Shown: in pieces, positions 1-64,000 of the stretch | Numbering within the stretch: position 1 is the first letter of the stretch | Layout: every line of letters begins with the position of its first letter | Source: Thioclava marina | GTDB lineage: Bacteria; Pseudomonadota; Alphaproteobacteria; Rhodobacterales; Rhodobacteraceae | Assembly (NCBI RefSeq): GCF_002020135.1 | Contig: NZ_MPZS01000002.1 | Span: forward strand, 558,001 to 622,000 | Length of the DNA stretch: 64,000 nucleotides | Direction: 5' to 3' | Notes under the pieces: model-generated | The model's input: the letters and a program-made list of their open reading frames with translations, nothing else | Databases searched by the model: none | Told to the model about the DNA's origin: nothing | Translations under genes and position numbers: made by a program

Positions 1-17
1 CCGTTTTTTTGTTTGTT

Positions 18-1364
18 TCAGACGACCTCTAGGTATCTTTCGCGTTCCCATGTGCTCACGTGGCGCAGGAAAGACGCGTATTCGTGACGGCGCGCCCGCA
101 CGAAACTGTCGATGAAGACATCCCCGAAAAGAGCGCGGGCGATCCGGCTCTCATTCAGCCGGTCGGCCGCCATACCAAGATCGCTCGGAAAGCGGCTTTC
201 GGGGGAAGGCTGAAGCACATATTGATCGCCAGACGCCGGTGGCCCCGGATCGACCTCATTTTCGATGCCCCACAATCCGGCGCCGAGACACATGGCCAAC
301 GCCACATGCGGGTTCGTATCTGCCGAAGGAACCCGAAACTCCACGCGCGTCGCATCCGGGGAGTCATTCATCACCCGGGCCGCGACAGTGCGGTTCTGAA
401 TCCCCCAAGATGCCGAAGTCGGCGCCCACATTCCCGGAACCATCCGGCGATAGGCATTCACGGTGTGACTGCAAAGCGCGAGCATCTCGGGCATCAAGGC
501 GACCAGCCCGCCGATGAAATGCCGAGCAGTCCGGCTCAAGCCGTCCGTATCGTCGGGATCCACGAAGGCAGCGCTCTTGTCTTTCAGACTGCGCAGCGAG
601 ACATGAAGGTGACCGGATTGCCCCGAGAGATTTTCGTTTAACTTCGACATGAAACAGGCGGTGAGCCCATTGCGCCGGAAATAGGTCTTCGCGAAATTCT
701 TGAACAGCGCCGCATCATCGGCAGCTTTGACACCCTGCGCATGGGTCAACGGGACCTCAAGGCAGCCGGGGCCCAATTCCGTATGGAGCGCATCCAGGCC
801 GATCCCAAGCCGCTCCATCATGTCTACAAGGCCATCCAAAAGACTGTGCTCGTTCGCCAGCGTTTCGAGAGAGTAGGTTTTGTTACCGAGGGCATAGTGC
901 TTCGGCTTGTCGAAGCCGCCTTCGCGCAGGCTCGACGCGTTCTCATCGAGCACATTAAATTCGAACTCGAAGGCCGATTGGACTGAGAAGCCCATCTCCG
1001 CTGCCTTCTCGATCTGCCTGATCAACTGGTTGCGCGCAGAGCGTTCTCCGAAAGGCATCGCGTAGTCGGCGATGCAAATCGCTTGCTCACCCTCGAAGGG
1101 CCACGCGCGCAATGTTTCGGGGAAAAGCTGCGCCGGAACATCCGTATAGTCGCCGCCACCGTAGGTTTTCTCAGCGCTGTCCCAATTGTAAAGCACATCA
1201 CAGAACGGATAGCCGCCCCGACCGAGCTTCTCCGCCTTCGAGCGCGCGACCCGTTTGACGCGGAACATACCGTCCTGGTCGAAAATCCCGATGTGAACAT
1301 GCTGCGCGCCGATCCGATCGAGCATTTCGTGCATATCGACATGATTGGGGGTATCAGCTTGCAT
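18..1364 (-). CDS. Glutamine synthetase family protein (gamma-glutamylputrescine synthetase-like)
   Basis: This 448-aa protein has the glutamine synthetase fold: an N-terminal beta-grasp part, then the catalytic domain with FEFEFNVLD (metal-binding Glu), SGQSGHLHVSL (ATP/metal loop) and the C-terminal RVEFRVPSADTNPHVALA segment. Family members ligate ammonia or an amine to glutamate with ATP. Divergent paralogues of this length in Rhodobacterales are often gamma-glutamyl-polyamine ligases (PuuA/GlnT type) rather than GlnA, and GlnA's adenylylation-site tyrosine region is not evident. The exact substrate cannot be read from sequence. It is divergent from the LuxR-type gene, which may regulate it through the palindromes between them. 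Confidence 0.82.
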   Translation of the reverse strand: MQADTPNHVDMHEMLDRIGAQHVHIGIFDQDGMFRVKRVARSKAEKLGRGGYPFCDVLYNWDSAEKTYGGGDYTDVPAQLFPETLRAWPFEGEQAICIADYAMPFGERSARNQLIRQIEKAAEMGFSVQSAFEFEFNVLDENASSLREGGFDKPKHYALGNKTYSLETLANEHSLLDGLVDMMERLGIGLDALHTELGPGCLEVPLTHAQGVKAADDAALFKNFAKTYFRRNGLTACFMSKLNENLSGQSGHLHVSLRSLKDKSAAFVDPDDTDGLSRTARHFIGGLVALMPEMLALCSHTVNAYRRMVPGMWAPTSASWGIQNRTVAARVMNDSPDATRVEFRVPSADTNPHVALAMCLGAGLWGIENEVDPGPPASGDQYVLQPSPESRFPSDLGMAADRLNESRIARALFGDVFIDSFVRARRHEYASFLRHVSTWERERYLEVV

Positions 1365-1426
1365 TTCCGCAGCATTCCATTTTTTCCTAATTATGGTCAG
1401 CTTAGAGCTTTGAATGTGCCCACCAA

Positions 1427-1461
1427 TACCCCCCGAGGGGTAGAGCCTTACCCCCGAAGGG
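1427..1461. promoter_or_regulatory. Two adjacent GC-rich palindromes in the GS/luxR divergent promoter region
   Basis: The first palindrome, TACCCC-CCGA-GGGGTA, spans 1427-1442. The second, CCTTACCC-CCGA-AGGGTTAGG, lies just after it with its centre about 21 bp further on, i.e. two helical turns. They sit between the two divergent start codons, about 35-65 bp upstream of the LuxR-type ATG. Placement and pitch suggest a tandem operator; assignment to the neighbouring regulator is inference. Confidence 0.45.
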
Positions 1462-1492
1462 TTAGGCGCGGATCGAAACGAGACCCGGAACG

Positions 1493-2323
1493 ATGTCTGG
1501 ATGGAACGAACGCATCGCCGATGCGATCACCACAGTGGGAACGGATGAATTCGCCCGAACGCTTGATCGGGCGACAGAGACGCTGTTCCCATACAAGATT
1601 TGCATGGTTTTCGCTTATGAGGGCAACGCGACACCACAATCGCTCTATCACAACCTGCCGCCAGACGCGGCGCGGATCGTGATCTGGGATTACTGCGTCG
1701 GGCCCTACTTGCTTGATCCGTTCTACGCGCAGACCGAGGCCGGACGCCGCACCGGAGTGGCGGGGCTCCGGCAGATGGCACCGGACAAGTTTTTCCAATC
1801 GGAATATTACGCCAAGCACTACAGCCGCACGGGCATTCGCGACGAGATCGGGGTCTTCGCTGCTATTGGTCCGCGCCGGGTCGCTGTCATCAGCTTCGCA
1901 AGAGAACGCGGCCAACCAATCTTCAGCGCACGCGAGCGCGCGAAGCTTGCCGAAGTAGGGCCAGTGATCGAAGCCCTTATGCGCGCCCATTGGGGCGTCT
2001 CAGCCGCCCGAGATGCACTTGCCAATCCGGCGCACTCCGCCGTGCCGCCGCTGCAGGTTCTGCTCGATCGGATAGCCGGTGGCGTGCTCACCCCAAGAGA
2101 GAGTGAAGTGATCGCGATGGTGCTGCGCGGATACTCGACCGCTGCGATCGGCGCAAATCTAGTGATCAGCGACGAGACGGTAAAAGTTCACCGCAAGAAC
2201 GCCTACCGAAAGCTGTCAATTTCCTCTCAGGCACAACTCTTCTCGCTCTTTCTGAAGGCTTTAGATGAGAGTTCGACGTCGGGTCGCGAGGGACATGCGG
2301 TTTCACTTAAGAAGCGAGGATAG
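1493..2323 (+). CDS. LuxR-family transcriptional regulator
   Basis: A 276-aa DNA-binding regulator. The C-terminal 60 residues are a clear LuxR/FixJ helix-turn-helix: LTPRESEVIAMVLRGYSTAAIGANL, then ISDETVKVHRKNAYRKL. The N-terminal ~190 residues form a sensory domain (YKICMVFAYEG, DYCVGPYLLDPFY) that I cannot assign to a known ligand; it lacks an obvious receiver aspartate pattern. It is divergent from the glutamine-synthetase-family gene, so local regulation of amine assimilation is a reasonable inference. The ATG follows GGAACG at short spacing. Confidence 0.85.
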   Translation: MSGWNERIADAITTVGTDEFARTLDRATETLFPYKICMVFAYEGNATPQSLYHNLPPDAARIVIWDYCVGPYLLDPFYAQTEAGRRTGVAGLRQMAPDKFFQSEYYAKHYSRTGIRDEIGVFAAIGPRRVAVISFARERGQPIFSARERAKLAEVGPVIEALMRAHWGVSAARDALANPAHSAVPPLQVLLDRIAGGVLTPRESEVIAMVLRGYSTAAIGANLVISDETVKVHRKNAYRKLSISSQAQLFSLFLKALDESSTSGREGHAVSLKKRG

Positions 2324-2432
2324 CGCCGGGCGTTTTGCAAGTTCGCGCCGACCGAGAGATTGGTCTGTTTCCTCCCCCTCCCTCACTGCCTATAGACAGA
2401 TCAAACGCATTCATATCGGCACCCCATATCCC

Positions 2433-3188
2433 ATGAAGATTTCCGTCATCACCGCCGTCTACAACTCCCAAGAAACGGTCGGCGAGGCCATCGAGAGCGT
2501 CGGCCGGCAAACCCATCCCGAACTCGAGCACCTCATCATTGAGGGCAAGTCGAAGGACGGCTCGCTCGCCGCCATCGAGCGCGCGTCGCATGATCGGATG
2601 TTTCTGGTAAGCGAGCGTGACAAGGGAATCTATGATGCCCTCAACAAGGGCGTGGCGCAGGCGTCCGGCGATATCGTGGGCTTCGTTCACAGTGACGACT
2701 TCCTCGCCCATGACAACGTGCTCACCCGCATTGCCGCCGCATTCGAAGACCCGCAGGTCGAAGCAGTCTTCTCCAATCTCGACTATGTCTCGCAAGCGGA
2801 CACGACGAAAGTGGTGCGGCACTGGGCGACGGGTCCCTATAGCGCAGCGAAACTCAAACGCGGCTGGATGCCGGCCCACCCGACCCTCTATCTCCGGCGA
2901 TCCGTCTATGAGCGCCTCGGCGGCTTCGACACCAGCTTCCGGATCGCGGCAGATTACGATTTCATCCTTCGATATTTCTCCCAAGCGACAGGTGGATCCG
3001 TCTATGTCCCCGAAGTGCTCTACAAGATGCGCCTGGGCGGCGTGAGCAACCGCAACTTGGCCAGGATCCGTGAAAAGATGGGCGAGGACTGGCGCGCGAT
3101 CCGACGCAACAAGGTCGGAGGCGTGATGACGCTTGCGAACAAAAACCTCTCGAAGCTGGGACAGTTCGTCGAGCGGCAGAAAAGCTGA
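2433..3188 (+). CDS. Family 2 glycosyltransferase (copy 1, full length)
   Basis: A 251-aa GT-A fold glycosyltransferase of the WcaA type. It starts MKISVITAVYNSQ, has the nucleotide-sugar HSDD motif at about residues 86-89, and keeps the acceptor/catalytic segment GGFDTSFRIAADYDF near 163-177. I chose the ATG at 2433, not the upstream in-frame codon at 2265, because family homology begins there and the same start context recurs in copy 2. Two more versions exist in the window: a 188-aa copy at 28478-29044 lacking residues ~123-185, and a 3' remnant near 13908. The 2324-2432 leader shares 'tatagacagatcaaac' with copy 2. Such enzymes build surface polysaccharides. Confidence 0.88.
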   Translation: MKISVITAVYNSQETVGEAIESVGRQTHPELEHLIIEGKSKDGSLAAIERASHDRMFLVSERDKGIYDALNKGVAQASGDIVGFVHSDDFLAHDNVLTRIAAAFEDPQVEAVFSNLDYVSQADTTKVVRHWATGPYSAAKLKRGWMPAHPTLYLRRSVYERLGGFDTSFRIAADYDFILRYFSQATGGSVYVPEVLYKMRLGGVSNRNLARIREKMGEDWRAIRRNKVGGVMTLANKNLSKLGQFVERQKS

Positions 3189-3309
3189 GAGCCTCCGGTG
3201 TCGCTGAGGCCCTGCATAGTCGAAGCATGGGCAGACCCGCGCTACGAGATCGTGAGCCCCCGGCGGCACCGCGGAGCGGACGCATGCCTGAGGCCGATGC
3301 GGCGGCCAC

Positions 3310-3564
3310 TTGATCTGCATGCCCGGACAGGATGGACCGGGCTGGTATCGCTGCCACCCTTTAAAGCTGTGCGGCAACCGGATGCCTGCCTGCCCACAAT
3401 GCGGCATTGGATTGCCGGTTCGAGACGAGAAGACGGCGGAAATGGTCTGTCCGGATTGTGGAGCGAGACCACCGGCCTGTCCGAGCGGCAAGCAAGGCCG
3501 GCGCGTCGAACCCCGGGACCGCTCCGGCTGCGTCCGGTCGCCGGCCACCAATGGCACCCGGTAG
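3310..3564 (+). pseudogene. Remnant of a helicase/topoisomerase-type C-terminal zinc-finger protein
   Basis: The frame reads GWYRCHPLKLCGNRMPACPQCG...MVCPDCGARPPACPSGKQGR and ends NGTR. The CPQCG/CPDCG pairs look like a zinc ribbon. The tail resembles the topoisomerase C4 zinc finger (CPxCxxGxLVxRxGRxGxFLGC), but two of its cysteines are replaced and the glycine-rich core is scrambled. No catalytic domain lies upstream, so this is best read as a broken 3' gene fragment. The only start is TTG at 3310. A hairpin repeat begins 2 bp after its stop. Confidence 0.5.
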
Positions 3565-3565
3565 G

Positions 3566-3611
3566 TGCTCGACAAACGACATGGCAGCGCGCGAATGCAT
3601 ATTGTCGAGCA
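3566..3611. repeat. 46-bp hairpin repeat, element 1
   Basis: It begins TGCTCGACAA and ends TTGTCGAGCA, a perfect 10-bp terminal inverted repeat, with the internal motif ACGACATG near the left arm and TGCATAT near the right. A second 46-bp element at 25594 matches it over most of its length, and a related 70-bp element lies at 3633. This looks like a REP/BIME- or MITE-type dispersed palindrome. Confidence 0.7.
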
Positions 3612-3632
3612 TGCAGCAGACGGGATCGCCCC

Positions 3633-3702
3633 TGCTCGACTAACGACATGGATCAGCTGTCAAGGTGCTCGGGTCGCGACGCCGCATGCTGTTAGTCGAG
3701 CA
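3633..3702. repeat. 70-bp hairpin repeat, element 2
   Basis: Its ends are TGCTCGACTAAC and GTTAGTCGAGCA, a perfect 12-bp inverted repeat, with ACGACATG right after the left arm as in element 1. The interior is longer and contains another partial copy of the arm (GTGCTCGGG). It lies 21 bp after element 1. Confidence 0.65.
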
Positions 3703-4203
3703 CCCCGCACCACCCGCAAGCCATTGAACTCTATGGAATCGAGATAATGCCTCATGCTGCGAAACGAGCACCCCCTCTGATGTCGACAAGCGAATTTTGG
3801 GTGAGATTTGCATCGCGGACAAAAGACACGACCTCAAGCAGCGCTTGGCGTCTGCCGCGACGCGGCTCTGCGATGGACCAGGGCCTTGCAGCCTGACCTG
3901 TTCCCTGCGGCTCCCGCATTCATAACGAGAACCTGCAGGTTGGAGAGCGGATCAACATGCATCGGCCCCGGCTCATTCGTAACGCGCCGCTCTTCACAAG
4001 TCGCGTCTTGACGCTGGCGACAAATTCGCAAAATCCGCTTGTCGCGCCTTCAGGTTCGACTAAGTCTTTGACAATCGTCCTCGCAAGGGGGCGCGCAAGC
4101 GTTCACGTCGATCAACGCACTGTCACCGGGGGTGCCCGGTCAGCACGTTGGTATGTCCAGCCGCCGCCAGACCGGACGGAACCTGATTTGAAAAGGACTG
4201 GAT
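3703..4203. other. Intergenic stretch without a recognisable gene
   Basis: About 500 bp between the hairpin repeats and the siderophore-reductase gene. Short open frames on both strands show no recognisable motif or consistent codon bias. The final 20 bp hold an AAAAGGA ribosome-binding site for the next gene. Confidence 0.6.
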
Positions 4204-4941
4204 ATGACCGACATGCCGCGGATCCGCAGGGTCCGGCACGATATCATTCGACGAAATCTGACCATTGCCCGGACCGAGCACGTAACGCCGCAAATGCTGC
4301 GTCTGACGCTGAAGGGTCCCGATCTCGCGGGGTTCGTCTCCGCCGCGCCGGACGACCACATCAAGATCATCGTTCCCGATGGCACCGGCGCGACGGTGAT
4401 GCGGGACTATACACCCCGCCGCTATCTCCCCGGCGCGGAACTTCTCGAGATCGATTTCGCCTTGCACGATGCGGGCCCCGCAACCAACTGGGCGCTCGCG
4501 GCCCAAGTGGGTGACACGGCAAGTATTGCCGGGCCCCGCGGCTCGCAAGTCATCGACGGTGACATCGCCCGCTGGGTATTGATCGGCGACGAGACCGCTC
4601 TTCCGGCTATCGCGCGGCGAATCGAGGAATTGCCCTCCGCCATGCCGGTCACGAGCCTCATCGCTGTCGCGGACGCTGGCGAAGAGCAAGACATCGAGAC
4701 CAAGGCCGATCACCTTGCGCTCTGGGCGCATCGTTCGGATCCGGCGGACGGCGCGCCGCTACGCCGGTTGCTGGAGCGAATTGCTCTGCCGCCGCGGACT
4801 TTCGTCTGGATCGCCGCCGAGGCTAGCGTCGCCCGGGCCTTGCGAGACGACCTGACCGCCCGCGGTCATCCAAAGGAATGGCTCAAAGCGGCGGGCTACT
4901 GGATTGCCGGGCAGGCCGACGCGTCGGCGAAGGACCTGTGA
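4204..4941 (+). CDS. Siderophore-interacting protein (FAD/NAD(P)H ferric-siderophore reductase)
   Basis: A 245-aa member of the SIP/ViuB family. These cytoplasmic flavoproteins reduce the Fe(III)-siderophore so that iron is released. The FAD-binding signature RDYTPRRY is at about residues 66-73, and the family's GDETALPAI motif opens the C-terminal NAD(P)H/substrate half. An AAAAGGA site precedes the ATG at good spacing. It converges with tonB and the siderophore transport operon on the other strand, so its job in this island is the last step of iron uptake. Confidence 0.92.
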   Translation: MTDMPRIRRVRHDIIRRNLTIARTEHVTPQMLRLTLKGPDLAGFVSAAPDDHIKIIVPDGTGATVMRDYTPRRYLPGAELLEIDFALHDAGPATNWALAAQVGDTASIAGPRGSQVIDGDIARWVLIGDETALPAIARRIEELPSAMPVTSLIAVADAGEEQDIETKADHLALWAHRSDPADGAPLRRLLERIALPPRTFVWIAAEASVARALRDDLTARGHPKEWLKAAGYWIAGQADASAKDL

Positions 4942-4947
4942 GAAGTT

Positions 4948-4980
4948 CAGGCCCACGCGGACCGCTCCGACGCGGGCCTG
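4948..4980. terminator. Bidirectional terminator-like hairpin
   Basis: CAGGCCC-A-CGCG pairs with CGCGGGCCTG across an 11-nt loop. It sits exactly between the convergent siderophore-reductase and tonB genes. There is no clear T-run, so efficiency is uncertain. Confidence 0.5.
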
Positions 4981-4991
4981 CGCTTGCGGTT

Positions 4992-5714
4992 TCAGCGCGC
5001 GAAGCGGATACTCAGGACGAAGCTGTAGCGGGCGTTGGTCAGCCCGGCCGGAGCGGCGGTGAACTGAACTACCCGCCGGACCGCCCGCAACGCAGCTTGG
5101 TCGCACGCGGCATTGCCGGACAAGCGCGCGACCGAGACACCCGCAAGCTGCCCCGAGAGCGTCACCATGAGATGCGCCGTCACCATGCCGCGCGCGCAAA
5201 TTCTGTTCCTGCGCCTTGGACAGGGTCGCTGCCCAGTTGGCCCGCCGATCGCCTGCACTGGCGGCGCCCCCCTCCCCGCCGCCCTCTGCGCGACCGATGG
5301 CGCCCCTGCATGTCGCGCCTTGCGCCGGCCCGGTTTCGAGGCGGGCCCGGCCTTGCGCGCGACCTGCTGCCTTTCGGGCTTGAACATCGTCTTGGCTGAG
5401 GCCTCGGGCGCAGTCTCAGTGTCGGGTCGTGTCTTGCGCGCCGTCAGTTGCGGGGGCGGTGCCAGATCGAGTTCGCGCAGTTGCGCCTGCGGCGGCAATT
5501 CCAACGGCGGCGTGTTGGCCGGTGTCACGACGGGCTCAGGCAACGACATCTGCGAAAGTCGCGCCTGAAACGGTTGACCTAGAAGCGGATCGTCGGACCG
5601 CGCGATCATCCCTTCCACGGCTGCGCTCGCAGGCTTCAGGCTCACCACATCCTCTCCGCCGCTCCGCGCGCCACTCGCCCCTTCGATCTCGGGACGCTTC
5701 AGGCCGCGCGGCAA
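4992..5714 (-). CDS. tonB: TonB-family energy transducer (N-terminus apparently frameshifted)
   Basis: The frame encodes a Pro/Ala-rich periplasmic linker and a C-terminal TonB domain (AHLMVTLSGQLAGVSVARLSG...AALRAVRRVVQF) that would energise the outer-membrane receptor of this island. The ORF lacks a membrane anchor; its only start is a TTG at 5714. Upstream DNA shows why. The same frame begins MSFDDLMRRQTTERGG at ATG 5861 and hits a TGA. A hydrophobic stretch AMRAIAALAVGLLALIV, typical of a TonB anchor, is encoded between them in another frame. Two compensating indels, or sequence errors, would restore a ~290-aa TonB. As written, the protein would not be membrane-anchored. Confidence 0.7.
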   Translation of the reverse strand: MPRGLKRPEIEGASGARSGGEDVVSLKPASAAVEGMIARSDDPLLGQPFQARLSQMSLPEPVVTPANTPPLELPPQAQLRELDLAPPPQLTARKTRPDTETAPEASAKTMFKPERQQVARKAGPASKPGRRKARHAGAPSVAQRAAGRGAPPVQAIGGPTGQRPCPRRRNRICARGMVTAHLMVTLSGQLAGVSVARLSGNAACDQAALRAVRRVVQFTAAPAGLTNARYSFVLSIRFAR

Positions 5715-5913
5715 GCCAGATAAGCCGCCAGAGTTTTCACACGATCAGCGCGAGAAGCCCCACCGCGAGTGCGGCAATCGCCCGCATCGCAGGCCCGCCC
5801 GGAGCCACGAAATCCCGCCTCGCTCGGTCGTCTGCCTTCGCATCAGGTCGTCAAAGCTCATCTCGTTTTCCGCCGTTTCGCGGTCGCATTCGCCTCCACG
5901 CCCGCGCGTGCTG

Positions 5914-6669
5914 TCAGATGTGGTGCAGCACCAGCGGACGCCCCTGGTGGGCGCTGACGCTGATCGGTGTCTCGTAGAGGTCGCTCAGGCGTGCTGTGGT
6001 CACGACCTCTTCCACCGGCCCCTCGGCGACGATAGCACCATCTTTCATCGCCACGATGTGATCCGCCCAGCCGGCGGCGAAGTTCAGATCGTGCAGCACG
6101 ATCAGCACCGAGCCCCCCGCGTCGCGCAGCCGCGCCAGATGCGCCATTAGCGCGCGCGCGTGGGCAAGATCGAGATTGTTGAGCGGTTCATCGAGTATCA
6201 GCCATGGAGTCTGTTGCGTCACCGCCATCGCGAGATGCGCGCGCTGCGCCTGCCCGCCGGAAAGCGTCTCGACGAACCGGTCGGCCAGAGTTTCGAGGTC
6301 GAAATCCGTCAGCGCCTGATCCACTGCGGCGCGATCCGCGGGACCGGGACGCCCGTGGCAATGTGGCCAGCGGCCGAATGCCACCAGCTCGCGCACCCGC
6401 AGCCGCGAGGCCAGATATGTCTGTTGCCCGAGAAACGCCATCTCGCGCGCCAACCTGTCGGACAGGGTGGTGGCGACATCAAGCCCGTTGACCCGCACCC
6501 GGCCTTTCGGTGGCGGCTCGATCCGCGCGATCAGGCGAGTCAGGGTCGATTTTCCTGCCCCGTTCGGGCCGATCAACGCGGTGATCTTTCCCGGCTCCAG
6601 CCGCAGATCGGCGGATTTCAGGATCGGTACGCCCCGGATATCGAAACTCAGCCCTTCGACTTCGATCAT
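5914..6669 (-). CDS. Iron-siderophore ABC transporter ATP-binding protein (FecE/VctC-like)
   Basis: A 251-aa ABC ATPase with Walker A GPNGAGKST, signature LSGGQAQRAHLA, Walker B WLILDEP and the switch His in VLHDLNFA. It powers import of Fe-siderophore through the two permeases encoded just upstream on the same strand. I placed the start at MIEVEGLSF, whose ATG overlaps the permease stop as ATGA; the longer upstream reading lies inside the permease gene. The length is normal for FecE-type subunits. Confidence 0.94.
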   Translation of the reverse strand: MIEVEGLSFDIRGVPILKSADLRLEPGKITALIGPNGAGKSTLTRLIARIEPPPKGRVRVNGLDVATTLSDRLAREMAFLGQQTYLASRLRVRELVAFGRWPHCHGRPGPADRAAVDQALTDFDLETLADRFVETLSGGQAQRAHLAMAVTQQTPWLILDEPLNNLDLAHARALMAHLARLRDAGGSVLIVLHDLNFAAGWADHIVAMKDGAIVAEGPVEEVVTTARLSDLYETPISVSAHQGRPLVLHHI

Positions 6670-7631
6670 CGCACCCGCCCCCGCAACAGCAGCACCAGAA
6701 AGAACAGCCCGCCCGCGAATTCGATCACCACGCTGAGCGTGGCACGCAGGCCGAGCACCCTCTCGAACGCCCATTGCCCGCTGATCAGCAGTGCCATTGC
6801 CAGCAGGGCCGCACCCGCAAGCAATGCGCGGTGCCGCGCGCCGGGCAGCAGCGCATGGGCCAGCCCCGCGACGATCAGCCCGAAGAAGGCGACCGGGCCG
6901 ACCAGCGCGGTAGAGACCGCGGTCAGCACGGCCACCAGCGCCAGGACGCCAATCACCATTCTGCGATGCGCCGATCCCAGCGAGATCGCCCGATCTCGGC
7001 CCAATCCCAACACGTCGAGCTGCGGGCCGAGCCAGTGCGAGACCGCAAGCGCAGGCAGTGCTAACAACGCCGCCCAGCCCAGCGTGCCCCCGGCAGGACG
7101 CGAGAAATTGGCGAAACTCGCCTGTTGCACGATCGCGTATTCATTGGGATCGAGCAGCCGCCCCAGCAGCACCGCGCCAGAGCGGAACATCACGCCGAGG
7201 ATCATGCCTGTCAGGATCGTGCGACCGATCGTTTCCGCGCTCGCCCGGCCCAAGAGCGCGCCGAACAACGCGACCGAGACACCGGTCAGCAACATCGCTT
7301 CGAGGAGAAACTTGGCGCCCGTAGGCAGGCTAGCGAAACCGATCGTGCCAAGCCCCGTAACGGCGAGGCTCTGGATCAGCAGGTAGAGCGCGTCGAACCC
7401 CATGATCGCGGGCGTCAGGATGCGGTTCTGCGCCACGGTCTGGAACAGCACCGTTGCCACGCCGACCGAGGCCGCGACCAGAGCCAGCGACGCTAGCTTG
7501 GTCGCGCGCAATGCCAGCACGAAGCGCCAGTTGCCCTCGCCCAGCCCCTGAAACAGCCAAAGCATCGCCAGAAAGACGACCAGCGCCGCGACCATGGCGA
7601 GTCGCGCGGCTGCGTCGAACCTAGTGAACAT
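6666..7631 (-). CDS. Iron-siderophore ABC transporter permease (FecCD family, second subunit)
   Basis: A 321-aa polytopic protein of the BtuC/FecCD family with about nine hydrophobic segments. Family features include GVATVLFQTVAQNRILTPAIMGFDALY (the equivalent of the GAxxQxxxxNPLAxP region) and VGPVAFFGLIVAGLAHAL, the coupling-helix loop that contacts the ATPase. The start at MFTRFDAAARL lies 8 bp before the end of the first permease gene. This pair type is seen in catechol/petrobactin uptake (FatCD, VctDG, CeuBC). Confidence 0.93.
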   Translation of the reverse strand: MFTRFDAAARLAMVAALVVFLAMLWLFQGLGEGNWRFVLALRATKLASLALVAASVGVATVLFQTVAQNRILTPAIMGFDALYLLIQSLAVTGLGTIGFASLPTGAKFLLEAMLLTGVSVALFGALLGRASAETIGRTILTGMILGVMFRSGAVLLGRLLDPNEYAIVQQASFANFSRPAGGTLGWAALLALPALAVSHWLGPQLDVLGLGRDRAISLGSAHRRMVIGVLALVAVLTAVSTALVGPVAFFGLIVAGLAHALLPGARHRALLAGAALLAMALLISGQWAFERVLGLRATLSVVIEFAGGLFFLVLLLRGRVR

Positions 7632-8574
7632 GGCGATCGCCACGCCAAAGCAACCCGAGAAAGGCCGCCGCGCCAAAGACGCCAAGGATGATCCCGGCAG
7701 GCACTTCGTAGGGATAGATGATCAACCGCCCGACCAGATCCGACGCCAAGACGAGGATCGCCCCACTCAGGGCCACAACCGGAAGCGAGGCGCGCAGGTT
7801 GTCTCCCATCATCCGCGAGACGAGATTGGGCACGATCAGCCCGACGAAGGGAATCATGCCCACGCTGACCACGACCATCGCGGTCACCAGCGCCACGACG
7901 AGAAGGCCGAACCTGATCACCGCGCGCGGGCTCAGGCCCAGCGCCGTCGCGGCGTCCGGGCCCAGACCGAGAATCGCGAAGCGGTCGGCTGCGACCCATG
8001 CCAGCGCGGCTGCCGCCCCGCCGATCCAGAGAAGCTCGTAGCGCCCCGCTATCACGCCGGAGAACTCGCCCGAGAGCATCCAGATCGAGACATATTGCAT
8101 CAGATCCGCCTGCCACGCGATGAATGTCACCCCGGCCCCGACGACCCCCGACAGCACCAGTCCTGCCAGCGGCACGAGGAAGATTTCATGCGGCGGCAGG
8201 CGACGGATGAGGACAACGAACAATGCAGCGCCCGCCAGCGCACTTGCGGCTGCTACGACCATCTTGACCCAAAGCGGCGCATGCGGCGCGATCAGCGTGA
8301 CCGCCAGCAGACCTGCTGCGGCCGCCTCCGGGGAGCCTGCGGTGGCGGGTTCGACGAAACGGTTCCGCACGATCTGCTGCATCACCACCCCCGCCACGGC
8401 AAGCGCCGCCCCGGTCAGAACAGCCGCCAACATGCGCGGGATCCGCGACACGCTCAGCACGAGCGCCGACATTGGATCGCCCGCCTGCAGGCGCGCGGCG
8501 CCCACGCCAAGGCTTGCGCCTGCCAGGGCGATCAGCACGACTGCCATCGTTACCCACCAACCCCGCGCCCTCAT
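7621..8574 (-). CDS. Iron-siderophore ABC transporter permease (FecCD family, first subunit)
   Basis: A 317-aa inner-membrane permease. It has the family motif LTGAALAVAGVVMQQIVRNRFVEPATAGSPE (the GAxxQxxxxNxLxEPxxLG region) and the cytoplasmic coupling loop GMIPFVGLIVPNLVSRMMG. It begins 3 bp after the binding-protein gene and its end overlaps the second permease gene, so the two subunits are translationally linked and should form a heterodimeric channel. Confidence 0.94.
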   Translation of the reverse strand: MRARGWWVTMAVVLIALAGASLGVGAARLQAGDPMSALVLSVSRIPRMLAAVLTGAALAVAGVVMQQIVRNRFVEPATAGSPEAAAAGLLAVTLIAPHAPLWVKMVVAAASALAGAALFVVLIRRLPPHEIFLVPLAGLVLSGVVGAGVTFIAWQADLMQYVSIWMLSGEFSGVIAGRYELLWIGGAAAALAWVAADRFAILGLGPDAATALGLSPRAVIRFGLLVVALVTAMVVVSVGMIPFVGLIVPNLVSRMMGDNLRASLPVVALSGAILVLASDLVGRLIIYPYEVPAGIILGVFGAAAFLGLLWRGDRHVH

Positions 8575-8577
8575 CGC

Positions 8578-9468
8578 TCAGCCGACCAGTGCAGCACGCA
8601 TCTGTTCGAGCGTGGTCATCAAAGCGGTGTAGCCACCGCCGGCGACGTAGACGCTTCCCGCATCGAGATAGACGATGTGCCCGTTCTGCGCCGCCTTGGT
8701 TCCGGCAACCAGCGGGTTGTCCAGCGTCTCGCGGGCCGACGCGCCCCCGGCCCCGATCGCGGCACCGCGATCGATCACGAACAGCCAGTCAGGGTTCACC
8801 TCCGCGATGAACTCGAATGAGATCGCATCGCCATGCGTCTCCGGCGCGAGGTTCGGATAGGCCTCGGGAATACCAAGCGCCGAATGCAGCCAGCCAAAGC
8901 GCGAGCCCCGCCCGTAGGCCGATATCTTCGGCCCGTTTGTCAGCACGATCAGGGCGGTGCCGCGGCCTTGCGCCTCTGCGCGCACTGCGGCGATCTCGTC
9001 ATCGAGCGTCGCGGTCAGGTCGTCCGCCGCATCCTGCTTGTTGAACAAGCTGCCATAGGCTGCAAGGCGGGCGCGCAGGTCGCCCACGACATTGGGCGAT
9101 ATCGTCATGTCGATCGCCGGACCAACCTGCGAGACCGCATCGAATTGCGGGGCCGAGCGTCCGCCCACGATTGTCAGATCAGGGTTCAGCGCAGAGAGCG
9201 CCTCCAGATCCGGCTCGAACAGGGTTCCGACTTTGGCAGCTTTCGCGACCGGCTCTGCCAAGCGTGGCAAATAGACCTTTTCGGGCACCCCGGCGGGCGT
9301 CACCCCAAGCGCGAGCAACGTATCGAGCGCGGCGATATCGTAGACGGCGACCTTTTGCGGACTCTGTTCTACCGAAGCTGGACCGCGCGCGGTTTCGATC
9401 TCGACGGGATCGGCCAGCACCGCACCGCTCGCGAGCGCCAGGACAGTTGTGAGGATGGTAAGTTTCAT
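8578..9468 (-). CDS. Periplasmic siderophore-binding protein (FatB/VctP/CeuE-like)
   Basis: A 296-aa substrate-binding protein with a Sec signal peptide, MKLTILTTVLALASGAVLA-DP. The mature part has the helical-backbone binding fold: VAVYDIAALDTLLALGVTP, DLEALSALNPDLTIVGGRS and an AYGRGSRFGWLHSALGIPEA segment. Members bind catecholate or carboxylate Fe-siderophores and deliver them to the FecCD permease. The start is the ATG at 9468 because the signal peptide begins there. A 213-bp gap separates it from the esterase gene, so it may have its own promoter. Confidence 0.92.
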   Translation of the reverse strand: MKLTILTTVLALASGAVLADPVEIETARGPASVEQSPQKVAVYDIAALDTLLALGVTPAGVPEKVYLPRLAEPVAKAAKVGTLFEPDLEALSALNPDLTIVGGRSAPQFDAVSQVGPAIDMTISPNVVGDLRARLAAYGSLFNKQDAADDLTATLDDEIAAVRAEAQGRGTALIVLTNGPKISAYGRGSRFGWLHSALGIPEAYPNLAPETHGDAISFEFIAEVNPDWLFVIDRGAAIGAGGASARETLDNPLVAGTKAAQNGHIVYLDAGSVYVAGGGYTALMTTLEQMRAALVG

Positions 9469-9681
9469 GATCTCGTTCCGTTTCATCTGGGATGGCATGG
9501 CTGAGATCTGGCTGTGCGCGGCGCGACGCATAAACGTTTGCGCGGCAAATGGCCAGACGATAGGCGACAAAAAAGATCGGGTTATTTGATGCGAGTGTGA
9601 GGCCTCAGATTCACTGCGAGGGACGAAAGCGACCGGGGGGTGTTGAGGCCAGAGATCAAAGAGACGGGACATCGGACGCAT

Positions 9682-10530
9682 TCACTCACCAAGAAACTTG
9701 GCGGCGCGGTCGAGGAAGGGCAAAAGAGAGCTGCCGTGGCCGGCGCCGTCGAAGACGACGAGCTGCGCGTCCAGCATCTTGGCCACGCGTTCCGCCCGCC
9801 CCGCCATATCGCGCTTGCGCAACCGCGCCACGCGCTCGGGCGACGTACCCGCCGCCCCCGCCGCATCGGCATATTCCAGCGCTCCCAGCGCAATCAGAAT
9901 CTTCTGGCCCGGCACGGCGCGCTGCGGATCGAGGAACCAGTCGGGGTCGGTCCAGATCGAAGGGCTGCCGGCGGCCACATGCGAGAACAGATCGCTCCGG
10001 ACGAACCCTGCCCGCAGCGCAAAAGCCCCGCCATAGGAATGACCAAGAACCATCCGACGGCGCGGATCGACCGGCAGAGCCGCTTCGACGCGCGGCAGAA
10101 CGGTATCGGTGAGCAAAGCCAGAGTGCTCGCAAATCCCGGCCCGGTCGCGTCCTTGCCGACCAGATCGCGACCGCGGCGCACCATGTCCACAAGATCGGG
10201 CGTGGGCCAGCCAATCGCCACGATCACGCTCGGCACCACACCCGCAGGCGCGACCACATCGTGTCGCGCCATCACATCTCGCAAGGTGCCGAAGCTCCAG
10301 CTCGCATCCATCGCGTAGATCACGCCGTAGCCTTCAGCCGGTGGCGGCGTCTCCGGCCACGACACGAGGACCCGCATCGCTCCGCCCGGTGCGTCGATAT
10401 CGAAGCTTGCGCTACGGGCCAGCGTGACCGGTGCACCGAGGCTCGCGCCCGGATCGGGCGCTTGCTGGGCGTAGGCCTCCCCGCCAATCATGGCGAGAAC
10501 GCCCATCAACGTGAAAGCGCCCGCCCGCAT
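9682..10530 (-). CDS. Alpha/beta-hydrolase, putative siderophore esterase (IroE/BesA-like)
   Basis: A 282-aa exported hydrolase of the esterase D family. An N-terminal signal peptide (MRAGAFTLMGVLAMIGGEAYAQ) is followed by the hydrolase domain with the nucleophile elbow GHSYGG and a C-terminal FDGAGHGSSL that can supply the catalytic His. Periplasmic relatives such as IroE trim cyclic triscatecholate siderophores. Its ATG overlaps the receptor stop (ATGA), so it is co-translated with the TonB-dependent receptor, which supports this role. The substrate is inferred, not shown. Confidence 0.75.
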   Translation of the reverse strand: MRAGAFTLMGVLAMIGGEAYAQQAPDPGASLGAPVTLARSASFDIDAPGGAMRVLVSWPETPPPAEGYGVIYAMDASWSFGTLRDVMARHDVVAPAGVVPSVIVAIGWPTPDLVDMVRRGRDLVGKDATGPGFASTLALLTDTVLPRVEAALPVDPRRRMVLGHSYGGAFALRAGFVRSDLFSHVAAGSPSIWTDPDWFLDPQRAVPGQKILIALGALEYADAAGAAGTSPERVARLRKRDMAGRAERVAKMLDAQLVVFDGAGHGSSLLPFLDRAAKFLGE

Positions 10531-12641
10531 CAGAAGCGTTTCTTGAGCGACAGGTTGACGCTGCGCGGCTCGCCGCGGAAGTTGAACACGGAGGTGCCGC
10601 CGACGCGCGAGTAGTAATCCTTGTCGAAGACGTTGTTCACGCTCAACCGCAATTCCGTGTCGCCGGGCAGTTCCTTGGCCGCCGTCAGATCGACGACGCC
10701 GTAACCCGGTGCACTTAGCGTGGTGCCCCGCGAGACCGAGGAGAAGCCCGAAACCGCCTTGAGCCGTCCGCCGAAGCTCCATCCGTCGAGCACGCCCTCG
10801 GTCACCTCATATTCCGCGGTGAGCTTGATCATGTGCTTCGGCGTGTAGGTGGAGAAGACATTTCCCTCGGTCGGACCGTTGAGGTATTTCGACTCCGAAT
10901 AGGTATAGCCACCCGCGAGGTGCCAGTGCTCGCCGATCTCGCCGGCAGCCTCGACCTCGAAGCCCCGCACGCGCACCTTTTCCTGTGCGACGTAAGAGCT
11001 TGAGCCCGACGGCTGCAAGGCACGGTTTTTCTGCTCGAGCTGGAACAGCGCCGCCGACAGGCTCAGCCCGTTTGCGAATTCTGACTTCGTGCCGATCTCG
11101 TATTGGCTGCCCTCCAGCGGGTCGATCACGTTGCCGGACGCATCGAGCTGATCCTGCGGCTGGAAGATCTCCGAATAGCTCGCATATAGGGTGGTCGCGG
11201 TCGATATGTCATAGGTGAAACCCGCAAACGGCGTGACATGCCCGTCCTCGGAACTGCGCGAGATCGTATTGGCCACGAGGTCGTGAGTCCTGGTGTCATA
11301 CCACGACAGCCGCGCGCCGGCGATCAGGGTCAGGGCCTCGGTCGGCTTGATCCGGGTCTGGGCGTACAGGCCGCGCGAGTTGGTCGTGCTATCCGTGCGC
11401 GACGCCGTCGCGCTGGTGTAGTCCACCGTCGGACGTGCCACGCCGGAGACATCCCACTCTTCGAGATCGAAGCTTCCGGTAAACGCGCCACGATCTTGAA
11501 GGACGCGTGAAGTCGTGCGTTGCGCATCCGCGCCCACGATCGCCATGCCGTCCCATCCGCCCACGGTGAAGGGCAGTTCGACATGGAGATCGGCGGCCAG
11601 CGAGTCTTGCTCGAAGTCCCGCGCGAGCCACGACAGTTTCGATACGGTATTGTCCGGCGCCGCCGCCGATCCGGCATAGGCGTAGAGGAAATCGCCCGTC
11701 TGGTGGGAATTGCGCAGCGAGAACTTCACCCGCGCTCCGGCCCCGAAACGGTGTTCGATCGCGGCGATGACATCCGTTACCTGATTGTCGAACCGGTTCC
11801 AGTCCGCGGCGGTCGTGGCCTGGGGGTCAATCCACAAAAGCGAGCCGTCGGCATAGCTGGGCAAGCCGTTATAAGGCGAGATATCGCGTTCCATATGCGA
11901 CAACGACAGCGTCGCCTCGGTGTCAGGCGTGATGTCCCAGGCCAACGTGCCATAGACCTGCTTCACGCCGTTCGTCTGCTGGTCGACGAAGCCGTCTCCA
12001 TCGCCATACGCGACAACCATCCGCCCGCGCAGAGAGCCATTCGCATTCAGCTTGCCGCCGAAATCCGCCTCTGCGCGGGCATGTCCGGTCGAATCCAGGT
12101 CAAAGCTGACATAGCCGCCGGGATCGGTCCGGTCAGCCTGTTTCAGCCGCATGTTCACCGACCCTGCGGGCGACCCGGTGCCGATGAACAGACCCGAAGG
12201 GCCTTTGAGAACCTCGATATGGTCGACGATCGAGAGATCGGGCTGCGTGCCGTAGATCGACGAGACCGGGGCGGGCAAGCCGTCGTAGTAGAGGTAGTCG
12301 AACTCGAAGCCGCGCGAGAACAGCGATGACCGTCCGACATCGTTATTGAGCACCATGATACCGGGCGTGTCTTCCATCGCGGTCTCCAGTGCGCTGTAAC
12401 CGCCATCCTCGATCTGCTGGTAAGTCACCACCGTGGTCGATTGCGGCACTTCGCGCGGGGTCATCGCGGCTTTTTCACCGACCGAGATCAGCCCGCTGCG
12501 ATAGCTCCCGGTGCCTTCGGTCTTGTAACTCGACCCGGTGACGGTGATCTCGTCGAGTTGAAACATATCCTGCGCCATGGCGCCGGGCGCACAGAGGGCC
12601 GTGGTCATCGTCAGGACGATCCGCATTTGCCAAGTTATCAT
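10530..12641 (-). CDS. TonB-dependent siderophore receptor
   Basis: A 703-aa outer-membrane receptor. A signal peptide ends at AMAQ, followed by a TonB-box-like LDEITVTGS. The plug domain carries VPQSTTVVTYQQIEDGG and IEVLKGPSGLFIGTGSPAGSVN, and the beta-barrel ends in the canonical C-terminal aromatic (SLKKRF). The ferrisiderophore class (FhuE/FpvA/FoxA type) fits best. It heads the operon that continues with the esterase and, after a gap, the ABC importer. The AraC-type regulator starts divergently about 130 bp away. Confidence 0.93.
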   Translation of the reverse strand: MITWQMRIVLTMTTALCAPGAMAQDMFQLDEITVTGSSYKTEGTGSYRSGLISVGEKAAMTPREVPQSTTVVTYQQIEDGGYSALETAMEDTPGIMVLNNDVGRSSLFSRGFEFDYLYYDGLPAPVSSIYGTQPDLSIVDHIEVLKGPSGLFIGTGSPAGSVNMRLKQADRTDPGGYVSFDLDSTGHARAEADFGGKLNANGSLRGRMVVAYGDGDGFVDQQTNGVKQVYGTLAWDITPDTEATLSLSHMERDISPYNGLPSYADGSLLWIDPQATTAADWNRFDNQVTDVIAAIEHRFGAGARVKFSLRNSHQTGDFLYAYAGSAAAPDNTVSKLSWLARDFEQDSLAADLHVELPFTVGGWDGMAIVGADAQRTTSRVLQDRGAFTGSFDLEEWDVSGVARPTVDYTSATASRTDSTTNSRGLYAQTRIKPTEALTLIAGARLSWYDTRTHDLVANTISRSSEDGHVTPFAGFTYDISTATTLYASYSEIFQPQDQLDASGNVIDPLEGSQYEIGTKSEFANGLSLSAALFQLEQKNRALQPSGSSSYVAQEKVRVRGFEVEAAGEIGEHWHLAGGYTYSESKYLNGPTEGNVFSTYTPKHMIKLTAEYEVTEGVLDGWSFGGRLKAVSGFSSVSRGTTLSAPGYGVVDLTAAKELPGDTELRLSVNNVFDKDYYSRVGGTSVFNFRGEPRSVNLSLKKRF

Positions 12642-12769
12642 GGAAATCTCTCCGGCGTTGATTTCTGACTATTTTTGTAGTCTTTATGTTCCAGCCATCG
12701 ACAAAGCCACTGCCCGACCTGTCGCAAAGCGCCAAAAACCTTGCCCAAACCGCCATTCTGAGAGCTTCC

Positions 12770-13732
12770 ATGTCGGACTCGATCTTTTTGCGAGACATCG
12801 CCCGCAAGGCGCATCTGTCCGGCGCCGATTTCGGCGCGACACTTCGCGAGGATGTCGTCGCCCTGCGCGGACAACGCGATATGCGCGCCCTACCCCTTGG
12901 CCTGAAGCTGCACACACTAGACGCCCGCGCCGAGACCGATTTCACAACGCAACTCACTCGCCCGCCCGCGATGGTGCTGCATCTCGTCCTTGAAGGGGTC
13001 ATCGATGCGACGGTGGGCGGCACGCCCCTCGCGCTGAGCCGCAGCGCGGGCGCACCGGTCCGGCTGGCCTATAGCGCCACCCGCACCGCCTTGCCGTTCC
13101 TGCGGCGCGCGCGCGAGGGCGATTATCTCCGAAAGGTGAATATCGTGATACCGTGGGACTGGCTTGCCGCCCGCGACATGTCTGTAGAAACGATCATGGC
13201 CGACGCGCCCCTTATGCAGGGCAGCTGGCTTGCGCAGGCGGACGAAATCGCGATGGGAGAGCGACTGGTCGCACTCGATCGCGGCGATACACAGGGCGGC
13301 GCGCTGGAGCGCGAAGCCCTCGCGCTGACGCTTGCGGGCCGGCTTCTGGAGCGCATTGCGGGGCTGTGCGGAGCCGGACACCTCACGCCGGATGAACGAA
13401 GACGCCTCGAGCGGATGGAGGGGCACGCCCTGCGCGATGGCCCTTTGCCGTCCCTTGACGAGATCGCACAATCAGGTCGGATGAGCGTTTCCTCTGCCCG
13501 GCGCCTGTTCCAGAAGGCCCATGGCCAGACCGTGATCGCGCGCCTCAGGCAATTGCGGATGGATCGCGCGACCACCGCTCTTCGTGCGGGGGCATCCGTG
13601 AGCGAGGCCGCGCGACTTGCAGGCTATCGATCGGCCGAGAGTTTCTCGACCGCGTTCAAACGGCAACACCATGAGACCCCTTCCCGTTTGCGTTCAGGTC
13701 TCACGGTCAAGTCGGGTGAATTCGAGAGCTAG
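12770..13732 (+). CDS. AraC-family transcriptional regulator (PchR-like)
   Basis: A 320-aa regulator with two C-terminal helix-turn-helix motifs: PSLDEIAQSGRMSVSSARRLFQKAHG and VSEAARLAGYRSAESFSTAFKRQHHETPSRLR. The N-terminal ~200 residues resemble the cupin-like effector domain of siderophore-responsive activators (PchR/YbtA). It is divergent from the receptor gene, the usual layout for a regulator that activates its own uptake system when the ferrisiderophore enters the cell. I prefer ATG 12770 (after GAGAGC) over the in-frame ATG 12686, because the extra 28 residues look non-coding and would crowd the divergent promoter. Confidence 0.86.
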   Translation: MSDSIFLRDIARKAHLSGADFGATLREDVVALRGQRDMRALPLGLKLHTLDARAETDFTTQLTRPPAMVLHLVLEGVIDATVGGTPLALSRSAGAPVRLAYSATRTALPFLRRAREGDYLRKVNIVIPWDWLAARDMSVETIMADAPLMQGSWLAQADEIAMGERLVALDRGDTQGGALEREALALTLAGRLLERIAGLCGAGHLTPDERRRLERMEGHALRDGPLPSLDEIAQSGRMSVSSARRLFQKAHGQTVIARLRQLRMDRATTALRAGASVSEAARLAGYRSAESFSTAFKRQHHETPSRLRSGLTVKSGEFES

Positions 13733-13907
13733 GCAGCTCGCATTTCGCGAAACCTGATTTTTGCGAAAACCGAGCAGGCATTTTAGGAGTATAGCCCCGA
13801 AAGCGCAGTCCAGAACCGAGGGCATTGCGCGAGTTCTTCGAAAGCGAACGAGAGCACGAAAAGTGCCAAGCCAGCACGTGCAAACCAGCGATGATCTCGA
13901 TTGGTCG

Positions 13908-13988
13908 AGCAAGGTCGGCGGCGGGATGACGCTGGCGAGCAAGGTCCTCTCCAAGCTGGGACAGGTCGTCGAGCGGCAGAAAAGCTGA
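13908..13988 (+). pseudogene. 3' remnant of the GT2 glycosyltransferase (copy 3)
   Basis: The last 26 codons match the C-terminus of copies 1 and 2: SKVGGGMTLASKVLSKLGQVVERQKS then stop, compared with NKVGGVMTLANKNLSKLGQFVERQKS. Homology ends abruptly at about 13908; nothing upstream resembles a glycosyltransferase. It is a leftover of recombination. Confidence 0.8.
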
Positions 13989-14059
13989 GACCGCGACATT
14001 GGGCCCAGAGGCTTCGGCGCGTTTGCGTCCCTTGAGAAGGAAGCCGAGAATACAACTCT

Positions 14060-14405
14060 GGGCTGCATTTCTGTTTACTTTGAAAAAATCGCGACCTAAT
14101 GTTTTCAAGCGATCCGGTTGAAGTGCCCACTCGACGGAGATGGTTTAGAACGATCTGACAGAGTGAATGCGAGAACATGGTGCTCCTTCATGGTTGGTTC
14201 CACTGTCCCCCTGCAAGGGAGATCGGAAACATCATCTGCAACGAGGGTCAGGTGAGCGGCTCGAGGGTGTCTCGCCGAAGAGCGCGCTCCAGCGCAAGAC
14301 TTTCGACCGGATCGCAGTTATTCCCCCCCATATCACCGCGCGCCAGGTCCCGCTCTGGCCTGAGGGTCGCTCTCCTCCCGAGACGATCGATCGGCGGAAC
14401 GCGGG
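14060..14405 (+). repeat. Diverged non-coding repeat, copy A (after GT copy 3)
   Basis: Blocks such as tgtttactt, aagcgatccggttg, a tgtcccc..gcaaggg..gatcg block, accggatcgc, a run of C and gatcg.tcggcg.aacgc recur in the same order at about 29125-29375, after GT copy 2. Similarity is decayed between the exact blocks. No coding frame is conserved between the copies. Confidence 0.55.
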
Positions 14406-14760
14406 GCAAAAGCGCACCGGGGGGGGGGACGTCGAGCCGCAACTGGCGGAAAACGCGCGGGGGTCCGTGTTACCTCCAACCCCGCGGAGCGCTTGCGGTC
14501 TTCGGCGGCGGAAAATCTCTCTTCTCCGTCTTCCGACCGTCAGGCGACCCGATCCTATGCGGCGACGGACGCCCTGCGCGCCAGAAAACCTCGTCAATCT
14601 CTGGCATCATACAAAACACATGGGTGACGCGCGCGGTCCCAGTCGACCGCTTGCCTCGAAAATTGCGATAGCGCTTCGGATGCCTGCCCTCAAACGCCGA
14701 TTTGCCCCAAGGGATGCTACGAATACCGAAACGAGCCACGCATTGGCGCGGGGATTGCTT
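14406..14760. other. Stretch without a recognisable gene, with a G10 tract
   Basis: This region follows the diverged repeat and precedes the PEP-mutase-family gene. It contains a run of ten G near 14419-14428. Short frames on both strands give no recognisable protein. Confidence 0.5.
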
Positions 14761-15516
14761 TCAGGCAAGGGCTTCGCGTTCCAACACGGCGACCGATCTG
14801 ATGTAGGGATTGGGCCCGAAGCTGATGCGTGAAACACCAAGGCTTGCGAAGTTGCCGTCATGCTGCGGATCAGCGGCCATAACGTTAACCGGAATCGAAG
14901 TCTTCTCGCAGATGGCGCGGATCAGCGCCTTGTCCGTGAGCCCCGGCACGAAAAACCCGTCCGCGCCCACTTCAGCATAGGCTTCGGCGCGGGCGAGGGC
15001 ATCGTCCACCAAACTGGCATGATCGACTTCGGGTGCTGACTTCAAAAACACGTCGGTGCGGGCATTGATGAAGGCGGGAATACCCAGAGCGTCGGCGGCA
15101 GCGCGAACAGCGCGCAGTCGCTCCACCTGAACTCCGATGCTGTAGAGGCCCCGGCCATTCACCACCTGATCCTCGAAGTTCAGGCCAATGACGCCGAGCT
15201 TCAGCAGGTGCCGGACGTTCTGATTCACACCATCGGGATCGGCAGCATATCCGCCCTCAAAGTCAACGGATACTGGACAATCCACGCTTTGCACGATCCT
15301 GTCCACCACCGCCAGCGCGCCATCGAGAGGAAGCTCCTCCCCGTCCTCGTAGCCCTGGGAGGCCGCCACGGACCAGCTGCTCGTCGCGACAGCCCTGGCT
15401 CCAGCGCGAACGACGGCCTTGGCACTGCCAGCATCCCAGACATTGTAGAGAATAATAGGGTCGTGCGGGACATGAAGGCTCCGGAACCGCTCGGCTTTGT
15501 CGATCTGTAATTTCAT
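14761..15516 (-). CDS. Isocitrate lyase/PEP mutase family protein
   Basis: A 251-aa (beta/alpha)8-barrel enzyme of the ICL/PEP-mutase superfamily. Features are NVWDAGSAKAVVRAGARAVATSSWS, the Mg-binding segment PVSVDFEGGYA, GVIGLNFEDQ and INARTDVFL. Family members make or break C-C or P-C bonds next to a carboxylate (2-methylisocitrate lyase, oxaloacetate hydrolase, phosphonopyruvate enzymes). The exact reaction cannot be told here, and the lyase KKCGH-type loop is absent. Its ATG overlaps the ada stop, making an ada-linked pair common in proteobacteria. Confidence 0.85.
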   Translation of the reverse strand: MKLQIDKAERFRSLHVPHDPIILYNVWDAGSAKAVVRAGARAVATSSWSVAASQGYEDGEELPLDGALAVVDRIVQSVDCPVSVDFEGGYAADPDGVNQNVRHLLKLGVIGLNFEDQVVNGRGLYSIGVQVERLRAVRAAADALGIPAFINARTDVFLKSAPEVDHASLVDDALARAEAYAEVGADGFFVPGLTDKALIRAICEKTSIPVNVMAADPQHDGNFASLGVSRISFGPNPYIRSVAVLEREALA

Positions 15517-16586
15517 CTAGAACTCGCTTTGCGGGATGTCTTGAGTTGGCGTTCTATCTCGATCAGGCGCTGCTTTCGCCAAAGTCCACCGCCGTATCCG
15601 GTCAGAGATCCGTCAGCGCCGATAACCCGGTGACATGGGATCATCAGTGCGATCTTGTTTGCTCCATTGGCGCGGGCAACCGCACGCACGGCCGAAGGGC
15701 GGCCGATCTGCCGCGCGATCTCAGAATAGCTGCGGGTTTCTCCCGCCGGGATATCACGCAGCGTCTCCCAGACCTGTTGGTTGAATGCGCTGCCCGTCAG
15801 GGCGAGCGGTGTCAGGAAGCGATCTGACCGCGCAGCGAAGTAGCCGGCGAGCTCCGCCATTGCTTGTTCTGAGGGCGGCAGGGGACCGATCCCTATTCCC
15901 TCCTGCGACCCAGCTTGCAGCCGAGCCAACTCCCCAGCCAGGCCCTTGCGATCTGCGAACTCCAGCAAGTGCAAGTGAGAGCGGCTACTGACCGCGATCA
16001 TGTCGCCGAGCGGTGTCGGTATCCACGTCGCCCGCAACGGCCGGTCCGCCTTCAGCGCCGCCGGAGCGCAGCCGAGAAGGCGCGCAAAGGCCATTCGAAA
16101 GGCGCTGGCTGAATCGAAGCTCGCCTCGTGCTGAGCCGTGATGACCTTGCCCCCGGCAGCCAGCGTCTCGAACCCCTCACGCAAGCGGCGCTGGCGGGCC
16201 ATTTCCAGAAAGGTCATGCCGAACTGTCGCTTGAAGCTGCGCCTCACCGTTGAGGGGTCGAAGCCGAACTGTTCCACACGGGTCTCGGACCAGCGCAGGT
16301 CAGGTCGTTGGTCAAGCGCCCGAAGCAAAATGGCAATCGTCGGTTCGGCCAAGGCTGCGGCCTCGAGCGGATGGCAGCGCTTGCAGGGTCGGTAGCCCGC
16401 CTCGATACACTCCCCGATCGTGGCGAAGAACGTGCAGTTCTCTGCCTTCGGTTTTCGCGCGGGGCACGTCAGCCGGCAGAAAACGCCTGTAGAGGAAACG
16501 CAGACGAACGCCTGCCCGTCGAATCGGGAGTCGCGGGCCAGCAAAGCGGCATAGAGGGTCCGGTGGTCAGGAAGATCAAACAACAT
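15513..16586 (-). CDS. ada: Ada: methyl-phosphotriester/O6-methylguanine-DNA methyltransferase and AraC-type activator
   Basis: A 357-aa bifunctional Ada. The N-terminal zinc domain keeps the four cysteines (C37, C41, C68, C71); one is the methyl acceptor that turns the protein into an activator. An AraC-type HTH follows, and the C-terminal MGMT domain has the active site PCHRV (C318). It repairs alkylated DNA in a suicide reaction and induces the adaptive response. The length is normal and all key residues are present. It overlaps the downstream PEP-mutase-family gene by 4 bp. Confidence 0.95.
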   Translation of the reverse strand: MLFDLPDHRTLYAALLARDSRFDGQAFVCVSSTGVFCRLTCPARKPKAENCTFFATIGECIEAGYRPCKRCHPLEAAALAEPTIAILLRALDQRPDLRWSETRVEQFGFDPSTVRRSFKRQFGMTFLEMARQRRLREGFETLAAGGKVITAQHEASFDSASAFRMAFARLLGCAPAALKADRPLRATWIPTPLGDMIAVSSRSHLHLLEFADRKGLAGELARLQAGSQEGIGIGPLPPSEQAMAELAGYFAARSDRFLTPLALTGSAFNQQVWETLRDIPAGETRSYSEIARQIGRPSAVRAVARANGANKIALMIPCHRVIGADGSLTGYGGGLWRKQRLIEIERQLKTSRKASSR

Positions 16587-16767
16587 GGGGAGGGTCTACA
16601 TCGGTATGATGCGCCGCGTCGCCGTTTTTCGGGCGTTTATTCTTTTTCTCGTCCGTAGGACATCTGCAATCTCCGCAAGGCTGACCCTCGACGCCGTGAT
16701 GCCGAGCGACCGTCGGGAAAGGATCGTCAGCGACAGTTTCGGGAACCAGCGTGGCTGTGTCGTTCAC
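16576..16767 (-). CDS. Possible small protein upstream of ada
   Basis: A 63-aa frame starting at a GTG and overlapping the ada start by 11 bp. It contains CGDCRCPTDEKKNKRPK, a small Cys cluster followed by basic residues. I do not recognise it. Overlap with ada and reasonable codon use in its first half are the only support; it could be spurious. Confidence 0.25.
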   Translation of the reverse strand: MNDTATLVPETVADDPFPTVARHHGVEGQPCGDCRCPTDEKKNKRPKNGDAAHHTDVDPPHVV

Positions 16768-16795
16768 TGCAGGACCGCAAGTCCGCCTTGAGCCC

Positions 16796-17341
16796 TTACC
16801 GGACCTTGGAGCAGATGACGCAGTCGCGGGGCGCTTCGGAAATGTTGGGGTGCCGGAAGTAGCGCCGCAGGATGCCCTCGCGCTCCATACCCGCTTTTTC
16901 CATCACTCGGGCAGACGCAAGATGATCCACGTCGCAGAAAGCTTCCGCCCTGAAAATCATGGGGTGAGCGAGCGCCTGTTCCACGAGCCAACGCATCACC
17001 TCTGTTGCGCAACCCTTGCCCCATGCCGATCTCCGCAAAACGTAGCCGTAGTTCACCCTATGGCCAACCACTTTGGGGTGAAACATGCCAAGGAAGCTTC
17101 CGCTTTTGCGGTCGAATGCGACAACGGGAAAGTCGCTCCCGAGGTCCCATTCCGCGGCCGCAATTTCCAGAAATGCGGACGTGTCCGCAAGGCTTCGATG
17201 AGGCTTCCATCCGAGAAATCGTGTGACCTCCGCATCGGTGGCGTAGCTGTCGAAAATGGCTTGTGCGTCATCCACCTTCACGCGGCGGAGGAAGTAGCGG
17301 GCTGTCTCGAACTCTTCTGGCAGGCGATAAGGTGTGCTCAT
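16796..17341 (-). CDS. GNAT-family N-acetyltransferase (RimJ/RimL type)
   Basis: A 181-aa acetyltransferase. It has the RimJ/L N-terminal pattern ETARYFLRRVKVDDAQAIFDSYA and the acetyl-CoA motif (VLRRSAWGKGCATEVMRWLV, the Q/RxxGxG/A loop as R-S-A-W-G-K-G). The C-terminal DVDHLASARVMEKAGMEREG is typical of the Nalpha/small-molecule acetylating subgroup. The acceptor is unknown. It stands alone on this strand. Confidence 0.88.
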   Translation of the reverse strand: MSTPYRLPEEFETARYFLRRVKVDDAQAIFDSYATDAEVTRFLGWKPHRSLADTSAFLEIAAAEWDLGSDFPVVAFDRKSGSFLGMFHPKVVGHRVNYGYVLRRSAWGKGCATEVMRWLVEQALAHPMIFRAEAFCDVDHLASARVMEKAGMEREGILRRYFRHPNISEAPRDCVICSKVR

Positions 17342-17649
17342 CCATCCACCCTACCGATGGTATCGAACACGGCAAGCTGTTGAAGTCTGGATTGTCCGCG
17401 AAGCGGTCGAACACGAACCTGGCGAGCCTCCTGCTTTTTCTCGTGGATAATAGGGAAAAATTTCTTTCACCGAAGAGCGCCACAAGCCCGAGGTGCGAAA
17501 GGCGAGACACGACTGGGAGCGTCGCCAGGAGGTCATGCGCGCGCTTGACCCAAATAACGGCCGCCTCAGCCGCATGTAAGACTTGATTGCGGCTGCCCGT
17601 CGGTCAATTCTGCGGCCAATTGATTTTCCTTCGGAATGCTTTCTGACCG
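17342..17649. other. Intergenic stretch with a decayed open frame
   Basis: About 300 bp with no intact gene. Two frames that join at the A5 tract near 17454 read ...FLVDNREK / ISFTEERHKPEVRKARHDWERRQEVMRALDPNNGRLSRM-stop. This could be the frameshifted tail of a lost gene. I do not recognise it. Confidence 0.4.
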
Positions 17650-18405
17650 ATGTCCTTTCTTGGTAGCCCCGAGCTCTTTCCCTTCCTGATTTCTGCGGGG
17701 CTGGTGGTATTCCTTCTGCTGCTGGAACTCCTCCTGCTCACCACTGGCCTGTCGAGCGCGGGCGACGGAACGGATCTGGCCGACGCACCCGATCTCGAGG
17801 TCGATGTGACCACGATGAGCGCCCCGGAACTGGCCGCCGAACTCGATCTGCCCGATGAGATCGCGCTGCAGATCGAGGCGGATCTGGAAGGTTATGACGT
17901 GCCCGAACCCAACACGGCAGGCGAGGTGTCGGGCCCCTCCGCAGGCGGCATCCTCGACATTCTCGGGATCCGGAAAGTGCCGCTGACGGTCTGGCTGGCG
18001 CTGTTCTGCGCGCTCTTCGCCGGAGCCGGGCTGGTCCTGCAGACCGCGCTCTGGAGCACATTGGGCTGGATGCTGCCTCGGATCGTCGCAGTGCCGCTGG
18101 CGCTCGTGCCCTCGCTGGCCTTCACGCGGTCGCTGGCGGGAATGATCGCCCGTCTGATCCCGCGCGACGAGACCTCCGCGATCTCCGAGCGCAGCCTGGG
18201 ACGGCGCCGGGGCGTGATCACCGTCGGCACCGCCCGGCGCGGCAGTCCGGCGCAGGTGCGCATCACCGACGGGTTCGGCAACACCCATTACGCGATGCTC
18301 GAACCGCTCTCCGACAGCGACGTGCTCGCGGAGGGCGCGGAGGTTCTGGTGCTGCGCCTGCCACGGGGCGAATTGCGCCTCGTCGGGATCGGCGAGCCCG
18401 CCTGA
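17650..18405 (+). CDS. YqiJ-like membrane protein with C-terminal OB-fold
   Basis: A 251-aa inner-membrane protein. One transmembrane helix lies at residues ~10-35, a hydrophobic pair at ~108-160, and a C-terminal soluble domain (VITVGTARRGSPAQVRITDGFGNTHYAMLEPL) fits the OB-fold (NfeD-like) of the YqiJ family. YqiJ proteins are encoded next to flotillins and are thought to work with them in membrane-domain organisation. The flotillin gene starts 46 bp downstream. Confidence 0.82.
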   Translation: MSFLGSPELFPFLISAGLVVFLLLLELLLLTTGLSSAGDGTDLADAPDLEVDVTTMSAPELAAELDLPDEIALQIEADLEGYDVPEPNTAGEVSGPSAGGILDILGIRKVPLTVWLALFCALFAGAGLVLQTALWSTLGWMLPRIVAVPLALVPSLAFTRSLAGMIARLIPRDETSAISERSLGRRRGVITVGTARRGSPAQVRITDGFGNTHYAMLEPLSDSDVLAEGAEVLVLRLPRGELRLVGIGEPA

Positions 18406-18451
18406 GACCCGATTTCACACATCATTCATCGACCAAAACAGGACCCTTTCC

Positions 18452-20137
18452 ATGCCCCTCATCTTCGGCCTCGCCTTGCCACTCATCCTGATAATCCTCG
18501 CCTTTCTTGTCGTGGCAATGGCATTCTCGCGCATGTACAAGCGCTCCACCCGCGAGGTGAGTCTGGTCAAGACCGGCACCGGCGGGCGCAAGGTGATCAT
18601 CGACGGCGGCACGCTGGTGATCCCGGTGTTGCACGAGGTCACCCGGATCAACATGCGCACCACCCGGCTTGAAGTGCGCCGTGACGGCAACTCGGCCCTG
18701 ATCACGAAAGACCGGATGCGCGTCGATGTGGGCGTCGAGTTCTACGTCACGGTTCAGGCCACCGAAGAGGGGATCGCGCGGGCAGCCCAGACGCTGGGCG
18801 ACCGGACCTTCGACGAGCGCGCGCTGCGCGAGATGGTCGAGGGCAAGCTGGTGGACGGCCTGCGCGCCGTCGCCGCGAAGATGGATCTCGACGATCTGCA
18901 CGAGAACCGGGCGAATTTCGTCCAGCAGGTGCAGCAGACGGTCACCGAGGATCTGCGCAAGAACGGTCTGGAACTGGAATCGGTCTCGCTCACCGCGCTC
19001 GACCAGACGCCGCTCGACGGGCTCGACGAGAACAATGTGTTCAACGCCGAGGGCCTGAAGAACCAGGCGGAACGTATCGCCGAGAGCCGCAAGCAGCGAG
19101 CCGCGATCGAGGCGGAGGCCGAAGTGGCCGTCGCGCGTTCCCGGCAAGAGGCAGAGGTCAAACGCTACGAGGTCGAGCGCGAACAGGAAGAGGCCCGCGT
19201 CGCGCAGCGCGTGAAGATGGAAGAGCTTTCGGCCCGCGAAGCCGCCGAGAAGGCGCGCAAGCACGAAGAGGCCTCGACCGCCGCCGAACAGGCCCGGATC
19301 GCGCGCGAGAAGGCGATCGAGATCGCCGAGCAGGAACGCCGCCGCGCCATCGAGATCGCCGAACAGGATCGCCAGATCGCGGTGTCGGAGAAATCCGAGG
19401 CCGAGAGCCAGGCCCGCGCGCGCGCCGATTTGGCCAAGGCCGATGCGATCAAGGCCACCGAGTCGATCGAGACCGAGCGTCGCGTCGCCGAGGGTGAGCG
19501 TCAGAAACGCCTGACGATCCTCGCCGCCGAGGAAGAGGCCGAGAAGAACGCGACCTCGATCCGCGTGGCGGCCAAGGCCGAGCGCGAGGCCGCCGATGAC
19601 CGCGCCGCCGCGATGCGCGAGCTGGCGCAGGCCGAGGCGGACAAGGTGACGATCCGCGCCGAGGCCGCGAAGCGCGAGGCTTTGGCCGAGGCCGACGGTC
19701 TGCGCGCTCAGAAGCTCGCCGAAGCCGAGGGCACCCGCGCACTTGCCGAGGCCGAGAACGGGCTGTCGGGCTCGATCATCGACTTCCGTCTCGCCAAGGC
19801 GCGGCTCGACGCGATGCCGAAGATCGTGGCCGAGATGGTCAAGCCCGCCGAGAAGATCGGCGGCATCACGATCCACAAGGTCGACGGGCTGACCGGCGCG
19901 GGCGCGGCGGGCGGCGAGGGCACGTCGGCTTCGGGCGGGGACGGGCTCGTCAATCAGGCCTTCGACGAGATGCGCAAGATGGCCTTCCAGCTTCCCGCGC
20001 TCGATGCGATCGGCAAACAGGTGGGACTGAACATGGACAAGGGCATGAACGGGCTGCTCGCCGAGATGATGCCGAGCCCGGCTGAGGCCCCTGCCCCCGC
20101 CGCCACGTCCGAGGACGTCCCCGAGCAGCCGCAGTAA
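18452..20137 (+). CDS. Flotillin-like SPFH-domain protein (YqiK family)
   Basis: A 561-aa membrane-associated scaffold. One N-terminal transmembrane helix (residues ~3-27) is followed by the SPFH/band-7 domain (to ~190: VSLVKTGTGGRKVIIDGGTLVIPVLHEV, RMRVDVGVEFYVTV). A very long Ala/Glu/Arg-rich coiled coil runs from ~195 to 460, and a Pro/Ala tail ends the protein. Bacterial flotillins order membrane microdomains. It pairs with the upstream YqiJ-like gene. Confidence 0.92.
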   Translation: MPLIFGLALPLILIILAFLVVAMAFSRMYKRSTREVSLVKTGTGGRKVIIDGGTLVIPVLHEVTRINMRTTRLEVRRDGNSALITKDRMRVDVGVEFYVTVQATEEGIARAAQTLGDRTFDERALREMVEGKLVDGLRAVAAKMDLDDLHENRANFVQQVQQTVTEDLRKNGLELESVSLTALDQTPLDGLDENNVFNAEGLKNQAERIAESRKQRAAIEAEAEVAVARSRQEAEVKRYEVEREQEEARVAQRVKMEELSAREAAEKARKHEEASTAAEQARIAREKAIEIAEQERRRAIEIAEQDRQIAVSEKSEAESQARARADLAKADAIKATESIETERRVAEGERQKRLTILAAEEEAEKNATSIRVAAKAEREAADDRAAAMRELAQAEADKVTIRAEAAKREALAEADGLRAQKLAEAEGTRALAEAENGLSGSIIDFRLAKARLDAMPKIVAEMVKPAEKIGGITIHKVDGLTGAGAAGGEGTSASGGDGLVNQAFDEMRKMAFQLPALDAIGKQVGLNMDKGMNGLLAEMMPSPAEAPAPAATSEDVPEQPQ

Positions 20138-20157
20138 GTCCCGGCACTCAAGACATC

Positions 20158-20185
20158 GGATGACAGCGGCGCCCCGCTGTCATCC
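20158..20185 (+). terminator. Terminator-like hairpin after the flotillin gene
   Basis: GGATGACAGCGG pairs perfectly with CCGCTGTCATCC across a 4-nt loop, about 20 bp after the stop codon. There is no T-run after it. Confidence 0.5.
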
Positions 20186-20219
20186 GCCTTCACGCGGCGG
20201 GGATCAGCCCCCCGACTGA

Positions 20220-21083
20220 TATCTGCGCGACGGTTACAAGAAGCTGCCGCCGGAATGGCGCCCCGAGGTGCCCTTCCCGGTGATCCTCAGGACGGATGTA
20301 TCCGGGGAAGTCGAGGCCGTGGCGTCGGATGTTGAGGACTTCGCAGTCGGAAACGAAGCCTTCTCCATGGTGCGGTCCCCGAGTTTCGGCGACAGCCGGG
20401 CCAACGCGCAATACGTTACCGCGCCCGTATCGCACGTCGCGCACAAGCCCGCCGAACTCTTGCATATCGACGCCGCCGCCGCGCCGATGGCGCTACTCAC
20501 GGCCTGGCAATTCCTGTTCGAGCCGGACCACGATCACCCCAACCCGCTTCAACCGGGCCTGCACCGGCCGGTCCCGCTCGAAGGCCGCAAGGTGCTGATC
20601 ATCGGCGCGGCTGGCGGGGTCGGGCATTTCGCGGTCCAGATCGCCAAGCTGAAAAGTGCCCATGTGACCGCCGTGGCCTCGACCACGCATGAGGCATTCC
20701 TGCGTGATCTTGGGACCGATGCCTTCATTGACTATACTCAGAGCCCACCCGAAAAGGTGGCGCGCGACCTCGACCTGGTGCTGGACATGCTTGGCGGCCC
20801 GAGCACCGGGCGCTTCCTGCGCATATTGAAGAGAGCGGGCGCCCTGTTCCCGGTCTTTCTCGGCTTTCGGGACACCGAAGAGACAACGGCGCGCGGCGTG
20901 ACTGTTTCGGCGACCCAGGTCCGCTCCAGCGGGGCGCAACTGCAGGAACTGGGTGTGCTTCTGGCTGATGGAACGATCCGTGCCGCCATCGACAGCACCT
21001 GGCCGCTGGAGGAGGCCAGCGCTGCGCATGAGCGGGCCGCCAAGGGGCATATCCGGGGCAAAATCGTGCTGACCGTTGCGTGA
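20220..21083 (+). pseudogene. 5'-truncated zinc-binding/quinone oxidoreductase (MDR superfamily)
   Basis: From 20220 the frame reads YLRDGYKKLPPEWRPEVPFPVILRTDVSGEVEAVASDVEDFAVGNEAF, matching the middle of the MDR N-terminal domain. It continues through the Rossmann motif VLIIGAAGGVGHFAVQIAK to an intact C-terminus (HIRGKIVLTV). About the first 45-50 residues of a normal ~330-aa enzyme are missing, and a TGA sits immediately before the homology. The first usable start is GTG 20268, giving 271 aa. The catalytic domain is incomplete, so activity is unlikely. Confidence 0.72.
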
Positions 21084-21449
21084 CAGATCGCACGGGTGTT
21101 CGGGAACGGATAGCGCAATGTCACCTGACACGAAATTGCCCCACGCCCTCCCGGTGCCCCAGAGCGGGTCCGCCCGAAGGGCTCGAAACGTTGCTGCGCA
21201 GCCAGGAAGATCCGGGTTCGCGGCCAAATTCGTTCAGCCCGGCCCAAGCAGCCCAGCCCGAGGCATTTGCACATCAACGGCCTCCACGCAGGGCGGAGCG
21301 CATTTGTTCAGCGAGCAGTTTCAGGCGATCTCGAAGGCGACGGCAAGCAATCTGGAGAATGTCAGTGGAGGCCGCGTCCGCAGCGCGCGACAACGTGAAG
21401 GAACCCGCGTCGCGCTTTCCTGTTTTCCAACGAGCCGCAGGAGGATCCG
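21084..21449. other. Intergenic stretch without a recognisable gene
   Basis: Between the truncated oxidoreductase and the YdeP-type gene. One short frame contains HLFSEQFQAISKATASNLENV, faintly phasin-like, but with no continuation. The last bases supply a strong AGGAGG site for the next gene. Confidence 0.45.
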
Positions 21450-23750
21450 ATGACCAGAACCACGCCGCCCCGCCATGACGCAACCAAACAGGACGAGGGC
21501 TTGCCGTATTTCGACCATCCCTCGGGCGGCTGGGGTTCGCTGAAGGGAGTTGCCAAGATCTTCGGCGACGTCCGCAAGGACAGTGAGGCCTTCCGCATTC
21601 TCTACGAGTTGAACAAGCCCAAGGGGGTCATGTGTTCCTCCTGTGCCTGGGCCAAGCCCGCCAACCCACATGCCGCTGAATTCTGCGAGAACGGCGCCAA
21701 ATCCGTGCTGTGGGAGCTCGACCAGCGCCGCGTCGGCGCCGATTTCTTCGCCGAGCATACCGTGGCCGAGCTGAAGACCTGGCCTGATCACGACCTGGAG
21801 GCCGCGGGGCGCCTGACCGAACCGATGCGTTATGACGCCGCCAACGACCGCTACCAGCCGGTCGGCTGGGACGAAGCTTTCACCGCCATCGGCGCCATCC
21901 TCAAAGCGATGGATCCGAAGGAGGCCGTTTTCTACGCCTCGGGTCACGCGGGGCTGGAGGCCTCTTACCTTTATGCCCTCTTCGCCCGGGCGATGGGGCA
22001 TCAGAACCTGCCGCAATCGTCGAACATGTGCCACGAGACCACCAGCGTGAACCTGAAATCCTTCATCGGCACGCCGGTCGGCACCTGCACTCTGGAAGAT
22101 TTCGACCATTGCGACGCGATTTTCTTTTTTGGTCAGAACACCGGCACCAACTCCCCCCGCTTCCTGCACACTCTGAAGGCAGCAGTGAAACGAGGCTGCA
22201 GGATCGTCACCTTCAACCCGTTGCGCGAACGCGGGCTGATCGAGTTCGTTGATCCGCAGAACCTCGGCCAGATGACCTTTGGCAAGGCCACGCGGATCTC
22301 CGAGCAATATTACCAGCTCCGCCCCGGCGGCGACATCGCGGTGCTGGCGGGGATGATGAAATGTGTCCTCGCGGCCGAGGATGCAGCCCCGGGCAGCGTG
22401 CTGGACCGGGACTTCATCGACACGCACACCACCGGGTTCGCCGAGACCGAGTCCGCCGTCCGGGCAGCCCGCTGGGAGGAGATCGAACGTCACTCGGGCC
22501 TCACCCGCGCGATGATCGAAGAGGCGGCGGAGGTCTACCTCTCGGCGAAGAACGTAATCGGCATTTACGGCATGGGGATGACCCAGCACGTCAATGGCTG
22601 GCTGAACCTTGGAATGTATTGCAACCTTCTGATGATGAGGGGGAATATCGGGCGTCTGGGCGCTGGGATCTCGCCCGTCCGAGGCCATTCCAACGTACAG
22701 GGCCAGCGCACCGTCGGGATCGGCGAGAAATCGGCGCACATGCCTGCCGAAAAGCTGCGCGAGCTCTTCGGGATCGAAGCGCCGAAGGAGGACGGCATGA
22801 ACGCCGTCATGGCCTTCGAAGCGCTGCTGGAGGGCCGGGTCAAGGCGCTGATCTCGCTCGGCGGCAACCTCGTGCGAGCGATGCCCGACCGGGAGCGGAT
22901 CGAGGCGGCCTATCCGCAGCTCGACCTTTCGGTCTCGATTGCGACGAAGCTCAACCGCTCGCATCTCGCGCCCGGCAAGGCCGCCTACATCCTGCCCTGC
23001 CTCGGACGCGCGGATGCCGACATGCAGGCGAACGGACGGCAGGCGACCTCAATGGAGGATACCTTCTCGCATATCTACGGATCGATCGGCGCGGCAACGC
23101 CTCCCTCGCCCCACCTGCGCTCGGAAACGGCGATCGTCGCCGGGCTGGCAAAGGCGACGCTGCCGGCGAACGACCGGCTCGACTGGGATGGCTGGACCGC
23201 CGACTACGGGAAAGTGCGCGACCTGATCGCCGAAACCTTCCCCGACGATTTCGCCGATTTCAACGCACGGCTTCATCAGCCAGGCGGTTTCTACCGTGGC
23301 AATCCCGCGCGCGAGCGCACCTGGAAGACCGAGAGCGGCAAGGCCGTCTTCACCCCGCCCGAGACGCTCTCGGCGCTGGGTCAGGCACCGGAGGGAGAAC
23401 GCGAGATGACGCTGATCACCCTGCGCTCGAACGACCAGTTCAACACCACGATCTACGGATATTCCGACCGGCTGAGAGGGTTGGAGGGCGACCGGATGAT
23501 CGTGCTGATCCACCCGCAGGAAATGGCGCGGCTCGGCCTTGTCGAGGGCGCCAAGGTGGCGCTGAGCTGCGCCGTGCAGGACGGGGTGAAACGCCGGATC
23601 GATGACCTCAGGGTGACGGGCTACGACCTGCCGATGGGCTGCATCGCCGGCTACTATCCAGAGCTTAACCCGCTGGTTCCGCTGGGTTACCATGAAAAGA
23701 ATTCGAAGACCCCCGCCTACAAGGGCACGCCCGTGATCGTGGAGCCTTAA
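21450..23750 (+). CDS. YdeP/FdhF-type molybdopterin oxidoreductase
   Basis: A 766-aa molybdopterin-guanine-dinucleotide enzyme of the YdeP subfamily of formate-dehydrogenase-H homologues. It shows GVMCSSCAWAKP at the N-terminus, where the classical 4Fe-4S CxxCxxxC cluster motif is reduced. Cofactor-binding segments such as NMCHETTSVNLKSFIG, GQNTGTNSPRFLHTLK and RGHSNVQGQRTVG follow, with the C-terminal dinucleotide-binding barrel RSNDQFNTTIYGYSDRLRG. E. coli YdeP is linked to acid resistance, but its substrate is not established. AGGAGG precedes the ATG. Confidence 0.88.
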   Translation: MTRTTPPRHDATKQDEGLPYFDHPSGGWGSLKGVAKIFGDVRKDSEAFRILYELNKPKGVMCSSCAWAKPANPHAAEFCENGAKSVLWELDQRRVGADFFAEHTVAELKTWPDHDLEAAGRLTEPMRYDAANDRYQPVGWDEAFTAIGAILKAMDPKEAVFYASGHAGLEASYLYALFARAMGHQNLPQSSNMCHETTSVNLKSFIGTPVGTCTLEDFDHCDAIFFFGQNTGTNSPRFLHTLKAAVKRGCRIVTFNPLRERGLIEFVDPQNLGQMTFGKATRISEQYYQLRPGGDIAVLAGMMKCVLAAEDAAPGSVLDRDFIDTHTTGFAETESAVRAARWEEIERHSGLTRAMIEEAAEVYLSAKNVIGIYGMGMTQHVNGWLNLGMYCNLLMMRGNIGRLGAGISPVRGHSNVQGQRTVGIGEKSAHMPAEKLRELFGIEAPKEDGMNAVMAFEALLEGRVKALISLGGNLVRAMPDRERIEAAYPQLDLSVSIATKLNRSHLAPGKAAYILPCLGRADADMQANGRQATSMEDTFSHIYGSIGAATPPSPHLRSETAIVAGLAKATLPANDRLDWDGWTADYGKVRDLIAETFPDDFADFNARLHQPGGFYRGNPARERTWKTESGKAVFTPPETLSALGQAPEGEREMTLITLRSNDQFNTTIYGYSDRLRGLEGDRMIVLIHPQEMARLGLVEGAKVALSCAVQDGVKRRIDDLRVTGYDLPMGCIAGYYPELNPLVPLGYHEKNSKTPAYKGTPVIVEP

Positions 23751-23825
23751 GGAAACTCGAAATGGGGAGGTCTTTCCGGGATCCGTCCCCCGGAACGGCG
23801 AACTTCACCCTGTCCGCGCGCACGG

Positions 23826-24248
23826 ATGTCAGATGTCAGATGTCAAAGGTTGGCTTCGTCAATCAATCGGCTTGCCCCCATCCGCTCCCTCGCCCCCGAT
23901 GCGATCCCGCGCGCGCTGATCCGCCGGGCAGAGATCGCGCGGGAATGGGCGCTTTTCGTGGAGCGCTACCCGCTGGTGCTTCTGGCACCGAGCGCGGACC
24001 TGCCCTTCGCCGACAATCTCGATCTGGGTAGCGAGGCCGATTTCAAGCGCGTCTGGGAGGCGCAGCGGGCGATGATCGGCCTGCCGGTCACAGGACTTTC
24101 TGCGCTGGCGCTGGCGACGGGAGCGACGCCCGACGGCGCGCCTCTGGGCATCCAGATGGTCGCCGGGCGGTTCCGCGAGGATATATTGTTTGAAGCGGCC
24201 GCGCAGATCGAGGCGCGTTCGAGTCCGGTGGAAATCGCCCTGCTCTAG
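23826..24248 (+). pseudogene. C-terminal fragment of an amidase-signature-family enzyme, interrupted by an IS
   Basis: From about residue 12 the frame matches the amidase C-terminus: IPRALIRRAEIAREWALFVERYPLVLLAPSADLPF ... LPVTGLSALALATGATPDGAPLGIQMVAGRFREDILFEAAAQIEARS. The Ser-cisSer-Lys catalytic core is absent, so it is only a tail. The TAG stop is made of the TA target duplication plus the first G of the IS at 24248. A tandem triplet of GATGTCA (23825-23845) marks the 5' edge. Confidence 0.8.
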
Positions 24249-25098
24249 GGTCTGGACTCATTGAGTTTCACAGCCAGAACATGACGGTGGCAGCGAGGGC
24301 GACGGCGGAGAGGAAGACCTTTGGGCACCTGTCGTAACGGGTGGCAACGCGCCTCCAGTCCTTGAGCCTGCCGAACATGATCTCGATGTGGTTGCGGCGT
24401 CTGTAGCGTCGCTTGTCGTATTTGACGGGCTCGCCGCGGGACTTCCGGCCCGGGATGCAGGGCGTGATCCCCTTGTCTTTCAGGGCGTGGCGGAACCAAT
24501 CCGCATCATAGCCTCGGTCGGCGAGCAGCCAGTCCGCCCGAGGCAGGCTGCTCAGCAGCGCCGCCGCACCGGTGTAATCGCTGACTTGGCCGGCCGTCAT
24601 GAAGAACTTGAGTGGGCGGCCTGTGGCATCCGTGACGGCATGCAACTTGGTGTTCATACCGCCCTTGGTCCTGCCAATCAGGCGTCCACGCCCCCCTTTT
24701 TCAACCGCAGGCTCGACGCCGTGCGATGGGCTTTCAGATATGTCGCATCGATCATGACAGTCTTCTGATCTGTCGCCTCCGAGGCCAGTCCCTCGAAGAT
24801 CCTGGCAAACACGCCCATCTCGCTCCAGCGCTTCCACCGGTTGTAGAGCGTCTTGGGCGGGCCATACTCCCGGGGCGCGTCGCACCACCGCAACCCATTG
24901 CGATTGATGAATATTATGCCGCTCAGAACGCGCCGGTCATCGACCCTCGGCTTACCATGGCTCTTGGGGAAGAACGGCTTCAGCCGCTTCATCTGTTCGT
25001 CCGTCAGCCAGAAAAGATTGGTCATGAAGCCCCCACCTGTTTGGGAGCGTGAATCACGCCGACAGGACGGAATCAAGAAATTTAATGGGTCCTGACCC
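24248..25098 (-). mobile_element. IS5-family insertion sequence (IS427-like group)
   Basis: The element is 851 bp. The terminal inverted repeats read GGGTCTGGACTCATT (left) and GGGTCAGGACCCATT (right, reverse complement). It is flanked by TA at 24246-24247 and 25099-25100, a 2-bp target duplication typical of this group. It carries one transposase in two overlapping frames and looks complete. Confidence 0.9.
24268..25025 (-). CDS. IS5-family DDE transposase (orfA/orfB, programmed -1 frameshift)
   Basis: OrfA (24678-25025, 115 aa, MTNLFWLTDEQMKRLKPFFP) holds the N-terminal domain and the first catalytic Asp (MIDATYLKAHR). OrfB holds the second Asp (LLADRGYDAD) and the Glu (NHIEIMFGRLKDWRR). 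The frames join at AAAAAGGGGGG (24691-24701 on the complement); a -1 slip there continues LKKGGRGRLIGRTKGG. All DDE residues are present, so the enzyme may be active. Confidence 0.9.
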
Positions 25099-25143
25099 TA
25101 CAAACTTCCGATTGCCTTTGCCCAACATGTTCTTTCCAGATTC

Positions 25144-25374
25144 ATGCCCCCGCAACCAGAACCTCATAAAACAAGTCCGCTCGAATACTATTACCGTCTA
25201 TGGCCAATCACAAGGCACGCAGACGTGTGCACCTTGGCCGGAACGGAAAGCATTTGGGCACCAAGCATAGTTAACGCCTTAACAGAAAACTATCTAGAGC
25301 CATTCGATGAACCTTCTGAATATCGCCAATACTTCCTAAATCAGCTTGCCCGGCAACGATCGAGCGCGAGATAA
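25144..25374 (+). CDS. Short hypothetical protein or gene fragment
   Basis: A 76-aa frame: PLEYYYRLWPITRHADVCTLAGTESIWAPSIVNALTENYLEPFDEPSEYRQYFLNQLARQRSSAR. Composition is protein-like, with many aromatics and less GC-biased codons than its neighbours, which suggests imported DNA. I do not recognise it. It lies between the IS and a terminator-like hairpin and may be a remnant of what the IS and the mobilization gene arrived with. Confidence 0.35.
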   Translation: MPPQPEPHKTSPLEYYYRLWPITRHADVCTLAGTESIWAPSIVNALTENYLEPFDEPSEYRQYFLNQLARQRSSAR

Positions 25375-25394
25375 AGCAGCTGGAACTGGCACTC

Positions 25395-25414
25395 AAAAAC
25401 CCTCATGGGTTTTT
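25395..25414. terminator. Bidirectional rho-independent terminator
   Basis: AAAAACCC-TCAT-GGGTTTTT, a perfect 8-bp stem with an A-run and a T-run on opposite sides, 20 bp after the stop of the short hypothetical ORF. Confidence 0.65.
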
Positions 25415-25593
25415 AAGCTCCATTGTCGGCGCATGGCTGTCTTTGAGCCATCAGTGCGACATCTCGTGGGGTCTCTGGACAAGCATCCTCCGTCGTTCGA
25501 TCGGCTTCGTTCTTCGAGAAGATTGACGGAGCTGAGAAGAACGGCGATTGAAGAAACCCGCGAGAGAGCACGTGCACAACTCGCCCTCCCTGA

Positions 25594-25639
25594 TGCTCGA
25601 TCAACGACATGCCGCACCCGAACTGCATATAATCGAGCA
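25594..25639. repeat. 46-bp hairpin repeat, element 3
   Basis: The same length as element 1. The arms are TGCTCGAT and ATCGAGCA, the left internal motif is CAACGACATG, and the right one is CTGCATAT. The arm changes (C to T and its partner) are compensatory relative to element 1, so the stem is conserved. The ~200 bp after it, up to the relaxase stop, hold nothing I recognise. Confidence 0.7.
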
Positions 25640-25841
25640 CTTTACTGGCTGTGGGAAAGATGGGGCGAACCCAGATTTACCGAAAGTCGAACTGAGTAGG
25701 TCGGTAAAGGGACGCAAGCCATACCCCTGAAGGAAAACTTCTTTGCCGAAGGAACCATTTCAGCTCAAAAGCAAGGAAGACCGCTCCTGATCGTCAGTTT
25801 CACAAGCTAGGGACATTCTGGCGCAAGAACGCTCCAGCAAC

Positions 25842-27350
25842 CTACCCCATTCCCGGCCCCTCAATCTCGTCATCCTGCGACGGCTGCATCACCCCAGCCT
25901 CCCCAGCCCGCACGATGAGATCGAGAACAGCTTGGATCATCCAGTCCTCCTTCTTCTTACCGAGTTCCTTGAGGCAGCGCGGCATATCCTCGATCACAAT
26001 GGAGCCTTCCGAGATCTGAGCACGGCCTTCGGTGAGCGCGGTTATGACCTCGCCGACGGCGGCGTGCTTCTCTGCGAACTCCCGGTCTCTTCTATCAAGC
26101 TCTCTGGATCGTTGATCTACTCGAGACCTGATATCCACGAGCCCAAGCATGGGGCGCAAGAGCCCCATGCGCAGCTCCTCCGGGAGCGCCCGTAGAAGAC
26201 ACGCGTCCTTCATCACGAGCTTGCCCGTCTTGGGGTCGCGCCGCAGGGTTTCAGCTGAAATTTCCGCAAGGGCCCCCTCCATTGCAGCAAGCGCGGCCCG
26301 GTAGGTCGATTGGGTTTTCTCGGCCTCGGCGCGCACCGCCTCGACCTCGTCCTCACGCTTGACAAGTTGGTCTGCGGCTAAAAGCTGCGCCCGTCGCTCC
26401 CTGGCAAGATCTGCTTTCTCTTTGTCGATACTCGCTTCCCGGCGGTCGAGCCCATCTTCACGCTTTTGCTGCTTGTCCTCTCGCCCCCGAATATCCGCAT
26501 CCCGCGCATCGAGTGCCCGCGCGCGGGCCTCCATTTCCGTCTCCTGTGACGCCAAGGAAATGCGCTCGGCGCGCTTCTCCTCGCTCACACGATCGAGATC
26601 TCTGCGCCCCTCGTCGATCTCGGCCTGAAGCTCTGTTTTGGCACCCTCCAACGCAGCGAGCGTCGCTTCCCGCTCCGCGATTTCGCGCGGCAAATCCTGA
26701 TGAAGTCTCCGCACGCTCCGATGAAGCGTGTCGACATAATCCGCACCGGCGGCAAGGCGGTCGAGCTTACGATTCCCGCGCTCGATTCCCGGGCAGAAGC
26801 GCGCGAGCACGCGGTGCGTAAGATCCTGGATCGAGACAGTGACATCGCGCTTGATTTTGTCGCTGAGCGCATGCCCGAAACGGTCATAGGCGCGTAGCAA
26901 AAAGTGCGCGTGGATCGTCGTTTCGTCGAGATGGACGACCAGTGACTCCACCTTTGTGGCGAGCCGCTTGGCGAGGCTCCGGACAAGCTTCTTAAACGCC
27001 TTGTTCTGCCGCTTCGGCGAGAGCTTCATGAAATCTCGTGCTGCAAGCACGCCGAAAGTGATCACCCCTCGCAAAACCACCGCCGCGTTCGATTTCATCT
27101 TGCGCTGCCGACCGGCCTGTTCGCGGAGCCGCGCATTCTCGGCGCGTACTTGTGTAAGCGGACGCAACTGGATCAGCACGCGGTTGTCGCCCAGCTTCGT
27201 CTGGTCGACATAGGCGGGGATGTGCCCCAACCGATAGTCATGCATGCGCTGACTCTTCGCCTTTGAGAGAGTGCAGGTTTGAATACGGGTCGACGCGGCC
27301 CGGGGATTGGAGCGCGCCAGATCGGCGTGAGGGTTCGCAAGGTCTTTCAT
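25842..27350 (-). CDS. MobV/Pre-family plasmid relaxase
   Basis: A 502-aa plasmid recombination/mobilization enzyme. The N-terminal half has the Mob_Pre layout, with RIQTCTLSKAKSQRMHDYR and the metal-binding motif VVHLDETTIHAHFLL (H-x-D-E ... H-x-H). The C-terminal half (about 220-420) is a long charged coiled coil rich in RRxxDxRxxxxxK repeats. Such relaxases nick oriT to start conjugative transfer of small plasmids. No rep gene is nearby, so it is probably a relic of an integrated plasmid. A hairpin lies just upstream of its start. Confidence 0.85.
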   Translation of the reverse strand: MKDLANPHADLARSNPRAASTRIQTCTLSKAKSQRMHDYRLGHIPAYVDQTKLGDNRVLIQLRPLTQVRAENARLREQAGRQRKMKSNAAVVLRGVITFGVLAARDFMKLSPKRQNKAFKKLVRSLAKRLATKVESLVVHLDETTIHAHFLLRAYDRFGHALSDKIKRDVTVSIQDLTHRVLARFCPGIERGNRKLDRLAAGADYVDTLHRSVRRLHQDLPREIAEREATLAALEGAKTELQAEIDEGRRDLDRVSEEKRAERISLASQETEMEARARALDARDADIRGREDKQQKREDGLDRREASIDKEKADLARERRAQLLAADQLVKREDEVEAVRAEAEKTQSTYRAALAAMEGALAEISAETLRRDPKTGKLVMKDACLLRALPEELRMGLLRPMLGLVDIRSRVDQRSRELDRRDREFAEKHAAVGEVITALTEGRAQISEGSIVIEDMPRCLKELGKKKEDWMIQAVLDLIVRAGEAGVMQPSQDDEIEGPGMG

Positions 27351-27373
27351 GGGACCCAGTGTCCCTTGCCGAC

Positions 27374-27400
27374 CTGAAAATTCCGGTCGGAAAATTTCAG
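27374..27400 (-). promoter_or_regulatory. Candidate oriT hairpin upstream of the MobV relaxase
   Basis: CTGAAA-TTCCG pairs with CGGAA-TTTCAG around a 2-nt loop, with bulged A residues. It starts 24 bp upstream of the relaxase start codon. MobV oriT sites are typically short inverted repeats in this position; the nic site itself is not identified. Confidence 0.35.
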
Positions 27401-27599
27401 GAAAATTCCATTCTCACTGTCGGACAGCGTTTGGACAGACAGACCTACTAGGGATAACCTTTTCGGAGAGGAGCATTACACACTGCTCCCTTCGGGAATC
27501 GAACCGCTTGCAGCGAGAGTTATGCGCGTTGTTTCGTTGGCCGGAAGATTTCGAAACAGTGCGATTGCAGACCAGCACGGAAGCGCCGAAAAGGGCCCC

Positions 27600-28382
27600 A
27601 TGGATACGCTCGTCTTCATCGCCTCCAAGCTCCTGACCCTCCTGCTGCGCGCAGAAACCTGGGCAGCGCTCTTGCTCGCAGCCGCACTGATCGCGCTCGT
27701 GAGGGGGCGCCTGCGCGCCGCGCGCGGGATGCTTTCCGTAGCGCTGGCGGGCCTTCTGGCTCTGGGGATCTTTCCCCTCGGCGATCTCCTCATCGCGCCC
27801 CTGGAGCGAACCTATCCGGCCAACCCGCAGCTCACCCATGTCGACGGGATCATCATCCTGGGCGGTGCGGAAGATGGCGCAGGCACAGCCCGCCACCATC
27901 AGGTTCAACTCAACGCGGCCGCCGAGCGCGTCACTGCAGGCCTAGCCCTCGCACATCGCTTTCCCGATGCCAGGATCCTGCTCTCTGGCGGCAGCGGCGA
28001 CCTGCGCGACCTTGCCCGAGAGAGCATGCCCGGCGCCGAGGTCATGGCCGCGGCCTTTCGCGAAACGGGTATTCCACAGACCCGGCTCCTTCTCGAGAGC
28101 CGCTCGCGCAACACCTCCGAGAACGCGCGTTTCAGCGCCGATCTCGCGCAGCCCAAACCGGGTGAGACCTGGGTCCTCGTCACGAGCGCCTTTCACATGA
28201 GGCGCGCGGTAGCGAGCTTTGAGCGAGCCGGATGGGATGACGTGATCCCCTACCCTGTCGATTATCGCGCAGATGGGTTTCTCGATGGCATTGGCTGGGA
28301 TCTCGCAGGCCATCTCGACACGGTGGATCTTGCGGTCAAGGAATGGGTTGGCATCGCGGCTTACGCGGCGAGCGGGAGATAG
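27600..28382 (+). CDS. YdcF-family (DUF218) membrane protein
   Basis: A 260-aa protein. Two N-terminal hydrophobic helices (about residues 5-60) are followed by a DUF218 domain with VDGIIILGGAEDG, RILLSGGSG, ESRSRNTSENARFSADL and WVLVTSAFHMRRAVASFERAG. YdcF-type proteins bind nucleotide-like ligands and are linked to envelope/peptidoglycan or polysaccharide metabolism; the exact reaction is unknown. I chose ATG 27600 because the hydrophobic N-terminus begins there. GT copy 2 follows 95 bp downstream. Confidence 0.85.
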   Translation: MDTLVFIASKLLTLLLRAETWAALLLAAALIALVRGRLRAARGMLSVALAGLLALGIFPLGDLLIAPLERTYPANPQLTHVDGIIILGGAEDGAGTARHHQVQLNAAAERVTAGLALAHRFPDARILLSGGSGDLRDLARESMPGAEVMAAAFRETGIPQTRLLLESRSRNTSENARFSADLAQPKPGETWVLVTSAFHMRRAVASFERAGWDDVIPYPVDYRADGFLDGIGWDLAGHLDTVDLAVKEWVGIAAYAASGR

Positions 28383-28477
28383 CGCCGCCACGACCCGGAG
28401 CGAGCAGAGCCCAGTTTCATCCTGCGAAGAGAGCGCCTATAGACAGATCAAACTATTTTTCCTTGCCGCCCTTTCCC

Positions 28478-29044
28478 ATGAAGATCACCGTCATCACCGC
28501 CGTCTACAATTCTCAAGCCACCGTCGGCGAGGCGATCGAGAGCGTCGGGCGGCAGCCCCATCCCGAGCTCGAGCACCTGATCATCGAGGGCAAGTCGACG
28601 GATGGCTCGCTCGCCGCCATCGAGCGCGCGTCGCATGACCGGATGTTTCTGGCAAGCGAGCGTGACAAGGGGATCTATGATGCCCTCAACAAGGGCGTGG
28701 CGAAAGCCTCCGGCGATGTCCTGGGTTTCGTTCACAGCGACGACTTCCTCGCCCATGACGACGTGCTCTCCCGCATTGCCGCCGCATTCGAAGACCCGCG
28801 GGTCAAAGCGGTCTTCTCCAATCTCGACTATGTCTCGCAAGCGACAGGTCGATCCGTCTATATCCCCGAAGTGCTCTACAAGATGCGCCTGGGCGGTGTG
28901 AGCAATCGCAACCTTGCGCGCATTCGCGAGAAGATGGGCGAGGATTGGCGCGCGATCCGACGCAACAAGGTCGGCTGCGTTATGACGCTTGCGAGCAAGA
29001 ACCTCTCGAAGCTGGGACAGTTCTTCGAGCGGCAGAAAAGCTGA
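28478..29044 (+). CDS. Family 2 glycosyltransferase (copy 2, internally deleted)
   Basis: 188 aa and nearly identical to copy 1 (2433-3188) except for a loss of exactly 63 codons (residues ~123-185 of copy 1). The deletion joins two CAAGCG repeats, at 2793-2798 and 2982-2987 of copy 1, which sit in a longer near-repeat TCTCxCAAGCG. The frame is kept. The missing part includes the AADYDF acceptor segment, so the enzyme is probably inactive although the nucleotide-sugar half is intact. The leader 'tatagacagatcaaac' is shared with copy 1. Confidence 0.85.
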   Translation: MKITVITAVYNSQATVGEAIESVGRQPHPELEHLIIEGKSTDGSLAAIERASHDRMFLASERDKGIYDALNKGVAKASGDVLGFVHSDDFLAHDDVLSRIAAAFEDPRVKAVFSNLDYVSQATGRSVYIPEVLYKMRLGGVSNRNLARIREKMGEDWRAIRRNKVGCVMTLASKNLSKLGQFFERQKS

Positions 29045-29124
29045 CTCACGAGAGATGCGCCTAGAAAGAGGCGGTGCACTTTCGTGCCTTCCAGCGGCAG
29101 AAAATATTTCAACCTCTGGTTGTA

Positions 29125-29375
29125 TTTTTGTTTACTTTCGTATCTTAGGCGAATAGTATTCCAAAGCGATCCGGTTGCTTTGTCCCCTCGCAAGGGGGAT
29201 CGACAACGAAAGCATACCGAACAGTTCAGAGGTCTCTCGAAGGGAAGATTTGTGGACCGGAAGGTGCAAAACCGGATCGCGCCTAATTCCCCCCCCCACC
29301 ACCACGCGCCGAGACAGCTCTGACCGCAAGCCGGATACTCCGTATCCTCGCGTGCCGATCGGTCGGCGCAACGCT
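29125..29375 (+). repeat. Diverged non-coding repeat, copy B (after GT copy 2)
   Basis: It matches the order of blocks at 14060-14405: tgtttactttcg, aagcgatccggttg, tgtcccc..gcaaggg, accggatcgc, a run of nine C, and gatcgg.cggcg.aacgc. Each copy follows a GT2 3' end. Confidence 0.55.
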
Positions 29376-30444
29376 CGATCTTCAGTCGATACGGCAAACG
29401 GCCAGGTTGACTGGACACCCCATGTATCCCCAACCGCACTTAATCAGAAACACCGATCGAATAATCACGAAACGCTCGAACAGCTCACTTCGTTGCTCTT
29501 GCGCCCTATTGACTCGAGGCCGAAAGCTCACAACAGACCATCTCCGACGGAACGTTATTCTCAGCCTCTGGAACCGCCTTCCAGCGCTCAACACGGAGGT
29601 ATCGACATAATTTTGCGAAGCCGGGAGGTTTTCGAGCGCTTTTACAGGCTCGTTTTCGCGCGCCTTGGCTAAACTGAGATCATAGATCAAGCTAAGTAGA
29701 AATTGCTGCTCGACATTTCCAACCTCGCCGACCCCGGCCGATGCCGGGATGTGACGCCCCTCGCGCTCAGCCTCGCCTACACCAGCGCGGAAATCGCTGC
29801 GGCTTGGGAATACTGCGATCGCAAGGCGCGTCGCACGCATCCGCCCGGCGATTTCGCTCATGTTGGGCGCTCCTTCGCCGCGAAGTGAACGACGTCGGTC
29901 GTTTTCTGCCGGAAGCCTTCGGCCAGGTGGCCCTTCTCCGAGATGATCGCCGCGCGAACCGCCACTCACTGCGCAGAGCTTTTCGACGTCGACGAGGTCA
30001 AGCACGTGACGCGATTGGCCCGTGCTTTCGAGCGCCCCTGCGCCGGGGAAACGCTCGAGGATTTGCACCGCCCCCTCACCCACTCCATTCGGGCGCGCCA
30101 GACGGGGTCTTGATGCGTTTCTCGTGCAACCCGCAGGGTCTAGGGCACGGCAGCATCACAATCCGTCGCGACGGAAGACACGAGGCAGTCAGAGCGGACC
30201 GAGAACTCCGGAAGCTCCGACTGCGCATAATCTCGCCACCTCCGAGAAACCCGCGATCACACGGCCGTGAACTCCATTGCCGGATGAGGCGATTTGCATA
30301 AACACCCTTTTAGCGAGTGCAGCATTCTGCTATCGCTCATCTTTGAACGATGTCGGATCTTCGACACCTACCTGCGAACGCCTCTCCTGTCAGGCTGACC
30401 CGAGTCAGCGCTGCTGCGGTAGCCTGCAAGAATGCGGCCTTCTG
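29376..30444. other. Stretch without a confident gene; possible gene relics
   Basis: About 1.07 kb between the diverged repeat and the MarR-type gene. Two frames look protein-like but are short and unrecognised: 29703-29888 (LLDISNLADPGRCRDVTPLALSLAYTSAEIAAAWEYC...) and 29943-30113 (MIAARTATHCAELFDVDEVKHVTRLARAFERPCAGETLEDLHR). They may be pieces of one decayed gene, but the 701-bp antisense frame across them looks like a shadow. Confidence 0.4.
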
Positions 30445-30786
30445 ATGCCAGGCCAGCGCGACAAGATCCAGGAAGATGTCCGTTTTCGTGTCCTGCGCCT
30501 TCTCGAGGAAAATCCGGAACTGTCGCAACGCGAGCTGGCAGAGGCGGTCGGCGTGAGCACGGGAAGTGCGAACTACGTGTTGAAAGCTCTGGTGGAAAAG
30601 GGCTTCGTGAAGCTCGGAAACTTCAAGGCCGCAGAAGACAAGAGACGTTACGCCTACCTGTTGACGCCGAAGGGGGTGGCGGAGAAGGCGGCGATTACGC
30701 AGCGGTTTCTGTCGAGGAAGATGGTGGAATTTGAGGCGCTTAAGGCGGAGATTGAGGCGCTCAGGTCCGAGGACAAAGAAAAGTGA
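30445..30786 (+). CDS. MarR-type EPS-associated transcriptional regulator
   Basis: A 113-aa winged-helix protein. The HTH core is FRVLRLLEENPELSQRELAEAVGVSTGSANYVLKALVEKGFVKLGNFKAAEDKRRYAYLLTPKG, followed by a C-terminal helix. It matches the small MarR-like regulators found at the head of exopolysaccharide loci in proteobacteria. Here it directly precedes the polysaccharide operon in the same direction. The ATG at 30445 was chosen because the upstream in-frame extension is Cys-rich and non-homologous. Confidence 0.85.
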   Translation: MPGQRDKIQEDVRFRVLRLLEENPELSQRELAEAVGVSTGSANYVLKALVEKGFVKLGNFKAAEDKRRYAYLLTPKGVAEKAAITQRFLSRKMVEFEALKAEIEALRSEDKEK

Positions 30787-30848
30787 AAAGGGTCAACAGA
30801 GCGCATGTCCATAGGATCTCGAATTTGCGCAGCTATTTATTGCGCTCT

Positions 30849-30873
30849 CCGTAAAAGGCGGGTTCGCCTACGG
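30849..30873 (+). promoter_or_regulatory. Hairpin in the leader of the polysaccharide operon
   Basis: CCGTA-GGCG pairs with CGCC-TACGG (a 3-nt bulge and a 4-nt loop), 87 bp upstream of legB. It could be a weak terminator of the regulator gene or a leader attenuator. No JUMPstart/ops sequence is present. Confidence 0.3.
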
Positions 30874-30959
30874 ACAACTTCCAGCAGCAAACAGTATCGC
30901 TTGCTTAAGGCACAACTGAAAACACGCACCGAATATAACTAGCTAGAGAGTGAAATTTG

Positions 30960-31970
30960 ATGTCCAAGTCATTTGGAAAAGTGCTTGTGACCGGCGCTGA
31001 CGGTTTCATCGGCTCCCATTTAACCGAGGCGCTGGTGCGCGCGGGCTACGACACCCGCGCCTTCGTGATGTACAACTCGCTGAATTCGTGGGGCTGGCTA
31101 GACCGTCCCGCCGAGGACGTGAAGGGCAACTTCGAGGTCGTCGCGGGCGACATTCGCGACCCGCATGGCGTGGCCAACGCCATGGAAGGCTGCGACGCGG
31201 TGCTGCATCTCGCGGCGCTGATCGCGATCCCCTTCAGCTACCATTCGCCGGACAGCTACGTCGCGACTAACGTCACCGGCACGCTGAACGTGCTGCAAGC
31301 GGCGCGACGGCTGGGGACGCAGCGAGTGATCTCGACCTCGACCTCGGAGACCTACGGCACGGCGCAATTCGTGCCGATCACCGAGGAGCACCCGGTCAAC
31401 GCGCAGTCGCCGTATGCCGCAACCAAGGTAGCTGCCGACCAGTTGGCGCTATCTTTCCAAAAAAGCTTTGGCACGCCAGTGGCGGTGCTGCGCCCGTTCA
31501 ACACCTACGGCCCGCGCCAGTCCGCTCGCGCGGTGATCCCGACGATCATCAGCCAGATTGCCGCGGGCGAGCGCCGCATCAAGCTTGGCGCGCTGAGTCC
31601 GACGCGCGACTTCACTTTCGTTCATGACACCGCGCAGGGCTTCATCAAGGCGATGGAATGTGACGCATGCGTCGGCGAGGCCACAAACATCGGGTCGGAC
31701 TTCGAGATTTCCATCAAGGACACCGTCGCGCTGATCGCCGAGGTCATGGGCGTTGAGATCGAGATCGTGTCCGATCAGGAACGCATGCGCCCCGCAGACA
31801 GCGAGGTGGAACGTCTATACGCCGGGGTCGACAAGGCGCGCCGCCTATTCGACTGGGCGCCGGAGCACGGCGGGCGCGACGGGTTCGCCAAAGGCATCGC
31901 CAAGACTGCCGAGTGGTTTCAGGCCCCGACTAACCTGGCCGCCTACAAGACCGGCCAATACAACGTCTGA
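30960..31970 (+). CDS. legB: LegB: nucleotide-GlcNAc 4,6-dehydratase (legionaminic acid pathway)
   Basis: A 336-aa short-chain epimerase/dehydratase with the NAD motif TGADGFIGSHL, the catalytic region STSETYGTAQ and YAATK. The overall pattern (AFVMYNSLNSWGWLD, RPFNTYGPRQSARAVIPTI) is that of LegB, which makes the 4-keto-6-deoxy intermediate for legionaminic acid. It is the first gene of a chain with 4-13 bp overlaps or short gaps. In Campylobacter the substrate is GDP-linked, and the presence of ptmE here suggests the same. Confidence 0.88.
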   Translation: MSKSFGKVLVTGADGFIGSHLTEALVRAGYDTRAFVMYNSLNSWGWLDRPAEDVKGNFEVVAGDIRDPHGVANAMEGCDAVLHLAALIAIPFSYHSPDSYVATNVTGTLNVLQAARRLGTQRVISTSTSETYGTAQFVPITEEHPVNAQSPYAATKVAADQLALSFQKSFGTPVAVLRPFNTYGPRQSARAVIPTIISQIAAGERRIKLGALSPTRDFTFVHDTAQGFIKAMECDACVGEATNIGSDFEISIKDTVALIAEVMGVEIEIVSDQERMRPADSEVERLYAGVDKARRLFDWAPEHGGRDGFAKGIAKTAEWFQAPTNLAAYKTGQYNV

Positions 31971-31979
31971 GGCCGGGCC

Positions 31980-33173
31980 ATGGATGAGACTTTGAAAAAT
32001 ACCGCCCTGCTCGAAGAGGCGCTCGAACGACTCCGATCAGTGCTGGGTCCCTCCGATGGTTTCATCCCTCTCCATGTCCCCGAGTTCCTCGGCGAGGAAC
32101 GCGCGCTGGTGGCTAATTGCATCGATACTGGTTGGGTCTCTTCGGTCGGCGCCTATGTCGATCAATTCGAACGCGATGTGGCGGCCGCTTGCGGCACCGC
32201 CTATGGTGTCGCAGTGGTCAACGGCACCGCCGCGCTTGAACTAGGAATGAAGCTGGCAGGCGTGCAAGCTGGCGACGAGGTTATAATGCCGGCGCTCACC
32301 TTCGTCGCCACAGCCAACGCGGCCCATCACCTCGGCGCGATCCCGCATTTCGTCGATAGCGCACTCGACACGTTGGGGCTCGACCCGGTGGCACTTGGCG
32401 CGCATCTGCGCCGGATCAGCCAAGCCCGCCCCGACGGGCTCTACAACCGCGAGACCGGGCGGCGGATCTCCTGCGTGGTTCCGATGCATGTCTTTGGCCA
32501 CCCGGCCGATCTCGACGGGCTCACCGGCGTGGCCAGTGAATTCGGTCTTACGATCGTCGAAGATGCTGCCGAGTCTCTCGGCAGCCGCTACAAAGGGCGT
32601 GCCTGCGGCAGCTTCGGCAGGGTCGCGGCGGTCAGCTTCAACGGCAACAAGATCGTCACCACCGGCGGCGGCGGCGCAATCGTGACCGACGACGAAGCGC
32701 TCGCGCGGCGCGCCAAGCATCTGTCGACCACGGCCAAGATCGCGCACCCTTGGGCCTTCGTGCATGACGAGCCAGGCTACAATTACCGCCTGCCCAATCT
32801 CAATGCCGCGCTTGGCGTGGCGCAAATGGCTCAACTCAGCGGGCGCGTCGAGAAGAAGCGCCGGCTAGCGCGGCGCTATTTCGACGGATTTTCTGGTTTC
32901 GACGGTGGGACGCTCTTCGCCGAACCCGAAGGCGCGGAAAGCAACTACTGGCTCAATACGCTGGTGCTTGCGCCGGACATCGGCGAAACGGCTCGAGACA
33001 CGCTGCTCGATGGTCTCAATGCGGCAGGGTACATGGCCCGACCGGTGTGGACGTTGATGCACCGGCTATCGTTCCACACCCATGCCCCCCGCGCGCCGCT
33101 GCCCGTCGCCGAAGACCTCGAGCGGCGGATCATCAACCTGCCCTCGTCAGCGATGCTTGCGGATCGGGCATGA
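31980..33173 (+). CDS. legC: LegC: PLP-dependent aminotransferase
   Basis: A 397-aa DegT/DnrJ/EryC1-type sugar aminotransferase of the LegC subfamily. It has FIPLHVPEFLGEERALVANCIDTGWVSSVG at the N-terminus, FVATANAAHHLGAIPHFVD, EDAAESLGSRYKG and the PLP lysine in SFNGNKIVTTGGGG. It aminates C4 of the keto-sugar made by LegB. Its stop overlaps the legG start (ATGA). Confidence 0.92.
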   Translation: MDETLKNTALLEEALERLRSVLGPSDGFIPLHVPEFLGEERALVANCIDTGWVSSVGAYVDQFERDVAAACGTAYGVAVVNGTAALELGMKLAGVQAGDEVIMPALTFVATANAAHHLGAIPHFVDSALDTLGLDPVALGAHLRRISQARPDGLYNRETGRRISCVVPMHVFGHPADLDGLTGVASEFGLTIVEDAAESLGSRYKGRACGSFGRVAAVSFNGNKIVTTGGGGAIVTDDEALARRAKHLSTTAKIAHPWAFVHDEPGYNYRLPNLNAALGVAQMAQLSGRVEKKRRLARRYFDGFSGFDGGTLFAEPEGAESNYWLNTLVLAPDIGETARDTLLDGLNAAGYMARPVWTLMHRLSFHTHAPRAPLPVAEDLERRIINLPSSAMLADRA

Positions 33174-34312
33174 AAGTCCTGGCGCTCACCAGCACCCGGG
33201 CGGACTGGGGCCTGCTCGTGCCCGTACTCGACGCGTTGCGCGACGACGACCGGTTTACGCTTGAAATCGCGGCCACCGGCCAGCATCTGATGGCCGGAAG
33301 CGGTTCGCTTGCTGCGATCACCGCCGACGGTCACCGGGCGGATCACCTAATCGACATGGGGCTCTGCACCGACGACCGTCCGCCGGCCCTAGCGCACGGT
33401 ATGGCGGCCGCAGTCGCGGGGCTGGGCGAGGTGTTGGCCGACAGCAACCCCGATCTGCTCCTCGTCCTGGGCGACCGCTACGAGATTCTCGCCGCGGTGC
33501 AGGCAGCGGTGGTGGCGCGGGTGCCGATCGCGCATCTTTGCGGCGGCGACGTCACCGAAGGGGCGATCGATGACGCGATCCGCCATGCCATCACCAAGCT
33601 CGCAGCGCTGCATTTTCCGACCAATGCCGAGAGTGCCGCGCGGATCGTGCAGATGGGCGAAGATCCGGCACGGGTGCATGATGTCGGTTCTACCGGGATT
33701 GACCGGATCCTTTCGCTCACGCCGATGCCGCGTGAGGCCTTCTTCGCCTCGGTCGGCCTTGCGCCGCGGGAGCGCAATTTCGTCGTGACCTTCCATCCGG
33801 CCACACTGTCTTACGATTCCATCTCCCAGGCCCGGGCCATGCTCGACGCGCTCGGTGCATTCCCCGACGTGGGGCTTATCTTCACCGGCTCCAACGCCGA
33901 CCCGGGCGCCCGAGAGATCGACGCCCTCGTTCGGGCCCACGTCGACAAACTTGACAACGCTGTATTTCACGCCTCGCTGGGTTCGCAGCGCTATTTTTCC
34001 GCCCTAGCCCATTGCGACCTCGTGATCGGCAATTCCTCGAGCGGGATCATGGAGGCGCCCAGTTTCTGCGTGCCGACGGTGAATATCGGCGACCGTCAGG
34101 CGCGCCGGCCACGTGCGGCATCCGTTATCGATTGTCCTCCGCGCGCCGATGCCATCGAGGCGGCCATCTCCGCAGCTCTTGCGCTCGATTGCGAGGGGGT
34201 CGCCAGCCCGTTCGGCGATGGCGCCGCGGCGGCGCGCATCCTCGCGGTGCTTGCGGCGATCGATGCGCCCGCAACCCTTATCCGGAAAACTTTTTTGGAT
34301 CTGTCGAAATGA
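33170..34312 (+). CDS. legG: LegG/NeuC-type hydrolysing UDP/GDP-sugar 2-epimerase
   Basis: A 380-aa member of the hydrolysing 2-epimerase family. It shows TSTRADWGLLVPVLDAL at the N-terminus, VLGDRYEILAAVQAA, LCGGDVTEGAIDDAIRHAITKLAALHF and the C-terminal GNSSSGIMEAPSFCVPTVNIGDRQ. It removes the nucleotide and inverts C2 to give 2,4-diacetamido-2,4,6-trideoxymannose. Start ATG 33170 overlaps the legC stop; the longer upstream reading is inside legC. Confidence 0.93.
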   Translation: MKVLALTSTRADWGLLVPVLDALRDDDRFTLEIAATGQHLMAGSGSLAAITADGHRADHLIDMGLCTDDRPPALAHGMAAAVAGLGEVLADSNPDLLLVLGDRYEILAAVQAAVVARVPIAHLCGGDVTEGAIDDAIRHAITKLAALHFPTNAESAARIVQMGEDPARVHDVGSTGIDRILSLTPMPREAFFASVGLAPRERNFVVTFHPATLSYDSISQARAMLDALGAFPDVGLIFTGSNADPGAREIDALVRAHVDKLDNAVFHASLGSQRYFSALAHCDLVIGNSSSGIMEAPSFCVPTVNIGDRQARRPRAASVIDCPPRADAIEAAISAALALDCEGVASPFGDGAAAARILAVLAAIDAPATLIRKTFLDLSK

Positions 34313-35415
34313 CCGACACGACACGCACGATCATCGTCGCCGAGGCCGGCGTGAACCATAACGGCAAACTCGGCCTCGCACTCGAGCTGGTCGACCGGGC
34401 CGCCGAGGCCGGGGCGGACTATGTCAAGTTCCAGACCTTTAAGGGTGCCCGGCTCGCCTGCGGGACTGCGGCGAAGGCGGACTATCAGAAGGTCACCACG
34501 GATGCGGCAGAAACCCAGCTTGAGATGCTGCGTCGGCTCGAACTGTCGCCCGAGGCTCACCGCGCGCTGATTGAACGCTGCGCCGCGCGCGGCATTGCCT
34601 TCTTGTCGACCGCCTTCGACCTCGAAAGCCTCGCCTTCTTAGCGGGCGAGCTTGGACTGAAGACCCTCAAGCTCGGCTCGGGCGAGCTGAACAACGGCCC
34701 GATCCTGCTCGCCGCTGCGCGAAGCGGCATGCAGCTCATGCTGTCTACCGGAATGGGCAGCCTCTCAGAGGTCGAAGAGGCGCTTGGCGTCGTCGCCTTC
34801 GGCCTTCTTCGCACGGGCACGCCCAAGGGGCGGACGGATTTCTCCGAGGCACTGCTCGACCCCGCCGCTTGGTCGGCGCTGCGCGCGCGGGTGACGCTTT
34901 TACACTGCACCACCGAATATCCCGCCGCAGTCGAGGACACGAACCTGCGCGCGATCGACACCATGCGCCAAGCCTTCGGCCTACCGGTGGGCTATTCCGA
35001 TCATACTCAAGGCAACGCTATGAGTATTGCCGCCGTGGCGCGAGGTGCTAGAGTGATCGAAAAGCACTTCACCCTCGACCGGACGATGACGGGGCCGGAT
35101 CACGCTGCGTCGGTCGAGCCCGGCGAGCTTGCCGCCCTGGTGCGTGACATCCGCGCCATTGAGGCCGGGCTAGGCGATGGTATCAAGCGGCCCGGTCCGG
35201 CAGAGATCCGCAACCGTCCGATCGTGCGCAAATGTGTCGTCGCAGCGCGCGATATCCCGGCTGGTCGGATCCTCACCCTCGATGACCTCACATCAAAACG
35301 CGCTGGCGGACCGATCCCCGCCATGGCGTTGTGGGATTGCATCGGCCGCCGCAGCCGCATCGCGCTGGCGGAAGATACGGCGCTCGACTGGAGCGCGATG
35401 GCATGGGCCGACTGA
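34309..35415 (+). CDS. legI: LegI/NeuB-type nonulosonic acid synthase
   Basis: A 368-aa synthase that condenses the 6-deoxy-mannosamine derivative with PEP. The NeuB barrel shows IIVAEAGVNHNGKLGLALELVDRAAEAGADYVKFQTF, LKLGSGELNN, LMLSTGMGS, LLHCTTEYPA, GYSDHTQG and EKHFTLDRTMTGPDHAASVEP. A C-terminal SAF (antifreeze-like) domain is at ~300-365. The start overlaps the legG stop (ATGA). This residue pattern fits legionaminate rather than sialate synthases, given its neighbours. Confidence 0.93.
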   Translation: MTDTTRTIIVAEAGVNHNGKLGLALELVDRAAEAGADYVKFQTFKGARLACGTAAKADYQKVTTDAAETQLEMLRRLELSPEAHRALIERCAARGIAFLSTAFDLESLAFLAGELGLKTLKLGSGELNNGPILLAAARSGMQLMLSTGMGSLSEVEEALGVVAFGLLRTGTPKGRTDFSEALLDPAAWSALRARVTLLHCTTEYPAAVEDTNLRAIDTMRQAFGLPVGYSDHTQGNAMSIAAVARGARVIEKHFTLDRTMTGPDHAASVEPGELAALVRDIRAIEAGLGDGIKRPGPAEIRNRPIVRKCVVAARDIPAGRILTLDDLTSKRAGGPIPAMALWDCIGRRSRIALAEDTALDWSAMAWAD

Positions 35416-36062
35416 TCGGGATCTTCGGCACTGCCGGATTCGGGCGGGAGGTCCTGCCGATAGTGCAGCGGCAGCTGGACCATGTAAGCCCGGAAGATGA
35501 GCTGGTGTTCGTCTCCCCACTGCCCAAATCGCCAGTAAACGGCGTTCCAGTCATCGCCGAGGCGGATTTTCTTGCTGATTCGCGGGCGCGGGGCTTCGTC
35601 ATCGCCATCGCCGACACCGCGATCCGCAAACGGCTACATCTGTGCGCCGTCGATAGCGGCGCCGAACCTCTCGAAGTTCGGGCCGAAAGTGCCGAGGTGC
35701 AGTCCGTAGTCACTCTTGGCCCGGGAGCGATCCTGTGCGGGCATAGTTCGATCACGTCGAATACTCAGGTCGGTATCAGCTTCCATCTCAACATTTCGTC
35801 CTACCTCGCGCATGATTGCGTGGTCGGCGATTTCGTCACCTTCGGGCCCAATGTCGTTTGCGCCGGCAATGTGATCGTAGAAGACGGCGCCTATATCGGT
35901 GGCGGCGCCCTCATCCGTCAGGGCGAGCCCGGGGCGCCGGTGGTGATCGGCACCGGAGCCACGGTCGGAATGGGCGCGGTGGTTACACGAAGCGTGGCCC
36001 CCGGCACCGTGGTCGCCGGTAACCCGGCGCGTCTCATACGGAAAGATCGGAAACATGACTGA
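35403..36062 (+). CDS. NeuD/PglD-like left-handed beta-helix acetyltransferase
   Basis: A 219-aa sugar acyltransferase. An N-terminal Rossmann-like part (LIGIFGTAGFGREVLPIV) is followed by hexapeptide repeats (GPGAILCGHSSITSNTQVG, HDCVVGDFVTFGPNVVCAGNVIVEDGAYIGGGALI) and the PxVVAGNPARLI end. Relatives N-acetylate the C4 amine of UDP-sugars (PglD) or O-acetylate sialic acids (NeuD). No GNAT-type LegH is present in this operon, so this protein is the best candidate for the missing N-acetylation step. It overlaps legI by 13 bp. Confidence 0.82.
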   Translation: MGRLIGIFGTAGFGREVLPIVQRQLDHVSPEDELVFVSPLPKSPVNGVPVIAEADFLADSRARGFVIAIADTAIRKRLHLCAVDSGAEPLEVRAESAEVQSVVTLGPGAILCGHSSITSNTQVGISFHLNISSYLAHDCVVGDFVTFGPNVVCAGNVIVEDGAYIGGGALIRQGEPGAPVVIGTGATVGMGAVVTRSVAPGTVVAGNPARLIRKDRKHD

Positions 36063-37140
36063 AGTTCCCGCAAAACTTAAACCGCTTATCCTTTCGGACA
36101 CTGCGACCATCCGCGACGCAATGGAGACGATTGACCGTGGCGCGCGCCAGATCGCTCTAGTCTCCGATGCCGAAGGCCGATTGCGTGCCACCATCACCGA
36201 CGGCGACATTCGTCGCGGACTGCTGCGCGGGATCGATCTGGACGCGCCGGTCACTGAGGTCATGCACACTGGTTTCACGGCTGTCACTGAGGCGGAAGGG
36301 CACAAAGCAGCGCTCGAACTGATGCAGGCGCGTGGGTTGCACCAGGTGCCAATCCTAGACAGCGAAGGTCACTTGATCGATCTTGCCCTTCAGGAAGAAG
36401 CCCTAGGGATCCCGCGCCGCAGCACCCGCGTGATCCTGATGGCGGGCGGGCTAGGCACCCGATTACGGCCGCTGACCGAGACCGTCCCCAAACCGATGCT
36501 GTGTATCGGCGGAAAGCCGATCCTCGAGCTGATCTTGCGCAATTTCACCGATCAGGGCTTTCACGAATTCACCATCTCGCTCAACTACAGAGGAGAGATG
36601 ATTCGCGACTACTTTGGAAATGGAAGCCGGTTCAACGCGCGCATTGACTATGTCGAGGAAACCAAGAGGATGGGCACCGCCGGGGCCCTATCGCTGCTGA
36701 GCGAACGCCCGTCCGAACCCTTCATCGTGATGAACAGCGATCTGCTGACGGCGATCCCGTTCGATGCGCTGGTCCGGTTCCATCAGGAGACTGGGGCGAC
36801 CGGGACGATGTGCGCCCGTGATTTTCAAATGCAGGTCCCCTATGGCGTGATCGAGGTCGAGGACACCGCGCTCCGACGTATCGTCGAGAAGCCAACCTAT
36901 TCGCATTTCGTCAATGCAGGGATCTATGTGCTGTCGCCCGATGCGCTCGATTACGTTGAAATCGACGTCTTCCTCGACATGCCGACCCTATTCGAACGGA
37001 TGATCGCCAACGGTGACACAGCATCGGTCTTTCCAATCCAGGAATACTGGATGGACATCGGCAGGATGGAGGACCTGCACCGGGCGCGCGACGAGTTCGA
37101 CGACGTCTTCGGCCCAGTTTCGGGGAAAGACCTTGACTAA
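36055..37140 (+). CDS. ptmE: PtmE-like CBS-domain sugar-1-phosphate nucleotidyltransferase
   Basis: A 361-aa protein. Two N-terminal CBS motifs (residues ~1-115: TIRDAMETIDRGARQIALVSDAEGRLRATITDGDIRRGLL) are followed by a nucleotidyltransferase domain (VILMAGGLGTRLRPLTETVPKPML, MNSDLLTAIPF). This fusion matches PtmE, the glucosamine-1-phosphate guanylyltransferase that feeds the GDP-linked legionaminic acid route in Campylobacter. The substrate is inferred from architecture and gene order. It overlaps its neighbours by 8 bp on both sides. Confidence 0.83.
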   Translation: MTEVPAKLKPLILSDTATIRDAMETIDRGARQIALVSDAEGRLRATITDGDIRRGLLRGIDLDAPVTEVMHTGFTAVTEAEGHKAALELMQARGLHQVPILDSEGHLIDLALQEEALGIPRRSTRVILMAGGLGTRLRPLTETVPKPMLCIGGKPILELILRNFTDQGFHEFTISLNYRGEMIRDYFGNGSRFNARIDYVEETKRMGTAGALSLLSERPSEPFIVMNSDLLTAIPFDALVRFHQETGATGTMCARDFQMQVPYGVIEVEDTALRRIVEKPTYSHFVNAGIYVLSPDALDYVEIDVFLDMPTLFERMIANGDTASVFPIQEYWMDIGRMEDLHRARDEFDDVFGPVSGKDLD

Positions 37141-38176
37141 AATTCACCGTGTGCTTGTTGCTGGGCTCGGCAGCATAGGGCGGCGACACCTGCGGTTGGT
37201 CCGTGCCCGGCTGCCGGAAGCGCAGATCATGGTCCTGCGCCATTCCGGTTGCAGCGAGTCCGTGGTGGGAGCGGACTTCTGTACAACCGAGCTCGAAGAA
37301 GCGCTCGACTTCGCCCCGCAGGTCGCGGTGATCGCCACTCCTGCACCCTACCATGCAGCGCCAGCAATCGCCTTGGTGCGAGCCGGAACGCATATCCTTG
37401 TGGAAAAGCCGATGGCGGCAAGCGCCGCAGACGCCCGGGCTCTTGCAGCCGAGGCGCAGGCGACTGGGGTCGTCTTGCAAGTCGGCTACAATCTGCGTTT
37501 CCTCGAAAGCCTCGCAACGTTTCGCGCCGCCGTGCTCGGCGGCGAGATCGGGCGAGTGGGCTCGGTGCGCGCGGAGGTGGGGCAGTATCTCCCCGACTGG
37601 CGTCCAGGCACCGATTTCCGCGCCGGGGTTTCCGCCCGGTCCGAGCTTGGCGGCGGCGCGCTGCTGGAGCTCAGCCACGAGATCGACTACCTGCGCTGGA
37701 TCTTCGGGGAGGTCACCCGGCTCCGCGGCTGGCTGGGCCAGCAAGGCGGGCTCGGAATCGATGTCGAGGACACTGTCCACATGCTGCTCGAATTCGCGAG
37801 TCCGCTGCCCGACCGTTCCGACGGGGCCGCGCCAGTCGCGGTGGTGACCCTCGATTTCATCCGCCGCGACACGCTGCGCCGCTGCACCGCGATCGGAGAG
37901 ACCGGAACGCTAACTTGGGACGGCGTTTCCTCGCAGCTTCGACTGGCGCGGCCCGGCGCGGCCGAGGTTCTGCTTTTCGACCGCAAGCCGGAGCGCGATG
38001 CCACCTATGTCGCCCAACTTGACGCCTTCCTCGCCAGTATCGCCACCGGTTCCCCAGTGGTGGTGCCCGGCACTGACGGGGCCGCAGTGATGGAGATCGT
38101 TGAAGCGGTGCGCCATTCGCACGCCACCGACGGGCGCGCACAGGTGCCCGAGATCAAGGCGCAGGTGCGACCATGA
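37133..38176 (+). CDS. ptmF: PtmF-like Gfo/Idh/MocA-family oxidoreductase (TTG start)
   Basis: A 347-aa NAD(P)-dependent oxidoreductase with VLVAGLGSIGRRHLRLV (Rossmann), EKPMAASAADARAL (catalytic Lys region) and a C-terminal substrate domain. It corresponds in position to PtmF, which acts in the early GDP-GlcNAc branch of the Campylobacter pathway. No ATG fits: the TTG at 37133 lies 10 bp after GGGGAAAG and overlaps the ptmE stop by 8 bp, like the other junctions here. Confidence 0.78.
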   Translation: MTKIHRVLVAGLGSIGRRHLRLVRARLPEAQIMVLRHSGCSESVVGADFCTTELEEALDFAPQVAVIATPAPYHAAPAIALVRAGTHILVEKPMAASAADARALAAEAQATGVVLQVGYNLRFLESLATFRAAVLGGEIGRVGSVRAEVGQYLPDWRPGTDFRAGVSARSELGGGALLELSHEIDYLRWIFGEVTRLRGWLGQQGGLGIDVEDTVHMLLEFASPLPDRSDGAAPVAVVTLDFIRRDTLRRCTAIGETGTLTWDGVSSQLRLARPGAAEVLLFDRKPERDATYVAQLDAFLASIATGSPVVVPGTDGAAVMEIVEAVRHSHATDGRAQVPEIKAQVRP

Positions 38177-38883
38177 CTCTGACAGCATTCATCTTCGCCC
38201 GCGGCGGTTCGAAAGGGCTGCCGGGCAAAAATATTCGCCCCTTCGCGGGCAAGCCGCTGATCGGCTGGGCGGTGGAACAGGCGCTTGCGGTGGAACGGAT
38301 CGGCCGGGTGATCGTCTCGACCGACAGCGCGGAAATTGCCGAGGCCGCCCGGACCCATGGGGCCGAGGTGCCCTTCATGCGCCCCGAGACGCTGGCTGGC
38401 GACCTGACGCCTGAGATACTGGCCTGGCGCCATGCGCTCGAATTTCTCCGCCAAACAGAGGGAACGATGCCCGAGACTTTCATCTCGGTGCCGGCAACCT
38501 CGCCCCTGCGCCTGCCCGAGGACATCGACGCCTGCCTCGACGAATACGCGCGCAGCGGTGCCGACGTGGTGCTGAGCGTGGCCCCGGCGCATCGCAGCCC
38601 CTGGTTTAATATGGTAAAACGCCGCCCCGAGGGCGGTTTCAGCCTAGTAAACGACGATGGTCGCGGCCGGCGCATCGCGCGCCGCCAAGACGCCCCCGAG
38701 GTCTTTGACATAACGACCGTCGCCTATGTCGCGCGCTCTGGCTATGTCATGCAGCACGACGACTTGTTTTCCGGACGCGTCTCGGCGGCGGTGGTGCCGG
38801 TCGAGCGCACCGCCGACATCGACACGCAGCTTGATTTCGAAGTTGCGGAACTGCTGATGAAGAAAAGACTGGAGCACGGATGA
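38173..38883 (+). CDS. legF: LegF/NeuA-type CMP-nonulosonate cytidylyltransferase
   Basis: A 236-aa enzyme with the CMP-sialate synthetase signature FARGGSKGLPGKNIRPFAGKPLIGW, VSTDSAEIAEAA, VPATSPLRLPEDIDACL and a C-terminal DIDTQLDFEVAELLM. It activates the finished nonulosonic acid with CTP for transfer. It overlaps ptmF and ptmA by 4 bp each (ATGA). Confidence 0.93.
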   Translation: MTLTAFIFARGGSKGLPGKNIRPFAGKPLIGWAVEQALAVERIGRVIVSTDSAEIAEAARTHGAEVPFMRPETLAGDLTPEILAWRHALEFLRQTEGTMPETFISVPATSPLRLPEDIDACLDEYARSGADVVLSVAPAHRSPWFNMVKRRPEGGFSLVNDDGRGRRIARRQDAPEVFDITTVAYVARSGYVMQHDDLFSGRVSAAVVPVERTADIDTQLDFEVAELLMKKRLEHG

Positions 38884-39683
38884 ACCACCTTGCCAGCATG
38901 ATGTCGCTCGTCGGTCGGCGCGCGCTGATCACCGGCGGCACAGGCCATATCGCCACAGCGATGGCCGAAACCCTGGCTGAGCTGGGCGCGGCGGTGGTGC
39001 TCGTTGATCTCGACCTTGGCCGGCTCGATGCGCTCGCGGAGCGGCTTCGCACCGATTTCGGTGTGGCCGTGACCACCCATGCCTGCAACCTTGAGGACGA
39101 GACCGAGCGGGCCGAGATGATCGCCGAAGTCACTGGCGACGAACATGGACTTGATGTCCTAGTGAACAACGCCGCATTCGTGGGCACTTCCGGGCTTGGC
39201 GGATGGGTGGTGCCCTTCGAACAGCAGAGTCTCGACACTTGGCGGCGCGCCTTCGAAGTCAACCTAACTGCGGCCTTCCACCTGTCGCAGGGTTTACTGC
39301 CGTTGTTGCGGGCCAAAGCGCGCGGCTCGATCATCAATATTGGCTCGATCTACGGCGAACTTGGCCCCGACTGGAGCCTTTATGAGGGCACCTCGATGGG
39401 CAATCCAGCCGCCTACGGTGCCTCCAAAGGCGGTTTGTTCCAGTTCACCCGCTGGCTTGCCGCTACCGTTGCACCGGAGGTGCGGGTCAACGCTATCTCG
39501 CCCGGCGGTGTGGCGCGTGACCAACCCGGGTGCTTCGTCGAAAGATATGTCGCGCGCACACCGATGCGGCGGATGGCCTCGGAGAACGATTTCCGCGGCG
39601 CCGCGGCCTATCTCGCTGGCGACGCTGCAGCCTATGTCACCGGGCAGGTGCTTCGGGTCGACGGCGGCTGGGGCATCTGGTAA
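38880..39683 (+). CDS. ptmA: PtmA-like short-chain dehydrogenase
   Basis: A 267-aa SDR. The nucleotide-binding loop is ALITGGTGHIATAMAETLAELGA (TGxxxxIA instead of the usual TGxxxGIG). The catalytic residues are in INIGSIYG and AAYGASKGGLFQF (YxxxK), and the family C-terminus YVTGQVLRVDGGWGIW is intact. The position after legF matches PtmA in Campylobacter, which is needed for legionaminic acid synthesis. It starts at the ATGA overlap with legF. Confidence 0.85.
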   Translation: MNHLASMMSLVGRRALITGGTGHIATAMAETLAELGAAVVLVDLDLGRLDALAERLRTDFGVAVTTHACNLEDETERAEMIAEVTGDEHGLDVLVNNAAFVGTSGLGGWVVPFEQQSLDTWRRAFEVNLTAAFHLSQGLLPLLRAKARGSIINIGSIYGELGPDWSLYEGTSMGNPAAYGASKGGLFQFTRWLAATVAPEVRVNAISPGGVARDQPGCFVERYVARTPMRRMASENDFRGAAAYLAGDAAAYVTGQVLRVDGGWGIW

Positions 39684-39739
39684 GGCGCGATGGAAATGAC
39701 GATGCAGACGGTCTCGTACCTCGCGAAGGTATCTAGAAG

Positions 39740-40288
39740 ATGTTCGCGCTGATTAAACGGCTTCGCTTCTGGGCCACCGCACCTCGGATAGGACCGGACA
39801 TGCCACTGACCCACTGGACGCTATATTTCCCTACACTGGGGTCGCGACTGGCACGCCGCCGGCTTGCCCATTTCGGCAAGGGGGCGGAGATCCGCCCCCA
39901 TGTCTATCTGGTCGCAACTGACCGGATCTCGCTTGGCGAACGCGTAGTGCTGCGCCCGAACACGACTCTCATGGCCGAGAATGCTCACATCAGCATCGGA
40001 AACGGTACGCTGGTTGGGGGCAATGTACATTTCTACGTCGCGAACCATCGTTTCGACGACCCGGAGGTGCCAATCATCGATCAGGGCCACTACCCAGCCC
40101 GCGATATCGTCGTCGAGGAAGACGCATGGATTGGGGCCAACGTGACAGTGCTCTCCGGGGTGCGAATCGGCCGTCACGCGGTTATCGCGGCCGGCAGCGT
40201 GGTCACCCGCGACGTGCCGTCCTTCACCGTTTGGGCCGGGGTGCCAGCACGCCAGATCAAGACGATCGGCGGTGAAGCCAATGACTAA
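39740..40288 (+). CDS. Hexapeptide-repeat acyltransferase (CysE/LacA/NodL type)
   Basis: A 182-aa left-handed beta-helix transferase. It shows repeats such as ISLGERVVLRPNTTLMAENAHISIGNGTLVGGNVHFYVANHRFDD and the acetyl-CoA part IVVEEDAWIGANVTVLSGVRIGRHAVIAAGSVVTRDVPSFTVWAGVPARQIK. It probably O-acetylates a sugar of the repeat unit; the target is unknown. A 56-bp gap separates it from ptmA, and it overlaps the next gene by 8 bp. Confidence 0.85.
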   Translation: MFALIKRLRFWATAPRIGPDMPLTHWTLYFPTLGSRLARRRLAHFGKGAEIRPHVYLVATDRISLGERVVLRPNTTLMAENAHISIGNGTLVGGNVHFYVANHRFDDPEVPIIDQGHYPARDIVVEEDAWIGANVTVLSGVRIGRHAVIAAGSVVTRDVPSFTVWAGVPARQIKTIGGEAND

Positions 40289-41240
40289 GACCGTCCTCGT
40301 CCTCAACAATCCGTCCTCAATCTCGATCCTGTTCACCCCCTTGCGCGCGCAGGTAGACGAGATTTGGATCGAACGCGGCGCGAGTGAAAAGCTCGACCGT
40401 GGCATCAGCCAAGCCCTGCGAGTGCTAAATATCGGCCACGATCTCCCGATCCGCAATATGGACACGAAGAACCTGTTTTCCGCCGGGCGCAAACGTCTTG
40501 GAAAGGTAGTCACCTACCGGCGCATCGCCGCAGAGATCGACTCGATCTGCCGCCACACCGGCGTCACGGAAATAGTCTGCAGCACGACCAGCGCCTTCCG
40601 CCTTGCCCGGGTGCCCAGGCTTCATGTCGTCGATCATGGTGCCGGTGACTACCTGCGCACCCGGCGGCAGACCCGCGCCGAACGGCTGAAATACGCTTGG
40701 CTCTATTCTGGACCAGCCTTGCGGACGTTCAGTTATTACGCTTTCCTGCCTTTGTCAGGGCGGGTCCACCTGCCGCTCGAACGTACGCTGATCCACGAGC
40801 GCGTCTCCAGACTCGAACATCCCTTCGCACCCGGTCGGGTCTCGGTGATCCTGCTGGTATATCCGCTGATCCCGCTCGACGAGCAGTTGCACCGCTTGCA
40901 CTTGGCGATGGCTGGCACGCCCTATGAGGTCTATCTCAAGGGGCATCATTTCGATCCGCAGCAGTTTCCCAAGCGCGGCAAGTCCGATGGCGACTTGCCG
41001 GCACTGCGGAAGCTGCCGGAAAGCCTCGACGTCCTGCCGGCTGAATTCCTTATTTGGGGCTTCGATGCCGAGCTGCGGCTGGGCGCTTTCGAATCAACCG
41101 CGCTGTGGAACATCGGCGCAGACGTCGCCGATCGGGTCATTCCCCTCGCGCAGCGCGACGAAATCCTCGCGCTACCCGGGCCCTATGGCTCCGGGTTGGC
41201 CTCGCTCGAATCCGACCTCGGCTATTCCCCGTTCCGATGA
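40281..41240 (+). CDS. Polysialyltransferase-like glycosyltransferase (putative nonulosonate transferase)
   Basis: A 319-aa protein without membrane segments. The N-terminal half starts with a Rossmann-like VLVLNNPSSISILFTPL and has RLHVVDHGAGDYLRTRRQT. The second half has SVILLVYPLIPLDEQLHRL and YEVYLKGHHFDPQQFP, a pattern like the donor-binding KxHP region of bacterial sialyl-/polysialyltransferases. Encoded right after the CMP-sugar genes, it is the best candidate to transfer legionaminic acid. Family assignment is tentative. ATG 40281 overlaps the previous stop. Confidence 0.5.
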   Translation: MTKTVLVLNNPSSISILFTPLRAQVDEIWIERGASEKLDRGISQALRVLNIGHDLPIRNMDTKNLFSAGRKRLGKVVTYRRIAAEIDSICRHTGVTEIVCSTTSAFRLARVPRLHVVDHGAGDYLRTRRQTRAERLKYAWLYSGPALRTFSYYAFLPLSGRVHLPLERTLIHERVSRLEHPFAPGRVSVILLVYPLIPLDEQLHRLHLAMAGTPYEVYLKGHHFDPQQFPKRGKSDGDLPALRKLPESLDVLPAEFLIWGFDAELRLGAFESTALWNIGADVADRVIPLAQRDEILALPGPYGSGLASLESDLGYSPFR

Positions 41241-42508
41241 CCGGCCCGTCGACGTCACATCCATCAGAGGACAGCGGCCCCTTTGGCCACCTCGAACCTG
41301 TGACGGGAAGGTACGCCCCGCTCGGGCGTGCACGTGGACGGCGAACGGGCGTGAAGCGCATGCCGGTGCGGCAGGTGGCGACGGTGATCGTGATCCTCAC
41401 AATTCTTTTTCCCTACATTCGCGTGCTCCCGCTGCCCACCGATGTGCAGCCGAATTTCCTGATCGCGATCATCATCTGCAGCCCCTTGTTACTCTCGGTG
41501 CGGCTCAACGAGCTTGTGGTCTTTGTCGGCATCCTGTGCCTTCTCCTATCCTATACGATTGCCAATCCAGAAATGCAGAGTTTCCGCGGCTGGCCGGCCT
41601 ATCTGACACCGCCGCTCGTCCTGTTTTTTACACGATCCGTCTTGTCGAAACCCGAAAGCGCGCCGATGCTAGAAACTGTCATCCGGCGCAGCTTCTACAT
41701 CTGGGTCGGGTTCGGCGCCCTGCAACTCGTGACCCATTCTGCCATTGTGCAGTTGACACTGCGAACGAGCACCTCGGCCGATCGGGGGTGGATGTCCTTC
41801 TCCGGCGAGCCGAGCGCCTATGCCTCCGTCCTGTTTCTGTTCGCCGCCTATTTCGTGGTGAAGCAGAGCTACGTGAGCGCCGGGATCGCCCTTCTTACCG
41901 TGCTGGTGGTGGCTCAGTCGGCCGTTGGCCTCGTCTATTTCGTGATTCTCGCCCTCGCGTGGTTGGGAGTGCGGGCCCATAACCACGTCCTTCTGGTTGC
42001 CATTATCGTGATCCTGGTCGTGGTCGTCATGACCACAGTCGATCCGCAATACGTGCTCGACAAGTTGCCGCGAAGTCGTCGAATCACTCGCTTGATCGAA
42101 ATCCTGCTTTCGCCCGACGCGCAACTGGACGACATTAGCATTACCAGCCGTGCATCCGATCTGGATGCGGCCTACGACACCTTGATCAACGGCTCCCCCT
42201 TTGGTCACGGCCTTGGCGGCGTTCGCCTGAAAAGCGGCTGGGGTTCTTATGTCTATGAACTCGGCTGGTTCGGTTTCGCTCTCGCATCTGGCTGGATTGT
42301 CTTCTTTCTGCGCCAAGCCACTCGGATGGGGCGCGACGCGCTTGCAGCGACGGTCGCGATCATCGCGATGCTGTTCTCATCGACCCCACTGGCGATGCCG
42401 ATGGCGAGCTTCATCGTCTTGGCGATCATCCTTGCGCCACCAGACAGCGCCACGCCAGATCGGCGCGGACGCTGGCGCCGGATCGGGGTTCGGTCCGCCC
42501 ATGCGTAA
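41237..42508 (+). CDS. wzy: Wzy-like O-antigen/capsule polymerase
   Basis: A 423-aa polytopic membrane protein with about ten hydrophobic helices (from VATVIVILTILFPYIRVL to MASFIVLAIILA). It has a large periplasmic loop (about 285-335) containing GSPFGHGLGGVRLKSGWGSYVYELGWFGF, typical of Wzy polymerases. It would join lipid-linked repeat units at the periplasmic face. The ATG at 41237 overlaps the previous stop (ATGA); the longer open frame lies inside that gene. Confidence 0.82.
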   Translation: MTGPSTSHPSEDSGPFGHLEPVTGRYAPLGRARGRRTGVKRMPVRQVATVIVILTILFPYIRVLPLPTDVQPNFLIAIIICSPLLLSVRLNELVVFVGILCLLLSYTIANPEMQSFRGWPAYLTPPLVLFFTRSVLSKPESAPMLETVIRRSFYIWVGFGALQLVTHSAIVQLTLRTSTSADRGWMSFSGEPSAYASVLFLFAAYFVVKQSYVSAGIALLTVLVVAQSAVGLVYFVILALAWLGVRAHNHVLLVAIIVILVVVVMTTVDPQYVLDKLPRSRRITRLIEILLSPDAQLDDISITSRASDLDAAYDTLINGSPFGHGLGGVRLKSGWGSYVYELGWFGFALASGWIVFFLRQATRMGRDALAATVAIIAMLFSSTPLAMPMASFIVLAIILAPPDSATPDRRGRWRRIGVRSAHA

Positions 42509-42547
42509 CCGCCTGTCCGCAACCTGCCCCACCTAGAAGGTGCCTAA

Positions 42548-43318
42548 ATGTTCTCCATCGTGACCGCGACCATGAAGTTGGCGCCCGAAGAGCTTGCGCC
42601 GATCCTCGCCACCTATGACGCCTTCGCAGCAAAGGGTCTGGCTTTCGAACTCATCGTGCAGGACAACTGCTCGGGCGAGGCGGTCCTGGCAGAGCTGCGG
42701 CAGCGTCCCTATGTCAAGCTCGTCAGCGCGACAGACACAGGGATTTACGATGCCTGGAACCAAGCGCTGCCCCGCGTCTCGGGCGATTGGGTCGGGTTTC
42801 TCGGGATCGACGACCTGCCTTCGCTTGAGTGGGTAGCCTTTGCCTCTTCTCATATTCCGCCGAACGAACCATCAGTCTTGGCTTGCGACGTTAGTTTAGA
42901 AGACGCATCCCACACCCGGGTCGGTGTCTTCAGAAACCCCCGGGTCGGCACACTCAACACTCGCGCTAATGCCTTCGCACATCCCGGTCTCGCGGTCGCG
43001 AGCTCAATTTTCCAGAACCGTCGCTTTCCCGAGCAGTATCGCATCATCGGGGACTTGGTGTTCTACGCGCAGTTCCGCCAGTTACCCGTCGCCGGGCATC
43101 TAGGCGCCGTGGGGGTTTCAATGAGACTCGGAGGAATATCTAACAGCCCAATAGGGGCGCGAAGGGTTCTGCGGGAATATCTGAACGCAGTGAGCAATGG
43201 AGATATCCAGCCCTACTTTCCACTGATCGCGAAGCGTCTTATCGCAGCTGCGCTGAGCCTACTTCCTGCGCTTTACGTCCGCGCACAGAGACGGCGCTGG
43301 CGTACTTTCGGAGAATAA
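42548..43318 (+). CDS. Family 2 glycosyltransferase
   Basis: A 256-aa GT-A glycosyltransferase: MFSIVTATMK, FELIVQDNCSGE, DTGIYDAWNQALPRVSGDWVGFLGIDD (the DD is the nucleotide-sugar/metal site) and SMRLGGISNSPIG. It belongs to the same subfamily as GT copies 1 and 2 (DKGIYDALNKG, KMRLGGVSNRN) but is clearly diverged. It should add one sugar of the repeat unit in the cytoplasm. Confidence 0.87.
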   Translation: MFSIVTATMKLAPEELAPILATYDAFAAKGLAFELIVQDNCSGEAVLAELRQRPYVKLVSATDTGIYDAWNQALPRVSGDWVGFLGIDDLPSLEWVAFASSHIPPNEPSVLACDVSLEDASHTRVGVFRNPRVGTLNTRANAFAHPGLAVASSIFQNRRFPEQYRIIGDLVFYAQFRQLPVAGHLGAVGVSMRLGGISNSPIGARRVLREYLNAVSNGDIQPYFPLIAKRLIAAALSLLPALYVRAQRRRWRTFGE

Positions 43319-43320
43319 CC

Positions 43321-44544
43321 CTGTTAGCGCGCCTCTTTTCCCTTACCCTTCGAGGTTCCGCCTTGGCGGGCAAGCTTGTCGTTTTTCTTGCGTTAGCACG
43401 TTTCCTCGGCAATGCGGAGGTCGGCACCTTTGGTTTGATCGCGGTAACCGTCGCTTATGGCACCTTTATCACCGGCATGGAGTTCTACAACTATACAGTG
43501 CGAGATGTAGCTAGGAGCTCGCACGCGCAGCAGGCTAGCGCGATACTCAACCATATCAGCCTTGTCGGTTCGTTGCAGTTTATGCTCTCATCAGGGGTTC
43601 TCCTGGCTTGGGGCGCGGGTCTCCTAAACTTCAAATTCACCCTTTTGACTCTCGCACTAACCGTGATGGAGCAATGGGCTCAAGAAGGATACCGCATTTT
43701 GGTCGCACTCTCGCGGCCAGTGCTCGCCAGCGTCACCTTATTTCTACGTCAAGGTATTTGGGTTTTTGCGGTCATTCTCGGGCTATTCTTTTTTCCGAAC
43801 CTTCGGACGCTAGATTTCGTTCTCTACTGCTGGATCTGCGGCGTAACGATTTCAGCGTTGGTTGCGGGGTTCGCCGTCTTTCAAGATTTCGGATTGTCGT
43901 GGGATTCGCGGATCGACATTCAGTGGATCGCTCGAGGCCTTCCTGTCGCACTTGTGTTCTTCGGCGCTGCCTTTGGCTTGAGAACTATTAATTTCCTCGA
44001 TCGTTCTTTCCAAGCGAAACTCGGCAGCGACGCTTCGCTAGCAGCTTACGTCCTTTTCTTCGGCCTAGCGATTTCGCTGATCTCCGTGCTGGACGCAGGA
44101 ATATTTTCATTCGGTTTACCCAAGATTATCGCTGCAGGACGAGGCAGTTCGCACGACCTTCGTCGGGAAGTGAAAAACCTTCTCAAACCAACACTTGTCG
44201 CAACCGGGATCTTTATTTGCGGTGGCGCGGTCTTCTTTGAGTTTGGCCTCAATCTTCTTGGAATTGGCCGCTACGCCGAGTATGGAACAATTTTCTACGC
44301 CCTTATTGTTTCCGTAACATTGCAAGCATGGTCGATGGTGCCCCATTTTGGGCTATACGCCCTTCATCGTGAGAAACTAATCATGTACGGCCATCTCTTT
44401 GCACTAGCATTGTTCGTTCTCTTCACTCTTTCCTGGAGCGGCTCACCTGAAACCGCAGTTGCCTTCGCTCGCGCTGCGGCCTTTGCTTTCCTTTTGGCAT
44501 GGAAGGCCTTTTTCTTTATCTTCTCTGTGCGGAAAGTTTCATGA
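43321..44544 (+). CDS. wzx: Wzx-like polysaccharide flippase (probable CTG start)
   Basis: A 407-aa MATE/MOP-superfamily protein with about 12 transmembrane helices (LARLFSLTLRGSALAGKLVVFLALARFLGNAEVGTFGLIAVTVA at the N-terminus is typical). It flips undecaprenyl-linked repeat units. No ATG or GTG fits. The conserved N-terminus begins at a CTG (43321), 7 nt after GGAG; the first conventional alternative is TTG 43363, which would remove half of the first helix region. Its codons and lower GC differ from the upstream genes, as is usual for Wzx. Confidence 0.83.
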   Translation: MLARLFSLTLRGSALAGKLVVFLALARFLGNAEVGTFGLIAVTVAYGTFITGMEFYNYTVRDVARSSHAQQASAILNHISLVGSLQFMLSSGVLLAWGAGLLNFKFTLLTLALTVMEQWAQEGYRILVALSRPVLASVTLFLRQGIWVFAVILGLFFFPNLRTLDFVLYCWICGVTISALVAGFAVFQDFGLSWDSRIDIQWIARGLPVALVFFGAAFGLRTINFLDRSFQAKLGSDASLAAYVLFFGLAISLISVLDAGIFSFGLPKIIAAGRGSSHDLRREVKNLLKPTLVATGIFICGGAVFFEFGLNLLGIGRYAEYGTIFYALIVSVTLQAWSMVPHFGLYALHREKLIMYGHLFALALFVLFTLSWSGSPETAVAFARAAAFAFLLAWKAFFFIFSVRKVS

Positions 44545-45575
44545 CCATCGTTCATATTGGCCTTGGGAAAACGGCCACGACAACTCTACAAAAGCATGTT
44601 TTCCCTGAACTTGCCCGGCTGGGAGGATACCGTTTCAACGATCCCCATCTGGTTGCCCTGCTGATTAAGGGGAATGCGTTAAAACTTTCCACGGAAGAGA
44701 AAGATGATATCGCCCGCAAACTCAAAGCGGAACGGCATTTCATCAGCCTCGAAGGCTTGGTAAACTGGAATCCGGCTTTCTGGCAATGGGCAGCCGATCG
44801 AAACCTAGAGCTATTCGGCCCAGCTACCTCAATTTTAATTTCTGTGCGTGAGCCAATAGAATGGATGACCAGTGTATACCAACAAGTCATTCACGAAGGA
44901 AACGTGGTGCAGCCGCACGAATTCTTTGTCGACCGAGATGAGTTGGCTACTCTCGCTCCCCTTGCCTCACCAACGCGGCTCGACTATTTTTGTTCAGACC
45001 TTTTAGACTATGCTGAACTTGATCGGCTCTACAGTGATCGATTTGACCAAGTTGTAATAGTCGACGTTTCGCAGATTGCGCGAATGGACTTCGTTGATGA
45101 GTTGTTCGATCTCGACACCGCGATCGTAGACGGGCTTCGATCGAGATTCGATAATGCCACCTCGGAAAACAGATCCTATTCCTTGAGGGCGATGAAACTT
45201 ACTTTTGCACGCGAACGGCTTTTACGCCGGTTCGGTCTGAAAACTTTTGGGAGTGCCGATCGTCGCTATCACGATTACCTCGCTCTGGCTCGTGCCTGGG
45301 CCCGCACACCCTCAATGACCGAGCATCGAGACGCGAGACGGAGTCTGCTACGACGCCTTGCCACTGGGCGATTGCCAACTTGGCGCGGCCTCATGCAGGC
45401 CGGACTAGACCGCATCTTGCCCTATGAAAAATTCCATCTCCCCAAGGACGTGAAAATCAATCTCGACCTCGTAGAAAAAAACCGTCGGTTCATCGCCGAG
45501 CGTGTTTTACCAAACTATCCACCTCTTCGCCCACGCCTGGACAAACCTCAAACCGATCTCGACACTTCTAGATAA
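44541..45575 (+). CDS. Sulfotransferase-family protein
   Basis: A 344-aa protein whose N-terminus, [22 protein letters not shown], is the PAPS 5'-phosphosulfate-binding loop. [18 protein letters not shown] matches the 3'-phosphate-binding RxP...S region of carbohydrate sulfotransferases. It may sulfate the polysaccharide encoded by this locus. It overlaps wzx by 4 bp (ATGA), and its lower GC matches wzx, so the two probably arrived together. Confidence 0.75.
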
Positions 45576-45585
45576 GCATGGAACC

Positions 45586-46707
45586 ATGACAAAACGCGCT
45601 TTAATCACCGGCATCACCGGTCAGGACGGCTCCTACCTCGCTGAATTTTTGCTCGAAAAAGGCTACGAAGTGCACGGCATCAAGCGCCGCGCATCGCTCT
45701 TCAACACGCAGCGGATCGACCATATTTATGAGGACCCCCACAGCAACCACGCCCAGTTGAAGCTCCATTACGGAGATCTCTCGGACACCTCAAACCTCAC
45801 GCGCCTGATCCGTGATATCGAGCCCGACGAGGTCTATAACCTTGGTGCGCAGAGCCATGTTGCAGTCTCGTTCGAAGCCCCCGAATACACCGCCGATGTC
45901 GATGCCATAGGTACGCTGCGGCTCCTTGAAGCGATCCGTTTCCTCGGCCTCGAAAAGCAAACCCGTTTCTACCAGGCCTCGACCTCCGAACTTTACGGCC
46001 TCGTACAGGAAACGCCTCAGCGCGAGACCACGCCCTTCCATCCGCGCTCTCCCTATGCGGTTGCCAAGCTCTACGCCTACTGGATCGCGGTGAACTACCG
46101 CGAGGCTTACGGCATGTATGCCTGCAACGGCATCCTGTTCAATCATGAGTCCCCGCGACGCGGCGAGACCTTCGTCACCCGCAAGATCACCCGTGGCCTG
46201 TCGAACATCGCGATGGGCCTCGAGCCCTGCCTCTACATGGGCAACATTGACAGCTTGCGCGACTGGGGCCACGCCAAGGATTACGTGCGCATGCAGTGGA
46301 TGATGCTGCAGCAAGACACGCCGGAGGACTTCGTTATTGCCACCGGGAAGCAGTATTCCGTTCGCGAATTCATCAATTGGAGTGCGCGCGAATTGGGGAT
46401 CGAGCTGGAATTCTCCGGCTCCGGCACCGAGGAGACCGCCACGGTTGCGGCCATCAAGGGTGACAAAGCGCCTGCCCTGAAGGTCGGCGACGTCGTGATG
46501 CGGATTGACCCGCGCTATTTCCGTCCCGCCGAGGTGGACACTCTCTTGGGTGACCCGTCAAAGGCAAAGGAAAAACTCGGCTGGGTGCCCGAGATCACCG
46601 CGCAGGAGATGTGTGCCGATATGGTCGCGGAGGACCACAAGGCCGCGCGGCGCCATGCGCTTCTGAAGGAACACGGACTGGACCTGCCAGTCTCACTCGA
46701 AGGCTGA
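45586..46707 (+). CDS. gmd: GDP-mannose 4,6-dehydratase
   Basis: A 373-aa SDR enzyme with [53 protein letters not shown] and [10 protein letters not shown] (catalytic Tyr/Lys), and [18 protein letters not shown]. It converts GDP-D-mannose to GDP-4-keto-6-deoxymannose, the first step to GDP-L-fucose. I placed the start at ATG 45586, downstream of the sulfotransferase stop. Its high GC resumes the chromosome-like codon use. Confidence 0.96.
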
Positions 46708-46716
46708 GGAAGCTCC

Positions 46717-47688
46717 ATGACCAAGATCTATATCGCAGGCCATCGCGGGATGGTGGGCGGCGCGATCCTGCGCCAGCTGGAGGCGCGTCAGGCCCAGGGC
46801 GCGGCGCTGGAGCTGATCAACCGCACGCACGCCGAGCTGGATCTGACCGATCAGGCGGCGGTGCGCGACTTCATGCAGGCGGAGAAACCCGACGTGGTGA
46901 TCCTCGCCGCCGCGAAGGTCGGCGGGATCCACGCCAACAATACCTACCCGGCCGAGTTCATCTACGAGAACCTGATGATCGAGGCCAATGTGATCCATCA
47001 GGCCTTCGCCGCCGGGGTCACCAAGCTGTTGCAGCTCGGCTCCTCCTGCATCTACCCGAAGGCCGCGCCGCAGCCGATGGCGGAAGATACGCTGCTGACC
47101 GGCCCGCTAGAGCCCACGAACGAGCCCTACGCGATCGCGAAGATCGCCGGGATCAAACTCTGCGAGAGCTACAACCGCCAACATGGCGTCGATTACCGCT
47201 CGGTGATGCCGACGAACCTCTACGGGCCGGGCGACAATTTCCACCCGCAGAACAGCCATGTTCTGCCCGCGCTGATCCGGCGCTTCCACGAGGCGACGCG
47301 CGACGGACTCGAAGAGGTCACGATCTGGGGCACCGGCACGCCGCGGCGCGAGTTCCTGCATGTCGATGACATGGCCGAAGCCTCGCTCTTCGTGCTTGAT
47401 CTCCCCAAGGCCGAATATGACGCGAATACCGATCCGATGCTGAGCCACATCAATGTGGGGTCCGGCAGCGACATCTCGATCCTCGAACTCGCGCAGCTGG
47501 TTGCGCAGGTCACGGGTTTCGCGGGCCGGATCACCACCGATCCGAGCAAGCCCGACGGCACGATGCGCAAGCTGATGGATATCAGCCGCCTGAAAGCGAT
47601 GGGCTGGCAGGCGCGTATCGGCCTCGAAGACGGGATCGACGAGACCTATCGCTGGTTCCTCGAAAATCACGACACCGCCAGAACCTGA
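46717..47688 (+). CDS. fcl: GDP-L-fucose synthase
   Basis: A 323-aa epimerase/reductase: [78 protein letters not shown] and [14 protein letters not shown]. It turns the gmd product into GDP-L-fucose with NADPH. It lies 9 bp after gmd, in the usual gmd-fcl order. Confidence 0.96.
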
Positions 47689-47698
47689 GAGAGATTTC

Positions 47699-49147
47699 AT
47701 GAGCAAGACGATCCATCCTGTCCTTCTCTGCGGAGGATCGGGCACGCGGCTCTGGCCGCTCTCGCGCAAGTCCTATCCGAAGCAATTCGTCAAACTGATG
47801 GGCGAAGAGAGCCTTTTCCAAGCCTCTGCCAGGCGGCTTGCCGGGAACGGATTCGCTGCGCCCTCGGTGATCACCGGATCGGATTTCCGCTTCGTCGCGG
47901 TCGAGCAACTCGCCGCGCTCGAGATCGCGCCCGCCGATATTCTCATCGAGCCGTCTGCGCGGAACACCGCCGCGGCGATCTGCGCAGGCGCTCTCGTCCT
48001 CGAGACCCGTGAGCCGGGTGCGCTGATGCTCGTAGCGCCCTCGGATCACGTCATTCCTGATCCTGCGCGATTCCGCGCGGCGGTTGAAGCGGCCGCCCCG
48101 GCTGCTGAGGCAGGCCAGTTGGTCACCTTCGGTATCCGCCCCGACCGACCCGAGACCGGCTATGGCTGGCTGGAACTCAGCGAAGCCCCAGACTCGGAGT
48201 TCTCCGCAACCCCACAGCCGCTGAAATCCTTCGTCGAGAAGCCGGATCTGGCGAAGGCCGAGGCACTGCTGGACGGCGGCATGCATCTCTGGAACGCGGG
48301 CATCTTCCTCTTCTCGACTTCGGCGATCCTCGAAGCGTTCGCCAAACACGCGCCCGAAACGCTGGCGCAGACCAAGGCCGCGGTGGAGGCCGCCGAGCGC
48401 GATCTGGGCTTCACCCGCCTCGCGGCCGAGCCTTGGGCGCAGCTCGAGGATATCTCGATCGACTACGCGGTGATGGAGCGCGCCGACAACCTGACCGTCG
48501 TGCCCTATGGCGGCGCCTGGTCGGACCTGGGCGACTGGCAGGCGGTCTGGCGCGAGCAGAACCCGGATGCAAACGGCATCGTCGCGACCGGCCCCGCCAC
48601 CGCCATCGACTGTAGCGATACGCTTCTGCAGTCGACCAGCGAGGCGCAGGAGCTTGTGGGCATCGGGCTCGAGAACATTATCGCCGTTGCCATGCCCGAC
48701 GCGGTGCTCGTCGCCCACAAGGACCGCGCACAGGACGTGAAGAAAGCCGTTGCCGAACTGAAAGCCAAGGGGGCCGCTCAGGCCGAGACCCTGCCCCGCG
48801 ACTTCCGCCCTTGGGGTTGGTATGAGAGCCTCGTCATCGGCCAGCGCTTCCAGGTGAAGCGGATCCACGTGCATCCCGGCGCCGCACTCAGCCTGCAAAG
48901 CCATCACCACCGCGCCGAGCACTGGATCGTCGTCGAGGGCACCGCGAAGGTGACGATCGACGATCAGGTGAAACTCGTGAGCGAGAACCAGTCCGTCTAC
49001 ATCCCGCTCGGCGCCGTCCATCGAATGGAGAACCCCGGCAAGGTGCCGCTGACGCTGATCGAAGTGCAGACCGGCAGCTATCTCGGCGAGGATGACATCA
49101 TCCGCTACGACGATGTCTACGCGCGCGGACAGGGCGCGAAAGGGTAA
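47699..49147 (+). CDS. manC: Mannose-1-phosphate guanylyltransferase / mannose-6-phosphate isomerase
   Basis: A 482-aa bifunctional type II PMI-GMP. The N-terminal nucleotidyltransferase has LLCGGSGTRLWPLSRKSYPKQF and FVEKPDLAKAE; the C-terminal cupin isomerase has PGAALSLQSHHHRAEHWIVVEGTAKVTIDD. It makes GDP-mannose for gmd, so gmd-fcl-manC is a complete GDP-fucose module from mannose phosphate. It is the last gene of the locus, followed by a strong terminator. Confidence 0.96.
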   Translation: MSKTIHPVLLCGGSGTRLWPLSRKSYPKQFVKLMGEESLFQASARRLAGNGFAAPSVITGSDFRFVAVEQLAALEIAPADILIEPSARNTAAAICAGALVLETREPGALMLVAPSDHVIPDPARFRAAVEAAAPAAEAGQLVTFGIRPDRPETGYGWLELSEAPDSEFSATPQPLKSFVEKPDLAKAEALLDGGMHLWNAGIFLFSTSAILEAFAKHAPETLAQTKAAVEAAERDLGFTRLAAEPWAQLEDISIDYAVMERADNLTVVPYGGAWSDLGDWQAVWREQNPDANGIVATGPATAIDCSDTLLQSTSEAQELVGIGLENIIAVAMPDAVLVAHKDRAQDVKKAVAELKAKGAAQAETLPRDFRPWGWYESLVIGQRFQVKRIHVHPGAALSLQSHHHRAEHWIVVEGTAKVTIDDQVKLVSENQSVYIPLGAVHRMENPGKVPLTLIEVQTGSYLGEDDIIRYDDVYARGQGAKG

Positions 49148-49207
49148 GAGCCTCGCTGCATCCTAGGGAGAGGCAGCTCCGAAGCCTCGAGATATTTACA
49201 GAAAACG

Positions 49208-49243
49208 AGAGCCACGACATCAAAGTCGTGGCTCTTTCTGTTT
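49208..49243 (+). terminator. Rho-independent terminator of the polysaccharide locus
   Basis: AGAGCCACGAC pairs perfectly with GTCGTGGCTCT across a 6-nt loop, followed by TTCTGTTT. It lies 61 bp after manC. Confidence 0.88.
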
Positions 49244-49325
49244 GAAAATCTTTCCATCCCAATGCCAATGAAGGAAAGAAAGGCTGACACTGCTTGGAGC
49301 CCTGCTCATATCCTCGCGAGAAGTC

Positions 49326-49976
49326 TCAATGGGTTCCGGACGAGCCAAAGGAGACAATCGCCGCGCCGACTCGATCGTCACTATCCGCCCCAGACCAATA
49401 GGCGCGCGCTTCCATCCAGTCTTCCTCGGCAACCGGGTCACCGAAACCGGGATCGGAAACTTGACGGACTCCGAAATCCATATGCACGAGACGCCCCAGG
49501 ATCTCCATATCGTCAAGATCGATCGCGACTTCCAGCACGTCTCGCCCCACCACGATGCCTGAGCCAGTGTCGACAACGAGATAGCGACGAATAGCCGTCA
49601 ACAGGGCCTCTGCAGGATTCAGATCCGGCTCAGCCCCTTCTGCTTTCCCGAAGAGCCAGCGATGCGCATAGCTGCAGGCCTCATCCGTCAGCAGGACATA
49701 CTCCAACTCTTCTTCCTTGAACGGGCCTCTCCGCGCGATCATCTTGCGCGTCTCGAGAAAACCGCGCCCTTTGAGTTTCAGCGCCCCTTCGTAGCTCGTC
49801 GCACCATTTTCCAGCAGTTCGAGGATCGTGCGCAGCAATGGGTCAGCCAGCATGTGCTTGATACGGCGATAGACAAACCCATCCCCGAGTGCTCCGGCAA
49901 GACTGCGATCACGATGAACATACATCTCTCGATCGGAAATGAGCAGAAAACTCGGGTCGATTTCAGTTGCGGCCAT
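49326..49976 (-). CDS. Hypothetical protein
   Basis: A 216-aa soluble acidic protein, MAATEIDPSFLLISDREMYVHRDRSLAGALGDGFVYRRIKHMLADPLLRTILELLENG..., with no motif I recognise. The start is ATG 49976 because upstream sequence is intergenic with the divergent XRE gene. Being divergent from an XRE regulator, at the left side of the mobilizable element, makes it a candidate cargo or regulator-partner gene. Function unknown. Confidence 0.6.
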   Translation of the reverse strand: MAATEIDPSFLLISDREMYVHRDRSLAGALGDGFVYRRIKHMLADPLLRTILELLENGATSYEGALKLKGRGFLETRKMIARRGPFKEEELEYVLLTDEACSYAHRWLFGKAEGAEPDLNPAEALLTAIRRYLVVDTGSGIVVGRDVLEVAIDLDDMEILGRLVHMDFGVRQVSDPGFGDPVAEEDWMEARAYWSGADSDDRVGAAIVSFGSSGTH

Positions 49977-50052
49977 CGAGGAGGCTCCCTTTCGGATGAT
50001 AGATGAGCGAGCACACGAATGTCTCTTATAACCGGTAGAGTTAAAACCAACG

Positions 50053-50307
50053 TTGCGCGATTGCAAGGGGGTGAAACGAACGCCGAAAAGCCCCCTGCGC
50101 GACACGCTCGCGATCAACCTCAGATCACTGCGCGCCGAGCGCGGATGGTCGCAGGAACGTCTCGCACTCGAATCTGGTCTCAATCGAACCTATTTGAGCG
50201 CTGTGGAGCGTAGCGAGCAGAATATTTCTATCGACAATGTCTGGCGCCTCGCACAAGCGCTCGATATCGATCCTGCTTCCCTGCTCGAGGTGAGACAGCG
50301 GAGCTGA
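50053..50307 (+). CDS. XRE-family transcriptional regulator
   Basis: An 84-aa Cro/CI-type HTH protein: LRDTLAINLRSLRAERGWSQERLALESGLNRTYLSAVERSEQNISIDNVWRLAQALDIDPASLLEV. Start options are TTG 50053 and GTG 50071; neither has an ideal ribosome-binding site. It converges on the integrase gene and is divergent from the 216-aa hypothetical gene, so it may control either. Confidence 0.85.
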   Translation: MRDCKGVKRTPKSPLRDTLAINLRSLRAERGWSQERLALESGLNRTYLSAVERSEQNISIDNVWRLAQALDIDPASLLEVRQRS

Positions 50308-50320
50308 CCGCTCGCCCGGC

Positions 50321-51589
50321 TCAGAAAGCGATGGGCTCGAGGAGCTGCGCGATCACGGCCAACCGCCCACCCGCCCCGTAGCGCTCACGCCCCAGCGCAT
50401 GCCCCATCACGTCGCGCCGGATCCGCTCGTCGATCTCCGCCGCGAGCATGCGATCCTCGAGCGCGTGCCGCAGGCTGTAAAGCGAATGCCGATCGCTCTC
50501 AAGGAGGCCGGCCTCCCGGAGGTATCCGTTGACCGTGGCGCTCAGCGTGGCCGAGCTTTCGCGATAGCGCGAAAACCCCTCCGGAAATGCCCGCATCGCC
50601 TCGAGCGACACCCCGAGAAGCGGCATCACCCGCTCCGCATTCTGCGTCTTCAAAACCCGACCGATCGGCTGCAGGCGCAAATGCGGGATCGGGTCGTCGA
50701 GCCGGATCTCCTCGGGCCGCAGCGCCGCGATTTCGCTCGGACGCAGCCCGGTATTCACCATCACCAGCAGGATCGCCCGCGCTTGCGGCTCGAGACCATC
50801 CAGCGCTCCGGGGGCAAGCAACTGATCCCGGATCCACGCATCCGAGAACGGCGGTCGCCGCGCCGCCCTGCCTTGCCGGAAGCTAAGATCTTCGAGCGGC
50901 AGCTCGAGCCCGAGCCGCTTGTCGCGATTCACACGCTTGAGAACAGCCCCAAGATGCGTCAGATCCTTGTTTGCGGAATTCGCAGTGAGCCCATCACGCT
51001 CCAGCCGATCCGCCCACCAATCACGAAAATCGAGGAAATCGTCGATCGTGAGATCGGCCAGCGGCTTGTCTCCGACAACCGAGATGAAATTCTGCACCGC
51101 CTTGATATGCGGATAGCGCCACCGACGGATCTGATCTGCACTCTTGCCTAGGGTCTTGTCGCGCGCGAGCCCCCAGAAAAGCTCGAGCGCCCGCGACACG
51201 GTGATGAGCGGCAATTCCGCCCCGCCAAGAAGCGAATCTGCCCCGAGCGGATCGCGCATCTCGTCGCCAGCAGCCAGCTCGATACGTGCGAGCAACTCCT
51301 GCAACGGCAAACGCGCCACCTTGCTTGAATCGAGAAACCGGTAGCCCTGCACCTTCGCAAGCCGTTTGGCCGCAGCAAACCGCGCCTCCGCATCACCCGC
51401 AGCGCCGTCGAGCATCGCCTCCCAGGTCTCGACCTGCCGATCCCACAGCAGCGGCGCCCTCTGACGCGCCACCGCTTCCGAACCCGTCCGCAGGCTGATC
51501 ACCACCTCGCGGCGCGGATCGACCGGGGCATAGGCTTTGGGAACCCGCCGACGCAGATGCCAGACTTCGCCGCGCTTGGTGATATTCAT
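50321..51589 (-). CDS. int: Tyrosine recombinase/integrase
   Basis: A 422-aa phage-type site-specific integrase. The N-terminal MNITKRGEVWHLRRRVPKAYAPVDPRREVVISLRTGSEAVARQRA is the DUF6538 type common on alphaproteobacterial islands. The catalytic domain has MVNTGLRPSEIAAL (Arg box I), a YSLRHALEDRML box (H-x-x-R equivalent as S-L-R-H) and GHALGRERYGAGG with the Tyr nucleophile. It probably mobilizes the element that ends at tRNA-Phe. ATG 51589 was preferred over the longer upstream frame. Confidence 0.9.
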   Translation of the reverse strand: MNITKRGEVWHLRRRVPKAYAPVDPRREVVISLRTGSEAVARQRAPLLWDRQVETWEAMLDGAAGDAEARFAAAKRLAKVQGYRFLDSSKVARLPLQELLARIELAAGDEMRDPLGADSLLGGAELPLITVSRALELFWGLARDKTLGKSADQIRRWRYPHIKAVQNFISVVGDKPLADLTIDDFLDFRDWWADRLERDGLTANSANKDLTHLGAVLKRVNRDKRLGLELPLEDLSFRQGRAARRPPFSDAWIRDQLLAPGALDGLEPQARAILLVMVNTGLRPSEIAALRPEEIRLDDPIPHLRLQPIGRVLKTQNAERVMPLLGVSLEAMRAFPEGFSRYRESSATLSATVNGYLREAGLLESDRHSLYSLRHALEDRMLAAEIDERIRRDVMGHALGRERYGAGGRLAVIAQLLEPIAF

Positions 51590-52045
51590 CGCACACCTCC
51601 GGGAAAGGGCCCCCTGTGTATCACCATGTGTAGCACGAAAACCGCTCGGACGGGGCGGAATCCAGTCCATCTTATTGATTACGAATGATTCCGTTGCAAA
51701 TTTGACTCGCAATCCGGCGCGAATATGTCGGAGAGGAATTCCGATTTACTCTGAACCCACCTCTCATTCCGATGCCGCTCAGCCTTCATCGGGCGACAAC
51801 CAAATGAAGGCGTCATCATCCAGCCGAAAAATATTGCCAGGGTGGAGTTCTCCCCTGAAAGTGATCCACCGGCTGGGATACGTGTCAAAGGACATGGCTT
51901 GTCAAACGCAGGCAAGCGTTGCCGACATGCGATATCACTTTGGGGCGAGCGCCTTACGGAATTGAGTTTGGTCATTAAACTCAACTGGTCGCAGATCCAT
52001 CGACGATCACGACAACCGTATTATTCGATGTGACCGGCGACCGTC
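51590..52045. other. Intergenic stretch upstream of the integrase
   Basis: 456 bp with lower GC. It has no protein I recognise; the 101-aa antisense frame (51679-51984) has no motif. It probably holds the integrase promoter, and could hold an attachment site in the circular form, but I see no copy of the tRNA-Phe 3' end here. Confidence 0.45.
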
Positions 52046-52225
52046 TCAGCCCTCTGGCTCGGCAAGAGCTTTGGCAAGCAGGCGCCTGATCATCTCGGGT
52101 CGAGATGGCAGATCGTCTTCCAGCTTTCGTCGATCATCGAGTGCCTGGAGCATTTCTCGCGGCAGACGAAGATTCACCGCCTCTGTATCCACGCGAGGGC
52201 GACCTTTTTTCACCTTTTCTTCCAA
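52046..52225 (-). CDS. Small ribbon-helix-helix-like protein
   Basis: A 59-aa protein too short for a standard ORF cutoff: MEEKVKKGRPRVDTEAVNLRLPREMLQALDDRRKLEDDLPSRPEMIRRLLAKALAEPEG. The beta-strand TEAVNLRLP, a helix, then SRPEMIRRLLAKAL fits the CopG/Arc fold. TTG 52225 has GGAG 10 nt upstream; GTG 52213 is an alternative. It is divergent from the 162-aa gene, suggesting autoregulation or control of that gene. Confidence 0.65.
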   Translation of the reverse strand: MEEKVKKGRPRVDTEAVNLRLPREMLQALDDRRKLEDDLPSRPEMIRRLLAKALAEPEG

Positions 52226-52342
52226 AACACCAAATCTCCACTTGGTTTAACGGTTTTATGGTGCTATAAACATCGAGCGAAGGCAAGAGCTGCAACTCCT
52301 GCCAACGCTCTGACCACAGCCATCTCGGATAAGGAGACAACC

Positions 52343-52831
52343 ATGGCTACATTCCCGCTTATCACGCAGCTTCTGGCAAAAGAAGACGCAACCGACGATC
52401 AGGAACCGCGGATCCTGACCCTGTTTCCGCAGTTCTTCGAGGCCCTCGCTGAGTTCCTCGACTACGAGCAAGACCTGTCCCGCACTCAGAGCTGGGATCC
52501 GGCTTTCGCGGGCTGGCAGAGGGCCTCTGACGAAGCTCAGGTGCAGATGCTGCAACTGCAGGACCAAATCCTCGAACTGACGCCGCGCGTGCAGGTCGAG
52601 AAACCACTGAAACTGATCGCGTTCGGAGTGCGCCTTGCGATGCTGGACGAGGACGGCGAGCACCGCGAACGCTTCCGTGACCTCGTGCGGCGCCGCGGAA
52701 GCGACCTTCTCATTCCCGAGGTTTGCGACACCGATCGCGAAGTGAATGTCCTGCTCAAGCGGGCGCTGATCCTCTTCGATCAGCTGCTCGACGTCTTTTC
52801 GTTCGACGCGCTCGAGCAGGCCGAAGCCTGA
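52343..52831 (+). CDS. Hypothetical protein of the element's cargo
   Basis: A 162-aa acidic, mostly helical protein: MATFPLITQLLAKEDATDDQEPRILTLFPQFFEALAEFLDYEQDLSRTQ ... LLKRALILFDQLLDVFSFDALEQAEA. No known motif. ATAAGGAGACAACC gives a strong ribosome-binding site. It lies in the same direction as the GIY-YIG and FtsH-like genes, separated by a hairpin. Function unknown. Confidence 0.7.
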   Translation: MATFPLITQLLAKEDATDDQEPRILTLFPQFFEALAEFLDYEQDLSRTQSWDPAFAGWQRASDEAQVQMLQLQDQILELTPRVQVEKPLKLIAFGVRLAMLDEDGEHRERFRDLVRRRGSDLLIPEVCDTDREVNVLLKRALILFDQLLDVFSFDALEQAEA

Positions 52832-52846
52832 TCTTCCCAGATACCG

Positions 52847-52890
52847 CGTGCTCGGACACCGGCCCTCCTTGGGGCCCGTGTCCGAGCACG
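52847..52890. promoter_or_regulatory. Long perfect hairpin between two cargo genes
   Basis: CGTGCTCGGACAC pairs with GTGTCCGAGCACG, a 13-bp perfect stem with an 18-nt loop, 15 bp after the 162-aa gene stop. There is no T-run. It may be a terminator or an mRNA-stabilising structure, or a different palindromic repeat; its arm is not the TGCTCGAC arm of the 46-bp family. Confidence 0.5.
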
Positions 52891-52973
52891 CCTACCTGAA
52901 GGTCAATTGTGACCCGCTCGGGTGCGGTTTGCCGCGCCCGTTCACACAGCACAATTTCACGGAGGGCTCTCTC

Positions 52974-53909
52974 ATGGCCCAAACTTCCAAGACTACGATG
53001 ATCATCCGCGGCGAAACCCACCCGATCTGGCCCGGTCCCATCCATCCGCAATGGCACGCCGCAGCTGCCGAAAAGGGCTATCACGTGCTCGCGCGCGTGA
53101 AGAACAAGGACAACCTCGCCCTCGCATGCAAGAAGTGTCGGGGAACGTTCGTCTGCCGTCACAGCGTTCTGACAGGCTTCCAGCCGCAATGCCCCAACTG
53201 CAAGGAAGCACGCTGGATCGCCGATGCGAAAGTGAACCGCCTCACCTTTGTGAAGCGCGATGAAAAAGACCGGCATTACGGGCATTTCCTAGTGTCCTGC
53301 GGCCACACGAAGCGACTGCAATTCAGCCGAACGAAGAAGGTCGCGACCGAAGGCGGCGAGATCGTCTGCGAGAGCTGCACGATTGAGCGCTACAAACGCG
53401 AGGCGCGGGCTTACGGATGGGAACTGGTCGGCCCCGATCCCGAAGGTGACAATAACTATCGTCTTTATCGGCATGCGGACGGCTGCGGCGAGTCGTGCCG
53501 TGTCTTGATCGGCAATATGAAGACCCAGCGTTTTCAATGTCCCAGCTGCGGCAAAGGTTGGTCGAATGAACCGAGTTCGATCTATTTCGCGGAGATCGAT
53601 CTTGGCAAAAGAACCGTCCTCAAACTCGGCTTCTCCGGCAACACCTACTCGCGCTTCGAGTATCAGCTCTTCGTGCGGAAGGTGCTGCCATATCGGATCC
53701 TCGCCGAGATCCATTTCCCCACCGGGCGCGCTGCGCTGCGGGCGGAAAAGAAAGTCCACAAGCGCCTGATCGAGCGCTTCCCGGACGGTGTGGTGCCGCA
53801 CACGGTCTATCGTAAGCACCTCAAGGTGAAATCGGAGATCTACCGGCCCGAGTTGCGCGATGCCATCTTCGCCGAACTGGCTGAGGTCGAACGGCGCCTG
53901 AGCACCTAG
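52974..53909 (+). CDS. Zinc-ribbon protein with C-terminal GIY-YIG nuclease-like domain
   Basis: A 311-aa protein. Its first two-thirds hold several treble-clef/zinc-ribbon pairs: CKKC...CPNC, VSCGHTK...CESC and CGESC...CPSCGKGW. The last third, SSIYFAEIDLGKRTVLKLGFSGNTYSRFEYQL ... AEIHFPTGRAALRAEKKVHKRLIERF, matches the GIY-YIG fold of the T5orf172/Meiosis-type nucleases (I/Y...K.G.S.....R...). Such fusions occur on phages and islands and are likely DNA-binding nucleases. AGGAGG-like GGAGGG precedes ATG 52974. Confidence 0.7.
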   Translation: MAQTSKTTMIIRGETHPIWPGPIHPQWHAAAAEKGYHVLARVKNKDNLALACKKCRGTFVCRHSVLTGFQPQCPNCKEARWIADAKVNRLTFVKRDEKDRHYGHFLVSCGHTKRLQFSRTKKVATEGGEIVCESCTIERYKREARAYGWELVGPDPEGDNNYRLYRHADGCGESCRVLIGNMKTQRFQCPSCGKGWSNEPSSIYFAEIDLGKRTVLKLGFSGNTYSRFEYQLFVRKVLPYRILAEIHFPTGRAALRAEKKVHKRLIERFPDGVVPHTVYRKHLKVKSEIYRPELRDAIFAELAEVERRLST

Positions 53910-53986
53910 CCGATCCGAGGGCTCGTTTCAGGCATAGCCCCACACAACCTGCCTGCGAAACCTTCCCTTCCTCACATGACCTGAAC

Positions 53987-54007
53987 GGCCCCGCACCTCG
54001 CGGGGCC
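53987..54007 (+). terminator. GC-rich hairpin before the FtsH-like gene
   Basis: GGCCCCGC pairs with GCGGGGCC across a 5-nt loop, 78 bp after the GIY-YIG gene and 33 bp before the FtsH-like start. No T-run; it could be a leader structure instead. Confidence 0.35.
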
Positions 54008-54039
54008 GCCCTCCCCACTCACGCCGATTGGACCCTGCC

Positions 54040-56226
54040 ATGACCGACACATCTCTCGCATCGCCCTTGACTCTCACAGCGCCTCTTACCAATCCGCCCT
54101 GGGCTGCCCTCGCGCTCCGCGCGCTGGCCCGGACACAAATGCCTGACGACTCCGTCCCAACTCCGCTCCCTGACCTTACCGGGCTCGATCCCGAGGATCA
54201 GGCCGCGCTGATCGGCGACCATCTCGACGCTCTCGACGCAGAGCAGCGCGCGACTTCGACACCTGCCACAATTACCGATGAGGGCTCGCTCTGGGACGCC
54301 CACAAAGTCACGGGCCTGCGCCCGACCGAGCTCGCGATGATCCTGCGGCTGGCCGCGACCTTCGAAACGCAAGGTCACATCGACGCGCTCTTTGCGCCCG
54401 GCGCAGTCACACTGATGACCGGCGCCGGGGATCGCTCGGAACTGGACGACGCGGCAACGATCCTCAAAGACCACCTTCTGCCCGCCGACCGAGAGATCGC
54501 GCAGCGCCCGTTGAAAAGACTGAAGCAACACAAAGATCTGTCGATCCACACCCTCGGCGAGATGTTGCGGTCAGACGTCATGGCTGAGATCGAGGAACTG
54601 CTCGCAAGCACCGAGCCGCTGCTCATTCTGGTCCCTGATACGACCACGCTGCCCGACACCCTCGCTGAGGTGCTACCTGCCCCTCTGATGCTCGCGCCGC
54701 TCTCGCGCGAGATCATTCTCGCGCTGCTCCATCTGACCTACGCGCCCCCGGTATTCGCCAGGCTCCAAGCTCTGCTGCCGAGCAAGGGCGAGTTCGACGC
54801 GATCAGCGCCGCCGCGTTGAGCTTCGCCCTGCGCGCCCCGAGCGCCGAGGACGCCGCGCGTCGGATCACACGGGCCCTTCCGAAACCCGCGCCCACGCCG
54901 CAGGGGCCGACTCTTAACGATCTGGCCGGCGCCGGTGAGGCGCTGCTTACCGTCCGGCGCATCGTCGCGGATCTGGCGCTGTGGCGGAGCGGCGAGGTCG
55001 ACTGGTCTGACCTGACGCGATCGCTCTTGCTCTTCGGCCCGCCGGGCACGGGCAAGACCTATCTCGCCCGCGCTATGGGCAACTCGGCCAATGTGAGCTT
55101 TGTCTCCGCCAGCTTCGGCGAATGGCAAGCTGAGGGCCATCTGGGCAAGATGCTCGCAGCGATGCGCGCGAGCTTCGATGAGGCGCGCAACACCGCCCCA
55201 TCTATCCTCTTCATCGATGAAATCGACGCCGCCGGCTCTCGCTGGGCGCCCGACCGCCACAACCGCGAATATCGTCGCCAGGTCATCAACACCTTCCTGG
55301 CCGAGATCGACGCCACCGTCCGCGCGGAAGGTGTCATCATTGTCGGCGCCACGAATGACCGCAACGCGCTCGATCCCGCGATCCTGCGGCCGGGCCGCTT
55401 CGATCTGCATGTGCCCATGCCTCTGCCTGATGCCAACACGCTCATCGGCGTCCTGCAGACGCATGTCGATCTGCCCGACGACCAACTGCGTTCTCTTGCA
55501 CAGGCCGCCGTGGGGATGAGCGCGGCGGATCTTGATGCCGCGATCCGCACGGCGAAAAGCTCTGCGCGCGCGGAGAGGCGAGCGCTTGAAATCCTCGATC
55601 TGCACCGACAAATCGGCGGCCTTCAGCAATCGGACCCGGCGGTGATCTGGCGCACAGCAATCCACGAAATCGGCCATGCAATTGCCTTTACTCAACTGAG
55701 TCTCGGCTCCATCAGCCGCGTCCTGATCCGTCGCGACGGCGGGGGCGAGGCGCATCCGAAACCGACCCGCGCGATCCAAACGCTGGCAGATATCGAGGAC
55801 GAGCTGACCTTCATGCTTGCCGGGCGTGCCGCCGAACGGCTGGTGCTGGGCGAGGTCTCGGCCGGGGCCGGCGGCTCCGCAGACTCGGATCTCGCGCTGG
55901 CAACACGCCGCGCCATCGACATCGAAACGCGGTTCGGCCTCGGTCACCACGGCCATGTCTGGCTCAATGGCATCGACGAAGCAATCCTCCGCAATCCAGC
56001 CGTTTACGCGAAAGTCCGCAAGCGGCTGGCGACCGCCGAGCGGCGTGCAGACGCGTTGCTCGCTGCGCATCAGGATCGGCTCGAGGCTGCGGCGCGCGCG
56101 CTGTGCGAGCGCCGGGAACTGGATGGGCAGGCGCTTGCAGACCTACTTCGCCCCTCTCAGGAGGGGGCAGCTCTGACCCCTCTAGCGCCCGCGCCGGCCG
56201 AAGATCCCTCTCCACCGGGCGGCTGA
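54040..56226 (+). CDS. Soluble FtsH-like AAA+ ATPase with M41-type zinc peptidase domain
   Basis: A 728-aa protein. About 300 N-terminal residues have no transmembrane helix or recognisable domain, unlike FtsH. The AAA module follows: Walker A GPPGTGKT (residues ~333-340), Walker B SILFIDEIDAAGSRW and the second region of homology ATNDRNALDPAILRPGRFD. The peptidase part has the zinc motif HEIGH (from residue ~542, for HEAGH) and a probable third ligand Asp in GGSADSDLALATRRA. It should unfold and degrade proteins in the cytoplasm. It lies just upstream of the mobilization genes on the same strand. ATG 54040 was preferred over TTG 54028. Confidence 0.85.
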   Translation: MTDTSLASPLTLTAPLTNPPWAALALRALARTQMPDDSVPTPLPDLTGLDPEDQAALIGDHLDALDAEQRATSTPATITDEGSLWDAHKVTGLRPTELAMILRLAATFETQGHIDALFAPGAVTLMTGAGDRSELDDAATILKDHLLPADREIAQRPLKRLKQHKDLSIHTLGEMLRSDVMAEIEELLASTEPLLILVPDTTTLPDTLAEVLPAPLMLAPLSREIILALLHLTYAPPVFARLQALLPSKGEFDAISAAALSFALRAPSAEDAARRITRALPKPAPTPQGPTLNDLAGAGEALLTVRRIVADLALWRSGEVDWSDLTRSLLLFGPPGTGKTYLARAMGNSANVSFVSASFGEWQAEGHLGKMLAAMRASFDEARNTAPSILFIDEIDAAGSRWAPDRHNREYRRQVINTFLAEIDATVRAEGVIIVGATNDRNALDPAILRPGRFDLHVPMPLPDANTLIGVLQTHVDLPDDQLRSLAQAAVGMSAADLDAAIRTAKSSARAERRALEILDLHRQIGGLQQSDPAVIWRTAIHEIGHAIAFTQLSLGSISRVLIRRDGGGEAHPKPTRAIQTLADIEDELTFMLAGRAAERLVLGEVSAGAGGSADSDLALATRRAIDIETRFGLGHHGHVWLNGIDEAILRNPAVYAKVRKRLATAERRADALLAAHQDRLEAAARALCERRELDGQALADLLRPSQEGAALTPLAPAPAEDPSPPGG

Positions 56227-56612
56227 ATACGTCTTGGCGTCGACGCAACTTCCACCCGAGATCGGGCCCGAAATCACGCGCCGTCTAGGTTCTATCGCGC
56301 GACCGCGCGCGGAGCCGGGAGACCCGTCTGAAAGAGGAGACACCTCACGGTCGCAAAGCCTTCCCTCCGCAATCTGCGGTCAACACACCGGAAGACGGTC
56401 AACTTTTGGGATGGCAAGAGCACGACCCGATCATCGATGAGTTATCCACATTTTTTTTGCGTGAAACATTCCGTGGATCAACAGGAATCTGCGGTCCGCC
56501 CCCTCCGCAACCGACTGAAAACAGCTATAATTGAGGTGTCCCCAAGAGGGGGCATCCCCCGACAATTCGTCGCCCAATCAACGCGGAATCCCGCGCGCAA
56601 AGGAGAACTGCC
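56227..56612 (+). other. Non-coding leader of the mobilization block; candidate oriT/replication region
   Basis: 386 bp without a gene. It has a consensus DnaA box TTATCCACA (56444-56452) followed by a T-run, an inverted near-match CGTGGATCA (56472-56480), a TATAAT (56526-56531), and CCCC-AAGA-GGGG / GGGGG-CAT-CCCCC stems that share the central G-run (56540-56560). A strong AAAGGAGAA site precedes alpA. The position directly upstream of alpA-mobC-mobA makes it the likely home of oriT. Confidence 0.45.
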
Positions 56613-56813
56613 ATGAGCCAAGAACTCGCACGTTACTACACGATCAACCAAGTCGCCAGGATCTGCGGCGTCACCCGCCCGACCGTCGATCGCTGGCACC
56701 GCGACCGCCCCGACTTCCCGCGCAAGGTCCTCATTACTCCGGGCTGTGCGCGCTTCCGCGTGAGCGACATCGAAGCCTGGCTCGAGAGCCGCGAGGCACA
56801 GCTCGATGGCTGA
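56613..56813 (+). CDS. AlpA/excisionase-type HTH protein
   Basis: A 66-aa MerR-like winged HTH: YYTINQVARICGVTRPTVDRWHRDRPDFPRKVLITPGCARFRVSDIEAWLESREAQ. AlpA-type proteins of islands act as excisionase or prophage-type activators. It overlaps mobC by 8 bp, so it heads the mobilization operon. AAAGGAG sits 7 nt before the ATG. Confidence 0.88.
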   Translation: MSQELARYYTINQVARICGVTRPTVDRWHRDRPDFPRKVLITPGCARFRVSDIEAWLESREAQLDG

Positions 56814-57099
56814 GCGGCGAGAGACGGAGGTGAAGGTGCGCTTCTCTCAAAAAGAGATCGAGCGCATCGACACTGACAGGAAAGCTGCCGGGACGCCGAC
56901 GCGGGGAAGGTTCCTCCGGGAGCGGGCCCTCGACGGCACTTCGGAGAGCCGCACGCAGGCACACGACATCGCCGACCGCCTCGGTCGGCTCGGCATCGCT
57001 GTCAATCAGCTTGGTCCCGGATCTTCGGCGGGGGCGCGTGCCCTCGCCAAGGAGGTCCGAGAGTTGACGGCGGCGATCCGACGATGGTCGGAGGGCTGA
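56806..57099 (+). CDS. mobC: MobC-like relaxosome accessory protein
   Basis: A 97-aa protein. The N-terminal KVRFSQKEIERIDTDRKAAGTPTRGRFLRERAL is ribbon-helix-helix-like, and the C-terminal helix (IADRLGRLGIAVNQLGPGSSAGARALAKEVRELTAAIR) has the MobC/MbeC pattern (GxNxNQL-like as G-I-A-V-N-Q-L-G). It should bind oriT and help the relaxase. It overlaps alpA and is followed after 3 bp by mobA. Confidence 0.75.
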   Translation: MAERRETEVKVRFSQKEIERIDTDRKAAGTPTRGRFLRERALDGTSESRTQAHDIADRLGRLGIAVNQLGPGSSAGARALAKEVRELTAAIRRWSEG

Positions 57100-57102
57100 T
57101 CG

Positions 57103-58536
57103 ATGCGCGCCTTCACCAAGCGGCACGACCATGCAAAGTTCGTCGAGGATTATATTTTCCGAGACGGCGCCGAGCTGATTGGCGGCACGCTCGTCGCGGA
57201 AGGTCGGCATGACCTGCGGCTCCAGTTCGAGGAGCTGGGCCGCGGTCACACCTTCCTGCACATCACACTCTCGCTGCCCGCCGGCCTTTTCAAGGAGCGG
57301 GAGGACTGGCTGCAGATCGCGCTCACCCAGCTCGACCTGATGGGGCTCCCACCCTTTCAAATTCCTTGGTCTGCGGCCCGGCACCATGACGCGCACTGCG
57401 ACCACATTCACATCGCGTGTGTCCTGAAGACTTTCACCGGCATGCCGCTCAAACCGCGCCTGTCGCGGCGGGAAACGGACCGGAACCATCGGCAACTCGC
57501 AAAGCTCCTAGGGCTGCCTGTGCCCGAGTATTTCGACCCGTCCGTGCCGACACTCATGCCACCGACCCCGCAGCGAAATCTCAAGCCGAAGAAAGCCCAA
57601 GCGCTACACACGGCACTCTCGGAGACATTCGCGCAAAGCCCACCGACCACCATCGAGATGCTCGCCGCTCGCCTGCGCGATCGCGACGATCCGATCGAAA
57701 TCACGGTGGATCAGAACGTGTATGGCCGCGAGAGCTACCTCTTCGAAACATCCCACGGGACCCTCTATGGCGGTCGGCTCGGCGCAGCTTGGGAGCCCCG
57801 TCATCTTCATGCCCGCCTCGACCTTGCGATGGCCCTGTCCATCGTCGGGATCACCCTGTCCCTCCGCGCAATCCGCAACCAGCTGAAGGAGCTGACCGAT
57901 GCCAAACGAACCGACCACGATGAACCCCGCGACCGACCCGACGGTGATGAAAAATCTCCTGATCGCGATCGACGAGAAAACGGACAGCCTGATGGCGCTG
58001 CGGGAGCTTTTGAAACTGCTCGAGACGGAACAGTCGGATTTGGGCAAAGCGCTTCTGGACGCCCTTTCGATGATGACAACGGAACTTGGAGCGAACAGGA
58101 GTATCCATCACATGCACATGGACGCGCTCAAGGAATTCAAGAACGAACGCGAGGATCTCGTAGGACGAATGAACAAGCAAGAAGTTCAATTGAAGCAGAT
58201 CAAACTGAAGCTGAACCAAATCCTCAACATTTTGGGCTTACCGATGAGCTGAGCTTCGGCGCCTTTCTCGCGCGGGTGCTACGCCTCCTACGGTCGAACT
58301 TCCGAAAATGGCGGTGGCGCAAACTGGCGGATCGGCCAGCCCTCGGCGTGATGTTCGAGGCGGGTGACCAGGCCATCGTTTCCTCGCAAGGGATCGACAT
58401 TCTCAAGGACGGTCCCGATGCGGCGCGACTTGCATCCTTTTTCGAGCCGAGCCAAACTCATCCCGTTCCCGAGACTGACCCTCCAGAAGATTCGCCACCC
58501 GAGCCGTCACCCTTTGATGACGGACCGGGATTTTAG
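57103..58536 (+). CDS. mobA: MobA/VirD2-type relaxase
   Basis: A 477-aa mobilization nuclease. The N-terminal domain has a candidate nucleophile Tyr in KFVEDYIF and the metal-binding motif WSAARHHDAHCDHIHIACVLK (about residues 91-110), followed by PLKPRLSRRETDRNHRQLAKLLGL. The middle (about 265-385) is low-complexity, Asp/Arg/Gly-rich and shows poor codon bias because another gene is read there in a different frame. The C-terminal 90 residues become ordered again (FLARVLRLLRSNFRKWRW). It would nick oriT and lead the strand during transfer by a helper element. Confidence 0.85.
   Translation: MRAFTKRHDHAKFVEDYIFRDGAELIGGTLVAEGRHDLRLQFEELGRGHTFLHITLSLPAGLFKEREDWLQIALTQLDLMGLPPFQIPWSAARHHDAHCDHIHIACVLKTFTGMPLKPRLSRRETDRNHRQLAKLLGLPVPEYFDPSVPTLMPPTPQRNLKPKKAQALHTALSETFAQSPPTTIEMLAARLRDRDDPIEITVDQNVYGRESYLFETSHGTLYGGRLGAAWEPRHLHARLDLAMALSIVGITLSLRAIRNQLKELTDAKRTDHDEPRDRPDGDEKSPDRDRRENGQPDGAAGAFETARDGTVGFGQSASGRPFDDDNGTWSEQEYPSHAHGRAQGIQERTRGSRRTNEQARSSIEADQTEAEPNPQHFGLTDELSFGAFLARVLRLLRSNFRKWRWRKLADRPALGVMFEAGDQAIVSSQGIDILKDGPDAARLASFFEPSQTHPVPETDPPEDSPPEPSPFDDGPGF
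57899..58252 (+). CDS. Overprinted MobB-like protein encoded inside mobA in another frame
   Basis: A 117-aa protein read in an alternative frame of mobA: MPNEPTTMNPATDPTVMKNLLIAIDEKTDSL...ELLKLLETEQSDLGKALLDALSMM ... VLQLKQIKLKLNQILNILGLPMS-type helical C-terminus. An AAGGAG site ends 7 nt before the ATG. Third codon positions are G/C-rich in this frame but not in the overlapping mobA frame, which is low-complexity here. The protein is predicted helical/coiled coil. IncQ-type plasmids carry mobB nested in mobA in the same way, so a role in mobilization is likely. Confidence 0.72.
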   Translation: MPNEPTTMNPATDPTVMKNLLIAIDEKTDSLMALRELLKLLETEQSDLGKALLDALSMMTTELGANRSIHHMHMDALKEFKNEREDLVGRMNKQEVQLKQIKLKLNQILNILGLPMS

Positions 58537-58645
58537 TCGTCTGCGAAATGGAACCCCGGTGGAACCCCGAGCAGAAAATCACGCAAACAGCGTCAGATCC
58601 AGCGCAAAGCGAGACCGAAAACATGTTGTATTTCAGGGATTTAAG

Positions 58646-58721
58646 TGGTGCCCGGAGGCGGATTCGAACCACCGACACGCGGATTTTCAATCCGCTGCTC
58701 TACCAACTGAGCTATCCGGGC
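58646..58721 (-). tRNA. tRNA-Phe (GAA)
   Basis: On the complement the gene starts GCCCGGATAGCTCAGTTGG and ends in the encoded CCA after GGGCA. The anticodon loop reads TTGAAAA with anticodon GAA, and the T arm has GGTTCGAATCC. All four stems pair. The 3' end faces the mobilizable element, so it is the probable attachment site. Confidence 0.96.
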
Positions 58722-58820
58722 ACTTCGACCTGACGGTCTTGGTGGAGCGGTTACTAGACGAGGGCGCAGGGGCTGTCCAGAGGGATTTGACAGAAAATTC
58801 CGAGATCTCGCCAATCGATC

Positions 58821-59012
58821 TCAATGCGGTTTGCCGGGGGGCGTGTCCTCGCCCGCGGGGCCGCTCGGGGCGCGCTCTTCCTCGTCGGCGATATCGCCCG
58901 GGATGACGTAAGAACCATTGAGCCAGCGCGCCAGATCGACATCGGCGCAGCGCTTCGAACAAAATGGCCTATACTTGGGATCAGCATCCTTGCCGCAGAT
59001 CGGACAGCTCAT
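58821..59012 (-). CDS. yacG: YacG: DNA gyrase inhibitor / zinc-binding protein
   Basis: A 63-aa protein with the four-cysteine zinc site CPICGK...RPFCSKRCADVDLARWLNGSYVIP. YacG binds GyrB and inhibits gyrase in E. coli. It overlaps the RNase gene by 4 bp at the end of the infA-maf-rng-yacG chain, a standard Rhodobacterales arrangement. Confidence 0.95.
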   Translation of the reverse strand: MSCPICGKDADPKYRPFCSKRCADVDLARWLNGSYVIPGDIADEEERAPSGPAGEDTPPGKPH

Positions 59013-60061
59013 GTCGCCTCCCCGTTCTGGCCCGGCAAAAGACGCGCGAGCGGCACGCGGTCGCGCTTGCGCTGCATCTCGAAATTGCCAAGCGGCGTCC
59101 AGCCAGCGAGAGCGGCTTCGGGTTCGCCCTTGATCGCGCGTTGCAGCTGCTGTTCGAGCGCCTGTCGGTCGCGTTTGGGCATCGGCGCGAAGTCGATCGC
59201 GATCTGGCCGCCAAGCCCGCGCAGGCGCAGCTGGCGCGGCAGCTCGCGTGCGGCGGCGATATTGGCTTTGAGCGCCGCGGCGGGCGTCGTGTCATTGCCG
59301 GTATTCACATCGACGGCGATCAGGGCACGGGTCGGCTCGATCATCATATGAGCGCTGCCGGGCAGCTCCACGCGCGGGGACAAAAGCGCTTCGATCGCAT
59401 CTGTCGCGCCGTGATCGTCAAAGCCGCCCTCGATCACCTCGTCGGGGACCGGATCGGCCCAATCGCGCCAAGCCTCTTCATGCGGATCGGGCGCATCGAC
59501 GAGCAGTTCGGGGCCACCCTCGAGATCGCCCGTTACAGCCTCGGCCAGCTCGCGCATCGCAGCGACATCCTCGCCGACCTCTTCGGGCGAGGCATGAGCG
59601 GCGGCCGAGCGCAGGATCACGCCCATATCAGAGCCCTCCATCACCGCCGTCGCGACCGCCTGCAACTCTTCGCGTAGGTCGTCCTCGCGGATGCGGCGCG
59701 AGACGTTGATGCCGGGCGCGCCGGGGGTGACGATGGCGAGGCGCGATTTGAACAGTACCCGCAGCGTGACGGGAAGCGCCTTGCCCGGCTCGGTGCCGCC
59801 CGAGACCATGCAGATCACGCTTTGGCCCGGCGCCAGCCCCTTGGCCTCGCGCAGGAAGCCGCGCGTGCCGTCGGGCAGATCGACGAAGACACCACCCTGC
59901 CCTTTCATCTGACGCCCCACGACGCCGCGCAGGATCGCTCCGGGCGCGAAGGGCACCTCGTCGGAGGCATCCACGATCAGGTCTTCAAGCTGGCCATCCA
60001 CCATCAGCGCCGCCGCTTCGCGACCGCCGATCTCGTCCAGCAGAACCACGCGTCCCTTCAT
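59009..60061 (-). CDS. Ribonuclease E/G family protein
   Basis: A 350-aa endoribonuclease, shorter than E. coli RNase G. It has the S1-like N-terminal part ([31 protein letters not shown]) and the catalytic core around [47 protein letters not shown], with the metal-binding Asp residues (D in VDVNTG, D in IDFAPM). It overlaps maf by ATGA. The Zn-link and C-terminal scaffold of RNase E are absent. Confidence 0.92.
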
Positions 60062-60630
60062 TCCACCTCTCCCCGGATGCCTGCACTTGCGAGCAGGTTT
60101 GCGGTCTCGGCCAGCGGCAGCCCCACGACGCCGGTAAACGACCCCTGGATCCACGGCACGAAGGCCCCGGCCCTCCCCTGGATGCCGTAGCCACCGGCCT
60201 TGCCGTGCCATTCGCCGGACGCGAGATAACCGTTCACATCCTCATCGCTGAGCGGCTTGAACTTTACTACCGTATCGACAAGCCTCTCGCGCAGCCCATC
60301 CACGGTGCGCACCGCAACGGCCGTCAGCACATGATGCCGACGCCCCGAGAGCAGCCAGAGAAACTCCGCCGCCTCTTTCTCGTCTTCGGGTTTGCCGAGG
60401 ATTCGGCGCCCGCAGGTCACCGTGGTATCGGCGCTCAGGATGACCTCGTCACCGGAGATCGTCAGCGCCATCGCCTTCTCGCGGGCCATGCGGGCGACAT
60501 AATCGCGCGCGGGCTCGCCCTTCAAAGGCGTCTCGTCGATATCGGCGGGGCGCACGTCATGCGGTTCCAGCCCGAGCTGGGCCAGAAGTTCGCGCCGTCG
60601 CGGGCTCGCCGAGCCGAGGATCAGCTTCAC
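60058..60630 (-). CDS. maf: Maf-family nucleoside triphosphate pyrophosphatase
   Basis: A 190-aa protein with the Maf signature [19 protein letters not shown] and [22 protein letters not shown], and the [15 protein letters not shown] segment. It hydrolyses non-canonical or excess NTPs (dTTP/UTP in the YhdE type) and affects septum formation. It overlaps infA and the RNase gene by 4 bp each. Confidence 0.96.
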
Positions 60631-60845
60631 TTGAAGCGGTAGTTGATACGACCCTTCGTCAGGTCGTAGGTGTTCATTTCCACCTGAACCTTGTCGCCAG
60701 CCAGAACACGGATGCGGTTCTTGCGCATCTTGCCTGCCATATGCGCGATGATCTCATGGCCGTTTTCCAGCTCGACCCGAAACGTCGCGTTAGGCAGGAG
60801 TTCCTTCACGACACCGGGAAATTCGAGCATTTCTTCCTTGGCCAT
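60627..60845 (-). CDS. infA: Translation initiation factor IF-1
   Basis: A 72-aa S1/OB-fold protein, [72 protein letters not shown], essentially complete and canonical. The start is ATG 60845, the second in-frame ATG. The TnpB gene ends only 136 bp upstream, in the infA promoter region. Confidence 0.98.
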
Positions 60846-60939
60846 GGTCACTCCATACTTGGTTACCCGCGCCAGTTGCGGGCGAGCGTTAAATGCGCCC
60901 GCGGACCGAGAAATTCAAGGGAAATATGAACCTTCCGCC

Positions 60940-61080
60940 ATCATTCCAATCGGAAGAGGCGGTTTCAGGTCAGAACAGGTCTAACCTACGGCCGTCCCGG
61001 CCGCTCTGTTCACTTCGGCACGTTTCGCCTCAGTGCTAGCTTCGAAACGAAGCCCCCACTGGAGAAGAACACGGGCAGAA
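60940..61080 (-). ncRNA. Candidate omega RNA / right end of the TnpB element
   Basis: In IS200/IS605 elements the guide RNA is transcribed in the tnpB direction from the tnpB 3' end through the right end. Here the tnpB tail contains a perfect 6-bp stem with a 3-nt loop at 60989-61003, and the guide would start in the infA upstream DNA just below 60981. The exact boundaries are not visible. Confidence 0.4.
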
Positions 61081-62225
61081 GCTTCATCCCGTCCCATCTT
61101 GCAACCGCAACTGCAAGAATGCTCGCGCTCAGAAAGAGCCTTTTTCCTCATAGCGCCACATTCAGGGCAACATTGGGAAGGCTTCAAAGCGCGCGTGGAC
61201 GCTTCAAGTAACTCCGCACCAGCTTCTTCCGCTTTGTATCGGAGCATGTTCAAAAATGTTGAGGGAGCCGTATCGAGAATCGCTCGATTGAGACCCGCTT
61301 TCTGGGCCACGTTTCGCCCCGGAGCCTTGGCCGTGCCGCGCGCAGAGCGCGTCATATTTCGTGGGCTTAGCATTTCGGTCGCAATAAACCGGTGCTTTGC
61401 GACTAGCTCTTGAGACACCTTATGAAGAAAATCCTTACGCCGAGCCGAAATCTTTGCATGTTTCCGCGCAAGGGATTTGCGATGTTTACGCAGAGCCCTC
61501 GAAGAGATTTTTCTTTCACGGGCTACGATGGAAAGGCTACGCTGCGCTTTACGAAGATCTTCAGCCTCGGTCGCTAGATGCCGAGGATTGTGGATCACCT
61601 CGCACTCACCCGCCTCAGTCGCGATCGTCGCGAACTCTGACACCCCCCAATCCAAACCGATTGCAGGACCATGAGCGCGTTCACGCTGCGCACATCCGGT
61701 TTCTACAACGAGATTTAACATCCAACCGCGTGCCGCGCGGATGACATCCGCCTTCAGAACTCGTCCAGGCGTCCGTGCAATGCCACGCATCCGCATTCGA
61801 CCAATGCCGAAGAGGGTAACGAACCCGTGGCGGCCACCGACTCCGATCTCGACCTTGAAACCATTGCCATGCTGCTTATACCCCCAACCCCTAAACCTCT
61901 CTGGGGCACGGAAGCGCGGAAATCCGGGAGCACCACCATTTCTTAGTCGACGAAAGAAGCCGGAGAACGCAAGATCGAGGCGCTTAAGGACAACCTGCGC
62001 TTCGTGTGTGTGCACATATGATGACCAACTTGGCACATCTGACCGGATGAACTTGAGCGCTTTTTCCTGATCTGAAAGCCAGATGCGCACGCCCCGGCGC
62101 CACGCTCCAATCCGCTCCTCAAGCGCTGCATTCCAGAGATCGGCCAGAAGGCAGTGTTTATGCCAAAGAGACGCTGCCTGAGAGCGGCTCGGGTAGATTT
62201 TATAAGAAAGGGATCTAATCTCTGA
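60981..62225 (-). CDS. tnpB: TnpB, RNA-guided nuclease of the IS200/IS605 type (no tnpA)
   Basis: A 414-aa TnpB counted from MSEIRSLSYKIYPSRSQAASL (further ATGs at 62234 and 62267). The RuvC residues are present: Asp in AIGLDWGVSEFATIAT, Glu in RFIATEMLSPRN and Asp in CKMGRDEASARVLL. The CPECG...CSCGC zinc finger is intact. TnpB uses an omega RNA from the element's right end to cut DNA. No tnpA transposase is nearby. The 3' end folds into CGGCCG-TCC-CGGCCG (60989-61003), the expected right-end/omega-RNA hairpin, overlapping the last codons (NRAAGTAVG). Confidence 0.9.
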   Translation of the reverse strand, partial: SEIRSLSYKIYPSRSQAASLWHKHCLLADLWNAALEERIGAWRRGVRIWLSDQEKALKFIRSDVPSWSSYVHTHEAQVVLKRLDLAFSGFFRRLRNGGAPGFPRFRAPERFRGWGYKQHGNGFKVEIGVGGRHGFVTLFGIGRMRMRGIARTPGRVLKADVIRAARGWMLNLVVETGCAQRERAHGPAIGLDWGVSEFATIATEAGECEVIHNPRHLATEAEDLRKAQRSLSIVARERKISSRALRKHRKSLARKHAKISARRKDFLHKVSQELVAKHRFIATEMLSPRNMTRSARGTAKAPGRNVAQKAGLNRAILDTAPSTFLNMLRYKAEEAGAELLEASTRALKPSQCCPECGAMRKKALSEREHSCSCGCKMGRDEASARVLLQWGLRFEASTEAKRAEVNRAAGTAVG

Positions 62226-62645
62226 CATTGAAGCCATTATAAAAAAAATCAAAATAAATCGCAACATAAAAATAATAACTCATTAAAATAACACCCACAC
62301 CAATCCTCAAGGCCGATTAGAGAAAAACAAAACAAGCGCCACCAGAGACAACACCAAGTCCCAAAATAATAAAACGCTAATCGAAAATCTTTCGGGACCA
62401 ATACACTTAAATAATAAATAATTTTTGGAAATTCGTGTGGCGAGGAAACTCACCTTAGCTCATAGCTTTGGTCCAATTGGCCAAGAGTTACGAGGATGCG
62501 GCGCACCCAAGAAATCAGCACCGTGCTCACTCAGATGACAAGAGACGAAAGCCGGACCCAAAGTCAAAATTTGCCGTCTGCGGCAAACCAGGCCTCTCCT
62601 TCCTTCAACTCCCTTGGTCCTGACGCTTCTCGCCACTCCCGAAAG
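62226..62645. other. AT-rich tract upstream of tnpB
   Basis: From about 62226 to 62430 the sequence is extremely A/T-rich (long runs of A and ataataa), unlike the rest of the window. No gene is visible on either strand. It could be the left end of the TnpB element and foreign DNA carried with it. 62440-62645 returns to normal composition and is also without a recognisable gene. Confidence 0.5.
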
Positions 62646-63515
62646 CTACCAAAGCTTCCTTGCCTGCTCCGCCCAATGTTTGAAAGGCAAAACGGCCCCC
62701 TCGGCGCGGCTTCGGGCCACCAGATCGAGATCCACTTTCGCCAACACCCAGCCGGGTGAGTCGAACGCCCCTTCCACCACCACGCCGCTCTCGGGCCAGA
62801 GCCCATCGGGCGGCGCGAAGATCGCGGCCGCGCCCCGGTTCTCATCGACTGCCGGGCACCAGAGCGCATCGCCCACGGTCGGCGCCTGCACGGTCACGCA
62901 TTGGTTTTCCAGCGCCCGCGCCATCGTCCCGATCCGCACCCGGTTATAGCCCGCGACCGTGTCGGTGCAGGAGGGCACGAGGAGGATCTCCGCCCCGGCT
63001 TCCGCCAGTGCGCGCGCCAGCAGGGGGAATTCGCTGTCGTAGCAGATCGTGACGCCGATCTTGCCAAGCGCGGTGTCGAACAGCACCAGCCCCTCGCCCG
63101 CATCGACATGCCAGATCTCGCGCTCGAAACGGGTCATGATCGCCTTGTCCTGATGCCCGATCAGCCCGCCGGGGCCAAAGAGGCTCGCCCGGTTCACGCG
63201 CTTGGCGCCCTCGATCACCGGGCCCGAGGGCGCAAGGATATGCACTCCATGTCGCGCCGCGAGACGCGCGAAGAGCGCCTCCATCTCCCCGCGCACCCCC
63301 GCGACATGGGTCAGCGAGGCTTCCAGGTCGGCGGCAACCTCCGCGCCACCAAGGCTCGCCAGCTCCATCGCCCCGTATTCGGGAAAGACCAGAAGCTGCG
63401 CACCCTGCCCTACGGCCCCCGCCACCCAGGCCGAAACCTTCGCTGCATAGCCCGCCCAATCCTCGAACCAGTCGAGAGGATAGGCCGCCGCGGCAATCGT
63501 GACCTCGCGGCTCAC
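62646..63515 (-). CDS. Carbon-nitrogen hydrolase (nitrilase superfamily)
   Basis: A 289-aa enzyme with the Glu-Lys-Cys triad: E in LVFPEYGAMEL, K in HQDKAIMTRFE and C in GVTICYDSEFPLL. It hydrolyses an amide or nitrile; the substrate is unknown. The GTG start at 63515 overlaps the stop of the GNAT gene (GTGA), so the pair is translationally coupled, a combination (GNAT plus nitrilase) common in proteobacteria. Confidence 0.9.
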   Translation of the reverse strand: MSREVTIAAAAYPLDWFEDWAGYAAKVSAWVAGAVGQGAQLLVFPEYGAMELASLGGAEVAADLEASLTHVAGVRGEMEALFARLAARHGVHILAPSGPVIEGAKRVNRASLFGPGGLIGHQDKAIMTRFEREIWHVDAGEGLVLFDTALGKIGVTICYDSEFPLLARALAEAGAEILLVPSCTDTVAGYNRVRIGTMARALENQCVTVQAPTVGDALWCPAVDENRGAAAIFAPPDGLWPESGVVVEGAFDSPGWVLAKVDLDLVARSRAEGAVLPFKHWAEQARKLW

Positions 63516-64000
63516 AGCTTGCGCCTCCAGAATTGCAGCGCCTTCTCGGTCTGGTGTTCGTCCCCTAGATCGGTCCATTTGAACCGCGCGATCACGCCCT
63601 CCATCGGCGCATAGCCGCGCTTGCGCCAGAACGTATCGAGCGGGCGGTAATCGGCGGGCTTCAAGGGATGATCGTCGGGCCGGATTACCGAGCAGAAAAC
63701 CGAATGGCTCCGCCCCAGCTCGCGTGCATGGGCCTCGCGGTGATCGAAGAAAGCATGGCCCACTCCCTGCCCGCGATATTCCGGCAGCAGAACCGACTCG
63801 GCGCAGTAGAACACGTCTTCCAGCTTCAACCCCGTGCCCGCGAAGGGCGCTGCGAAATCATCGGCGTGATCTTCCAACGGCGTGCCCGTCGCCGCCCCCA
63901 CCAGTCGGCGCCCGTCGAACGCGCCGACAACGACGGCGGCCTCAGACTCCCGGTAACTCTGGATATAGCGCCGCTCATAGTCCAGCGAGCCGTCATAGAT
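63512..64000 (-). CDS. GNAT-family acetyltransferase (5' end outside the window)
   Basis: The frame stays open to the window edge (IYDGSLDYERRYIQSYRESEAAVVVGAFDGRRLVGAATGTPL...), so the start is missing. The acetyl-CoA-binding motif LLPEYRGQGVGHAFFDHREAHAREL is clear. The C-terminus FWRKRGYAPMEGVIARFKWTDLGDEHQTEKALQFWRRKL is intact. It is coupled to the downstream nitrilase gene. Confidence 0.88.
   Translation of the reverse strand: MYDGSLDYERRYIQSYRESEAAVVVGAFDGRRLVGAATGTPLEDHADDFAAPFAGTGLKLEDVFYCAESVLLPEYRGQGVGHAFFDHREAHARELGRSHSVFCSVIRPDDHPLKPADYRPLDTFWRKRGYAPMEGVIARFKWTDLGDEHQTEKALQFWRRKL

What the first reader, a model, noticed from the sequence alone, without database searches (positions are those of the whole stretch)
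52343..56226. Cargo module pairing a zinc-ribbon GIY-YIG protein with a soluble FtsH-like protease
Between the integrase and the mobilization genes lie a 162-aa unknown protein, a multi-zinc-ribbon/GIY-YIG protein and a 728-aa AAA+/M41-type protease that lacks FtsH's membrane anchors and has ~300 unassigned N-terminal residues. A divergent RHH gene flanks them. None is needed for transfer as such. A nuclease plus an unfoldase-protease, with small regulators, on a mobile element is the kind of set found in anti-phage defence, anti-defence or element maintenance.
Basis: inference. Interest (0 to 1): 0.62.

Follow-up and report, generated by a model that had tools for sequence, protein, structure and literature searches.

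The report
Antisense-RNA-gated nuclease–protease mobile module
A small mobile genetic element carries a recurring gene set, a DNA-cutting enzyme that can be swapped for another type plus a soluble protein-destroying machine, whose first gene appears to be silenced by the same kind of small antisense RNA that controls plasmid copy number, suggesting a weapon or survival kit that switches on when the element's copy number or host changes.

Summary
In 390 Rhodobacterales genomes, 47 of 65 matches to the window's zinc-ribbon/GIY-YIG protein have the AAA+/M41 gene directly downstream. The order RHH (opposite strand) | ~160-aa helical protein "P" | nuclease | AAA+-M41 recurs on plasmids and islands. 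The nuclease slot is exchangeable between GIY-YIG and PD-(D/E)XK types (8 changes on the protease tree), and P follows the protease more than the nuclease type. The protease is soluble, with what looks like an inactive AAA module before the active one. New: the start of P is overlapped by a conserved two-stem-loop RNA on the antisense strand (more stable than the sense strand in 64 of 66 loci; covariation). It is related to RepX, the copy-number RNA of IncQ plasmids: a model built here finds the IncQ site at 48.8 bits. Inferred: a mobile conflict or maintenance module gated by RHH plus a RepX/FinP-like RNA. Whether it acts in phage defence, element competition or addiction is not shown.

The parts
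50321..51712 (-). tyrosine recombinase (DUF6538 + phage integrase) of the element
   Evidence: Pfam; relatives in 32 of 121 genomes
51745..58628 (.). segment absent at this site in G396, where the flanking homologous blocks (integrase side, tRNA-Phe side) are 232 bp apart
52046..52225 (-). divergent ribbon-helix-helix (CopG-like) protein, 59 aa, TTG start
   Evidence: reading; family hit in 88 loci, redundant; annotated ribbon-helix-helix CopG at the same place in L039, L041, L042, L044, L045, L198, L199
52273..52350 (-). predicted RepX/FinP-like antisense RNA: two stem-loops, anti-Shine-Dalgarno in loop I; overlaps RBS and start codon of P
   Evidence: MFE -42.8 kcal/mol, z -6.5; R2 78.1 bits, a training sequence; RF00043 32.9 bits reported on the complementary strand; covariation
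52360..52364 (-). TGATA (TGnTA), proposed extended -10 of the antisense RNA, inside codons 6-8 of P
   Evidence: TANCA at +18..+22 in 58 of 66; same in IncQ repA; scan for sigma-70 consensus promoters found none
52343..52831 (+). P: 162-aa five-helix protein, proposed adaptor or labile regulator of the protease
   Evidence: AlphaFold pLDDT 81.5; family of 121 ORFs, redundant, in the fetched loci
52974..53909 (+). three putative zinc ribbons + C-terminal GIY-YIG (T5orf172/MUG113-type) domain, swappable slot
54040..56226 (+). soluble AAA+ (probable degenerate AAA ~96-280, active AAA ~290-530) fused to M41 zinc protease (HEIGH at 55663)
56613..56813 (+). HTH_17/excisionase-like protein
56806..57099 (+). 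NikA-like mobilization protein
57103..58536 (+). MobA/VirD2-like relaxase (24.8 bits, cut-off 24.6)
58646..58721 (-). tRNA-Phe, likely attachment site; a decayed copy of its 3' end lies just after relaxase-like DNA in sister locus G099 (L094:10675)

Best explanation
It is a mobile, self-contained operon (P - nuclease - soluble AAA+/M41 protease) under two silencers: the divergent RHH protein, and a cis-encoded antisense RNA of the RepX/FinP kind that covers the ribosome-binding site and start codon of P. In a cell that stably carries the element, repressor and antisense RNA keep the operon low. When the element enters a naive cell, changes copy number or is lost, the balance shifts and P, nuclease and protease are made. 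P, with flexible tails and a variable helical core, is the protease's partner (adaptor or labile substrate). The protease thereby controls the activity or lifetime of an interchangeable nuclease that attacks nucleic acid of a competitor (phage or rival element) or of cells that lose the element. Shown by computation: gene order, exchangeable nuclease, P moving with the protease, intact catalytic motifs in the window, conserved antisense-strand RNA structure and its kinship to the IncQ RNA. Inferred: expression of the antisense RNA, repression by RHH, who degrades whom, the nuclease target, and the cellular role.
For: Linkage: 47 of 65 GIY matches have AAA-M41 downstream; 22 of 26 P matches have GIY downstream. 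Of 98 AAA anchors with at least 2.5 kb upstream, 61 have GIY, 17 PD-(D/E)XK, 1 another protein, 19 none. Slot exchange: 8 changes among GIY/PD-(D/E)XK/other labels on a 95-row tree; PDDEXK_5 in 6 of 14. P identity at protease identity 0.4-0.5 is 0.28 within GIY pairs (n=56) and 0.28 across nuclease types (n=37); at 0.35-0.4 it is 0.26 and 0.24. P ends in a nonpolar pair in 35 of 60 against 39 of 324 other genes; last residue nonpolar in 0.97. RNA: antisense strand more stable by at least 3 kcal in 64 of 66, two hairpins in 65 of 66, mean z -5.25 against -2.42 sense; covariation score 0.366 against 0.206 shuffled (0 of 500 as high) and 0.09-0.18 slid; IncQ repA site found by R1 and R2, not in their training sets. 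RepX biology: PMC8136791, passages.
Against: No transcript, toxicity or phage data. No sigma-70 consensus promoter on either strand at 52180-52480. No ProQ/FinO-domain match (E<=0.01) in this genome. RF00043 is below its gathering score (32.9 vs 55), and none of 148 genomes passes it. A control stretch of P's coding sequence (+7..+66) is also on average more stable on the antisense strand (-16.8 vs -12.3). A 2025 review table says IncQ has no antisense system (PMC12361487, passage), against PMC8136791. In the two lowest identity bins P is slightly less alike across nuclease types (0.20 vs 0.23, 0.18 vs 0.21). The window's own P ends ...QAEA, not a nonpolar pair. AAA occurs without slot in 19 of 98; 6 intact GIY loci with room lack AAA. 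The RNA class also precedes unrelated genes. P's fold has no informative match.
Confidence: 0.5

Rival explanations
1. Anti-phage or anti-plasmid defence system in the strict sense: the nuclease is the effector and the AAA+ protease the sensor/activator; the antisense RNA only limits cost.
For: AAA core resembles IetA models (93 bits). Sampled neighbours of the modules (141 proteins) match 103 PADLOC families at E<=1e-10; the 25 shown include pAgo, type I methyltransferase, BrxB, AbiEi, PD-T7-1 and MzaB; 145 proteins around control integrases match 35 families. Two AAA-M41 relatives on Hyphomicrobiales plasmids lie near a TIR gene and a Kiwa KwaB-like gene.
Against: Many PADLOC families hit the same protein and the controls are more chromosomal, so 103 vs 35 is not a count of defence genes. 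Control neighbours also include HerA, Cas2 and QatD matches. No phage-inducible feature seen. No relative of the GIY protein among 29 pattern matches in viral contigs.
Confidence: 0.3
2. Addiction/stability (toxin-antitoxin) module: nuclease toxin, P as labile antitoxin, comparable to sgiAT/IetAS-type AAA/protease stabilisation of islands or to antisense-RNA systems.
For: Nonpolar C-tail of P suggests lability. Carried by mobile elements. sgiAT precedent (PMC5006074 passages).
Against: A nuclease-specific antitoxin should track nuclease type; P does so at most slightly. P-nuclease pairs without AAA are few: 6 intact loci with room for it.
Confidence: 0.2
3. Housekeeping of the element itself: nuclease and protease regulate integration, replication or transfer, e.g. 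clearing relaxase or repressor after entry; the antisense RNA is literal copy-number control as in IncQ.
For: RNA kinship to IncQ copy control. Some neighbours are mobility genes (3 recombinases, 3 Mob_Pre and 2 relaxases among 141 sampled proteins).
Against: The module lies beside differing genes, in several plasmids with no recombinase or relaxase annotated within 8 kb (e.g. L040, L043). G396 keeps the integrase at the site without it.
Confidence: 0.2

Closest known systems
RepX antisense RNA of IncQ/RSF1010 plasmids (Rfam RF00043 Plasmid_R1162) and FinP
   Same: ~75 nt, two stem-loops, antisense to RBS and start codon, anti-SD in loop I, ATGGCT start, TATCA at +18..+22
   Different: target is a nuclease-protease operon, not repA or traJ; own genome has no FinO/ProQ-domain match; below the Rfam gathering score
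FtsH / M41 AAA+ proteases
   Same: AAA core and M41 domain with HEIGH; VIA Z 29.6, rmsd 3.0 over 345 residues to FtsH 7zbh
   Different: no membrane anchor, extra N-terminal AAA-like module, NCBIfam FtsH 194 bits against cut-off 600
IetAS / sgiAT (AAA ATPase + subtilisin protease)
   Same: AAA ATPase coupled to a protease on mobile elements
   Different: protease is M41 in the same chain, plus nuclease and P; IteA model 89 bits against cut-off 510
SNIPE (GIY-YIG anti-phage nuclease; PMC13190303, passages)
   Same: GIY-YIG domain protein in a bacterial conflict setting
   Different: SNIPE is membrane-bound with DUF4041; here three zinc ribbons, in an operon with AAA-M41
group I intron-associated PD-(D/E)XK endonuclease (PDDEXK_5)
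   Same: the alternative slot protein has invariant E, D and QxK and is so named in L196
   Different: here part of an operon, not an intron

Membership tests
RF00043 / RepX-like antisense RNA | score over Rfam gathering threshold (55 bits) | tested here: not met
   32.9 bits, E 9.5e-4; 0 of 148 genomes over cut-off
RF00043 / RepX-like antisense RNA | two stem-loops on the strand antisense to RBS and start codon | tested here: met
RF00043 / RepX-like antisense RNA | kinship with IncQ RNA recognised by a model built without it | tested here: met
   R1 47.8 bits, R2 48.8 bits on L315; E-values rough
RF00043 / RepX-like antisense RNA | transcript exists and represses translation | not testable with these tools
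   no expression data; promoter scan found none
RF00043 / RepX-like antisense RNA | FinO-domain partner in the cell | tested here: not met
   PF04352 no match at E<=0.01 in own genome; for RepX the partner FinO is on another plasmid
FtsH | AAA + M41 with intact motifs | tested here: met
FtsH | N-terminal transmembrane segments | tested here: not met
   max KD19 1.56; model shows an alpha/beta domain instead
GIY-YIG T5orf172/MUG113 | Pfam match of the window protein | tested here: not met
   12 of 45 members match each model
GIY-YIG T5orf172/MUG113 | conserved core and active-site residues | tested here: met
   Y204, K217, G219 invariant; R227, E258 at least 90% in 45; which residues are catalytic is recalled
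IetAS | IetA ATPase with subtilisin partner | tested here: not met
   no subtilisin-type gene among the operon's ORFs
PADLOC defence system | match of P or nuclease to a model | tested here: not met
   0 families for both at E<=1
Toxin-antitoxin | toxic alone, neutralised by partner | not testable with these tools
   needs experiment

The most novel reading that the evidence does not exclude
An RNA-addressed inter-element weapon: the antisense RNA that sets copy number in IncQ plasmids has been recruited as the immunity signal of a nuclease-protease operon. Cells carrying a given element make its antisense RNA and RHH and stay silent; in a naive or competitor-bearing cell the operon fires, and exchange of nuclease and of RNA loop sequences creates new specificities, in effect incompatibility enforced by a nuclease.
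Probability: 0.25. Interest if true: 0.88.

Novelty: new variant of a known kind. Interest (0 to 1): 0.74.

Why it matters
It defines a recurring mobile module in which different nuclease folds are plugged into one protease/P chassis. It also extends RepX-type antisense RNAs, described in the paper seen for IncQ repA (with FinP for traJ), to a larger alphaproteobacterial set of mobile-element genes: the RNA model hits 25 of 376 genomes drawn from the class at E<=0.001, up to 11 places in one. That makes directly testable whether copy-number RNAs gate conflict genes, and gives RNA researchers a deep natural alignment of a RepX-like RNA.

Tried and rejected
P as MbeD/MobD mobilization protein: weak Pfam hit (19.5 bits, cut-off 21.6) in the window only, 1 of 39 members; rejected. 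P as nuclease-specific antitoxin: tested by matched identities; not supported, with a slight difference in the lowest bins. Conserved N-terminal peptide of P as a protein motif: rejected, because the fixed bases T18 and C21 are wobble positions while +20, a second codon position, is free and residue 7 is T, I, S, N or G. Leader as a sense-strand cis-regulatory structure: my first model (R1) was built on the sense strand; folding favours antisense in 64 of 66. RNAalifold on the first alignment gave no pairs, probably because arms were misaligned. Homing-endonuclease reading of the slot: rejected by me, the proteins sit in an operon position, not inside genes. Exact tRNA-Phe direct repeat at the left end of the window element: none of 12 nt or more there; the only 12-nt repeat found lies elsewhere. 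Phages: A4 found only core-domain relatives in viral contigs, from a capped list; A6 found none. CoiA-like label for the third slot protein (L100/L012): by eye only; Pfam gives just DUF7830 below cut-off, so it is not claimed as a nuclease. P fold search: best Z 12.4, helical, uninformative.

Rows dropped or limits: 78 called P starts; 11 removed as wrong starts by eye (several of these loci do show the leader) and 1 near-identical, 66 used; the start choice favoured ATGGC/ATGAC, not TANCA. One poor row (L139) was kept. AAA search scored only 2 candidates per genome, so its counts are lower bounds. One search removed only identical protein stretches, so close relatives remain. Tree labels 'none' include loci cut by contig ends. 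A11 includes 15 partial, opposite-strand or weak matches among 99 and is fitted to the model; the cleaner count is. Simple regexes found all three AAA/M41 motifs in 65 of 80 long proteins; the other 15 were not examined.
Full report
What is in the window. Between a DUF6538-type tyrosine integrase (50321-51712, minus) and tRNA-Phe (58646-58721, minus) lies a segment with a divergent RHH gene, P (52343-52831), a zinc-ribbon GIY-YIG protein (to 53909), a 728-aa AAA+/M41 protease (54040-56226), then HTH, NikA-like and relaxase genes. In G396, the closest of 16 same-genus genomes by a flanking protein (94%), the integrase-side block (window 49925-51744, 92%) and the tRNA-Phe block (58629-61000, 93%) are 232 bp apart, so window bases 51745-58628 are missing at that site; the rest of G396 was not searched. 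In sister species G099 the module is followed by DNA like the HTH-NikA-relaxase block and then by a decayed tRNA-Phe 3' fragment (L094:10675). The element is therefore best read as a mobilizable integrative element at tRNA-Phe, although no exact left-end repeat was found.

The genes travel together. Searching 390 Rhodobacterales genomes gave GIY in 48, P in 21 and AAA-M41 (E<=1e-50, two candidates scored per genome) in 65. Of 65 GIY matches, fragments included, 47 have AAA-M41 within 3.5 kb downstream on the same strand; of 26 P matches 22 have GIY downstream, 3 more have AAA-M41 with something else between, 1 has neither. Five plasmid loci show P-GIY-AAA beside quite different genes, three of them with an annotated RHH. 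Martelella carries it as well (L006, L008). After fetching wider loci, 115 AAA anchors remained after removing identical stretches; of the 98 with at least 2.5 kb upstream, 61 have GIY, 17 PD-(D/E)XK, 1 a 455-aa protein of unclear kind, 19 none. P is detected in 49 of 61, 15 of 17, 1 of 1 and 1 of 19, RHH in 42, 10, 0 and 0. Seven of the 19 are Hyphomicrobiales or Rhodospirillales anchors. Six intact GIY loci with about 6 kb or more downstream lack AAA-M41.

The nuclease slot is exchangeable. The second slot type matches PDDEXK_5 in 6 of 14 members (the member whose score is shown, L196, is over the cut-off), has invariant E, D and QxK, and is annotated 'group I intron-associated PD-(D/E)XK endonuclease' in Sulfitobacter. 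On an AAA-M41 tree of 95 rows (quick search, simple model) the GIY/PD-(D/E)XK/other labels need 8 changes; counted against all other rows, including 'none' rows of which some are cut by contig ends, well-supported branches force at least 6 changes of the PD-(D/E)XK label. Distances of P, slot and protease correlate in 26 complete GIY loci (P-AAA 0.73, slot-AAA 0.71, P-slot 0.65). At matched protease identity, P is about as alike across nuclease types as within the GIY type: 0.28 vs 0.28 (0.4-0.5), 0.24 vs 0.26 (0.35-0.4), 0.20 vs 0.23 and 0.18 vs 0.21 in the lower bins. P is thus more likely a partner of the protease than an antitoxin for one nuclease. One recombination is visible: window and G204 share P at 88% DNA identity, breaking off inside the last codons of P, with GIY at 42% and AAA at 47% protein identity.

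The proteins. GIY: putative zinc ligands C55, C73, C76, C109, H111, C132, C135, C171, C189, C192 and core Y204, K217, G219 are invariant in 45 members, C52, R227 and E258 at least 90%. Protease: AlphaFold pLDDT 76.6; residues 284-706 match FtsH (Z 29.6), and three of the 50 rows shown (p97 7lmz and 9yrc, NVL 9bji; Z 21.8-23.3, rmsd 11.6-13.1) run from residue 96-97 across two AAA rings. No Walker A lies in the N-terminal part (1 of 80 family members has a match). The degenerate-AAA reading is therefore likely, not proven. P: five helices, pLDDT 81.5, low confidence at both ends. Its last residue is nonpolar in 97% of 60 and its last two in 35 of 60 against 39 of 324 other genes; 18 of 34 after clustering at 40%; within-tail shuffles reach at most 23. 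That nonpolar C-termini mark FtsH/Clp substrates is recalled. The window's own P ends QAEA and does not fit the two-residue criterion.

A RepX-like antisense RNA. The RHH-P intergenic region and first codons of P are much more conserved than P. Rfam RF00043 (Plasmid_R1162) matches 52274-52350 at 32.9 bits, reported on the plus strand. In an IncQ1 plasmid the motif lies at the end of urfF and the start of the RepA helicase gene (164 plasmid records hold it). PMC8136791 (passages read) states that RepX is a 75-nt RNA antisense to the RBS and start codon of repA-repC, is predicted and probed as two stem-loops, and that mutations raise copy number; a 2025 review table says instead that IncQ has no antisense system (PMC12361487, passage). 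The window's minus strand folds into the same two stem-loops at -42.8 kcal/mol (z -6.5), the sense strand only to -23.3 (z -2.2); the IncQ minus strand gives -46.4 (z -6.0). Over 66 loci the antisense strand is more stable by at least 3 kcal in 64 (sense in 1), has exactly two hairpins in 65, mean z -5.25 against -2.42; a control stretch of coding sequence also leans to antisense, but less (-16.8 vs -12.3). Covariation on 36 antisense sequences: 19 of 28 pairs change on both sides, score 0.366 against 0.206 shuffled (0 of 500 as high) and at most 0.180 slid. Model R2 finds the IncQ site at 48.8 bits and R1 at 47.8, neither trained on it; E-values are rough. TANCA at +18..+22 occurs in 58 of 66 (other offsets at most 2) and in IncQ repA; on the minus strand it reads TGnTA, an extended -10 (recalled motif), about ten bases before the RNA start; the fixed bases are partly wobble positions and +20 is free. 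A consensus promoter scan found nothing, and the genome has no FinO/ProQ-domain match.

Reach of the RNA. R1 is present in 82 of 86 chosen sources with a slot gene (its 19 training loci among them) and in 2 of 14 without (L128, which has P, and the IncQ locus). In 148 Rhodobacterales genomes R1 hits 27; some hits led to further divergent modules (L355 with AAA and M41 over cut-off, L351 with M41 just under it) and others, by eye, to prophage-like genes (L350, L353, L354); the weakest sits before a tuf-like gene and may be chance (L358). Across the class R2 hits 25 of 376 genomes at E<=0.001, with 11 places in one genome; the 11 loci read have varied ORFs at the site. The RNA is thus a wider regulator, apparently of mobile-element genes, that this module uses.

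Function. Sampled neighbours of modules match more PADLOC families than neighbours of control integrases (103 vs 35; 141 and 145 proteins), but many families hit one protein and the controls are more chromosomal. I therefore hold defence, inter-element competition and addiction open, and favour a copy-number- or entry-gated conflict module. Searches of the held open-access library listed no title about this gene set or about a RepX-like RNA outside FinP/IncQ; I saw listings, and passages of four papers. Subscription papers are not covered.

Noticed in passing
L191, L193, L194, L197 (Hyphomicrobiales plasmids): Soluble AAA-M41 relatives sit beside metallophosphoesterases (and a 3'-5' exonuclease in L191); TIR, Kiwa KwaB-like and AAA plus S8-peptidase genes are near in L191 and L197: possibly further phosphoesterase-protease pairings.
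   Followed up: partly
L192:1986-2058 (-): R2 gives a weak match (24.1 bits, E 0.006) at the start of a 383-aa gene upstream of a split AAA / Zn-protease pair in Agrobacterium.
   Followed up: no
genomes G414, G719, G639, G415: 11, 5, 5 and 4 places matching the RepX-like RNA model per genome; the two read (L362, L364) precede small unknown ORFs.
   Followed up: partly
L167:9024-10196: A GIY/P locus without AAA-M41 has instead a 390-aa AAA protein downstream.
   Followed up: partly
window 60981-62267 (-): ORF looks by eye like an IS200/IS605 TnpB (recalled motif, not searched).
   Followed up: no
L346 (G131): Leader, RHH-like and P-like genes followed by a 239-aa protein without Pfam match: possible further slot type.
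   Followed up: partly
L108, L109, L114: P protein looks duplicated in tandem (319-351 aa, by eye) in loci with the PD-(D/E)XK slot.
   Followed up: no
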